From positions 1 to 35,256 of the IMG/VR virus record IMGVR_UViG_3300025093_000062: a stretch of 35,256 nucleotides of DNA; one strand, 5' to 3'. The stretch comes from a virus. Below, piece after piece: positions 1 through 35,256 of the stretch (position 1 is the first letter of the stretch; each line of letters starts with the position of its first letter). The notes beneath the pieces are model-generated. The model was not told the origin of the DNA. It searched no databases and saw only the letters and a program-made list of their open reading frames with translations. The position numbers and the translations under genes are program-made.

Positions 1-79
1 AATTTTATATAAATGCAAGAATTAAAAGATACTTTTACATACATAAAGGGAAAAGACCACCACGAACTAGGATTTTATC
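1..79 (+). promoter_or_regulatory. AT-rich leader before the first fibre gene
   Basis: This AT-rich stretch precedes the first fibre gene. A weak AGGA sits about 8 bases before the ATG at 80. A 24-codon ORF runs from an ATG at 13 to a stop at 85-87, overlapping the fibre start, but it has no visible ribosome-binding site. GACCACCAC lies at 55-63, a string that recurs near other starts in this window. No confident -35/-10 promoter can be read, and the region may simply be cut by the window edge. Confidence 0.3.
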
Positions 80-2518
80 ATGGCTAAACGTACTAAATCA
101 TATGGATTAAACAACCCCTTACAAGACGTATTTCCTGTGCCTATTGTGGCACAACGAGCACCTACTACAAGCGATACTAATTATGAAGTTGGTCAGCAAT
201 GGGTTGATCAAAGCGGAGGAACTATTTATGGCCTCGTTTCTGTTTCTTCTGGAAGCGCTACATGGGCTTTAACGGGTCCTGGTTCTTCTGATGTCGACAC
301 TTTGACACCAGATGCTGGTGATACCCCAGTAAGCGCCTCTAGCGGCACGATTGGGATCGTTGGCGGTACTAACATTACAACAACTGGATCGAATTCTACT
401 TCTCCTCACCAAATTTCTATTGCTGTAGATGATGCTATTACTTTAGCTACTTCTGTCACTTCTCCTCTTTATACGGTGGCAGCAGCAACAGATCTTTCCA
501 TTACAGGAGTTGCAGGACAAGACGTTATTGTTACTTTAGGGGGATCAGCGGGAGCGGAAAACTTTATTGTGGAAGCAGGAGATGGAACGGATTTATGGAC
601 TGTGGATTCTTCGGGTACGATTACATTTTCATCTTTAACTGTTACTGGAGCATTTGCCCAAACGGGAGGAACATTTAATGTAGGGCAAGATAACGCTGCA
701 AATGCCATCAACATTGGAGGAGGAACCACAGCTAGAGCGATTGCAATTGGAAATAGTACAGGAGCTCATACAATTGCTCTTGGGAACTCAAGTGCAGGCG
801 CTGCGACATGGGATAGCGCTGCTGGAATCTCTATTGATGCTGCAACCGCTTCTAACTTTACAGTTACTGGAGCTTCTGAAAATCTAACGCTAGCCTCTGC
901 TGGAGGCTCAGTAGCCATTTCGGCTACTGAAGATGCTGCAAGCGCTATTAGCTTAACAGCAAATGGGGGAACTTCTGAGACGATTGTTCTTACTGCTTCA
1001 CAAGGAATAGGAGTAGATTCTATTACCTTAGATTCAACTGCAGGAGGGCTTACGCTTTCCGCAGCATTAGCAAGTGATGATGCAATTAATCTCACAGCAA
1101 GCGCTGGAGGAGTTGATATTGATGGAGCTCTTCAAGTTAATATTGCTTCTTCTGAAGATGCGGCAGATGCTATTCGCTTAAATGCTTCTGCTGGAGGAAT
1201 TGATATTGATGCCACAGGAGAAGCTGGTCAAGACATTACTGTCACAAATACGGGAGGTTCCGTTGGAATTTCTGCAAGTGAAGATGCCGCCGATGCAGTA
1301 ACAATTGCCGCAACAGCAGGAGGAATCGATATCACCGCAACTGGAGAAGCAGCCCAAGATATTGACATTTCTAATACAGGGGGCTCAGTTAATATTTCTG
1401 CAACCGAAGATACTGCGGATGCGATTACTATTGCTGCCACAGCAGGAGGAATCGATATCACCGCTACGGGCGCTGCTGCTGAAGACTTGGATTTAACGTG
1501 CACAAATGGGTCTGTTAACGTAACAGCCGGAGAAGCCGACGCCGCTGCTATTACTCTTCAAGCAGCTTCTGGAGGGCTTGATATTGATACAGGACTCGCA
1601 ATCATTGGAGATGCTGCAGGAAATATTGAGCTTAATTCATCTGCAGGGCAAATTCTCATTGGAAACGACGACGTGGATCAAAACGCTTCGTTTGCAACAG
1701 ATGGAGAACGTACGGTTACCGTAGGAAGTACTAATGGCGCTGCCTCGCTTGTTCTTCAATCGGGCACAGGTAAAACAACAATGACAGGAACCGTTCAGCA
1801 AATTGATTGTAATTTTATAGGAGCCGCTGGAGTCTATGTTCCTTCTTTTAATATGGATTCTCTTGCCCTAGTTGCTACTAATGCAGGAGGTGTGCCAAGT
1901 GGAACTGATACAGATGTCAATAATGTTATGATTCAAGGAGGGTATGTTCTCCAACAGTATAATATAGGCACTCAGTCTATTCTTCAACCTATTATGACTG
2001 CTAATGGTTTAGCTATTAATGGAGACCAAACTAATACCGAAGGACTAGAATTTAATATTCCTTATTTACAATACACCATTGGAACAAGCGCAGCTTTTTT
2101 TATTGAGCTTGGCCTTTATATTAACGATATGGATGGTGCAGCCCCTTATGTGGTTGGATTTAGAAAAACGGAAGCTAACAATGCAACTTTTGATAGTTAC
2201 ACTGACTATGCCACAATTGGAATGATTGCCGCTTCTTCTACTACTAATATTGTGACAGCAACTGAACTTAATTCAGGTGGGCAAACAGTTACCGATACCA
2301 CAGATGCATGGGGAGGAGATGGATCCACTAATACACTAGCTGTTCTTGTGGATGCATCAGGAAACGTTACTTACACAATCGGAGGAGCAGCGCCTTCGGC
2401 ATCCGCAGCCTTTCAATTTGATAATACGGATGTAGTGATTCCATTCATTAGAATTGGACATAGTGCAAGCGCAACAGATGTTGCAATCACTTCATTAAGA
2501 ATAGGATTCCAAGCCTAA
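80..2518 (+). CDS. Tail fibre/appendage protein with beta-repeat shaft (812 aa)
   Basis: This is a structural appendage, probably a trimeric fibre or spike used for adsorption. The N-terminus (about residues 1-70) looks like a tail-anchor domain: a PLQ motif, then RAPTTSDTN, and a later WVDQ and TWALTGPG. The same pattern starts the protein at 5573. Residues about 75-560 are low-complexity Gly/Ala/Ser/Thr/Asp beta repeats of the GGIDI and EDAADAI type, typical of beta-helical or beta-prism shafts. The last about 220 residues are not repetitive and look like a compact tip domain that could bind a receptor. It is the first gene of a co-directional fibre cluster. The exact family and receptor are unknown. 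Several long antisense ORFs across it are codon-bias shadows. Confidence 0.8.
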   Translation: MAKRTKSYGLNNPLQDVFPVPIVAQRAPTTSDTNYEVGQQWVDQSGGTIYGLVSVSSGSATWALTGPGSSDVDTLTPDAGDTPVSASSGTIGIVGGTNITTTGSNSTSPHQISIAVDDAITLATSVTSPLYTVAAATDLSITGVAGQDVIVTLGGSAGAENFIVEAGDGTDLWTVDSSGTITFSSLTVTGAFAQTGGTFNVGQDNAANAINIGGGTTARAIAIGNSTGAHTIALGNSSAGAATWDSAAGISIDAATASNFTVTGASENLTLASAGGSVAISATEDAASAISLTANGGTSETIVLTASQGIGVDSITLDSTAGGLTLSAALASDDAINLTASAGGVDIDGALQVNIASSEDAADAIRLNASAGGIDIDATGEAGQDITVTNTGGSVGISASEDAADAVTIAATAGGIDITATGEAAQDIDISNTGGSVNISATEDTADAITIAATAGGIDITATGAAAEDLDLTCTNGSVNVTAGEADAAAITLQAASGGLDIDTGLAIIGDAAGNIELNSSAGQILIGNDDVDQNASFATDGERTVTVGSTNGAASLVLQSGTGKTTMTGTVQQIDCNFIGAAGVYVPSFNMDSLALVATNAGGVPSGTDTDVNNVMIQGGYVLQQYNIGTQSILQPIMTANGLAINGDQTNTEGLEFNIPYLQYTIGTSAAFFIELGLYINDMDGAAPYVVGFRKTEANNATFDSYTDYATIGMIAASSTTNIVTATELNSGGQTVTDTTDAWGGDGSTNTLAVLVDASGNVTYTIGGAAPSASAAFQFDNTDVVIPFIRIGHSASATDVAITSLRIGFQA
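1150..1530 (+). repeat. 126-bp tandem coding repeats in fibre shaft
   Basis: About three units of 126 bp (42 codons) lie in tandem inside the first fibre gene. A 26-base stretch beginning ACAGCAGGAGG is identical at 1313-1338 and 1439-1464, and a diverged copy begins near 1187, keeping the same 126-bp period. Each unit encodes a GGIDI...GGSV...EDAADAI block. Units that are this similar at the DNA level can change in number by recombination or slippage, which would lengthen or shorten the shaft. Confidence 0.8.
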
Positions 2519-2534
2519 GAATTTAGGAGGAAAA

Positions 2535-2753
2535 ATGGAATGTGCAGTTCACAATATGATAGAAATTTTTATGGATGGAGAAAAAGGAATGTATGCTTTT
2601 TCTATTCCTATAGGGTCTCAGTTTGATGAATGTCTAACAAAACTCAACGAACTTGAGACTTATTTAAAACAGCAACGAGAAGCTCAAAAAAAAGAAAAAG
2701 AAAATGTCAAAACCAAGTCAAATAAAAGCCGCTCTAGAAAGCGCAAAAAGTAG
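2535..2753 (+). CDS. Small protein with basic coiled-coil tail (72 aa)
   Basis: I do not recognise a family. The protein starts with a compact segment (about residues 1-40, including EIFMDGEKGMYAF) followed by a helical stretch and a very Lys/Arg-rich C-terminus ending SRSRKRKK. An ideal Shine-Dalgarno AGGAGG stands four bases before the ATG, so the start is secure. Its last 50 bases overlap the start of the next gene in another frame. Its position between fibre genes suggests an accessory structural or assembly role, but that is only context. Confidence 0.65.
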   Translation: MECAVHNMIEIFMDGEKGMYAFSIPIGSQFDECLTKLNELETYLKQQREAQKKEKENVKTKSNKSRSRKRKK

Positions 2754-3045
2754 TGATCATACCGGAGCGGGAGCAGCTTATGCAGCTTTAGGAAACGCTT
2801 TATCCCATAGTGCAGTGGGCTTGATTGTTTCTTCTACATTTGACGAATCTGTTTGGCTTTCAACAGATGGTACGAACGATATGATTTTGGTTCCTACAGG
2901 AGTAATGACTCTTTCTATTGCCTCAAACAAACAAGGCATAAGCCTTCTTTCTTTTCCTGTGGGAACCCAATTTTACTTAAAACAAGGGCCTGATGGCGCT
3001 CCTACAACTGGAGATATTGCTATTAGTGTCCTTTATGGAGAATAA
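2704..3045 (+). CDS. Small phage structural protein, paralogue A (113 aa)
   Basis: This is a small beta-rich protein of unknown function in the fibre cluster. Its second half follows the same pattern as the next gene: VWLSTDGTND, a hydrophobic run, SNKQG, FPVGTQFYLKQG, and an ISVLYGE ending, against LYVSFDGSTN, SNKIRE, ASGTQIYVKE and IEVAYGEG. The two are therefore tandem paralogues. The ATG at 2704 lies inside the previous gene with only an A-rich purine tract upstream, so translation is probably coupled. A role as a small tail or neck accessory subunit is plausible but not shown. Confidence 0.75.
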   Translation: MSKPSQIKAALESAKSSDHTGAGAAYAALGNALSHSAVGLIVSSTFDESVWLSTDGTNDMILVPTGVMTLSIASNKQGISLLSFPVGTQFYLKQGPDGAPTTGDIAISVLYGE

Positions 3046-3047
3046 GT

Positions 3048-3392
3048 ATGGCATATGGAACACGTATTGCATTTGAAGCAGTTAGAGAACTTGCGTTTGG
3101 AAGCATTTCGGGGACTTATGCCGGCGTTGGATCTCCCTTAGGCGATCATATTAGAATTCTTACTCTTCAAAATAGTTGTGATCAAGATTTATACGTTTCA
3201 TTTGATGGATCTACTAATCATCTTCGTATATCTGAAAACTCTTTTAAACTATTTGATTTCTCTTCTAACAAAATTCGCGAAGACGGTCTATTTTTGGCAT
3301 CAGGAACTCAAATTTATGTAAAAGAAGTTTCTTCCTCTGTCTCTAGCGGAACCTTTTGGATAGAGGTAGCTTACGGAGAGGGCGGTAAATAA
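3048..3392 (+). CDS. Small phage structural protein, paralogue B (114 aa)
   Basis: This is the tandem paralogue of the preceding protein, sharing the D-G-(S/T)-N turn near residue 55, the GTQ(F/I)Y(L/V)K strand and a terminal YGE motif. A GGAG seven bases before the ATG supports the start, and only two bases separate it from the previous stop. Its own stop overlaps the next ATG by one base (TAATG), which implies coupled translation with the large fibre gene. Function is unknown; the arrangement suggests a tail-associated beta-sandwich subunit used with the fibres. Confidence 0.75.
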   Translation: MAYGTRIAFEAVRELAFGSISGTYAGVGSPLGDHIRILTLQNSCDQDLYVSFDGSTNHLRISENSFKLFDFSSNKIREDGLFLASGTQIYVKEVSSSVSSGTFWIEVAYGEGGK

Positions 3393-5554
3393 TGTCTCAG
3401 CAAGGAAGATTAAGAGACATCGAAAGTGCTTTTGAAACTTTAACAGGAAATACGGGAGGAGCTGTTCAACCCGATGGTTCTGGTAATGTAAACCTTTTGG
3501 GATCTTCTCCTATTTCTGTCACAGGTAATCCAGGAACTTATACCTTAACGATTGATACTGATGGCACTCTCGCCATTACTTATACAGCAGATAGCGGGAG
3601 TGCAACTCCTTCAGGAGATAATTTAAACGTTTTAGGGGAGAGCGTTCAAGGGATTGAAACCTCTGGATCTGGCGCTACTCTTACTATAAGTGGAATTGAT
3701 GCGACAACTTCTCAAAAAGGCGTTTTAGAAACTTCTACAGATGCCGAAAGCATCGCTGGAAGCGCAACAGATGTCAGCGTTACTCCCTCTTCATTAGCTG
3801 CAAAATTAGGGACGCAAACCTCGAATGCTATCCCTTACGGGAATTCTACATCAGGCGCTTTTAATTGGACAGCAGGAGCTACAAATGGCCAACTTTTAAT
3901 AGGAGCCACTTCTAATCCTCCCCAATTTGCTTCAGTGACATCAATAGGGTCCACTATTGAAGTAACAGGAGGGGCTAATTCGCTTAATCTCGATCTTACT
4001 TCTAATGTTCAATCTACAGCGATTAATGGATGGAATGGATCTATTTTACAAACTCCATCAGTCAGTATTACTTCAGATGGAGCCACTATTACTTGCAGTG
4101 TAGAACAAGATGGAGGAGGAGATTTAACAGTTGTGTTCTCCGATGGATTTTATGACTGGGACACGACTCCAGCTGACACAGTCACGCTTACTGCGGGAAC
4201 GGATACATCTCCTCAAACTAATTATATTTATTTTTTGCAATCTACAAAAACCCTAACCGCTAGTACGTCTGGATTCCCTTCAGCCGAATACGCCCCTATT
4301 GCTACAGCGATTTGTCAAAGCGCCTCTTCTTTGCAAACAGAAGGTCCTTACAAGCAACAAAACTGGACAGATCACGTTGTTGATACAGATGAGCAAGGTC
4401 ATATAGAGCACCTAAACTTTTGGATTAGACAACAGGCAGCTACGTGGCTCAGTGGAGTCGCACAGACTTATACCATTACCCCCAATGTGGGGACTCCGGA
4501 CAACGTTTTTATTTCAACTACTGCAGGGGTAGCTCTTCAATTGCATGAAAATACAGTAGATTCCTTTGTAAACGCAGATGATTATTATGTGATCAATGAT
4601 TTCACCACCCCATATACCATAGTAAATGACTTGAATGCCCTGCTAACAGATTCTACGGGGGCAAGTATGTCGGGGAAATATTTTTCATTAGTTCTGTGGA
4701 TTTCAGTTAATAGTAATGGGGAAACAAAGAGATTTATTAACCTTCCTTCTGGAAGCTATTCTAATTCAACTGATTTAGATGAAGACCCAAGTAACTACAC
4801 GAACTTCACCATTCCCTCCGGATTTAAGAGCACCGGAATATTAGTGTCTCAATGGAAACTGAGACATCAAAACGCTTCTGGAGGAACGTGGACATCTATT
4901 GAAGAAGTAGACCTAAGAGGACAAATCCCTAGCCTAGCCGCCGGCGGAGAGAATGTCTCTCCAACGACATTTGACGATAGCTCATTTAGAATCTATGATA
5001 ATAGCGACAACACTAAACAAATTGCCTTTGAAGCCTCTTCCATTACTACAGCGACTACTCGTACCATTACCATGGTAGATGGTGATATTAATTTAGCTGA
5101 AGTCGCAACTACCTTTACAACCGACTCAGGAAACGCTACGCCTTCTTCTAATTCTATTAGCGTTGTTGGAAATGGAGTCGTTTCCACATCCGCAAGTGGG
5201 AGCACCATTACGATTAGTTCTAGCGGTGAAATTTCATGGAGCGTAGAAACCGGAACCACAGCTAATTTATCTAACAATACAGGAAATATTGGAAATAATG
5301 CATCAGGAGTTACTTTTACTCTTCCAGCAACCTCTTCAGTGGGGGATATTATAAGAATAACGGGATTACAAGCTTCATGGACAATCGCTCAAAATGCTGG
5401 TCAAACAATTTATGTAGGAAATCAATCGACTACAACGGGCGCGGGCGGCTCTTTATCCTCTACAAATACGAGAGATGCGGTTGAAATAGTCTGTGTAGTA
5501 ACAGATACGGATTATCAAGTTTTATCATCTATGGGAAATCTTACGGTGACATAA
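3392..5554 (+). CDS. Large tail fibre/spike protein (720 aa)
   Basis: The N-terminus (RDIESAFETLTGNTGG) leads into fibre modules of the type DSGSATPSGDNLNVLG, seen near residue 70 and again near 575. A segment at about residues 110-150 (STTSQKGVLETSTDAES-like) resembles spacers common in fibre proteins. The middle (about 240-520) is less repetitive and may be a folded domain. The last about 110 residues (WSVETGTTANL, then AQNAGQTIYVGNQ and GNLTVT at the end) match the C-terminus of the next protein, so this is a shared tip domain. The start overlaps the preceding stop by one base and follows a GGAGAGGG purine tract. Role in adsorption is inferred from architecture and neighbours. Confidence 0.8.
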   Translation: MSQQGRLRDIESAFETLTGNTGGAVQPDGSGNVNLLGSSPISVTGNPGTYTLTIDTDGTLAITYTADSGSATPSGDNLNVLGESVQGIETSGSGATLTISGIDATTSQKGVLETSTDAESIAGSATDVSVTPSSLAAKLGTQTSNAIPYGNSTSGAFNWTAGATNGQLLIGATSNPPQFASVTSIGSTIEVTGGANSLNLDLTSNVQSTAINGWNGSILQTPSVSITSDGATITCSVEQDGGGDLTVVFSDGFYDWDTTPADTVTLTAGTDTSPQTNYIYFLQSTKTLTASTSGFPSAEYAPIATAICQSASSLQTEGPYKQQNWTDHVVDTDEQGHIEHLNFWIRQQAATWLSGVAQTYTITPNVGTPDNVFISTTAGVALQLHENTVDSFVNADDYYVINDFTTPYTIVNDLNALLTDSTGASMSGKYFSLVLWISVNSNGETKRFINLPSGSYSNSTDLDEDPSNYTNFTIPSGFKSTGILVSQWKLRHQNASGGTWTSIEEVDLRGQIPSLAAGGENVSPTTFDDSSFRIYDNSDNTKQIAFEASSITTATTRTITMVDGDINLAEVATTFTTDSGNATPSSNSISVVGNGVVSTSASGSTITISSSGEISWSVETGTTANLSNNTGNIGNNASGVTFTLPATSSVGDIIRITGLQASWTIAQNAGQTIYVGNQSTTTGAGGSLSSTNTRDAVEIVCVVTDTDYQVLSSMGNLTVT

Positions 5555-5572
5555 CGGTAAAAGGAAAAAATA

Positions 5573-6271
5573 ATGGGAACAACTCCACTTAGACGCTCTC
5601 CTCTTCAACTTCCTGTTAACTCAGCGCAATTTTTAAGAACCTTTGTATATGACAGAGCTCCTACAAGTACAGATTGGAAAAACTTTCGGATTTCAGATTT
5701 ATGGATACATAGAAATCCTAATGGATCGCCTTCTTACGGATATTATGTATTAGTAGACAAACCAAGCCAAACAGGTGTATGGCTCGACCTTGGAGGGAGT
5801 GAAAGTGGTGACGTTCAATCTATTACTGGAGATAGTGGATCATCAATTAGTCCTGACGCTAGTGGCAACGTTAACGTTTTAGGAGGAAGTGGTATCACAA
5901 CTTCAGGAGATGGAGCTCAAACTTTAACAATTAATTCACTCAGTTCTGGATTTACGTGGAGTGTAGATACTTCAACTCCTATTACAGTTGCTGTAGGAGA
6001 GGGGCATTTTTCTAATGATTCTGGTCAGTTAGTTTATAACTTACCTTCAGCGGCGACGGTGGGGCAAGGATTTGCCTTTATCGATTTAGGGGGAAATGGC
6101 TTTCAAGTTCAAGCCAATGCAGGGCAAACCATTCGTATAGGAAATCAAGTAACGTCTTCTGGAGGAACTGTCACGAGTAGTGCGATTGGAGATGCTATTT
6201 TTATGGTATGTGGAGTAGAAGATACCAATTTTTTCTCATATGGGATACAAGGAAATTTAACACTAGCATAG
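5573..6271 (+). CDS. Short tail fibre with shared anchor and tip domains (232 aa)
   Basis: This protein combines an N-terminal anchor-like domain (RAPTSTDWKNFRISDLW, then GVWLDLGG) resembling the start of the first fibre, a short linker of the DSGSSISPDASGNVNVLGG type, and a C-terminal domain (WSVDTSTPI, QANAGQTIRIGNQ, GNLTLA at the end) that matches the 720-aa fibre. It is thus a miniature fibre assembled from modules of its neighbours. AAAGGAA lies upstream of the ATG. A plausible reading is an alternative or adaptor fibre sharing attachment and tip features, but no receptor is known. Confidence 0.78.
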   Translation: MGTTPLRRSPLQLPVNSAQFLRTFVYDRAPTSTDWKNFRISDLWIHRNPNGSPSYGYYVLVDKPSQTGVWLDLGGSESGDVQSITGDSGSSISPDASGNVNVLGGSGITTSGDGAQTLTINSLSSGFTWSVDTSTPITVAVGEGHFSNDSGQLVYNLPSAATVGQGFAFIDLGGNGFQVQANAGQTIRIGNQVTSSGGTVTSSAIGDAIFMVCGVEDTNFFSYGIQGNLTLA

Positions 6272-6278
6272 GTAAAAA

Positions 6279-6947
6279 ATGACACAGAATTCTATTAACA
6301 ATAGCGCCTCTTCTTTAGACATAGATAACCTAAACCTAGACGGGAATACTATTTCTAGCACCGACACAAATGGAAATATAATTTTAGCTCCTGATGGAAG
6401 TGGAACCGTATCGGTTACAACAGCTCCTATTGTTCCCTCTGGAGACCGAGCAGATTCCTTAGGTTCCGCAACCAATTCGTGGGATAATGTTTATGCAGAT
6501 GGGCTTACTTTTGATGATGGAACAAATGTGCTTTCTACATTTGTCGCCCTTACTTCCTTTACTCCTGAAATTGCTTTTGGAGGAGCAAGTGTTGGAGTGA
6601 CATATTCTAGTCAATATGGCCGCTATGCTCGTATTGGAAATATGGTGTATGTAACAGCCACTATTGTATTAACAAGTAAAGGAAGTTCCACAGGAACTGC
6701 TAGACTTATTACTCTTCCTTATTCGACTCCAGCAGGGGCAGCAAGTTTTGTTGCCGCTTTTAGTGTTTTGTGGTCAAATATAAATTTAAACACAAACTAC
6801 ACCCAAGTCACAGCTGCAATGGGAGCCTCTGTTAACACGATTGGATTTAGTGAATGTGGAGACAACGTGACACGCGCTTCCTTAACAGATGCTGAGTTTG
6901 CTAATGACACGTTAGTCACTGTCACGGGATGGTATATTACTTCCTGA
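6279..6947 (+). CDS. Tail fibre tip-type protein (222 aa)
   Basis: The first about 75 residues carry the DGSGTVSV and SGDRADSLGSATNSWDNVYA segments widely seen in phage fibre shafts. The rest (from about residue 90: FTPEIAFGGASVGVTYSSQ, RYARIGNMVYV, then SSTGTARLITLPY) is a C-terminal fibre domain pattern I have seen in many phage tail proteins. It is the last of the fibre cluster. Its TGA overlaps the next ATG by one base (TGATG), so the membrane protein that follows is translationally coupled. The ribosome site is weak. Confidence 0.75.
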   Translation: MTQNSINNSASSLDIDNLNLDGNTISSTDTNGNIILAPDGSGTVSVTTAPIVPSGDRADSLGSATNSWDNVYADGLTFDDGTNVLSTFVALTSFTPEIAFGGASVGVTYSSQYGRYARIGNMVYVTATIVLTSKGSSTGTARLITLPYSTPAGAASFVAAFSVLWSNINLNTNYTQVTAAMGASVNTIGFSECGDNVTRASLTDAEFANDTLVTVTGWYITS

Positions 6948-7324
6948 TGAAAATAAAAGAAGGCGCGTCCGCTTTATCAGCTTTTCTTATTATTATTTTC
7001 ACAGCTCTTTCGTTTGTGTTTGGAATTACTCATCACCACAACAAAGTAAAAAAAAATAAGCAACATGAAAAAAAAATAGAAAAGGAAAAAAGAAAAAAAG
7101 ACCGTTACTACAAAGACGTATTTGAGAAAGAAAAAAAAAGAAATGAGCGCATCTCTAAGGAAAAAGAAGAAAAGGAAAGAAAACTCAAAGAAGAGCTGGA
7201 TTATTATAAAAAGCTAGAAGACCCCTTGTGGCACTATTATAATCCTCACACAGACAAAGATGAAGTAGTGCCAGGACCTTATGACCCTGAACACCCTCCT
7301 ATTCCCCCTCCCCGAAGAAGATAA
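6947..7324 (+). CDS. Membrane-anchored coiled-coil protein, possible i-spanin (125 aa)
   Basis: A single hydrophobic segment (about residues 9-26) is followed by a HHH cluster, a long Lys/Glu-rich charged helix (about 30-90) and a proline-rich tail ending PPIPPPRRR. An N-terminal membrane anchor with an extended coiled coil is the layout of inner-membrane spanins (Rz-like), and phage lysis genes often follow fibre genes. No overlapping Rz1-type lipoprotein and no endolysin are seen nearby, so this is only a hypothesis. The start at 6947 overlaps the preceding stop; an alternative start at 6929 would add six residues. It runs directly into the convergent exonuclease gene with no spacer. Confidence 0.65.
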   Translation: MKIKEGASALSAFLIIIFTALSFVFGITHHHNKVKKNKQHEKKIEKEKRKKDRYYKDVFEKEKKRNERISKEKEEKERKLKEELDYYKKLEDPLWHYYNPHTDKDEVVPGPYDPEHPPIPPPRRR

Positions 7325-8203
7325 TTAACCCTTAGATGAAATACGATAAAAACCATTGGAACTTTTTTTGACGTATTTTTCTACATCTATCCCATCCATC
7401 TTCATTTGTTCGATATCATAACCTAAGCGTCCCGAACAAAATGTGACACTGTGATTAAACGCTCTAAAATTATTTCCATCTCCAAATTTTAGAATCTCTT
7501 TTTTAAGTTCTTTCTTTCTAAGTTCTGCTAGTTTAGCTACTTTATCGTGATCATCATACTCACTTAAAAGCTCTTTTAAAGAGGGATCATCAAGCTCCAC
7601 ATAGTCTTTTTCAGAAATTTTAGGAGCAATTCCCATTTGAACTTGCCTCCAAAACTCTGTAGCCTTGATTATCATTTCTTCTTGAAGAGAAGGTTGCGCA
7701 AACATTTCAATCATCATGCAACTCGCATACCGATAATCCCAAATAGCGAGTTGAGCTCTTTTTGGGTTTGCTAGCATAATTTGCCATTGGATTTGATGTT
7801 GCCAATAAAGAGGAACACTTTGCTTTTCTCTCGCATTATGTAGAACTTCTTCATTCACAGGACATTTGATTTCTACTAAAAATTCTTTGTCTATGTCATA
7901 TCCATCTAAAGACGCTCTAAAAAACGGGTTTTTTGTGTCTTCAACACAGAGAGGCTTTAAATTAAGAAGAGCATTTTTATTCACCCATTTTCTTGCTTTT
8001 TCTTCATTAGCAATCCCATGTTTCATTGGATTGGTGAGCTCTTTCTTTTTCCCAAACCCGCACTTTTCCTCCCATAGAGCATAAGGAGTCATATGGGGAT
8101 TGCTCCCCATAATAACAGCAATATCAGAGGCTCCTATCCCATTTTTTCTCCACTCAAGCCATTCGTTCCCACTTTGCCCTTCATTAAAAGAGACTATTTT
8201 CAT
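7325..8203 (-). CDS. YqaJ-family viral exonuclease (292 aa)
   Basis: This is a lambda-exonuclease-like nuclease of the PD-(D/E)xK fold, expected to resect double-stranded ends so that the ERF protein can anneal the resulting strands. Visible motifs are EWLEWRKNGIGASDIAVIMG near the N-terminus, a conserved helix Glu in ANEEKARKW, the catalytic D and ExK in FRASLDGYD and LVEIKCP (about residues 115-135), and the helix YWQHQIQWQIMLA after them. The start is set by AAGGAGG just upstream; a longer reading to 8266 lacks such a site. The first 20 bases overlap the end of ssb, so the operon reads ERF, SSB, exonuclease. Confidence 0.88.
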   Translation of the reverse strand: MKIVSFNEGQSGNEWLEWRKNGIGASDIAVIMGSNPHMTPYALWEEKCGFGKKKELTNPMKHGIANEEKARKWVNKNALLNLKPLCVEDTKNPFFRASLDGYDIDKEFLVEIKCPVNEEVLHNAREKQSVPLYWQHQIQWQIMLANPKRAQLAIWDYRYASCMMIEMFAQPSLQEEMIIKATEFWRQVQMGIAPKISEKDYVELDDPSLKELLSEYDDHDKVAKLAELRKKELKKEILKFGDGNNFRAFNHSVTFCSGRLGYDIEQMKMDGIDVEKYVKKSSNGFYRISSKG

Positions 8204-8537
8204 TAGATTCCTCCTTTTTCTGAGACGACCCTTTGGGAAGGAAATTAATAGAATGTGCCCATACACCCATTTTTACGGCGCTTACACCGTCTTTGGTTTG
8301 GTAAACATAAGGAACTTCTAACGCTCCTTTTACCAAAAGCCCCTTTCCCTTAGTTAAGTAAGAACTTATTTTCTCAAAGTCGCAAGCCTTTCCAGCAACG
8401 GAATACCAGACCACCTTTTCTTCTCCCCGTTGCCTTATATTTACACCCAGAGAAAAATTCATAAGTTTAAGTCCACTATCTAGAGTTTTAAATTCAGGCT
8501 CTTTAGAAACGAACCCTATCAAATCAATGTGTTGCAT
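8184..8537 (-). CDS. ssb: Single-stranded DNA-binding protein (117 aa)
   Basis: This is an OB-fold SSB that would coat single-stranded DNA during phage replication and recombination. The N-terminal pattern IDLIGFVSKEPEFK, the following MNFSLGVNIRQRGEEKVVWY and the KGLLVKGALEVPYVYQTKDG strand are typical of bacterial and phage SSB proteins. It is shorter than bacterial SSB (about 170 aa) because the disordered linker is brief. The C-terminus ends with acidic residues then SLF, reminiscent of but not identical to the usual DDDIPF tip. AGGAGG precedes the ATG. Ends overlap both neighbours, fitting a tight recombination operon. Confidence 0.9.
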   Translation of the reverse strand: MQHIDLIGFVSKEPEFKTLDSGLKLMNFSLGVNIRQRGEEKVVWYSVAGKACDFEKISSYLTKGKGLLVKGALEVPYVYQTKDGVSAVKMGVWAHSINFLPKGSSQKKEESNENSLF

Positions 8538-9222
8538 CAGTTGCCTCCTTAGACATTTTAATCTCTCTTATACGCTCTAAACATTTAGAGTAATGCTTAG
8601 ATGGCAGCTCGGCCATTTTACAGATATTAAACCCCTTTAAAAGGCTTTCTAATATATCTGCATGATCCGACAGTTCATTAGCAAGAACTTGAAGCTGAGC
8701 TTTTGAAATTCTAGCATTAGGCGTGGTAGAGCTTTCTTTTCTTTCCGTTCCCATTACAAATTCTGCGTCATCATCTTCGTCACTTGCCACAACTCCCGTA
8801 AGAGCCGCATACATGTAGCGACGTAAATAAGTTAAGTGGCTTCCAAGCGTTTGAATATCCTGCTTAGGAGGAGAAACAGAAATGCTTGATTCAATCCATT
8901 GTCCCGAAGAATGACAAAGCCTTGTAAAAAGACGCGGCGCTTGTTTTTCATAAGTCACCATGCGCTGAATAACGCAAAGTCCGTTTTTTGCTAAAAAGGG
9001 ACGAGAAGCTTTAACAACAGATGCTAAATCCGCATACTTGCTTTTGAAATAGGGATTTACGCTATCTGTTTTAGCCACTTCCATTTCGAGTTGAGCTTTA
9101 GCCAACGCTTCAAAAAGCTTGTTAAGCTCTGTAGACTCCCGTGCCTTTTCTGTTGAAGGGGAAGGCGGCGGCGCTTCGCTTTGAAACGACAAAACCTTTT
9201 TGTGGTGGTCAGTTTGGTTCAT
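8524..9222 (-). CDS. erf: ERF-family single-strand annealing protein (232 aa)
   Basis: This belongs to the ERF superfamily of phage recombinases, which anneal complementary single strands, as Erf does for P22 genome circularisation. The core motifs are ELNKLFEALAKAQLEMEVAK, NPYFKSKYADLASVVKA, then GLCVIQR and LGSHLTYLRRYMYAALTGV followed by an acidic DEDDDAEF patch. The C-terminal about 60 residues form a separate helical segment. AAGGAG before the ATG at 9222 makes that start better than the more distal one at 9261. It is preceded by a short acidic protein and overlaps ssb by 14 bases. Confidence 0.9.
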   Translation of the reverse strand: MNQTDHHKKVLSFQSEAPPPSPSTEKARESTELNKLFEALAKAQLEMEVAKTDSVNPYFKSKYADLASVVKASRPFLAKNGLCVIQRMVTYEKQAPRLFTRLCHSSGQWIESSISVSPPKQDIQTLGSHLTYLRRYMYAALTGVVASDEDDDAEFVMGTERKESSTTPNARISKAQLQVLANELSDHADILESLLKGFNICKMAELPSKHYSKCLERIREIKMSKEATDATH

Positions 9223-9232
9223 ACTTTTCTCC

Positions 9233-9562
9233 TTAATAAGATTGTTCTTCAAGCAGTTCACAAATCTTGTTTCTTACGTTAAAAACTGCTTCGTGTTTTT
9301 GTTTTTCTGCATCTTCTTGATGAATAACACATAAATCATCTTCATTCATCATGAGTATCTCTTCTTTTTGTTCTTCCATGTCATTTTCTATTACCAAAAA
9401 CTTAAGGGCATCTACGATGCGCTTTTTATTGATGGACCGAGACGAACACATGAGCTCTTCGTAAAGAGAATAAAGGGCATCTTTTTCATCGCAAAAATAG
9501 TTAAGAAGGTCTTCTTCTTGTGGAAAAGAAAAAGCCATATCAGACAGACAAGCTGAGTTCAT
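9233..9562 (-). CDS. Acidic protein of unknown function (109 aa)
   Basis: I do not recognise a family. The protein is helical and acidic (EEDLLNYF, MEEQKEEILMMNEDD, KICELLEEQSY) with no membrane segment or clear motif. GGGGAGA before the ATG supports the start. As first gene of the leftward recombination operon, 10 bases ahead of erf, it could be an early regulatory or accessory protein, but only its position supports that. Confidence 0.65.
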   Translation of the reverse strand: MNSACLSDMAFSFPQEEDLLNYFCDEKDALYSLYEELMCSSRSINKKRIVDALKFLVIENDMEEQKEEILMMNEDDLCVIHQEDAEKQKHEAVFNVRNKICELLEEQSY

Positions 9563-9647
9563 AATATCTCCCCGTTGTGGTGGTTTAGGGTTGTTTGTTA
9601 TTTCCTCTTAATATAAGATAATGTTATCAAAAAGTCAAGGAGTAAAA
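9563..9647. promoter_or_regulatory. Divergent control region between recombination and regulator genes
   Basis: This short AT-rich gap separates the leftward recombination operon from the rightward HTH gene, as in temperate phage switch regions. It must hold the leftward promoter and probably a rightward one (TTGTTT at 9591-9596 with A/T-rich hexamers about 16-20 bases on). ACCACCAC reads on the minus strand at 9577-9584, 15 bases before the leftward start. No convincing symmetric repressor operator was found by eye. Confidence 0.4.
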
Positions 9648-10022
9648 GTGAGAAAAAAAATAAATGAAAAACTAGCAAAGGAACTTGTAGGAATTCAAAA
9701 ATTTTTGAAAAAAAAAGGGATAACGCTTACTCAATTAGCAAAGGAAATGGAATATGATAGGGCGCATATTGTAAGGGTGTTTCATGCAAACGATAAGGCT
9801 ACAGAAAAATTTTTAATTAAGCTCGGGAGGGCTATAGAAAGGATTCTTTTTCAGGATTTACTTAAATTCTATGATATTATAAACGAAAGTCATGAGTTTA
9901 TACATACTGTTGGGTTCGAGCCTACTTCTTGTTTCACTAGTGCTTTTCTTGATGTTATGGGATCGGACATCAAAAAGATTTTCTCTCCCTATTCTACGGA
10001 GAAGAGAAAGAGAGATCCTTGA
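9648..10022 (+). CDS. Small XRE-like helix-turn-helix regulator (124 aa)
   Basis: The segment KKKGITLTQLAKEMEYDRAHIVRVFH (about residues 22-47; read as two helices flanking a turn) fits a lambda-repressor/XRE-type HTH, so this is probably a DNA-binding regulator of the divergent promoters beside it. A GTG at 9648 with AAGGAG six bases upstream is preferred to the ATG at 9621, which would place that Shine-Dalgarno site inside the gene. The C-terminal about 43 residues overlap the start of the next gene for 131 bases in another frame, and look unlike a domain. No S24 peptidase region is present, so it is not a CI-like self-cleaving repressor. Confidence 0.65.
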   Translation: MRKKINEKLAKELVGIQKFLKKKGITLTQLAKEMEYDRAHIVRVFHANDKATEKFLIKLGRAIERILFQDLLKFYDIINESHEFIHTVGFEPTSCFTSAFLDVMGSDIKKIFSPYSTEKRKRDP

Positions 10023-10290
10023 TATCTTTGAAGACCACATGGATTTGACTTACAAATTCTATATGGAAACTCAAAAAGACATCGCCACGCTGAAGAAAAT
10101 GGAAGAAAAAAAACACAATTGGATCAGCGCAAAAAAGAGACTTCCCGACTCATCTCAAGAAACTTACGTTCTTTTAGAGGGCTCTCTCAATCAATCAAAA
10201 GCGTTTTTTAATGTGGATAAAAAAATGTGGGATGGAATACCCTTGGGGAAAAACGTATCTCACTGGAAGCTAGTGGAGTGGGTAAAATAA
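9892..10290 (+). CDS. Membrane-anchored DUF551-like protein (132 aa)
   Basis: The N-terminus has one strong transmembrane segment (about residues 3-22), followed by a basic RRRERE stretch and a helical region. The C-terminal about 60 residues read as a DUF551-type domain: NWISAKKRLPDSSQETYVLL and, at the end, VSHWKLVEW. DUF551 proteins are common in phage genomes and have no established function. Fusion to a membrane anchor is less usual. The start overlaps the preceding regulator gene by 131 bases; a purine-rich GAAAG stands before the ATG. Confidence 0.65.
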   Translation: MSLYILLGSSLLLVSLVLFLMLWDRTSKRFSLPILRRREREILDIFEDHMDLTYKFYMETQKDIATLKKMEEKKHNWISAKKRLPDSSQETYVLLEGSLNQSKAFFNVDKKMWDGIPLGKNVSHWKLVEWVK

Positions 10291-10448
10291 GTGCCCCATA
10301 AAAATGAGGCACCTAAACAACCTAACCGACCACCACAGACGGTAAGATACATGAAAAAAATTAACATCAACCCCATCAACAAAAGGTCAATGTTGTGAAA
10401 ACTACAACCAAGGCACAGATCATAAAAATATAACCAAGGAATAGTCTC
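10291..10448 (+). promoter_or_regulatory. Leader of the replication operon with hairpin
   Basis: The 158-base gap starts with an inverted repeat at 10291-10312 (GTGCCCCA and TGAGGCAC, one mismatch, loop TAAAAA). It is not followed by a U-run, so it is not an ordinary terminator. GACCACCAC lies at 10328-10336. A 15-codon Asn-rich ORF (MKKININ...) begins at 10351 but has only a poor ribosome site. AAGGA at about 10434 serves the replication gene. The region may be an untranslated leader with translational or transcriptional control. Confidence 0.4.
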
Positions 10449-11603
10449 ATGGAAGATATTAATAAAAACGAAAATTCCCAACAAGAAGATTTCATCCAAA
10501 CATCTAATCAACGTGAAAACGGTTGGTTTCTTTTAGACAGATTCTTAGACAATCCAAATTTAGATTTAACAGAATCCGTGCTCATGACGATGCTTTTAAG
10601 CTTGAGCTCTAATTTCCGTGGGTTTGCCCATCCCAGCGACAAGTGGCTATCTTATAAACTAAAAGTTGATGTACGAACGGTGCGAAGAAAACTCACAGCC
10701 TTAGAAAAAAAGAACCTCATTTGGACGCATGTTCAAAATACCCAAAAGGGTCGAAAAAGAGAAATCGTAACGCCCGAAAGCGCCTTAAAATATTACCAAT
10801 ATTTACTATCAAATAAATTTTTAAAACGCGCCAAAAAGTTTCACGACGAGTTCTTGGGATGCATTCCAAATAACTGCAAATCAACAGTTAAAGAAACCCC
10901 CCATAGACCACCGGCAAATATGTCCGTTGCGGGACCGGACAATATGTCCGTTGCGTATAATACTACGTATTATAAAGACAATACAAGCGACGTTACATGT
11001 AAGGGATCTGAAGATCACGCCGCCGATTCTTTCGATGCCTTGGAAAAAGAGTTAAGAGAAATGTTTACAGAAGAACAAGTCAAAATGGGACTTGATTGGT
11101 ACTCCAACCGAACCGAAGCGCAGCGAAGCGGCATGAAAAAGCCTATCGCTTGCATTGTGAACGCCATTAAGAAAGGCTACGCTGAAGAAGAGCTAGCTAA
11201 AGTAAACGCAGAGATCGCCAAAGAGCTTGCTAAGTCAAAAGAGAAAGCTAAAAAAGAAGAAGAGAGCAAGCAAAAAAAGGAGAAGCTTAAGGAAAAGTGC
11301 ATGGACATCACACGGCTTTTGGAAACAATTCCAGGCTTTTCTTACGACATAAAAGGAAAAGTTGTCTTTTTCTACAACAAAGACTTGATGAACAGACCGG
11401 CACTTAAAGATAACGACGGCGACACGTACTACATCATGCCCGACGGAACGAAGATGTACGGGAAAGCATACACGCATCACCTCAGCCTGACAGGAGAATT
11501 AGAAAGCGAACTTCTCGCACTTAAAGCTTTTCTCCACCAGAACAAGTGGGACCAGGAGGAGCAGGTCTCAAAGCTTTTGGATCCCGCGGAGGACTTTCTA
11601 TGA
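10449..11603 (+). CDS. Phage replication initiator, winged-helix type (384 aa)
   Basis: The N-terminal about 110 residues resemble the helix-turn-helix domain of phage replisome organisers and plasmid initiators: LTESVLMTMLLSLSS, HPSDKWLSYKLKVDVRTVRR, then LEKKNLIWTH and a basic KGRKREIV wing. A linker (about 145-190) carries two DNA-level repeats proposed here as the origin. A central helical part (EEQVKMGLDWYSN, KKPIACIVNAIKKGY) and a long Lys/Glu coiled coil (about 235-280) follow, then a compact C-terminal domain. This layout parallels lambda O, though the sequence is not O. It would load the host helicase; no phage helicase or polymerase is present. The ATG overlap at 11600 couples it to rusA. 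Confidence 0.7.
   Translation: MEDINKNENSQQEDFIQTSNQRENGWFLLDRFLDNPNLDLTESVLMTMLLSLSSNFRGFAHPSDKWLSYKLKVDVRTVRRKLTALEKKNLIWTHVQNTQKGRKREIVTPESALKYYQYLLSNKFLKRAKKFHDEFLGCIPNNCKSTVKETPHRPPANMSVAGPDNMSVAYNTTYYKDNTSDVTCKGSEDHAADSFDALEKELREMFTEEQVKMGLDWYSNRTEAQRSGMKKPIACIVNAIKKGYAEEELAKVNAEIAKELAKSKEKAKKEEESKQKKEKLKEKCMDITRLLETIPGFSYDIKGKVVFFYNKDLMNRPALKDNDGDTYYIMPDGTKMYGKAYTHHLSLTGELESELLALKAFLHQNKWDQEEQVSKLLDPAEDFL
10910..10973. other. Candidate replication origin (iterons plus AT-rich palindrome)
   Basis: Two 22-bp direct repeats, 10910-10931 and 10934-10955, agree at 20 of 22 positions (shared core AATATGTCCGTTGCG) with a 24-bp period. They are followed at once by a perfect inverted repeat ATAATAC-TAC-GTATTAT (10957-10973) in AT-rich DNA. 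They lie in the linker-coding part of a winged-helix initiator gene, as the lambda iterons lie inside gene O. Origin function is inference. Confidence 0.5.
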
Positions 11604-12007
11604 AAGTTTATGCAATAGCCGGAGTACCCATCCCCCTCCAAAGGCACAGGCATCACGGCAAATTCAGCTATGACCCTCAAAAGAAACAAAAAATAAATTT
11701 TGCAGAAAAGCTCTGGACAACCTATTTCGATGTAAAACCCGTAGAAAACGCCATTAACCTCACAATCGAATACCACATGCCCATCCCAAAGAGTTATTCA
11801 AAAAAAAGGCACACCGAAGTCCTCGAAAAACCACATTCAGGGCGCCCAGACCTGTCTAACTTAATCAAATTCACCGAAGATGCCTTAAACGGAATACTAT
11901 GGAAAGACGACGCGTTAATCGCCTCTATTAAAGCAAAAAAGTTTTACTCTTTATGCCCCCAAACGGTGATTAAAATAAAAAATGTTGCTAGTAAAGTTTT
12001 TGATTAA
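11600..12007 (+). CDS. rusA: RusA-family Holliday junction resolvase (135 aa)
   Basis: RusA-type enzymes cut four-way junctions in replicating or recombining phage DNA. The signature is present: GRPDLSNLIKFTEDALNGIL followed by WKDDALI, supplying the three conserved acidic residues (PD, ED, DD). The N-terminus VYAIAGVPIPLQRHRHH and the IEYHMPIPKSYSKKR segment also fit the family, whose members are about 120-140 aa. The ATG at 11600 overlaps the initiator stop (ATGA) and a GGAGGA purine tract lies about 10 bases upstream; the longer reading from 11546 is unlikely. Confidence 0.88.
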   Translation: MKVYAIAGVPIPLQRHRHHGKFSYDPQKKQKINFAEKLWTTYFDVKPVENAINLTIEYHMPIPKSYSKKRHTEVLEKPHSGRPDLSNLIKFTEDALNGILWKDDALIASIKAKKFYSLCPQTVIKIKNVASKVFD

Positions 12008-12019
12008 TATCATAGCACA

Positions 12020-12214
12020 ATGAAAACGCTAACAGTTTACGTGGAAGGCTCTTTTATTAAATTCCCCAACCTTTTTGAAGACTATACGATGAGCACGGAA
12101 GAGGGAGGAATCTTGGTCATCCGCGAAAGAGACCGAATCACGGGGGAGGAAAAAAAGAGCGTAGCCTTTAAGGAGTGGATTTACTATACCATCGAGGAAG
12201 ATAATGGAAACTAA
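12020..12214 (+). CDS. Small protein of unknown function (64 aa)
   Basis: I do not recognise this protein. It reads as a small beta-rich domain (LTVYVEGSFIKF, GGILVIRERDRITGEEKK) with an aromatic, acidic end (EWIYYTIEEDNGN). It sits 12 bases after rusA in the same direction and overlaps the ORF that follows by 11 bases, so it belongs to the early operon. No clear Shine-Dalgarno site precedes the ATG, which lowers confidence in the start. Confidence 0.55.
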   Translation: MKTLTVYVEGSFIKFPNLFEDYTMSTEEGGILVIRERDRITGEEKKSVAFKEWIYYTIEEDNGN

Positions 12215-12332
12215 AAAATTCTCTTTAGATTTAAAAAAAAGTCATGCATTGATTAGGAATTTAATGTTATGCAATCATTCTTTTGAAGAAAGTGCTTATT
12301 CAACATTTATTTCCAACAAAATAGGAGGCTGT

Positions 12333-12560
12333 ATGGACTTTAAAACAATGGTAAACAAACTCGACAAGGGCACGAAAGCTTTCCGCCCTACATGGGGAGA
12401 AGGAGAAGCTCTTTGGAAAAAAGACGGTATCCTTGTGCACAACACGCCTTATTGGGGGGGAGAGTTAATTAATCAATACTTGAATGGCTACCCCTACGTC
12501 TGCGAGAAGCAAGACGTTGAAGCAACTGACTGGGTTGTTATGAAAGACGAATCAAACTAA
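12333..12560 (+). CDS. DUF2829-like protein, possible Tad2-type anti-Thoeris (75 aa)
   Basis: The pattern F(x)MVNKLDKGTKAFRPTW near the start and YPYVCEKQDVEATDWVVM at the end fits the DUF2829 family, in which a Gly-x-x-x-x-R-x-x-W strand and a terminal D-x-x-A-x-D-W motif are conserved. DUF2829 includes Tad2, a phage protein that sequesters Thoeris signalling molecules; other members have no known role. The length (75 aa) fits the family. AGGAGG eight bases before the ATG at 12333 favours this start, but the frame stays open to an ATG at 12204 that overlaps the previous gene, so a longer 118-aa form is possible. It is the last gene of the early operon, where anti-host genes are common. Confidence 0.6.
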   Translation: MDFKTMVNKLDKGTKAFRPTWGEGEALWKKDGILVHNTPYWGGELINQYLNGYPYVCEKQDVEATDWVVMKDESN

Positions 12561-12660
12561 CGCTTAGCAGCGGTGGGAGGAGGCTTCCCCCCTTCATCTA
12601 CGCCTTCTCCCAATTTTTTCTTAAAGTATTTCATTAAATTCCCAGACTTTATAAGAAGAA

Positions 12661-12699
12661 GGTGTCATCGCTTAATTGATGACATACCTCTTTTTTTTT
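12661..12699 (+). terminator. Intrinsic terminator 1 of early operon
   Basis: A perfect 7-bp stem, TGTCATC (12663-12669) with GATGACA (12678-12684) and an 8-base loop, flanked by GG and CC that may extend it, leads into nine T residues at 12691-12699. This is a good rho-independent terminator 100 bases after the DUF2829-like gene. Confidence 0.8.
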
Positions 12700-12707
12700 C
12701 GGTAAGT

Positions 12708-12734
12708 ACGCTCCTCTTTTTGGGGAGCGTTTTT
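12708..12734 (+). terminator. Intrinsic terminator 2 of early operon
   Basis: ACGCTCC (12708-12714) pairs with GGAGCGT (12724-12730) around a 9-base loop and runs into a T tract. It backs up the terminator just upstream, so read-through from early to late genes should be low unless antitermination operates. Confidence 0.85.
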
Positions 12735-12793
12735 GTTGTGTTGAATTAATAAGTCCTTCTTGGTAATTAAAAACTAAATTACTTAGGAGATTT

Positions 12794-13252
12794 ATGAAGC
12801 ACGACATTTCTGTTTCAAAAGAATACATAGATAGCCTCTGTGAGTGGCTTGAAGAGTGGCGCGAAAGAAAAAGTAGCTGGGTTATCCCCCAGTTTATGCA
12901 GGAATTTGGGATTGGGTGGAGCTATCTAAAAGCTCTCATTGAGGTGTGCCCACAGCTTCAACATGTCTTTGAAGTCACGACGGCGGCTCTCGCAGAAAAA
13001 TGGATGCTTTTTGCTTTTGAAAACGATGACCTTCCTCCACATGTACAAAAAATCCTACACAGATACCTCCGTATTTATGACTCTCATGCCTCTTTTGTGG
13101 AGCTAGAAGAGAAAAAAGAGGTTGCGGAAAGAACTAAATTTGCGATTACCAATTATGCAATCGAAGACTATTCAAAAGAAAGACTTGAAGGACTTTATAA
13201 GCGCCTCTTTGAAGAGAACGCTAGAAAACGTCGAAGTCGAAAGAAAACTTAA
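12794..13252 (+). CDS. Terminase small subunit (probable, 152 aa)
   Basis: Position directly before the large terminase and general make-up point to a small terminase, which recognises phage DNA at the packaging site. The N-terminus is helical with an HTH-like stretch (SWVIPQFMQEFGIGWSYLKALIEV), the middle is a helix-rich oligomerisation-type region, and the C-terminus is a basic tail (ENARKRRSRKKT). Size matches small terminases (about 140-180 aa). AGGAGA before the ATG fixes the start. It overlaps the large subunit gene by roughly 70-130 bases, depending on the latter's start. Sequence similarity to a named family is not obvious, so the call leans on synteny. Confidence 0.7.
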   Translation: MKHDISVSKEYIDSLCEWLEEWRERKSSWVIPQFMQEFGIGWSYLKALIEVCPQLQHVFEVTTAALAEKWMLFAFENDDLPPHVQKILHRYLRIYDSHASFVELEEKKEVAERTKFAITNYAIEDYSKERLEGLYKRLFEENARKRRSRKKT

Positions 13253-14594
13253 CGAGTATAAGCCTCGTATTTATCAACTTCCTCTTTTAAAGGCTCTAGA
13301 CCAGGGCTATAAAAGAGTTCTCGGCATTCTTCCAAGACGCGCTGGAAAGGATATCACAGCTCTTAACTACGTCATTCGCCAAATGTGGGAGAAGCCGGGG
13401 GTATATTACTACATCTTTCCCACCTACTCTCAAGCAAAAAAGGTTATTTGGGACTCTATCACTAACAACGGTAAGCGCATTTTAGACTATTTTCCCAAAG
13501 AGCTCGTTTTGCAGATGAACGCTCAAGAAATGAAGATCCGCATGATTGCGAAAGATGGAAAGACCTCGCTCTTCCAGCTTATTGGCTCAGACAACTATGA
13601 TTCCCTTATGGGCACCAACCCTTACGGATGCGTTTTCTCGGAGTATGCATTGCAGAACCCGTTAGCATATCAGTACATACGCCCCATATTAACGGCCAAC
13701 GAGGGGTGGGCGCTCTTTATCTCCACGCCTAGGGGAAAAAATCACCTCTGGAGCCTGTATCAATTAGCGAAGGAGTCACCCGATTGGTTTTGCTATAAGC
13801 TAACCATCGAGGATACTCTCCATATTCCCATGGAGGAGATTGAAAAAGAAAGGCTTGACGGCCTTATGTCTGAGGATATGATACAACAAGAGTATTATAC
13901 TTCATTTGACATGGGTGTCGAAGGTTCTTACTACAGTCGCTATATTGATAAGTGTAAAAGAGAAGAAAGAATCGGCCACGTGCCCTGGGAGTCTGCTTTT
14001 AAGGTTCATACGGCCTGGGACATTGGAGTGCGCGACAAGACTTCTATTATTTTCTTTCAAACGATTGGGCACACGGTTCGGATTATAGATTGTTATGAGA
14101 ACAGTAAGCACGGGGTTGAGCATTATGCCGAGGTTCTTTCAAACAAGCCCTACCTGTATGGAGTTCATATTGCTCCTCACGATATTCGGGTAAAAGAATG
14201 GGGGGCTGGCATCACTCGCTTTGAAAAGGCGCGTCAGCTTGGAATTAACTTTACTTTGTCCTCAAGACAGGAGGTTCCAGATGGTATTGAGGCGGCTCGA
14301 TCACTATTTTCGAAGGCGTGGTTTGATGAAGAAAATTCAAAACCCCTCCTCGAAGCCCTTGAAAACTATAGACAAGAATATGATGCCAAGAAAAAAATCT
14401 ATCTTCCTCGTCCTCTTCATGATTGGGCTTCACATTTTGCTGATGCTTTTCGCTATCTGGCTGTTTCTCTTCCCAAAACAATGGACGGACTTAGTTCTCA
14501 AGACTTAGACGCGGCTTATCAAGAAGCGTGTTATGGGGGAGACTACGCTCTTCCTTCTTTTTTTAAAGACTCCACTCACTCAAGGATTTACTAA
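13155..14594 (+). CDS. terL: Terminase large subunit (about 479 aa)
   Basis: This is the ATPase-nuclease that packages DNA through the portal. The ATPase half has an adenine-binding YQLPLL, a Walker A variant LPRRAGKD (near residue 60), the YIFPTYSQAKK segment, a Walker B-like YGCVFSEY (near 160) and the coupling motif STPRGKN (near 190). The RNase H-like nuclease half has AWDIGVRDKTSI (near 288), APHDI and HFADAFRY (near 430) with the expected acidic residues. Length fits P22-like subunits (about 500 aa). The start is unsure: the frame opens with a TTG at 13122, the ATG is at 13155, another TTG is at 13185, and none has a good ribosome site, so translation is probably coupled to the overlapping small subunit gene. 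Confidence 0.93.
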   Translation: MQSKTIQKKDLKDFISASLKRTLENVEVERKLNEYKPRIYQLPLLKALDQGYKRVLGILPRRAGKDITALNYVIRQMWEKPGVYYYIFPTYSQAKKVIWDSITNNGKRILDYFPKELVLQMNAQEMKIRMIAKDGKTSLFQLIGSDNYDSLMGTNPYGCVFSEYALQNPLAYQYIRPILTANEGWALFISTPRGKNHLWSLYQLAKESPDWFCYKLTIEDTLHIPMEEIEKERLDGLMSEDMIQQEYYTSFDMGVEGSYYSRYIDKCKREERIGHVPWESAFKVHTAWDIGVRDKTSIIFFQTIGHTVRIIDCYENSKHGVEHYAEVLSNKPYLYGVHIAPHDIRVKEWGAGITRFEKARQLGINFTLSSRQEVPDGIEAARSLFSKAWFDEENSKPLLEALENYRQEYDAKKKIYLPRPLHDWASHFADAFRYLAVSLPKTMDGLSSQDLDAAYQEACYGGDYALPSFFKDSTHSRIY

Positions 14595-14596
14595 CT

Positions 14597-16660
14597 ATGA
14601 CGCTTTTCCCCCAAATTGACTCAGACTTTTACGCTTATCAAACAGATGGTGACAAAAGTATCAAGCAGAAGATGGAACAAACTTACGCTGAGTCAATTAC
14701 AATCAATCAATCCTTTTGGTCGGAAGCTGATATAGATAGTCGATTTAAGGCCGGAGATCAGACGCTTTGGAATGATATTTACGGAAACCTTCCCGCGTTT
14801 CGTCGTCGTGTTTTTAATTTTAATCGTATTAGACGTATTTGTAATATGATTACGGGGTATCAAAGAAGAAATAGAAAAAGTACAATAGCTGTTCCCGTTG
14901 AAAATTCTGATCAAGAAACAGCTGATCAATTTTCTTCTATCCTTCTTTGGGCAATGGATCGGGATAATACACTTGAAACCATTTCAGAGGCGTTCGACGG
15001 CGCTATTACAACTGGAATGAATCTTTTATCAGTATGGATGGATTATAGAAATGACCCTGTTAATGGAAATATTACCGTTGACAATATTTCTTATAATGGC
15101 TGTCTTGTTGATCCTTTTTTCAGGAAAAGAGACCTAAGTGATTGTAACTTTGTCTGGTCAAGAAAATGGCTAACAAAAACGCAAATTAAATCCCTTTTAC
15201 CTGAAAGAAAAGCCGAAATCGACAAGCTTTATGCCAGGGGGAATAGAGACGGAAAGTTCCAGTTTATGCCTGAAGCATATAACTATGGGATGAAAAATTT
15301 ACTTACATACGATGAATATTGGTATCGGGATTATCGCACCCAAAAACTTCTCGTCGACACTCAGACTGGCGAAACGATGGAGTGGTCTGGGAAGGGCGAA
15401 GACTTAGATTTATTTCTTTATAAGTTTCCTCAAATAACAGTCCTTGATAACGAGGTGCAGACAACTAAGCTAGCCATTGTGGTTCAAGGCGTTGTGATGT
15501 ATCACGGTCCTAATCCTATGGGGATCGACCCTTATCCGTTTGTTCCCGTTCTTGGGTATTACGAACCCCAAATTCCCTATTTCCCCTGGCGTATCCAGGG
15601 AGTTGTAAGGGGTCTTAGGGACTCTCAATATTTATACAACAGGCGCAAGGTAATCGAGCTTGATATCCTTGAGTCTCAAATTAACTCTGGGTGGAAATAC
15701 AAGGCCGACTCTCTTGTTAACCCAAAAGACGTTTTCCTCCAGGGGCAAGGTAGGGGACTTGCTCTTAAAAAAGATGCCTTAATGTCGGATGTGGAACAGA
15801 TACAACCTCCTGCTGTTCCAACTTCTATGATTGAGCTTTCCAAAATCCTCGGTGATGAAATTCAGCAAATCTCTGGAGTAAATGAGGAGCTACTTGGAAG
15901 CGCAGAGGACGACAAAGCTGGCGTTTTGTCTATGCTCAGACAAGGAGCAGGTCTTACTACATTGCAAACATTATTTGACCAGCTTGACTATTCTCAAAAA
16001 TATTTGGGAAGGCTTTTTATGGAACTTATTCAAGCTAACTTTTCTACGGGAAAAATTAAGAGAATTTTAGGGGAAGAGCCGACGGCGCAGTTTTATTCTA
16101 AGGCTTTTGGAAGGTATGACGCCTCTGTTCAGGAGGGCGCTAATACCACAACTCAAAGACAAATGGAATTTAAGCAGCTCGTTGCCCTTAGAGAGCTCGG
16201 CCTCCCCATTCCTGTTAATTCTTTATTAGAGGCATCTACTATTCAAAATAAAAAAGATGTGATTGAGGCGATCGAGTCTCAAGAAGAAATGCAAAACAAG
16301 CTTCAAAATATGCAGCTTGATTTAGCTATGGAAACTGAGCGAGCTAAAATAAAAGATTTAGAATCTCGCGCAGAAGCAAATGCGGGGCTAGGTTTGGAAA
16401 GAGCCTCGCGAGTTCAGGAAAATAGGGCACTTGCTATTGAAAGGCTATCTGAATCTCAGAAGGACAAGGATTTGGGAACTCTTCATTTGGCAAAAGCCCT
16501 TAAAGAGCTTGAGGGAATGGATATTGAGCAGCTAGAAAGACTTCTTGGTCTTTCTCGTTATTTAAAGTCGTCTCAAGAAATAGATTCCTCTCAAGAAGAA
16601 ACTCAAGTCCAAACACCAAACATTGAAGAAGTTGCTGTTGCAGCTCAAGGAGAAAAATAA
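14597..16660 (+). CDS. P22-type portal protein (687 aa)
   Basis: The portal is the dodecameric ring at one head vertex through which DNA enters and leaves. The sequence fits the large P22-like portal family (about 700 aa): NRIRRICNMITGYQRRNRK near residue 90, the NGCLVDPFFRKRDLSDCNF segment, DPYPFVPVLGYYEP near 310, the RRKVIELDILESQINSG helix and an ISGVNEELLGSAEDDKAGV stretch near 430. The last about 130 residues form a long Glu/Gln/Lys helical region comparable to the barrel of P22 gp1. It starts two bases after terL, with AAGGA about 11 bases upstream, and is followed at once by the basic small genes. Confidence 0.9.
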   Translation: MTLFPQIDSDFYAYQTDGDKSIKQKMEQTYAESITINQSFWSEADIDSRFKAGDQTLWNDIYGNLPAFRRRVFNFNRIRRICNMITGYQRRNRKSTIAVPVENSDQETADQFSSILLWAMDRDNTLETISEAFDGAITTGMNLLSVWMDYRNDPVNGNITVDNISYNGCLVDPFFRKRDLSDCNFVWSRKWLTKTQIKSLLPERKAEIDKLYARGNRDGKFQFMPEAYNYGMKNLLTYDEYWYRDYRTQKLLVDTQTGETMEWSGKGEDLDLFLYKFPQITVLDNEVQTTKLAIVVQGVVMYHGPNPMGIDPYPFVPVLGYYEPQIPYFPWRIQGVVRGLRDSQYLYNRRKVIELDILESQINSGWKYKADSLVNPKDVFLQGQGRGLALKKDALMSDVEQIQPPAVPTSMIELSKILGDEIQQISGVNEELLGSAEDDKAGVLSMLRQGAGLTTLQTLFDQLDYSQKYLGRLFMELIQANFSTGKIKRILGEEPTAQFYSKAFGRYDASVQEGANTTTQRQMEFKQLVALRELGLPIPVNSLLEASTIQNKKDVIEAIESQEEMQNKLQNMQLDLAMETERAKIKDLESRAEANAGLGLERASRVQENRALAIERLSESQKDKDLGTLHLAKALKELEGMDIEQLERLLGLSRYLKSSQEIDSSQEETQVQTPNIEEVAVAAQGEK

Positions 16661-16661
16661 A

Positions 16662-16958
16662 ATGAGAAAAAAATACCACCAAACACGGAAAGATCGAAGA
16701 GATGAAAGTCGTGGAATGAAACGATACGAAAAAAGTCATCGCAGAAAAAGGGAAGAACTTGACTCTGGGTTTATGGATATGCTCGCTGAAGACCATGGAT
16801 CCCCTGCTAATCTTCCTCAAGGCGTTGTCCATAAATACTATAGAAAATCTGATTATCCTGATAATTACTATCTAGATGATTCGATTCGTGGAATTGATGA
16901 CAATATTGATGATTCAGTTAGAAAAATTGAAAGTCATCAGTCTGACAGCATGTATTAA
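16662..16958 (+). CDS. Small charged phage protein with KDRRDES motif (98 aa)
   Basis: The N-terminus is strongly basic (RKKYHQTRKDRRDESRGMK, then HRRKREE), and the rest has a DHGSPANLPQGVVHKYY motif and an Asp-rich end (LDDSIRGIDDNIDD, ESHQSDSMY). I recall proteins of this pattern beside portals in other podovirus-like phages, with no known function. The KDRRDES-x-GM motif recurs in the protein at 17128, so the two are related. AAGGAG stands upstream of the ATG at 16662, two bases after the portal stop; the longer reading from TTG 16623 is rejected. A minor virion or DNA-associated role is possible from its charge and position. Confidence 0.75.
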   Translation: MRKKYHQTRKDRRDESRGMKRYEKSHRRKREELDSGFMDMLAEDHGSPANLPQGVVHKYYRKSDYPDNYYLDDSIRGIDDNIDDSVRKIESHQSDSMY

Positions 16959-16960
16959 TC

Positions 16961-17131
16961 ATGACAATGCCAAGACCTTCTGGGAAAGCCCAAGAGATAG
17001 CGGAAAAAACGGTTCCTGGTCTCACTCGAAATCGGGATGCTAGCTTTCCTTCTAAAAAAAAGGGCGTTCCTAATGACGCAGTAGAAATAAAAATTGTCGA
17101 TATTAATGAAAATCGAGGAAAAGTGCGATGA
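16961..17131 (+). CDS. Small protein of unknown function (56 aa)
   Basis: A 56-codon ORF fills the gap between two related basic genes. It begins MTMPRPSGKAQEIAEKT and includes a basic PSKKKGVPND and an EIKIVDINENRG strand. It starts two bases after the previous stop, and its TGA overlaps the next ATG (ATGA), which is the spacing of real operon genes. No clear Shine-Dalgarno site is visible, and no family is recognised. Confidence 0.6.
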   Translation: MTMPRPSGKAQEIAEKTVPGLTRNRDASFPSKKKGVPNDAVEIKIVDINENRGKVR

Positions 17132-17379
17132 AAAGAAAAAAGCAACGCTATAATGCCCGACTTGACGAGTCTCTTGGAGAAAGGGAAGGCGCAGAGCGCC
17201 ATTTTCGTCAGTCTTTAAAGGATAGACGAGATGAATCTAAGGGTATGGAAAAGGCTAAGGGCCATCGAGCCTACGGCTCCCTTGGAGAGGAAGAGCGGGA
17301 AAGGCTTCGCCACCACATGAAGGCTGCCCACCATAAGTTTATGGCTGCTCACCATCGTCGTAAAAGTGGGAAAAGATAA
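17128..17379 (+). CDS. Very basic His/Lys/Arg-rich small protein (83 aa)
   Basis: This protein is rich in Arg, Lys and His throughout and repeats the KDRRDESKGME motif found near the start of the 98-aa protein at 16662. The C-terminal half is a probable helix with an HHMKAAHHKF-MAAHHRRK pattern. The composition suggests nucleic-acid contact, for example packaging with DNA, but there is no named domain. AGGAAAAG lies upstream of the ATG, which overlaps the preceding stop by four bases. Confidence 0.68.
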   Translation: MKRKKQRYNARLDESLGEREGAERHFRQSLKDRRDESKGMEKAKGHRAYGSLGEEERERLRHHMKAAHHKFMAAHHRRKSGKR

Positions 17380-17386
17380 TTTAATT

Positions 17387-17429
17387 ACCCCCATTTGCTG
17401 CAAAATTTGTTTTTGTGGTTTTTGGGGGT
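17387..17429 (+). promoter_or_regulatory. Intergenic long-loop hairpin
   Basis: ACCCCCA (17387-17393) and TGGGGGT (17423-17429) are perfect inverted repeats with a 29-base AT-rich loop, in the 67-base gap between two basic genes. No T tract follows, so it is not a standard terminator. It could be an mRNA processing or stability element. Confidence 0.4.
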
Positions 17430-17446
17430 GGATAAAAGGAGAATAA

Positions 17447-17581
17447 ATGCCTTTTAAGTCAAAAGCGCAAAGACGTTTTTTATATGCAAAGCATCCAAAG
17501 GTTGCTAAGAAGTTTGAAAAACATACCCCTCCTAAGAAAAAACTCGTAGAAAGGGTGCGTAAAAACAAAAAGATGTCGTGA
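17447..17581 (+). CDS. Short basic phage protein, FKSKAQRRFL type (44 aa)
   Basis: The opening PFKSKAQRRFLYAKHPKVAK closely follows a short motif found at the start of many small phage proteins annotated as hypothetical. The rest is Lys-rich (PPKKKLVERVRKNKKMS). AAAGGAG seven bases before the ATG gives a secure start, and the stop overlaps a GTG of the next frame. Function is unknown; proteins of this type are usually found next to head genes, as here. Confidence 0.75.
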   Translation: MPFKSKAQRRFLYAKHPKVAKKFEKHTPPKKKLVERVRKNKKMS

Positions 17582-17622
17582 GTATTATACATTATTTTAT
17601 AAAAAAATTAAGGGGTCTTAAG

Positions 17623-17892
17623 ATGAGAAAAAAAGTAATTTCTCACCTGAAGGGAGATATTAAGGGCTACAAGAAGGAAAGAAAATATCTCAAGGATGAG
17701 ATTAAAGAAGATTCGCAGCTCATGAAAGGGCTTAAGGAGAAGAAGAATGGAAAGAAAGCGTGCTGCAACGCGTGTGAAAAGATCAAAGAAAAGCGCGCGC
17801 AGAGTAAAAATAGGCAAAGGAATGTCTCTAAAAAGGGGGCAAGAAGAAAAGCTGTCAAAAAGGGCCGGAAGCTCAAACATAGGAAAGTATAA
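17623..17892 (+). CDS. Lys/Arg-rich small protein (89 aa)
   Basis: The N-terminal half is a charged helix (VISHLKGDIKGYKKERKYLK, then DEIKEDSQLMKGLKEKK) of a type I recall from other phage proteins next to head genes. A CCNAC cysteine cluster follows, and the C-terminus is almost pure Lys/Arg. AAGGGG upstream favours the ATG at 17623; a GTG at 17578 that overlaps the preceding stop is an alternative. Its final 146 bases overlap the next gene in a different frame, and both frames encode highly basic protein there. Confidence 0.62.
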   Translation: MRKKVISHLKGDIKGYKKERKYLKDEIKEDSQLMKGLKEKKNGKKACCNACEKIKEKRAQSKNRQRNVSKKGARRKAVKKGRKLKHRKV

Positions 17893-18064
17893 AAAAGTGG
17901 GTAAGAGAAAATTTTGTGGTCCAAGCGGCGGCGCTGCTCCAGGTACTTATCCTGTGGACTCTAAAAAAAGATGCCGCGCGGCCCTTTCTTACGCTAGAAA
18001 TGCTCCTAATCCATCTGGGGTCAAAAAATGTGTTTACAAAAAGTGTAAGTTCAAAACAAAATAA
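17747..18064 (+). CDS. Basic phage protein with conserved C-terminal domain (105 aa)
   Basis: The first about 50 residues are basic and low in complexity. The C-terminal half (SSNIGKYKKVGKRKFCGPSG, then GTYPVDSKKRCRAALSYARN, NPSGVKKCVYKK) matches a short domain I know from other phage proteins, with the YP-V-x(4-6)-R-A-x-A-A-L-x-YA-x-N-A-x-x-P pattern. Four cysteines could bind a metal or form disulphides. An excellent AAGGAG seven bases before the ATG at 17747 supports this start even though it creates a long overlap with the preceding gene. It ends at a hairpin and is the last rightward gene before the accessory island. Confidence 0.7.
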   Translation: MERKRAATRVKRSKKSARRVKIGKGMSLKRGQEEKLSKRAGSSNIGKYKKVGKRKFCGPSGGAAPGTYPVDSKKRCRAALSYARNAPNPSGVKKCVYKKCKFKTK

Positions 18065-18125
18065 GCGGTAGTCCATTATTAATCGGTCGGTACTACCGCC
18101 CTTCATAAAAGAAAAAGCGGTAGTG
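18065..18125. terminator. Bidirectional terminator with three GCGGTAGT copies
   Basis: GCGGTAGT occurs at 18065-18072 and 18117-18124, with its inverse ACTACCGC between them at 18092-18099. The middle copy can pair with either flank, giving two mutually exclusive 8-bp hairpins. The right-hand one followed leftwards, or the left one followed rightwards, would separate the convergent genes ending at 18064 and 18127. U-runs are modest (TTTTTC in the minus-strand loop), so strength is uncertain. Confidence 0.6.
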
Positions 18126-18126
18126 T

Positions 18127-18372
18127 TTATCTTCCTTCCTGGGCGTATTGATATCTTTCTACAAGATAGTTTTTAGAAACCCTGAATGCCATGGGTACGT
18201 ACCCACATAAAGCAGCATCTCCTTGCAAAAGAGTTCCTGTCATGCTTGTGCTATTTAAAAAGAGCTGGGCATTTTTTAAGGGAAAGACCATCCCTAGTTC
18301 AGAGGATGCATATTTCTTTCTACCCGATTCGCTAGAGAGGTAAAGAATCCCAGTTGTCGAAGCACACGCAAA
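18127..18372 (-). CDS. -1 frame extension of the coiled-coil gene (81 codons)
   Basis: This frame is open from the T9 tract to a TAA at 18127-18129 and encodes FACASTTGILYLSSESGRKK, then a stretch with LGMVFPLKNAQLFLNSTSM and LCGYVPMAFRVSKNY, a composition typical of a folded domain. It has no start with a ribosome site near its beginning; an ATG near residue 26 of the extension lacks one too. Joined by a -1 shift at T-TTT-TTT, the fused protein would have 180 residues: coiled coil followed by a globular C-terminal domain. Programmed frameshifting, a gene broken by one inserted or lost T, or a sequencing error in the homopolymer would all look the same here. Confidence 0.6.
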   Translation of the reverse strand, partial: FACASTTGILYLSSESGRKKYASSELGMVFPLKNAQLFLNSTSMTGTLLQGDAALCGYVPMAFRVSKNYLVERYQYAQEGR

Positions 18373-18668
18373 AAAAAACCGACTAGCGCCTCTACCTTTC
18401 TTCCTGTATTCATCACTTCTTTTTTTAGGGAGATTATTTCAGTCTTTAGCCCTGCGTTTTCTTGCTTCAGTTCTCTAACCTCTTGCTTGAGATTTTTAAC
18501 CTCATGCTTAAGCTCCCTAACTTCTGTGGTTAGATCGTCTATCTTTCCTATCGCTTGACGAAAAAGAATGCGCAAATCTTTATCCCGATCATTGCCGTTG
18601 TCTTTTCTATCGGGAACATGGGGCATCATTACGTGAGACGTGCTCACTGCATTCGTTACTGCGCTCAT
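18294..18668 (-). CDS. Coiled-coil protein, zero-frame product (124 aa)
   Basis: After a short N-terminus (MSAVTNAVSTSHVMMPH) there is a long heptad coiled coil at about residues 40-90 (LTTEVRELKHEVKNLKQEVR and onwards), then GFFLRVLRQLGFF and a stop at 18294. AAGGAG precedes the ATG, so the start is sound. The end is doubtful: at codons 97-100 the gene reads GGT-TTT-TTT-TTG, nine T in a row, and the -1 frame beyond stays open for 82 codons of normal-looking protein. The short product may therefore be a minor or artefactual form. The coiled coil plus following domain resembles a fibre, needle or adhesin layout. Confidence 0.65.
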   Translation of the reverse strand: MSAVTNAVSTSHVMMPHVPDRKDNGNDRDKDLRILFRQAIGKIDDLTTEVRELKHEVKNLKQEVRELKQENAGLKTEIISLKKEVMNTGRKVEALVGFFLRVLRQLGFFTSLANRVERNMHPLN

Positions 18669-18774
18669 AACATACTCCTTTGTAAAATTAATAAGCGGGA
18701 ACAGAGCATCAATTTAATGATTTTATTTGAATATAAGTTAATTTTTTAATAGAATTTTAAAAAAATTTTAATAA
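18669..18774. promoter_or_regulatory. AT-rich divergent intergenic region
   Basis: This very AT-rich gap lies between the leftward coiled-coil gene and the rightward small membrane-protein pair and should hold promoters for both. No clear -35/-10 pair was read. AAGGAG at its left edge belongs to the leftward gene. Confidence 0.35.
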
Positions 18775-18984
18775 GTGAAAACTATGGGATTTTTGGCTAT
18801 ACATGTTCTTGCAGCAAGCATTAGTTTTTTGTCGTTCGAAACCGATGAAAAAATAGCTCTTAGATTTGATGAAGAAAATAGTTTAACAGCTGCCCAAGAA
18901 GTTAGAGACTTACAGCGTCGCATACAAAGGGAAAGAGCGCGCAGAGAACAGCGACAGCGCAGAGAAGGTAGGGGAAAAAAGTGA
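18775..18984 (+). CDS. Small membrane or secreted protein with charged helix (69 aa)
   Basis: A short hydrophobic N-terminus (FLAIHVLAASISFLSF) could be a signal or membrane anchor; the rest is a charged helix ending in an Arg-rich run (RRIQRERARREQRQRREGR). The start is a GTG at 18775 or the ATG at 18784; neither has a clear ribosome site. Its TGA overlaps the GTG of the next gene, and both proteins share the same plan of hydrophobic start plus basic helix, so they look like a functional pair. The plan recalls spanin-like lysis pairs, but there is no lipobox or endolysin to support that. Confidence 0.5.
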   Translation: MKTMGFLAIHVLAASISFLSFETDEKIALRFDEENSLTAAQEVRDLQRRIQRERARREQRQRREGRGKK

Positions 18985-19229
18985 GAAATAAATTGTTAAT
19001 TACTCCTATAGCTATTCTTGCGCTTGTTTTTCTATTTTATAAAATAAGTTGTCCTAAACCTCCGCTCTCAAACTGCCAGCGAACTTCCGTAGCTCGCCAC
19101 AAAGAAAGAAAGCTTGTATCTGTAGAAACTGCGAAGGAAAGAAAGAAAAGATATAGGGAAACAAGGGCAGAGTTCACTCGTCTTAAAAAACTAAGAAGGA
19201 AAAAGAGGCTCCAAGAAAAGGATTCCTAA
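18981..19229 (+). CDS. Small membrane protein with basic helical tail (82 aa)
   Basis: One transmembrane segment (about residues 4-21, LLITPIAILALVFLFYKI) is followed by CPKPPLSNC and a long Lys/Arg helix. The cysteine after the membrane segment is not in a convincing lipobox. A GTG start at 18981 overlaps the previous stop (GTGA), with GGTAGGGG upstream. Together with the preceding gene it forms a two-gene rightward unit in the accessory island. Function unknown. Confidence 0.52.
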   Translation: MRNKLLITPIAILALVFLFYKISCPKPPLSNCQRTSVARHKERKLVSVETAKERKKRYRETRAEFTRLKKLRRKKRLQEKDS

Positions 19230-19388
19230 CCGACGCTAACTTTAGCAAGTATTAGCGGATCATTAGCACGTTTTATGCGATTATAAGCGCTTATATATTA
19301 AATAGATAAGAAAAAATTAGCGGAATTAGCAACTTTAGCAAGTAAGAGAAGGAGAAAAAGTAAATGCGTGAAGACGGAACGTTTAGCC
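19230..19388. promoter_or_regulatory. Repeat-rich intergenic region near recombinase cassette
   Basis: AACTTTAGCAAGTA occurs as a direct repeat (about 19238-19251 and 19330-19343), with several TTAGCGGA/ATTAGCA variants between. A perfect 14-bp palindrome TATAAGCGCTTATA lies at 19282-19295. Such a set of short repeats round a palindrome could be a recombinase site or a partition or operator site. A 22-codon rightward ORF at 19364-19432 with AAGGAG upstream runs antisense into the neighbouring gene and may be a remnant. Confidence 0.4.
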
Positions 19389-19580
19389 TTAATCTTCTTG
19401 ATGCCTATGCAAAATATCTACCAACTCCTTAAGAAGAGATTCTAGTCTGTTGAGTTTTTCTTCCTGTTTTTGATAGCGTGTAAAAATAGATTTTCTTAGG
19501 CGTTTTTGGTCTTCTTTAATTTCTTCCAACTTTTCATTGGGAGGGGCGTTTTCAGAGAAAAGATAGAGCTGTTTTTCCAT
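19389..19580 (-). CDS. Small coiled-coil protein after recombinase (63 aa)
   Basis: After MEKQLYLFSENAPPNE the protein is one amphipathic charged helix (KLEEIKEDQKRLRKS, then LNRLESLLKELVDILHRHQ), so it probably dimerises as a coiled coil. The ATG at 19580 is four bases after the recombinase stop; the TTG just before it is less likely. No family is recognised. Its tight position suggests it is co-translated with, and may help, the recombinase. Confidence 0.6.
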   Translation of the reverse strand: MEKQLYLFSENAPPNEKLEEIKEDQKRLRKSIFTRYQKQEEKLNRLESLLKELVDILHRHQED

Positions 19581-19584
19581 CAAT

Positions 19585-20142
19585 CTAAATAATAGTTAAG
19601 TAATTATAAATTGTTGTTTTAGATATATTATACATAAGGGAAATTTCCTGAATGGAAAGATTTTTTTCTTCATAAATTATTTTCATTCTTTTAGCTTCTT
19701 TCAAGGTTAATTTTTTCGGCCTTCCTCCTTTTTTACCGCGTGCTCTTGCTCCTTCCAGTCCCTTTTTTATTCTCTCCCTAATAATATTTCTTTCTTGCTC
19801 AGCAAGAGCTGCCATAATATCAAATATAAATTTTCCATGAGTAGTCCGTGTATCAATTTGTTGTGAGAGAATTTGAAGGTTTATTTCCCTTTCTCTCCAT
19901 TCTTCTAAAAGATTAATGAGAAATTTGTTAGATCTTCCTAAACGATCAAGAGTAGTTATAGTAACCAAGTCTCCTCTTCTTAATTTTTTTTGCATTTCTA
20001 GAAAGCCTGGTCTATTAGAAAAAGCACCAGAACAAATATCGGTAAATATTTCGGAACATTCAGCCTGTTTTAAATTTTCTATTTGATATTTTAATGATTG
20101 AGAAGGAGTAGAAATCCTCGCATATCCAAATTTTAAACTCAT
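19585..20142 (-). CDS. Serine recombinase, resolvase/invertase family (185 aa)
   Basis: This small serine recombinase cuts and rejoins DNA at short inverted-repeat sites. The catalytic domain begins FGYARISTPSQSLKYQIENL with the nucleophile Ser at residue 11, followed by TTLDRLGRS near residue 65, the AALAEQERNIIRERIKKGLE helix and a GGRPKKL linker. The C-terminal part (SIQEISLMYNISKTTIYNYL) is the DNA-binding HTH. The length is typical of Tn3 resolvases and Gin/Hin-type invertases (about 180-200 aa) and all key residues are present, so it should be active. It follows the SDR gene by two bases. It may mobilise or invert the accessory segment, resolve genome multimers, or be a remnant of a transposon. 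Confidence 0.92.
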   Translation of the reverse strand: MSLKFGYARISTPSQSLKYQIENLKQAECSEIFTDICSGAFSNRPGFLEMQKKLRRGDLVTITTLDRLGRSNKFLINLLEEWREREINLQILSQQIDTRTTHGKFIFDIMAALAEQERNIIRERIKKGLEGARARGKKGGRPKKLTLKEAKRMKIIYEEKNLSIQEISLMYNISKTTIYNYLTII

Positions 20143-20144
20143 TC

Positions 20145-20777
20145 TTATTTACTTTCCTTTATGATTTCTATAATTTTTTTTAATGTTTTGCGAGCACACG
20201 AAAAACTTAAAGAGGCTTGAGGAAAAGGGCCTTCTCCCTCCTTGTGTTCCCCTTTTAAAATAGTAGGAGGAAGCTTAGAAGAGGGGATTTTAAGAGGAGG
20301 AGGATAAACAACATATAAGGGGTTCCGGTGAATATTGCATAAATCGATTAAAGCTTCTTCTAATGCTTTTTTAGTGGCGCTATAAATTCCAAGGAAAGGA
20401 TAATAATTCTTAACAACGTCACTAGAAATTAAAATAATATTTAATTTATCTTTTATTTTTAGTAATAATTTTTCAATAAAAAGAAGAGGCCCAAAGAGAT
20501 TTGTAGTGAATAATGTGTTTATTTGATGAGACGAAAATTGATTAAAGGTTCCTAGGGCTCCTATTCCAATGTTGTGAATATAAATGCAAGGAGTACATTT
20601 TTTTAAAATAGTGTCTATATAAGTTTCAAACTTTTCGGTTTGTTGCAAGTCTAAATCAAAAAACCCATCATTTTGTATGCGAGTGGTCCCCTTAACTACA
20701 TAGTCATTTTTAAGATTTTCATAAAGAAACCTTCCTAGTCCTCGATTAGTCCCGCTTATTAAAATGCACTTTTCCAC
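20145..20777 (-). CDS. Short-chain dehydrogenase/reductase-like protein (210 aa)
   Basis: This is an NAD(P)-dependent oxidoreductase fold. The cofactor motif SGTNRGLGRFLYENL is at residues 8-22, HNIGIGALG replaces the usual NNAG near 70, a Ser sits in IILISSD near 118, and the catalytic YSATK with its Tyr-x-x-x-Lys is near 130. It is a little short for an SDR (usually about 250 aa) and the substrate loop is brief, with a proline-rich PPPLKIPSSKLPPT segment. The substrate is unknown. It directly follows the cupin gene and precedes the recombinase, so this is a three- or four-gene leftward cassette. Confidence 0.85.
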   Translation of the reverse strand: MEKCILISGTNRGLGRFLYENLKNDYVVKGTTRIQNDGFFDLDLQQTEKFETYIDTILKKCTPCIYIHNIGIGALGTFNQFSSHQINTLFTTNLFGPLLFIEKLLLKIKDKLNIILISSDVVKNYYPFLGIYSATKKALEEALIDLCNIHRNPLYVVYPPPLKIPSSKLPPTILKGEHKEGEGPFPQASLSFSCARKTLKKIIEIIKESK

Positions 20778-21269
20778 TCAATCTTTCCATTGGAATTTTT
20801 TGATAAAATCGACATGGGATGGAAATAGACGAACGAGTTCTTCATATTTCCCCTTGACATGATCGTCTATATGAAAGGAAGGGGCATTGAAATGAAAAAT
20901 AAGAGAAAAGTTTTCATAATTTTCCTCATTTATTTCTGCGCATTGCCAAAAACCTGAGGGAACAATATGAAAAAGTTCTTTATTTTTTCCTAAAACTACA
21001 CATTTTTTTTCTCCTCCGGGAGAAAGAGTGTAAAGATTTAAGTCTGCTCCATTTTGATATTGCCAGATTTCATATCCATTAATTTTATGAAGAGGATTTA
21101 AGTAGGGACGTTCTAGAAGATAAAACGCTGTTGAAAAAAGGCTCCTATCTTCTTTAGTTTGAGTATAAGCTTTAGAAATTTTTACACAATTAGGATAGAA
21201 AGCTTTTAAGTGTCCGTTTTCTACTTTTTGGGTTAACTGCAGTTTTTCAATAAAAAATTTTGCATCCAT
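20778..21269 (-). CDS. DUF985-type cupin protein (163 aa)
   Basis: The sequence follows the DUF985 (cupin_5) pattern: an opening AKFFIEKLQLTQK helix, SLFSTAFYLLERP, a HKINGYEIWQYQNGADLNLY barrel motif, VPSGFWQCAEI and an FHFNAPSFHIDDH end. Length (about 160 aa) fits the family. Cupins of this type are small metal- or sugar-binding barrels; the biochemical role of the family is not settled. The His and Glu of the barrel motif are kept. It is the first gene of the leftward cassette, with GGAGAG before the ATG, one base from the SDR gene, which hints at a joint small-molecule pathway. Confidence 0.78.
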   Translation of the reverse strand: MDAKFFIEKLQLTQKVENGHLKAFYPNCVKISKAYTQTKEDRSLFSTAFYLLERPYLNPLHKINGYEIWQYQNGADLNLYTLSPGGEKKCVVLGKNKELFHIVPSGFWQCAEINEENYENFSLIFHFNAPSFHIDDHVKGKYEELVRLFPSHVDFIKKFQWKD

Positions 21270-21672
21270 AATCTCTCCAAAAAACTTTGAATATAGAGAA
21301 TAAATGAACTTTGATTTATTTACTATATTTTTTTACTAAAAAGGGTAGGGAATCGATAAATTGCCTAATAAGATTTTTATATTTCAAAAATGGGTGTTTT
21401 GTGAACAAATGTGACTTTTCACATAAGAGATTATTTCAAAAATAAAAAATTACGGTCGAATGTCTAATTTTTTGGAAAGAGTGGTTAATAAATTATCTTC
21501 AAGCCTTATGATGAAGGAAAAGGTTGCTAACACCTGATTTAGCCCCCGTCTGAGAGTTGGAGGCTTTTTTGTATCTATGTGTCATCTTTTTTCCATCCTG
21601 TCCTGAGGGGTTGATTTTTCTTTAAATTTATGTAAGGAAGATCTATATTTACGCAATCTTACGGAGACCATT
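21270..21672. other. 403-base intergenic region with palindrome and orphan terminator
   Basis: No gene is supported here. The left part must hold the promoter of the cupin-SDR-recombinase cassette. A perfect inverted repeat ATGTGA-CTTT-TCACAT lies at 21409-21424 and could be an operator. A rightward terminator lies at 21542-21570 although no rightward gene ends here, so a short untranslated RNA from this interval is possible. GGAG upstream of 21673 belongs to the next gene. Confidence 0.4.
21542..21570 (+). terminator. Rightward terminator without an upstream gene
   Basis: GCCCCC (21542-21547) can pair with GGAGGC (21559-21564) with one mismatch around an 11-base loop, followed by six T. It has the form of an intrinsic terminator on the plus strand, yet the nearest rightward coding gene upstream ends at 19229. 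Confidence 0.6.
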
Positions 21673-22161
21673 ATGACAAAGTATATATGTGGGTTATTTC
21701 TTTTTTTAGCATCAGTTCTGAGCGCACAAAATCCTGAATATTTTGCAGATTTTGCCTGGAAAAAAAACAACGGAAAAGAATTGGAAGCCGGCCTTGGAAG
21801 ACGCACCTATCATGGAAGGCTTGGCTTTGATACCAGAGCTGGATATAAATATGAATATGATAAGAAAGAAAACATCAAAACCTATTCTCCCTGTTTGCGT
21901 GCTGGTGTTTACTATGACTTAATGTCATATCAAGGAATGAAAATTTACGCAGGTCCCAGTCTTCTTTGTAAGCTTAAAAATGAAAGAGATCTAGCTGCTA
22001 AAAAATGGAATAAGTGGTTTAAAAAAGAAATTAAGCCTTATCTAACTTTAGGAGGTAGATATGGCAAAAGTTTTTTAGAATTCAGCTATATCCCTTATTT
22101 CATTAACAAAAACGCTTCGGAAGATACGAAGTTAGAATTGAAGTTAGGTGTTTTCCTCTAA
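21673..22161 (+). CDS. Secreted beta-rich (outer-membrane-like) protein (162 aa)
   Basis: A classical signal peptide (MTKYICGLFLFLASVLSA, cleavage expected near residue 18-19) is followed by alternating aromatic/polar strands (FADFAWKKN, AGLGRRTYHGRLGFD, TRAGYKYEYD, GVYYDLMSY, MKIYAGPSLL, LTLGGRYGKSFLEFSY) ending in a LELKLGVFL strand. This suggests a small beta-barrel or periplasmic beta protein of a Gram-negative-type host. It is not a known phage structural protein, and is likely cargo that changes the host surface. GGAG lies eight bases upstream. Its 3' end overlaps the convergent transporter gene by 18 bases. Confidence 0.65.
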   Translation: MTKYICGLFLFLASVLSAQNPEYFADFAWKKNNGKELEAGLGRRTYHGRLGFDTRAGYKYEYDKKENIKTYSPCLRAGVYYDLMSYQGMKIYAGPSLLCKLKNERDLAAKKWNKWFKKEIKPYLTLGGRYGKSFLEFSYIPYFINKNASEDTKLELKLGVFL

Positions 22162-22833
22162 AAGAGGATTATAAAAACCTCTTTTCGTCCATAAGAAGAA
22201 AATAGCATTTCCAACGATACAGAGTACCTTGACAATGTATGCAGATAAAATACAATGCCAGGGATGTTCCAAAATGCCATAAAGCCCAATGTAGGTAAAA
22301 AGAATGGTATCTAGAAACTGGCTAACCAAGGTTGAAGAGAAAAACCTAAAAACAAAAGGAAAATTTGTAAATCTCTGTTTAAGCTGTTGAAAGAGAAAAA
22401 GGTCAATGCGGTCGCTGACAAAAGTGACAAATACGGAGGCAAAAATAATGCGTGCACTGTTTTTAAAAATGGTGTCTAAAGCATCGCTAAATTCGATCGA
22501 GTGAGGCGCTGATTGATAAATAAGATGAACGGCGGCAAGAAACAAAAAAATCACAAGCATTGCCATTCCCTTGTACAAGAATTTTCTCGATTCTTTTACT
22601 CCCCATATTTCTTGAATCAAATTTAAGCACAGTACAGAACCTACCGTGTATACATCGCATGTTGTAATCACAAGGGAAAAGAAGTTAATTTCTTTTTTTA
22701 CAAAAAGATTGCTTAAAAACAGAAACAGAAAGAAAAGAAATCCTAGTCCGTTTTTCCCCCATTTTTTTCTAAACAAAAAAACAGCTCCTACGATTAATAG
22801 TAGGTGAAAAAGCATAATTCCTTCGTTTGTCAT
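22144..22833 (-). CDS. yhhQ: YhhQ/VUT-family queuosine-precursor transporter (229 aa)
   Basis: The family imports 7-deazaguanine precursors of queuosine through the inner membrane. About six or seven hydrophobic segments are visible. The conserved stretches are a TCDVYTVGSVLCLNLIQEIWG block with the N-x-x-x-E-x-x-G pattern, ARIIFASVFVTFVSDRIDLF, FRFFSSTLVSQFLDTILFTY and a late AYIVKVL helix. Size (about 220-230 aa) is normal. Divergent members occur in Chlamydiae. Two starts are possible: ATG 22833, or ATG 22815 with AAGGA just upstream. No queuosine-inserting or DNA-deazaguanine gene is in the window, so it probably feeds host enzymes. Confidence 0.85.
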   Translation of the reverse strand: MTNEGIMLFHLLLIVGAVFLFRKKWGKNGLGFLFFLFLFLSNLFVKKEINFFSLVITTCDVYTVGSVLCLNLIQEIWGVKESRKFLYKGMAMLVIFLFLAAVHLIYQSAPHSIEFSDALDTIFKNSARIIFASVFVTFVSDRIDLFLFQQLKQRFTNFPFVFRFFSSTLVSQFLDTILFTYIGLYGILEHPWHCILSAYIVKVLCIVGNAIFFLWTKRGFYNPLLEENT

Positions 22834-22908
22834 AATTTTTTTTACCTGTGTATTGAATTTAATTTTTTTTAGTTTAAAAAAAAGAAAAATAGATCACCAC
22901 GGTTTTGT

Positions 22909-23160
22909 ATGAAGTATGAATGCCCTTCATGTTTTCTGCAGTGGGAAGATAGTTCCCTCCCTTTAGACTTTAAATCTCATCCTCTTTGCGTTTTTTGTTC
23001 AGCTCCTCATGATCAAGCGCATCTTTTAGATTGGCAAATATCTCATATAGAAAACCTTAATCCTGAAAAAATTAAAGTTATTATTAAGCATTTTTATTAT
23101 TTCTTCCGCAGAGAAGTAGAGCGCCTGGAGGGTAAAAAGGATGGAAAAGGACAACAATAG
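22909..23160 (+). CDS. Small zinc-ribbon-like protein (83 aa)
   Basis: The N-terminus has a C-x2-C pair (ECPSCFLQW) and a second pair 23 residues later (LCVFC), as in a zinc ribbon. A helical part follows (ISHIENLNPEKIKVIIKHFYYFF, read in two turns) and a charged end. It overlaps the next gene by 20 bases, which supports it being real. No clear Shine-Dalgarno site is seen; TTGAATTTAA and ATCACCAC lie in the gap upstream. With the next two genes it resumes the rightward head operon after the accessory island. Function unknown. Confidence 0.68.
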   Translation: MKYECPSCFLQWEDSSLPLDFKSHPLCVFCSAPHDQAHLLDWQISHIENLNPEKIKVIIKHFYYFFRREVERLEGKKDGKGQQ

Positions 23161-23395
23161 CCAATTTAAAAACATTAACACTTTAAGCAGAAAGTTTTTT
23201 TCAAGAATCCGGAAGGAATGGGTAGATGCCTCCAAAGCATGTCCTCTTCCTTATGAACTTGTCACTGTAGAAACAGACACTAAAAAAATTATTCCCGCTT
23301 GGTGGGACAAAGAAAATTGGAATGGTCCTAGACTCAAGGAAAATGATCATGTCATTAGATGGAGAAAAAGAAGATACGAGCATATCCACACCTAA
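23141..23395 (+). CDS. Small phage protein, W-rich C-terminus (84 aa)
   Basis: A helical basic N-terminus (LSRKFFSRIRKEWVDASKAC) leads to PLPYELVTVETDTKKIIPAW and a WWDKENWNGPRL segment with several tryptophans. No domain is recognised. It overlaps both neighbours in other frames, starts after a GGAGGG purine tract, and lies in the operon that leads to scaffold and capsid. Its likely role is in head assembly or packaging, by context only. Confidence 0.62.
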   Translation: MEKDNNSQFKNINTLSRKFFSRIRKEWVDASKACPLPYELVTVETDTKKIIPAWWDKENWNGPRLKENDHVIRWRKRRYEHIHT

Positions 23396-23867
23396 AAAAA
23401 CGGTTGGACACTATTCGTATGAACTTCAGAAGAAAAAAGATGAAAAGATAAATCCTATTGATCTTCAGCGTGAAATTCACAAGGGGCATTCATCTGACGA
23501 TTCATTTGAAAATCAAGTAAGAATAGCGATTGAAAGAGGGCATAAGATATATGAAAGTCCCTTTTATGTGGTTGTTTTGTTTAAGAAAGAGCGTCTTCTT
23601 CAAAATGTAGTGCGTCAATATTTTTTACCTACTCAAAAGTGTCCTACTCCTCAGTATGATCAGGTGGTTTATTATTGCCATCCCGAAAAAGATCAGGTAG
23701 AGATGCTCTGGGTCGTTCCCGATATTCACACCGTTCATACCCTTCCTCTTTTAGAAGATGCTTTAACCCCTGAGCAGGTAGATCTTTTAATCAACATAAA
23801 AAAATTTCAGGCGGGAGATCTTGATAAATTAGCTGATCGACTAGAAAAGGAAAAATTTCTTAATTAA
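23349..23867 (+). CDS. Conserved-type phage protein before scaffold (172 aa)
   Basis: The protein has a mixed alpha/beta make-up with FYVVVLFKKERLLQNVVRQY, a CPTPQYDQVVYYCHPEKDQ segment, EMLWVVPD and an end helix LTPEQVDLLINIKKFQAGD. I recall proteins of this pattern between portal and scaffold in other podovirus-like genomes, without a known function. AAGGAA seven bases before the ATG at 23349 makes that a better start than 23322. It overlaps the preceding gene by 47 bases. A minor head protein or packaging helper is possible. Confidence 0.72.
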   Translation: MSLDGEKEDTSISTPKKTVGHYSYELQKKKDEKINPIDLQREIHKGHSSDDSFENQVRIAIERGHKIYESPFYVVVLFKKERLLQNVVRQYFLPTQKCPTPQYDQVVYYCHPEKDQVEMLWVVPDIHTVHTLPLLEDALTPEQVDLLINIKKFQAGDLDKLADRLEKEKFLN

Positions 23868-24126
23868 TATGCTGGCCTTTGCGGTGGCAACATTTGCATC
23901 TGGAACAATAAACAAATGGAATGGGTTCATTTTCTTTGCATCCTTCAAAGAATGTCCTTTCTTTTTGGTCTAAAACGATAGGAATCAGCTTTCCTTCTTT
24001 AAGAAGGTAATACTCTCCTTCTGCCTTTTTGATAATCTGAATGGGGGGTTCTTCTATGATTTCATGTTCTTTCCCGATAGCGGCCGCAAGAGGAAGTAAA
24101 AAAATAAATAAATGTCTGGGTTTCAT
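23860..24126 (-). CDS. Small secreted Cys-rich protein (88 aa)
   Basis: A signal peptide (KPRHLFIFLLPLAAAIG) is followed by an acidic middle (EHEIIEEPPIQIIKKAEGEYY) and a Cys/His-rich end (GCKENEP, VYCSRCKCCHRKGQH) that could bind metal or form disulphides. It is a lone leftward gene within the rightward head operon, overlapping the preceding gene's 3' end by eight bases. Such lone, oppositely oriented genes are often cargo expressed from their own promoter, for example for host-surface change or superinfection exclusion. No known family is recognised. Confidence 0.58.
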   Translation of the reverse strand: MKPRHLFIFLLPLAAAIGKEHEIIEEPPIQIIKKAEGEYYLLKEGKLIPIVLDQKERTFFEGCKENEPIPFVYCSRCKCCHRKGQHIN

Positions 24127-24142
24127 AGATACCTTCTATTTT

Positions 24143-24175
24143 AAAAAAGACCTCCTTACCCGGCGCAAAGAGGTC
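24143..24175 (-). terminator. Leftward intrinsic terminator ahead of the secreted-protein gene
   Basis: On the minus strand, GACCTC (24175-24170) and GAGGTC (24154-24149) form a stem that extends inwards by two A-T pairs past one mismatch, and runs into six T at 24148-24143. It lies only 17 bases upstream of the leftward gene at 24126, so it would act as an attenuator for that gene or block antisense transcription. Confidence 0.7.
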
Positions 24176-24352
24176 CTATCTTTCTGCTATGCAAGCATAC
24201 TAATATTTTATTTAAAAACTGTAAATTTATTTCTTATCCATCCGTATTGAATTAAAAACTCTCCAATTTTAAACAAAAGCTAAGTTTCGAGATCCCTGCG
24301 TGAGTGGGATTTATTCAGCGTATATGCGATTCGCAATCGCAAAGGAGTAATA
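24176..24352 (+). promoter_or_regulatory. Scaffold-capsid upstream region with hairpins
   Basis: No gene is seen in this AT-rich interval. TTGAATTAA at 24247-24255 matches the string before the terminase operon and could be part of a promoter. ATCCC/GGGAT form a small hairpin at about 24292-24310. A perfect hairpin TGCGATT-CGC-AATCGCA occupies 24325-24341, touching the AAAGGAG ribosome site of the scaffold gene, and could control its translation or be an RNA-processing site. Confidence 0.5.
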
Positions 24353-25066
24353 ATGGCTGAAGAAAAAGAGAACGTAGTTGAAGAAATTCAGCAAAAGGAA
24401 TCCGTTCTGCCTCAAGAAGAGCATAAAGCTCAAGCTGCCGAAGATACTCAAACTGAACTTAAAAAAGAAGAATCCAATTCTAAAGAGTACAACTTTAAAC
24501 AGTTAAGAGAGACGAATAAACGCCTTGAAGATCAACTTAAATCTTATGAAGAAAAATTAAGATCGCTAGAAGATAAATCAGACGAACTTGAACTTTCTGA
24601 GGATGATTTGGTGGAGGGCAAGCACTTCAATAAGTTTGCCCAAAAAATAGAAGGGTTAATTCGTCAAAAAGAGCTGCAAGAAGTTCCTGAAAAATTAAAA
24701 GGAAAGTTTTCAGACTTTGATGAAGTTGTCACAGAGAAGAATTTGGAAAAACTTAAACATAACGAACCCGAATTGTATTACACCATTCGAAGTGGCAATG
24801 ATATTAAGACTTTAAGCGCTAAAGATTTATTTTCCAAGGGTGTTGCGGCTTATAAAGCTGTAAAAACTCTTTTAAAGGATGAAGATATGAAAAAATATGA
24901 TAAGCAAAAAGAACAGGTGCATTCTAATCATGGAAAACCTGTAAGCGCTCAAGCGATCAAGGGGCAAGGAGCTCTTCATGAGGCAAATGCTTTTGCTAAT
25001 GGTCTAACTCCTGAACTGAAAAAGCAACTTCAAAAAGAAATGGTGGAGGCAATCAAGGCTCGTTAA
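24353..25066 (+). CDS. Scaffolding protein (probable, 237 aa)
   Basis: The protein is highly charged and almost wholly helical, with a Glu/Gln-rich N-terminus, a coiled coil at about residues 45-85 (LRETNKRLEDQLKSYEEKLR), an acidic ELSEDDLVEG segment, and a C-terminal helix with LTPELKKQLQKEMVEAIK. Scaffolding proteins usually look like this and sit just before the major capsid gene, with the C-terminal basic helix touching the shell. AAAGGAG before the ATG and 15 bases to the capsid start support the operon. Sequence identity to a named scaffold is not claimed. Confidence 0.78.
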   Translation: MAEEKENVVEEIQQKESVLPQEEHKAQAAEDTQTELKKEESNSKEYNFKQLRETNKRLEDQLKSYEEKLRSLEDKSDELELSEDDLVEGKHFNKFAQKIEGLIRQKELQEVPEKLKGKFSDFDEVVTEKNLEKLKHNEPELYYTIRSGNDIKTLSAKDLFSKGVAAYKAVKTLLKDEDMKKYDKQKEQVHSNHGKPVSAQAIKGQGALHEANAFANGLTPELKKQLQKEMVEAIKAR

Positions 25067-25081
25067 TAAACGAGGTTTGTA

Positions 25082-26032
25082 ATGTCAACGACCACCACAA
25101 CTGTATTGCCAGCACCGGTGCAGCAAAGTTTTTCTTATAAGCTGCTTTCGGTTCCTGTTCCTTACATGATTCATAACATTCCAGCCATGCTAAAGCAAAT
25201 GCCACGAAATGGTGGTACTACGCTGAGAATGAGACGCTATAATCCATTGAGTACTGCTACAGTACCCCTTGGAAATTCAGGCGTTACCCCTCCTCCCCAA
25301 CAATTGACAGCCGTCAATATTGATGCGGAGATGGATTTTTACGGAACGTATATTATTTTAAACGAGCAAGTCACTCTTCAAAACCAAGACCCTGTGCTTA
25401 ATGAAGCCGCGCAAAGACTTGGAGTTTCTCTTAGACAAACTGAAGATGAATTAACTCGTAACATGCTTGCTTCAACAGCTTCTTCCATCAATTGCACGGG
25501 AGGAACGAATGGAGACAATCCAACAGAAATAACACGCTCGGATATTGATACTGTCATTAGAACGTTAGCAGATAATAACGCTTACACGATTGCTGATAAT
25601 ATCGAAGGAGAAGACCGCTTCGGTACAGCTCCTGTCCGTGATGCTTATTTTGCCCTCGGATCTACTCAGCTCATTGGAGATTTAGAAAACGTGCAAGGCT
25701 TTATCGCCAAAGCTCAATATCCAAGTCAAATGAGCACGTTAAGACCTGAATGGGGTTCAGTTTCTAACCTCCGATTCCTTCTTTCAAGTATTGGGAGCGT
25801 TACTTCAAGCGGTTCTAACCTAGGAAGTGATGTATACAATATTTTTTGTGTAGGAATGGAAGCGTACGCCGTTGTAGAACAAGATGGCTATAGTGCTCAA
25901 TTCATCTATAGGCCACCTATTTATGATGGACCACTCGCTCTGAATGCAAGTGTTGGATACAAATTTGCGCAAGTACCACGTATTACTAATGATGCTTGGG
26001 TTCTTGCCTTAAAAACCACACTGTCAACTTAA
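25082..26032 (+). CDS. Major capsid protein, N4-gp56 family (316 aa)
   Basis: This is the head shell subunit with the HK97-type fold expected. The N-terminal pattern PRNGGTTLRMRRYNPL, then VPLGNSGVTPPPQQLTAVNI, DFYGTYIILNEQVTLQNQDP and VLNEAAQRLG is the typical opening of the N4-gp56 family capsid proteins. The C-terminus (YNIFCVGMEAYAVVEQDGYS, then VGYKFAQVPRITNDAWVLAL) is also characteristic. Length fits (about 310-400 aa). GAGG lies eight bases before the ATG. It follows the scaffold by 15 bases and precedes the head-decoration-type gene by nine, as expected. Confidence 0.9.
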   Translation: MSTTTTTVLPAPVQQSFSYKLLSVPVPYMIHNIPAMLKQMPRNGGTTLRMRRYNPLSTATVPLGNSGVTPPPQQLTAVNIDAEMDFYGTYIILNEQVTLQNQDPVLNEAAQRLGVSLRQTEDELTRNMLASTASSINCTGGTNGDNPTEITRSDIDTVIRTLADNNAYTIADNIEGEDRFGTAPVRDAYFALGSTQLIGDLENVQGFIAKAQYPSQMSTLRPEWGSVSNLRFLLSSIGSVTSSGSNLGSDVYNIFCVGMEAYAVVEQDGYSAQFIYRPPIYDGPLALNASVGYKFAQVPRITNDAWVLALKTTLST

Positions 26033-26041
26033 GGAGCGAAT

Positions 26042-27016
26042 ATGAACGGTACAATTATACAACAGGGCTATTTTACCTCTGACGGTACAGCCAAAACACT
26101 TGATATTCGATCTGATGTAGATTGGATGGAAGTGATTAACTACACTCAAATGGCAACTCAGCAAACTCCAGGACGTGGAGTTAAATTTGAGTGGTATTCA
26201 GGATTTTCAGATGGAGCGGGAATTGAATTCACCAAAGCAGATGGAGCGGATACTCTTCAGGGAGAAGTCATCACAAGCGGAGGCTTCACCCGTGTCGACA
26301 CTTCTGATCAAACTCCTGGTACTTTAAATAGTACTATTACAGCAATTTCTACGGCAGCTACACCTGTTGTGACTAATTCGGGTACGAATGGTCTGTCAGC
26401 GGGCGATGTAGTAAGAATTATTAATGTCACAAACGCTCAACAGCTTGGAGGCATTGATTTTACTGTAGGAAACAGTACGCTTTCTTCTACCACCTTTAGT
26501 TTAGACTATATGGCTCAACTAGCCTTAGCTGGAACAAGTGGTTCTTGGAGAAAGATTTCTTTTCAACCTCAATTTTATCCTAGAAGAAGAACGATTTCTG
26601 CAATCACTCAGGCGACTAGCGCTGTGATTACCCTAACGGTTACTCATGGGTTTACTGCTGGTCAAGCTGTGCGGATTAATGTTCCTTCGGCATATGGGAT
26701 GGTTGAAATGGATGGGCTTCTTGGAAACATTACAGCAGTAAGCACTGCTAACAATACTATCACAGTAGATATTGATTCTAGCGCTTTTACTGCTTTTGCT
26801 TTCCCTGCAACTGCTGGTGTTCCTTTTACACTTGCTGAGGTAGTACCAGTTGGGGAAACAGCTAATAGTACTTATGCGAATACTTTAGATGACGCTACTG
26901 ATAACGTCTCTCTTATAGGGATGGAACTTGGCGCTGGGATTGATGGCCCTGCTGGTTCAAGTAGTGATGTTATTTATTGGAAAGCTGGAAAGTCTTTTAG
27001 CGTTTCAACTAGCTAA
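26042..27016 (+). CDS. Head-associated beta protein with FCCH-like domains (324 aa)
   Basis: The N-terminus (IIQQGYFTSDGTAKTLDIRS) is followed by two related beta modules at about residues 100-160 and 180-245: ATPVVTNSGTNGLSAGDVVR and VITLTVTHGFTAGQAVRINV, each with a later TFSLD or TITVDID strand. This is the pattern annotated in phages as an E1-FCCH-like domain, found in structural proteins. Directly after the capsid gene, it may decorate the shell or form part of the neck. AAGGAG precedes the ATG. The 56-base gap to the next gene contains ACCACCAC and the next ribosome site. Confidence 0.75.
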   Translation: MNGTIIQQGYFTSDGTAKTLDIRSDVDWMEVINYTQMATQQTPGRGVKFEWYSGFSDGAGIEFTKADGADTLQGEVITSGGFTRVDTSDQTPGTLNSTITAISTAATPVVTNSGTNGLSAGDVVRIINVTNAQQLGGIDFTVGNSTLSSTTFSLDYMAQLALAGTSGSWRKISFQPQFYPRRRTISAITQATSAVITLTVTHGFTAGQAVRINVPSAYGMVEMDGLLGNITAVSTANNTITVDIDSSAFTAFAFPATAGVPFTLAEVVPVGETANSTYANTLDDATDNVSLIGMELGAGIDGPAGSSSDVIYWKAGKSFSVSTS

Positions 27017-27072
27017 TAACCTGACCGAGAGAGAGGGGAAACCTTCTCTCTCATTACCACCACGGAGGAAAT

Positions 27073-27468
27073 ATGGCAACTTTACAAACGCCTACAAAAA
27101 TAAGAAATACGAGGAAGATAACTAAGGAAGAAATGGCGCGGATGCGTGCTAAAGACCATCAAATAGTAAAAGGAATTTTTAGATGTTATGAACCTCGTGG
27201 AGGTAGCATGACATTTAGTTTTAAAAAATATGCCGGTGATGAAGTCCTTAAATATACTTTAGTAGATGGCGAAGTTCGAGAGCTTCCTTTAATGGTAGCA
27301 AAACATCTTAACCAACAGTGCTGGTATCCAAGACATGCTCACGTATTAGATGCAAATGGCAATCCCTCTGTAGAAGTGGGTAAAAAAGTTCAAAGATGTT
27401 CTTTTGAAAGTTTAGAGTTTCAAGACATTTCTGAAGATAAAATATCTGAAGAGAGGAAAGTCGCGTGA
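27073..27468 (+). CDS. Conserved-type small head protein (131 aa)
   Basis: The protein has a basic N-terminus (TPTKIRNTRKITKEEMARMR), then GIFRCYEPRGGSMTFSFKKY, LKYTLVDGEVRELPLMVAKH and a CWYPRHAHVLDANG segment. I recall similar proteins next to the capsid gene of other podovirus-like phages, but with no assigned function. GGAGG five bases before the ATG is a strong ribosome site, with ACCACCAC overlapping it upstream. The stop overlaps the GTG of the connector gene (GTGA), which couples the two. Head completion is the likely role. Confidence 0.7.
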   Translation: MATLQTPTKIRNTRKITKEEMARMRAKDHQIVKGIFRCYEPRGGSMTFSFKKYAGDEVLKYTLVDGEVRELPLMVAKHLNQQCWYPRHAHVLDANGNPSVEVGKKVQRCSFESLEFQDISEDKISEERKVA

Positions 27469-28493
27469 GTGCTTCTTCTACACTAAGTACCATTAGAACA
27501 AAAGTTAGGCGACTTACGGGTCGCCCTTCTTCTCAGCAAATTACAAATACCCAGATTGATGAGTATGTGAACACTTTTTATCAATATGACTTCCCTGAGC
27601 ATTTACGTGTTTTTTCTAATACTGCCACTTTTAAATTTTTAACGGAGGCAAATGTTGATCAATATAAAATGGTCGCTGCTGACCCTAATACCCCTGCTTT
27701 TAATGAACTTGTGGTGGATTTTGATGGAAGCACCGAATCTGCTGTTACTGTCTACTACAATCTGCAAACTCCGGCTTATATTACTGGTTATCAAAGTTTT
27801 TATTCTCAAAGTAGGGAGCAGTTTTTTAGAACATATCCAGCTCTTGGAGATATTACCACTTCGGTAACAGGAGATGGAACAACAGGTCCTTATACTTTTA
27901 CTTTGTCGAATGTGCCCGTCCTTCAATACTCTATGAGTATTGGTGTGATTGATAGCACTGGGTCTACTGTTAAAGTTATAGATGATCCTCAAAGCAGAAC
28001 AAGCGGGAATTGGCTTCTTAGCAATTCAACGACCTCCGTGACAGGTTCCATAGACTATACAACAGGAAGCGGCACGATTACCTTTAGCAACTCTATTGAT
28101 AGTGGAGAAGAAATTACGATTGTTTCAACGCCTTATCAACCCAATCGACCTCAGGCTATTTTATTTTATGACAATATTATTACGCTTCGTCCTGTTCCAG
28201 ATAAATCTTACCCTGTAGAGCTTAACGCATTTTTAACACCGTCGGCTCTTTTAGAAAGCACAAGTGATCCGTTGCTAAAACAATGGTGGCAATATCTGGC
28301 TTATGGCGCAGCTAAGAAGATTTTTGAAGATTCTCAAGATCCTGAAGGTGTAGATCAAATTATGAAAGGATTTAAAGAGCAAGAAGAGCTCGTCTTAAAT
28401 CGTCATGTCGTTCAGCAAACAAATGAAAGAACGGCGACGATCTACACTGAGATGACGGCTTTTCCTTATGGTAATTTCAACAATAGGTTTTAA
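27465..28493 (+). CDS. Head-to-tail connector/adaptor protein (342 aa)
   Basis: The N-terminal part (LSTIRTKVRRLTGRPSSQQI, DEYVNTFYQYDFPEHLR) is helical, as in adaptor proteins that bind below the portal. A beta-rich insertion (about residues 120-225; TTGPYTFTLSNVPVLQYSMS) splits the core, and the C-terminal part (LKQWWQYLAYGAAKKIFEDS, FKEQEELVLNRHVVQQTNER) is helical again, with the QWWQYLAYGAAKKI motif often seen in such adaptors. It starts at GTG 27465 with GAGAGGAAAG upstream. Position after capsid and before the tail-hub gene fits a gp4-like tail adaptor role. Confidence 0.72.
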   Translation: MSASSTLSTIRTKVRRLTGRPSSQQITNTQIDEYVNTFYQYDFPEHLRVFSNTATFKFLTEANVDQYKMVAADPNTPAFNELVVDFDGSTESAVTVYYNLQTPAYITGYQSFYSQSREQFFRTYPALGDITTSVTGDGTTGPYTFTLSNVPVLQYSMSIGVIDSTGSTVKVIDDPQSRTSGNWLLSNSTTSVTGSIDYTTGSGTITFSNSIDSGEEITIVSTPYQPNRPQAILFYDNIITLRPVPDKSYPVELNAFLTPSALLESTSDPLLKQWWQYLAYGAAKKIFEDSQDPEGVDQIMKGFKEQEELVLNRHVVQQTNERTATIYTEMTAFPYGNFNNRF

Positions 28494-28495
28494 CG

Positions 28496-29059
28496 ATGGC
28501 ATATAATGAAAATATTCCCCAATCTACTGATAACCCTTCTCAAAGCCAATCGGAAATTCTCGCTAACTTTCAAGAAATTAATACTGCTTTTAATTTGAAT
28601 CATGGTGATTTTAATAGTGGAACCCAAGGGGAACATACTCTTCTTAATTTAGTTCAGCAGTCCACTCCTCAAAGTGCTAATGCTAATGAAGGACTTTTAT
28701 TTGCTGCAGCTGTAAGTGGAGCGAGTCAGCTTTTTTATGGAAGAGATGGAAGCGCAGCCACTCAAATTAGCGCCACCTCTCCCTCAACGGGAGGAGGAAG
28801 TGGAACCTCTTATTCGTGGGACTTTTTTACAGGACTCAGCTTGCGCTTTGGTCAAGTGAATCATACTGGGACTGCTACTTCTATCACCTTTAACACCTCT
28901 TTTTCTAGTTCAGCATATGTCGTTTTTATTACTCCTAGAGGAAGTGCGGCTTTAGTAAGCGGCTATAATGTTCAAAATTTGACAGTAAATGGATTTCAGC
29001 TTGCGTCTAGTGGAGCAGCTGGGGGGCAATCGTGGTATTATTTAGCAATAGGTAGGTAA
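28496..29059 (+). CDS. Small tail fibre/needle-like protein with gp53-type tip (187 aa)
   Basis: The N-terminal about 60 residues (STDNPSQSQSEILANFQEIN) form a helical, trimer-style base that I recall from short phage fibres. The C-terminal about 80 residues (LSLRFGQVNHTGTATSITFN, SSAYVVFITPRGSA, then FQLASSGAAGG and WYYLAIGR at the end) closely follow the gp53-like C-terminal fibre domain. It lies between the connector and tail-hub genes, so it may be a head fibre or a tail needle. No strong ribosome site precedes the ATG, two bases after the previous stop; the stop overlaps the next ATG by one base. Confidence 0.75.
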   Translation: MAYNENIPQSTDNPSQSQSEILANFQEINTAFNLNHGDFNSGTQGEHTLLNLVQQSTPQSANANEGLLFAAAVSGASQLFYGRDGSAATQISATSPSTGGGSGTSYSWDFFTGLSLRFGQVNHTGTATSITFNTSFSSSAYVVFITPRGSAALVSGYNVQNLTVNGFQLASSGAAGGQSWYYLAIGR

Positions 29060-31239
29060 TGGCTCTTAAAAGCTATCTTATAGGTCCTATGCAAGAAGGG
29101 GAACAAAATAATATTGAACCCTTCTATCTTCCTGAAAATGCTTTTTTTGAGCTGGAAAATGTTTATGTATGGCGTGGAAGAGTTCGAAAGAGGTTCGGGA
29201 CATCTTTAATTGGAGAAGACGATTTAAGTTCCCGTTTGCGTATTGATTTAGGAAATACCGATGGCTCCGGAAATATTTCAACCACTGTACCTGGAACAAT
29301 TTTTGGTATAGGCCAAATGTTTTCAATAGGAAGTGAGCTTTTCACCGTCAACGCAACAGGGGCTCCAGCTACTCTATTAGATACAGGTTCTGCTACAACA
29401 GCAACTTATAATACAACTACGGGAGCACTTGTTATTCAAGGAGCTTCTGCTACGACAGCTTGTTATTTTTATCCGGCAACTCCCGTGATGGGACTCAGAA
29501 CACGTGAAACTTCTTCTATTAATCAAGAAACCGTCATCGCATTTGATAGAGAGTTTGCTTATACATTTAATGGTACAGCATGGAGCAGATTAGGCTCCGC
29601 TACTTGGACGGGAAGTGATAGTAATTTCTTTTGGAGCTGTAATTATAGAGGAGCGAATCCTTATGAAACTTATTTTTATGTGGTTAATGACGTAGCAGCG
29701 GATAATATTAAATATCTTCCCGAAGGATCTTCCACATGGACAACTCTTCGCCCTCAGCTTAACACAGGGGGAACTAATCGGTTCTTAGAGACCTCTTTAA
29801 TTCTTCTTCCTTTCAAAGATCGGCTTGTTGCTTTAAACACTGTAGAAGATGAAGGAGGCTCAGATAGACAGTATCCAAATCGGTGTAGATTTTCTCAAAA
29901 TGGAGACCCTACAAATGCCACGTCTTCATGGGTAGATGATACGACAGGTTTTGGGGGATTTATTGATGCTCCAACTCAAGAGCAAATTATCACCGCCGAA
30001 TATATCAAAGATCGTTTAATCGTTTATTTTGAAAGATCTACATGGGAACTTGTTTATACAGGAAATACAGCTCTTCCTTTCAGATGGCAACAAATTAATA
30101 ATGAACTTGGATGTGAAAGCACTTTTTCTGTTATCGGATTTGATAAAGCAACCCTTGGAATTGGAAATGTTGGAATTCATAGTTGCAATGGGGTTAATGT
30201 AGAACGAATCGATGAAAAGATTCCAAGCGAAGTCTACAAAATTCATAATGGAAATTCGGGACCGAATCGAGTCTATGGAATTAGAGATTATTATAACGAG
30301 CTTGTTTACTGGGCTTTTCCGTCCTATACCGACAATCCTACTTATCCCACTCGCATTCTTCTTTATAATTATCAAAATCAAACATGGTCCTTTTTCCAGG
30401 ATTCTTTTACATGTTTTGGGTATTTTCAACCTCTTTCAGATTTAACGTGGGCGACGGTAGGAGAAATTTATCCCACCTGGGCGCAGTGGAATAATGCATG
30501 GGGAGCTCCTCTTTATCAGTCGGCTTTTCCTGACATTATTGCAGGTAATCAGCAAGGATTTGTTGTTAGTGTAAATGCAGGGCTTTCTTCTAATGCGCAA
30601 TCTCTTATTGTCACTGATATGGATCCAGCAACTCAGCAAATTACTATTATTTCTCACAATGTTGAAGAAGGAGAATATTTTTTAGTAGAAGATTGTCAGG
30701 GAATCACAGACTTAAACGATATGGTTTTCCAAGTTGAGGAGGTCGTAGATAGTGACACCATTATTTTAGATAATGAGCTTCAAGGCATTACTTTTAGTGG
30801 AACTTATACGGGAGGAGGAAAACTTACTCGTATTAGCAATATCAAAATGCTGAGTAAGCAATTTAATCCAGGAACTCCAGTAGGTCAGCAATTTCGTTTT
30901 CCTTATCTAGATATTCTTTTAAATCGTACAGAAGAAGGACAAGTTTCATTAGATTATCTAGTAGATACGTCTACTGGAAATTCTATCCAAGATCAAACTG
31001 ATTCAGATATTTTGCTTGGAAGCAACATTCTTTATACACAAATTGAAGACAATCAAACTTTTCAACCTAATCAAACTCAAATCTGGCATCGTTATTATGT
31101 TCAATCAGCAGCGCAGTTTTTACAGCTTCTTTTTTATATGAACGATGAACAAATGAGAGATGTCGATATTGCCCAGTCAGACTTTGAAATGCACGCTATG
31201 TTAATTTATGCGGAGCCACAAGGAAGGTTAATCGGATGA
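29059..31239 (+). CDS. Tail hub / stabilisation protein (726 aa)
   Basis: Its size, position and make-up fit the large beta-rich protein that closes the podovirus tail (P22 gp10 or T7 gp12-like role). It starts SYLIGPMQEGEQNNIEPFYL and LENVYVWRGRVRKRFGTSLI, a typical opening for this type, and continues with repeated WD-like strand sets (EFAYTFNGTAWSRL, AEYIKDRLIVYFERSTWELV, WAFPSYTDN) that suggest a beta-propeller. An FCCH-like module lies near residues 515-575 (SHNVEEGEYFLVEDCQGITD). The ATG overlaps the previous stop, and the end overlaps the next start (ATGA). Confidence 0.8.
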   Translation: MALKSYLIGPMQEGEQNNIEPFYLPENAFFELENVYVWRGRVRKRFGTSLIGEDDLSSRLRIDLGNTDGSGNISTTVPGTIFGIGQMFSIGSELFTVNATGAPATLLDTGSATTATYNTTTGALVIQGASATTACYFYPATPVMGLRTRETSSINQETVIAFDREFAYTFNGTAWSRLGSATWTGSDSNFFWSCNYRGANPYETYFYVVNDVAADNIKYLPEGSSTWTTLRPQLNTGGTNRFLETSLILLPFKDRLVALNTVEDEGGSDRQYPNRCRFSQNGDPTNATSSWVDDTTGFGGFIDAPTQEQIITAEYIKDRLIVYFERSTWELVYTGNTALPFRWQQINNELGCESTFSVIGFDKATLGIGNVGIHSCNGVNVERIDEKIPSEVYKIHNGNSGPNRVYGIRDYYNELVYWAFPSYTDNPTYPTRILLYNYQNQTWSFFQDSFTCFGYFQPLSDLTWATVGEIYPTWAQWNNAWGAPLYQSAFPDIIAGNQQGFVVSVNAGLSSNAQSLIVTDMDPATQQITIISHNVEEGEYFLVEDCQGITDLNDMVFQVEEVVDSDTIILDNELQGITFSGTYTGGGKLTRISNIKMLSKQFNPGTPVGQQFRFPYLDILLNRTEEGQVSLDYLVDTSTGNSIQDQTDSDILLGSNILYTQIEDNQTFQPNQTQIWHRYYVQSAAQFLQLLFYMNDEQMRDVDIAQSDFEMHAMLIYAEPQGRLIG

Positions 31240-31763
31240 GCTTTTCTTCTTTTACAGGCAATCCTAATAACTTTTTGCAAGAAACATATATCTTTCCGGA
31301 AGAAGGAGAAGAATATGATCTTAAGCTAAGACAGTATTTAGGAGATATTGCATCTGCTGTTAATACAAAAGATAGCGGTCTTTATACCAACCAGGAAGTG
31401 ATTACCGGACAACAATTTTTACCTGTTTTTGGAACGACATCAAGTTCTAATTTAACATATCGAGATGTCTTTAGAATGGTCGTGAATTTTGGATCTCTTC
31501 CTAGCGCTGCAACTAAAACAGTAGCTCATGGAATTACAACGACTGCGGATACATCTATTGTTAAGCTTTATGGAGCAGCTACAGATCCAGGCGCTTCTAC
31601 TCTTACAAGTGGAATTCCTGTTCCCTACATTAATACCACAACTCCAGGGGATAGTGTGCAATTAAGTATGGATGCTACAAACATTTCGATTACAACAACA
31701 ACAGCAAATTACACATCTTACACGAGGTGTTTTGTAATTATTGAATATATTAAAATAGTGTAA
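31236..31763 (+). CDS. Tail-associated protein (175 aa)
   Basis: This beta-rich protein begins NNFLQETYIFPEEGEEYDLK with LRQYLGDIASAVNTKDSGLY, and ends in a set of strands (TKTVAHGITTTADTSIVKLY, CFVIIEYIKIV). The opening resembles phage tail or fibre base proteins that bind the hub, but no named domain is clear. It overlaps the hub gene by four bases (ATGA) and has AAGG upstream, so it should be made with the hub. Confidence 0.68.
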   Translation: MSFSSFTGNPNNFLQETYIFPEEGEEYDLKLRQYLGDIASAVNTKDSGLYTNQEVITGQQFLPVFGTTSSSNLTYRDVFRMVVNFGSLPSAATKTVAHGITTTADTSIVKLYGAATDPGASTLTSGIPVPYINTTTPGDSVQLSMDATNISITTTTANYTSYTRCFVIIEYIKIV

Positions 31764-31781
31764 GGGGGAAGGAGTATTTAT

Positions 31782-32294
31782 ATGGCCTTTATGGATTTTT
31801 TATTCGGAAAAAAAGAAAAAACAAAAACTAAGCCTATTTATAATCCACAGCAAAATAAGCTTTTGGATCAAATTTTAGGTTCCATTTCTTCTCCATTGGG
31901 AATGGGAATTTCAAATTTGGAAAATATTTTAGGAGGAAGTGAAGAACGCTTTAAGGCGTTCGAAAGACCCGCTAGACGCTCTTTTGAACAAGAAACCATC
32001 CCAACTATTGCCGAGCGTTTTACAGGGGGATTTGGACCCGGATCTCACCGCTCTTCAGCTTTTGGGCAAGCGCTAGGAACAGCAGGAAGAGAACTTGAAG
32101 AAGATTTAATGAGTCAAAGACTTGGCCAACAATCTCAAGCTCTTTCACAACTTATGAATTTGTTAGGTCCGGCTCTTTCTCCAAGACAATATCAGTATAC
32201 CATTCCTAGAAGAGCTGGATTTTTAGAAAATTTATTCACATCTAGTGCTAGCGGTATTGGATCGGCGTTGCCTCAACTTTTAGGTTTGTTATGA
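31782..32294 (+). CDS. Probable DNA ejection protein, small (170 aa)
   Basis: After a basic MDFLFGKKEKTKTKPIYNPQ the protein is helical, with FERPARRSFEQETIPTIAER, a Gly-rich FTGGFGPGSHRSSAFGQALG and a hydrophobic C-terminus (LENLFTSSASGIGSALPQLL). This pattern is commonly seen in the first gene of a podovirus ejection-protein set. AAGGAG precedes the ATG. It overlaps the next gene by four bases. Position at the end of the structural operon fits a role in ejecting DNA across the envelope, though no function is proven from sequence. Confidence 0.68.
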   Translation: MAFMDFLFGKKEKTKTKPIYNPQQNKLLDQILGSISSPLGMGISNLENILGGSEERFKAFERPARRSFEQETIPTIAERFTGGFGPGSHRSSAFGQALGTAGRELEEDLMSQRLGQQSQALSQLMNLLGPALSPRQYQYTIPRRAGFLENLFTSSASGIGSALPQLLGLL

Positions 32295-33244
32295 CAATTT
32301 ATACTTCACCAGAAAATTTTGAAGATTTAACTCCTTCTTTTGGAGAAAAGTTAGGTCTTTCTTTAGGAACAGGATTAGGACAGGGATTACAAGCTCTTTT
32401 GGATAATAAAATCAAAAGAATGAACGACAAAGCAAAACTTCAAGAACTACAGTCTATTCTAGGAGCTCATGAACCTTCTGGACCTTCTTCTATAAGTGAT
32501 GCTGATATTTTAGCTTTAAGTTCCCTAGATCCTAATCTTGCTAAACTCCTTCAATCGCAAAAAGAAGCGGGAGAGAAGAGAACGGAAGCAACAGCTAAAA
32601 GGGAATTTGAAAGAGCGAAACCCATCTTTCAACGAGCAGATGAAAGAGAAGAAGGGCTTTATCAAAAAGAAAGTGCGTTAAGTCTCATGGAAAATGCCGT
32701 TAATGAGGGGAATTTATCTTATTTATCTCCTGATAATGTTGCAGAAATTACAGGAATAGAAGCGTTTAGAACTGGTAAGGGGGCTCAATTTATTTCAGCT
32801 GGGAAAGAATATTTCTTAGGCTCACTTAAAAGAGCAGGAGCACGTCCCAATCAGTGGATTGAGCAACAAATTCAAAAAATGCTCCCTAAGATCGGAAGAT
32901 CTCAAGAAGCCAATCAAACCGTTATTGAAGCTCTTAAAAGTGAACTCGCCATTGAAAAAAAACATTCCGAAATTCTTAATCAACTCGCTCAACAAGATGA
33001 AGAAAAATATGGCTATGTAAAAGGAAATATTGGACATCGAACACGCCAAGCTCTTAAAAGCTTTGCAGATGAAGAACAAAAAAAATTGGAACAGCGCCTT
33101 CGGGCTCTTCAAAGTAGTCCTTCTTCTACCAGCGAAATTCAAGAAGAGGAAGTCATTATGATAGATCCTTCAGGAAAAAGAAGGGCTGTGAATAAAAAAG
33201 ATGCTAAAAAAGCTCAACAAGCGGGATATAGGTTAGTTAAATGA
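32291..33244 (+). CDS. Probable DNA ejection/internal virion protein (317 aa)
   Basis: The N-terminus (FGEKLGLSLGTGLGQGLQAL) is Gly/Leu-rich and could insert in a membrane. The rest is highly charged and helical (about residues 80-290), with FERAKPIFQRADEREEGLYQ, ISAGKEYFLGSLKRAGARPN and a long C-terminal helix, finishing with a PSGKRRAVNKKDAKKAQQAG motif. The plan matches internal virion proteins ejected ahead of DNA. It overlaps both neighbours by four bases (ATGA), so the three ejection-type genes form one coupled unit. Confidence 0.68.
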   Translation: MTIYTSPENFEDLTPSFGEKLGLSLGTGLGQGLQALLDNKIKRMNDKAKLQELQSILGAHEPSGPSSISDADILALSSLDPNLAKLLQSQKEAGEKRTEATAKREFERAKPIFQRADEREEGLYQKESALSLMENAVNEGNLSYLSPDNVAEITGIEAFRTGKGAQFISAGKEYFLGSLKRAGARPNQWIEQQIQKMLPKIGRSQEANQTVIEALKSELAIEKKHSEILNQLAQQDEEKYGYVKGNIGHRTRQALKSFADEEQKKLEQRLRALQSSPSSTSEIQEEEVIMIDPSGKRRAVNKKDAKKAQQAGYRLVK

Positions 33245-34533
33245 CATTTCCTGAATTTGGTAGAGTATTGGAAGAAGACTCGTTTCCAGAATTTGGACGC
33301 GTATTAGAAGAAAGGCCTTCCAAAAAAGAGACCGTCTCAGAAAAAGCATCTAGAAACACTAAAGCAGGTGTAGGAGGGAAAGCTTTTTCTAGAGGGCTTC
33401 TTAAAACAGGAGGAAGTCTTTTAGATCTTTTAGTGCCTAAAGTTTCTTCTGAAAGATATCCGGAGGAAAGATTTTCCTTTGAAGAAGCAGCAGAAAAAAT
33501 GATTCCCCGAAGCTCGGAAGAGGGATTTGGAGAAAGAACTATAGAAAGAGGGGCCGGTATTCTTCCCTTTTTGTTAGGGGGAGAAGCAGGTCTTGGCGCA
33601 AAGCTTGGGAGAAGCGCTTTAGCGGCTCTTTTAGGGCAGTCTACAGAAGAGCTAGGCGGAGGTCCTGTTCTCCAGGCAATAGCCGAAATAGGAGGGCTTG
33701 GAGCTCCAGGATTAGCCAAAAAAATTGTGCCAACCCAATCCCAGAAAAAAGGCGTTGAAATGCTTCGCCGTCGAGGACTTTCTGAAAAAGAAATTGCGCC
33801 TTTAATTCCCTCTAAACGGAAAAGCTCGGGCTTAAGTAAACTTGGAACGAGGGGATACAGAACAAAAACGGCGGCTAAACGCACCCAAGATGCTTTAGGA
33901 AATATTTATGCTGCTTTATCTGAAGAGGGAGAAAAATTACCTATTCTTTCTTCTAAAAGAGCAGAATCATTAAAAAATGAATTACTAGATAAGTTAAATA
34001 AAATGCCTTCTGCAGTACGTCGAGCTGCTCAAGAGGATGTTCAAGATTTATTTAATAAGCCTATTCAAGCCGATTCTCTTATGAACTTTTGGCAAGATCT
34101 CAATTCTCAAATTAATTGGAAAAGCATTAAAGGAGGAAAAAAGAAACTTAATGCTCTTAAGTCTTCATTATTAGAAGGTCTACAAGATATTAGTCCTGAG
34201 CTGGCAGAAGATTTTGAACTCACTAATCAATTTTATGGCAAATTTAAGAATCTATATAGAAATTTACAGCCCGAAAGTTTAGATCGATGGATGGCTCTTG
34301 GAGAAACAGGGCTCCTTATAGGAGGTCTTTTTAAATATGGTCCCAAAGGAATCATTCCATTTATTGGAAGCGAAGGAGCTAGACGTCTTTCTTCTGAAAT
34401 GCTTGTCAATCCTAGGCTTCAAAACCTAACCAAACAAATGACTAGAGCTCTTAATCAAAACAAGATTGGAGTTGCACGTCAAATTCAAGCTAAAATAGAA
34501 AAAGAGCTTGAAAGCGCAGACTCTACCAAATAA
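33241..34533 (+). CDS. Probable DNA ejection protein, large (430 aa)
   Basis: The N-terminus holds a direct repeat, FPEFGRVLEE at residues 3-12 and again at 15-24, which also shows in the DNA. A Gly/Ala/Leu-rich stretch (about 100-165; RGAGILPFLLGGEAGLGAKL) and another near 355-380 (GLLIGGLFKYGPKGIIPFIG) could be membrane-active, with helical charged parts between and after. It has no enzyme motif; a transglycosylase signature was looked for and not found. It is the last gene of the structural operon, followed by a terminator. Confidence 0.68.
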   Translation: MTFPEFGRVLEEDSFPEFGRVLEERPSKKETVSEKASRNTKAGVGGKAFSRGLLKTGGSLLDLLVPKVSSERYPEERFSFEEAAEKMIPRSSEEGFGERTIERGAGILPFLLGGEAGLGAKLGRSALAALLGQSTEELGGGPVLQAIAEIGGLGAPGLAKKIVPTQSQKKGVEMLRRRGLSEKEIAPLIPSKRKSSGLSKLGTRGYRTKTAAKRTQDALGNIYAALSEEGEKLPILSSKRAESLKNELLDKLNKMPSAVRRAAQEDVQDLFNKPIQADSLMNFWQDLNSQINWKSIKGGKKKLNALKSSLLEGLQDISPELAEDFELTNQFYGKFKNLYRNLQPESLDRWMALGETGLLIGGLFKYGPKGIIPFIGSEGARRLSSEMLVNPRLQNLTKQMTRALNQNKIGVARQIQAKIEKELESADSTK

Positions 34534-34807
34534 AGACAGTTCATGACAGGTTTCACACAGATAGGATAAGACAGGCTTATTTTTTCGCAGACCACAGTTT
34601 GAAAAAATGTATGAGAAAGAATGCCTTCTCTTATTTTTATAATTTTACCATTTAGAAATTTTATTTTTTTTCTCTTAAAATTGGATCTAAAAATAAGGTC
34701 TAGTTGCTTCATTTCACTTATAATAAATTTAGACTGCATGAACCAAGAAATTCGGAAAAACTTATCGAGATCCACCTTGAATGGATTAGAATTATATAAA
34801 TAGGTTC
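34534..34807. other. Non-coding convergent gap
   Basis: The gap between the last structural gene and the leftward pair is AT-rich, with a terminator at 34566-34585. Open frames here (34485-34844 minus, 34621-34803 plus) have poor composition and no good ribosome site, and I do not call them. Confidence 0.5.
34566..34585 (+). terminator. Terminator of the structural operon
   Basis: ATAAG (34566-34570) and CTTAT (34576-34580) form a short stem with a five-base loop, followed by five more T. It lies 33 bases after the last structural stop codon. The stem is weak, but the position fits. Confidence 0.55.
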
Positions 34808-35053
34808 TCACTTTTTTTCTTTCTTCTCTTGGAGCTTCTCCCATTGAGGATGTTCATATGGATCTAACCGAAACTTAATCCATAGAATCTGTTCACGGTT
34901 TTTTTGTATTTCTTCACGGTTTTTTTGTATTTCTTCACGGTTTTTTTGTATTTTTTCACTTAAATCTTTATTTACATTATCTATTCTATTAGCTAAATAA
35001 AAAAAGCCTCCTAGCGTTACTCCTAATATTACAAAAACTTGTACCCAGTCCAT
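34808..35053 (-). CDS. Membrane-anchored coiled-coil protein with 7-residue repeats (81 aa)
   Basis: One transmembrane segment (about residues 3-20, WVQVFVILGVTLGGFFYLA) is followed by a coiled coil that contains the heptad EIQKNRE three times over, encoded by 21-bp DNA repeats. The end (WIKFRLDPYEHPQWEKLQEK) is charged. Size and layout fit small phage membrane proteins such as holin-like or spanin-like ones, but no lysis function can be claimed. The ATG overlaps the stop of the RHH gene by one base (TAATG), so the pair is coupled. Confidence 0.65.
   Translation of the reverse strand: MDWVQVFVILGVTLGGFFYLANRIDNVNKDLSEKIQKNREEIQKNREEIQKNREQILWIKFRLDPYEHPQWEKLQEKKEKK
34892..34954. repeat. Three 21-bp tandem repeats
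   Basis: The unit, starting TTCACGGTTTTTTTG on the plus strand, occurs at 34892-34912, 34913-34933 and 34934-34954 with almost no change. Each unit adds one heptad (seven residues) to the coiled coil of the overlapping leftward gene without changing frame, so copy number can vary by slippage. Confidence 0.9.
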
Positions 35054-35232
35054 TATTTTTTCCTTTCTATTTTGATATAGGCGTCTTCACCTTTTTCAAT
35101 TTTCTGAATTTTTTCAATTAAAATGCGTCTGATAAACACCCCCAAGGGAGTGTTAGTTAGTGCCGCATATCCCTTAAGTTTAGCCTTAATTTCCTTAGGA
35201 CATAGAATAGATAATTGATCTCTTGGGCTCAT
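35053..35232 (-). CDS. Ribbon-helix-helix (CopG/Arc-like) DNA-binding protein (59 aa)
   Basis: A strand (QLSILCP), a helix (KEIKAKLKGYAALTN) and a second helix (TPLGVFIRRILIEKIQKI) form the ribbon-helix-helix fold, in which dimers bind operators through the strand. The size (59 aa) is typical. GAGGAG stands before the ATG at 35232 and the start of the next gene overlaps its stop. Such proteins act as repressors or antitoxins. The downstream partner is a membrane coiled-coil protein rather than a recognisable toxin, so a regulator is more likely. Confidence 0.7.
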   Translation of the reverse strand: MSPRDQLSILCPKEIKAKLKGYAALTNTPLGVFIRRILIEKIQKIEKGEDAYIKIERKK

Positions 35233-35256
35233 AACTCCTCTAGTTTTCTATATTTT
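35233..35256. other. Window edge
   Basis: Only 24 AT-rich bases remain; they include the GAGGAG ribosome site of the RHH gene. There is no overlap with the first bases of the window that would prove circularity. Confidence 0.4.

Follow-up and report, generated by a model that had tools for sequence, protein, structure and literature searches.

The window, that is, the whole stretch of virus DNA analysed (35,256 nt; IMG/VR record IMGVR_UViG_3300025093_000062), carries on its minus strand an ORF at 18294-18668 that encodes 124 aa, from an ATG at 18668 with AAAGGAG 6 nt upstream to a TAG at 18296-18294. In the AlphaFold model of its product a disordered N-terminus precedes a long coiled-coil helix (residues 25-105). 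Within the ORF lies a run of exactly nine T (T9, minus strand, 18378-18370; GG-T9-GCG spans 18380-18367). The minus strand at 18383-18366 reads GTC GGT TTT TTT TTG CGT, and the zero-frame codons GGT TTT TTT TTG match both T_TTT_TTT and T_TTT_TTG. From the run the -1 frame continues over 18378-18127 for 83 codons plus a stop (TAA, 18129-18127); measured from stop to stop it is open at 18438-18130, for 103 codons. The computed joined translation, with a -1 slip at T9, is exactly 180 aa, and peptides such as VEALVGFFFACASTTGILYLSSESGR would span the junction. On re-reading the minus strand, an earlier note on this DNA had the coordinates and both product lengths right, as well as the stop-free -1 frame from the T run to 18127 and the fit of the run to the X-XXY-YYZ slippery heptamer. 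T9 and A9 runs number six in the window against 8.5 expected, T9 being no commoner than shuffles give.

The -1 frame also holds a candidate separate ORF of 54 aa (18127-18291, minus strand), whose in-frame ATG at 18291 follows the zero-frame stop after 2 nt. The claim that the -1 part has no ribosome site of its own is thus nearly right: it lacks a spaced SD, but this ATG exists, with AGGG, the sole SD-like sequence, abutting it without a spacer. Sequence and folding together indicate a terminator-like element (18053-18124, minus strand) directly past the -1 stop, between convergent genes; it consists of three ACTACCGC/GCGGTAGT copies able to form hairpins, then TTATTTTGTTTT. This element was absent from the output of a consensus terminator scan that allowed loops up to 8. 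If the gene ended at the zero-frame stop, a gap of 229 nt would follow, among the four longest in the window.

The T9 gene adjoins a resolvase gene in an accessory stretch, outside the structural block and on the opposite strand. Host-like genes occupy 20145-22833 of the accessory stretch: a short-chain dehydrogenase (20145-20777), a Cupin_5 gene (20778-21269) and a Vut_1 vitamin uptake transporter (22144-22833). On the plus strand, the lysine-rich ORFs 17578-17892 and 17747-18064 share 146 nt, read in different frames; the latter is conserved in relatives, and in some of these, frames overlap or abut close to an A8 run at that place.

Related phages, host and homologue searches

A portal-protein search supplied the related IMG/VR loci (best 80 of 242). 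At 59-61% identity the portal profile matches contigs from two MAGs, one of Simkaniaceae and one of Chlamydiia, and from this we infer a Chlamydiota host; two further, weaker matches, which lie in bins carrying archaeal and burkholderial labels, are likely misplaced contigs. In three relatives the spot of the T9 gene is taken by minus-strand ORFs that score above the curated cut-off for a U-box domain (PF04564), at L008:4892-5650, L007:9363-10115 and L029:13874-14827. The U-box, a eukaryotic-type ubiquitin-ligase domain, was found in three of 44 records and in none of 14 control genomes. These ORFs are possible phage-borne effectors of Chlamydiota.

The homologue comparison proposed in the earlier note was run, and neither half of the gene has a homologue in the collections searched. 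Both halves were run against viral contigs, the zero-frame protein against genome contigs, and the -1 half against phages, plasmids and PDB, all without a homologue. For the zero frame, Pfam and PHROGs returned generic coiled-coil matches alone; both halves were also searched for in 49 related phage records, with one weak coiled-coil match and no homologue. Among 234 genomes of the phylum of G050 the best E value was 0.0076 per genome, which is chance at that number, and an Rfam search found no match. DNA comparison with relatives showed conservation in the flanks only: window positions 18023-19596 have no matches in relatives, none of which was found to carry the T9 gene. By these comparisons the T9 gene is an orphan accessory gene.

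Coding signal and protein properties

Codon tables for scoring were taken from 26 other ORFs of the window. The interval 18130-18378 is open throughout in 0.4% of 20,000 dinucleotide shuffles. After T9 the -1 frame scores +0.125 bits/codon, a score that 2% of off-frame windows attain, and in this gene-like codon usage the 'normal-looking protein' of the earlier note is borne out. The zero-frame tail after T9 scores -0.25 bits/codon and is not gene-like, and the zero frame before T9 scores +0.03. The -1 signal is strongest past 18291 (+0.163 bits/codon), and the 24 -1 codons before the ATG at 18291 are weakly positive (+0.07; zero frame -0.25). In a two-frame codon model the best switch lies at 18377-18371, inside T9, and gains 32 bits over a reading that ends with the zero-frame stop. 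It is a shallow optimum (60.0 to 61.6 bits across about 60 nt) that moves to 18386, by 0.6 bits, with minus-strand genes alone. Known genes of the window contain 54 off-frame stretches that run for 60 or more codons without a stop; two of these score as high as the -1 stretch, so the latter may be open by chance. The -1 stretch is probably coding. Open codons, codon usage, a switch near T9 and the terminator-like element past the stop together make the 180-aa joined reading probably the true or ancestral coding unit.

The coiled coil described earlier is well modelled, with AlphaFold pLDDT 94-98 across most of the helix, and the zero-frame tail prolongs the helical model (H108-119). The C-terminal 'globular domain' of the same description is unsupported: the -1 half has pLDDT 46, an uninformative value from single-sequence AlphaFold with no alignment. 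The joined reading, across both frames, contains a hydrophobic segment, ALVGFFFACASTTGILYLS (18334-18389, minus strand), with a hydropathy of 1.65 over 19 residues; each frame alone stays below the usual 1.6 (zero frame 1.35, -1 part 0.87). Joining the frames would thus yield a borderline membrane-helix segment across the junction.

Slippage signals and homopolymer base rates

The heptamers T_TTT_TTT and T_TTT_TTG at 18378-18369 stand in the X_XXY_YYZ arrangement, with the -1 frame open downstream. An SD-like stimulator is expected 6-17 nt before the second base of the motif (PMC4066793); GAGG at 18389-18392 (minus strand), upstream of the slip site, lies at the allowed spacing (11 and 14 nt), and 16-19% of positions in genes have such a motif by chance. 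The stem-loop sought after the slip site did not stand out: among simple hairpins starting 4-10 nt downstream none rose above background (folding z = -0.43), and 60-nt downstream windows fold middling to weakly for the T9 gene (rank fractions 0.48-0.80). Some known -1 frameshift sites have no stimulator. With no homologue, no simple downstream structure and a GAGG of a kind that 16-19% of positions have, the word 'programmed', which the earlier note itself set beside a plain indel, is without independent support. In E. coli, U_UUU_UUU and U_UUU_UUA are much less shift-prone than A_AAA_AAG (PMC5009743).

Utilised transcriptional slippage calls for a run of about nine A or T; E. coli RNA polymerase slips on at least seven T, with T preferred over A, and at the runs measured it inserts more than it deletes (PMC6260861). 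T9 lies inside the coding region and one added nucleotide enters the open -1 frame. Because an inserted nucleotide leads into exactly that frame, T9 may well leak, by analogy with these systems, and give some 180-aa product. Leaking is not programming, and nothing shows selection for slippage at T9.

Base rates were taken from 85 related phage contigs (508 kb of aligned conserved coding sequence, overlapping hits counted more than once). Among runs of at least eight in conserved genes of relatives one of 60 breaks its gene, among runs of nine one of 11, and runs of nine also occur in intact genes of the related contigs. In L010 the rusA-like gene (6441-6834), conserved in relatives, breaks at an A9 (6648-6656), past which its reading goes on in the +1 frame. 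When frames were tested at runs of eight or more in the related contigs, the alternative frame reached 40 or more codons further in 46 of 378 cases (about 12%), many of these longer frames being ordinary neighbour genes. Thirteen T runs of nine or more lie in ORFs of at least 80 codons, the window's included, and L038 and L085 also have an alternative frame 50 or more codons further. In the L038 gene (7231-8332) a T9 at 8122-8130 is followed two codons later by the zero-frame stop, and the +1 frame has 68 further open codons that are coding-like (+0.144) and include a hydrophobic stretch; homologues of this gene stop near its zero-frame stop, without the tail. No long alternative frame accompanies the T9/T10 runs close to the 3' ends of L008/L007 genes. 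The idea of a recurrent T9 slip cassette at this spot, tested on L007, L008 and L038, was rejected: gene ends repeatedly have T runs nearby, but no two-frame layout is conserved. In the window, conserved genes have no other frame break (the four pairs listed join neighbour genes or antisense frames), so errors are not general in this contig.

Competing readings and known systems

The reading that we tentatively favour, with somewhat less than even confidence, is that the frame break at T9 stems from a homopolymer indel, or from a consensus error, in an orphan gene and is perhaps leaky by slippage. The minus-strand accessory gene of a presumed Chlamydiota phage would have a coding sequence spanning both frames, and the ancestral 180-aa unit would comprise a disordered N-terminus, a coiled coil, the hydrophobic segment and a short C-terminal region. 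A change in T9 length, either a real indel in the phage lineage or a consensus error, would break the frame and leave the 124-aa protein as the main product of the sequence as written, while a nucleotide added in transcription or ribosomes slipping on U_UUU_UUG could give a minor 180-aa product. The coding-like, seldom open -1 stretch and the switch optimum at T9 argue for this reading, although that optimum is shallow. It would also place the hairpin/T-rich element directly past the stop, where an end at the zero-frame stop leaves 229 nt, and it accommodates the borderline membrane segment of the joined reading only. The A9 break in the rusA-like gene of a relative gives a precedent, and orphan singletons in the GeneTack survey are expected to be one-third gene overlaps and two-thirds sequencing errors and indels (PMC3711429). 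No homologue was found with the joined protein in one frame, which leaves the indel itself an inference, and the intact conserved genes of the window count against an error. The missing simple stimulatory structure fits an indel, yet heptamer and SD-like motif are both present and fit rather a T9 that is kept so that two proteins come from one gene: the 124-aa product and, in the minority, a 180-aa form that also has the hydrophobic segment and the C-terminal tail. The longer form would arise where RNA polymerase adds a nucleotide at T9, where ribosomes slip by -1 on U_UUU_UUG, or both. Such utilised slippage seems to us rather unlikely. The coding-like -1 frame, the insertion-biased slippage of E. 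coli RNA polymerase on T runs and known slippage-made C-terminal extensions, e.g. Shigella spa13 (PMC5009743), are consistent with it, but homologues and downstream structure failed to appear and the heptamers U_UUU_UUU and U_UUU_UUA are weak in E. coli. The second T9 gene with a coding-like alternative frame, in L038, is a parallel in its favour, but homologues of that gene end without the tail and the L008/L007 runs lead into no long frame.

It is unlikely that 124 aa make up the whole protein, with the open -1 frame being chance or decayed sequence. The tail that prolongs the helix, the equally high scores of 2/54 long off-frame stretches and the 46/378 longer alternative frames in relatives agree with that view; codon usage, however, shifts at T9 from the zero to the -1 frame, the tail read in the zero frame does not resemble a gene and the 229-nt gap would go without explanation. 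Two separate genes, the second (54 aa) translated from the ATG at 18291 by coupling from the stop at 18294, are very unlikely: the start lies 2 nt behind the TAG and the coding signal peaks after it, but AGGG leaves no spacer and the 24 codons before the ATG are already weakly positive in the -1 frame. As a wider proposal, accessory genes of Chlamydiota phages might keep T9 runs from which slippage yields a soluble coiled-coil protein and a minority longer, membrane-anchored form; we think this quite unlikely. If programmed, the T9 gene would be a case of T-run recoding from tailed phages whose hosts are intracellular bacteria, a setting with few studied phages; if an indel, it would mean that short accessory genes in metagenome contigs need calling with frame breaks in mind.

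Two known classes were rejected. Chlamydial inclusion membrane (Inc) proteins have a bilobed hydrophobic domain of two close membrane helices, and in the T9 gene a single segment reaches 1.6 hydropathy, in the joined reading. Phage tail assembly chaperones of the G/GT type are frameshift genes among tail genes beside the tape measure, whereas the T9 gene lies in the accessory stretch, outside the structural block and on the opposite strand. With -1 frameshifting at X_XXY_YYZ, as in bacterial IS elements and phage tail chaperones, it shares a heptamer in frame, an SD-like motif at allowed spacing and overlapping open frames; it differs in having no detected downstream stimulator, a weak motif class, orphan status and a place outside the structural block. 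Transcriptional slippage at A/T runs, known from Shigella spa13 and endosymbiont poly(A) genes (PMC5009743) and from Citrobacter tssM (PMC4256274), has in common with it the homopolymer, an added nucleotide that leads into an open frame and a C-terminal extension, whereas no homologue was found in which the T9 run is conserved. Like the GeneTack singletons (PMC3711429), the T9 gene is a single orphan with one frame break and no clustered homologues; unlike them, it has its break on a run able to slip, followed by a frame that looks coding.
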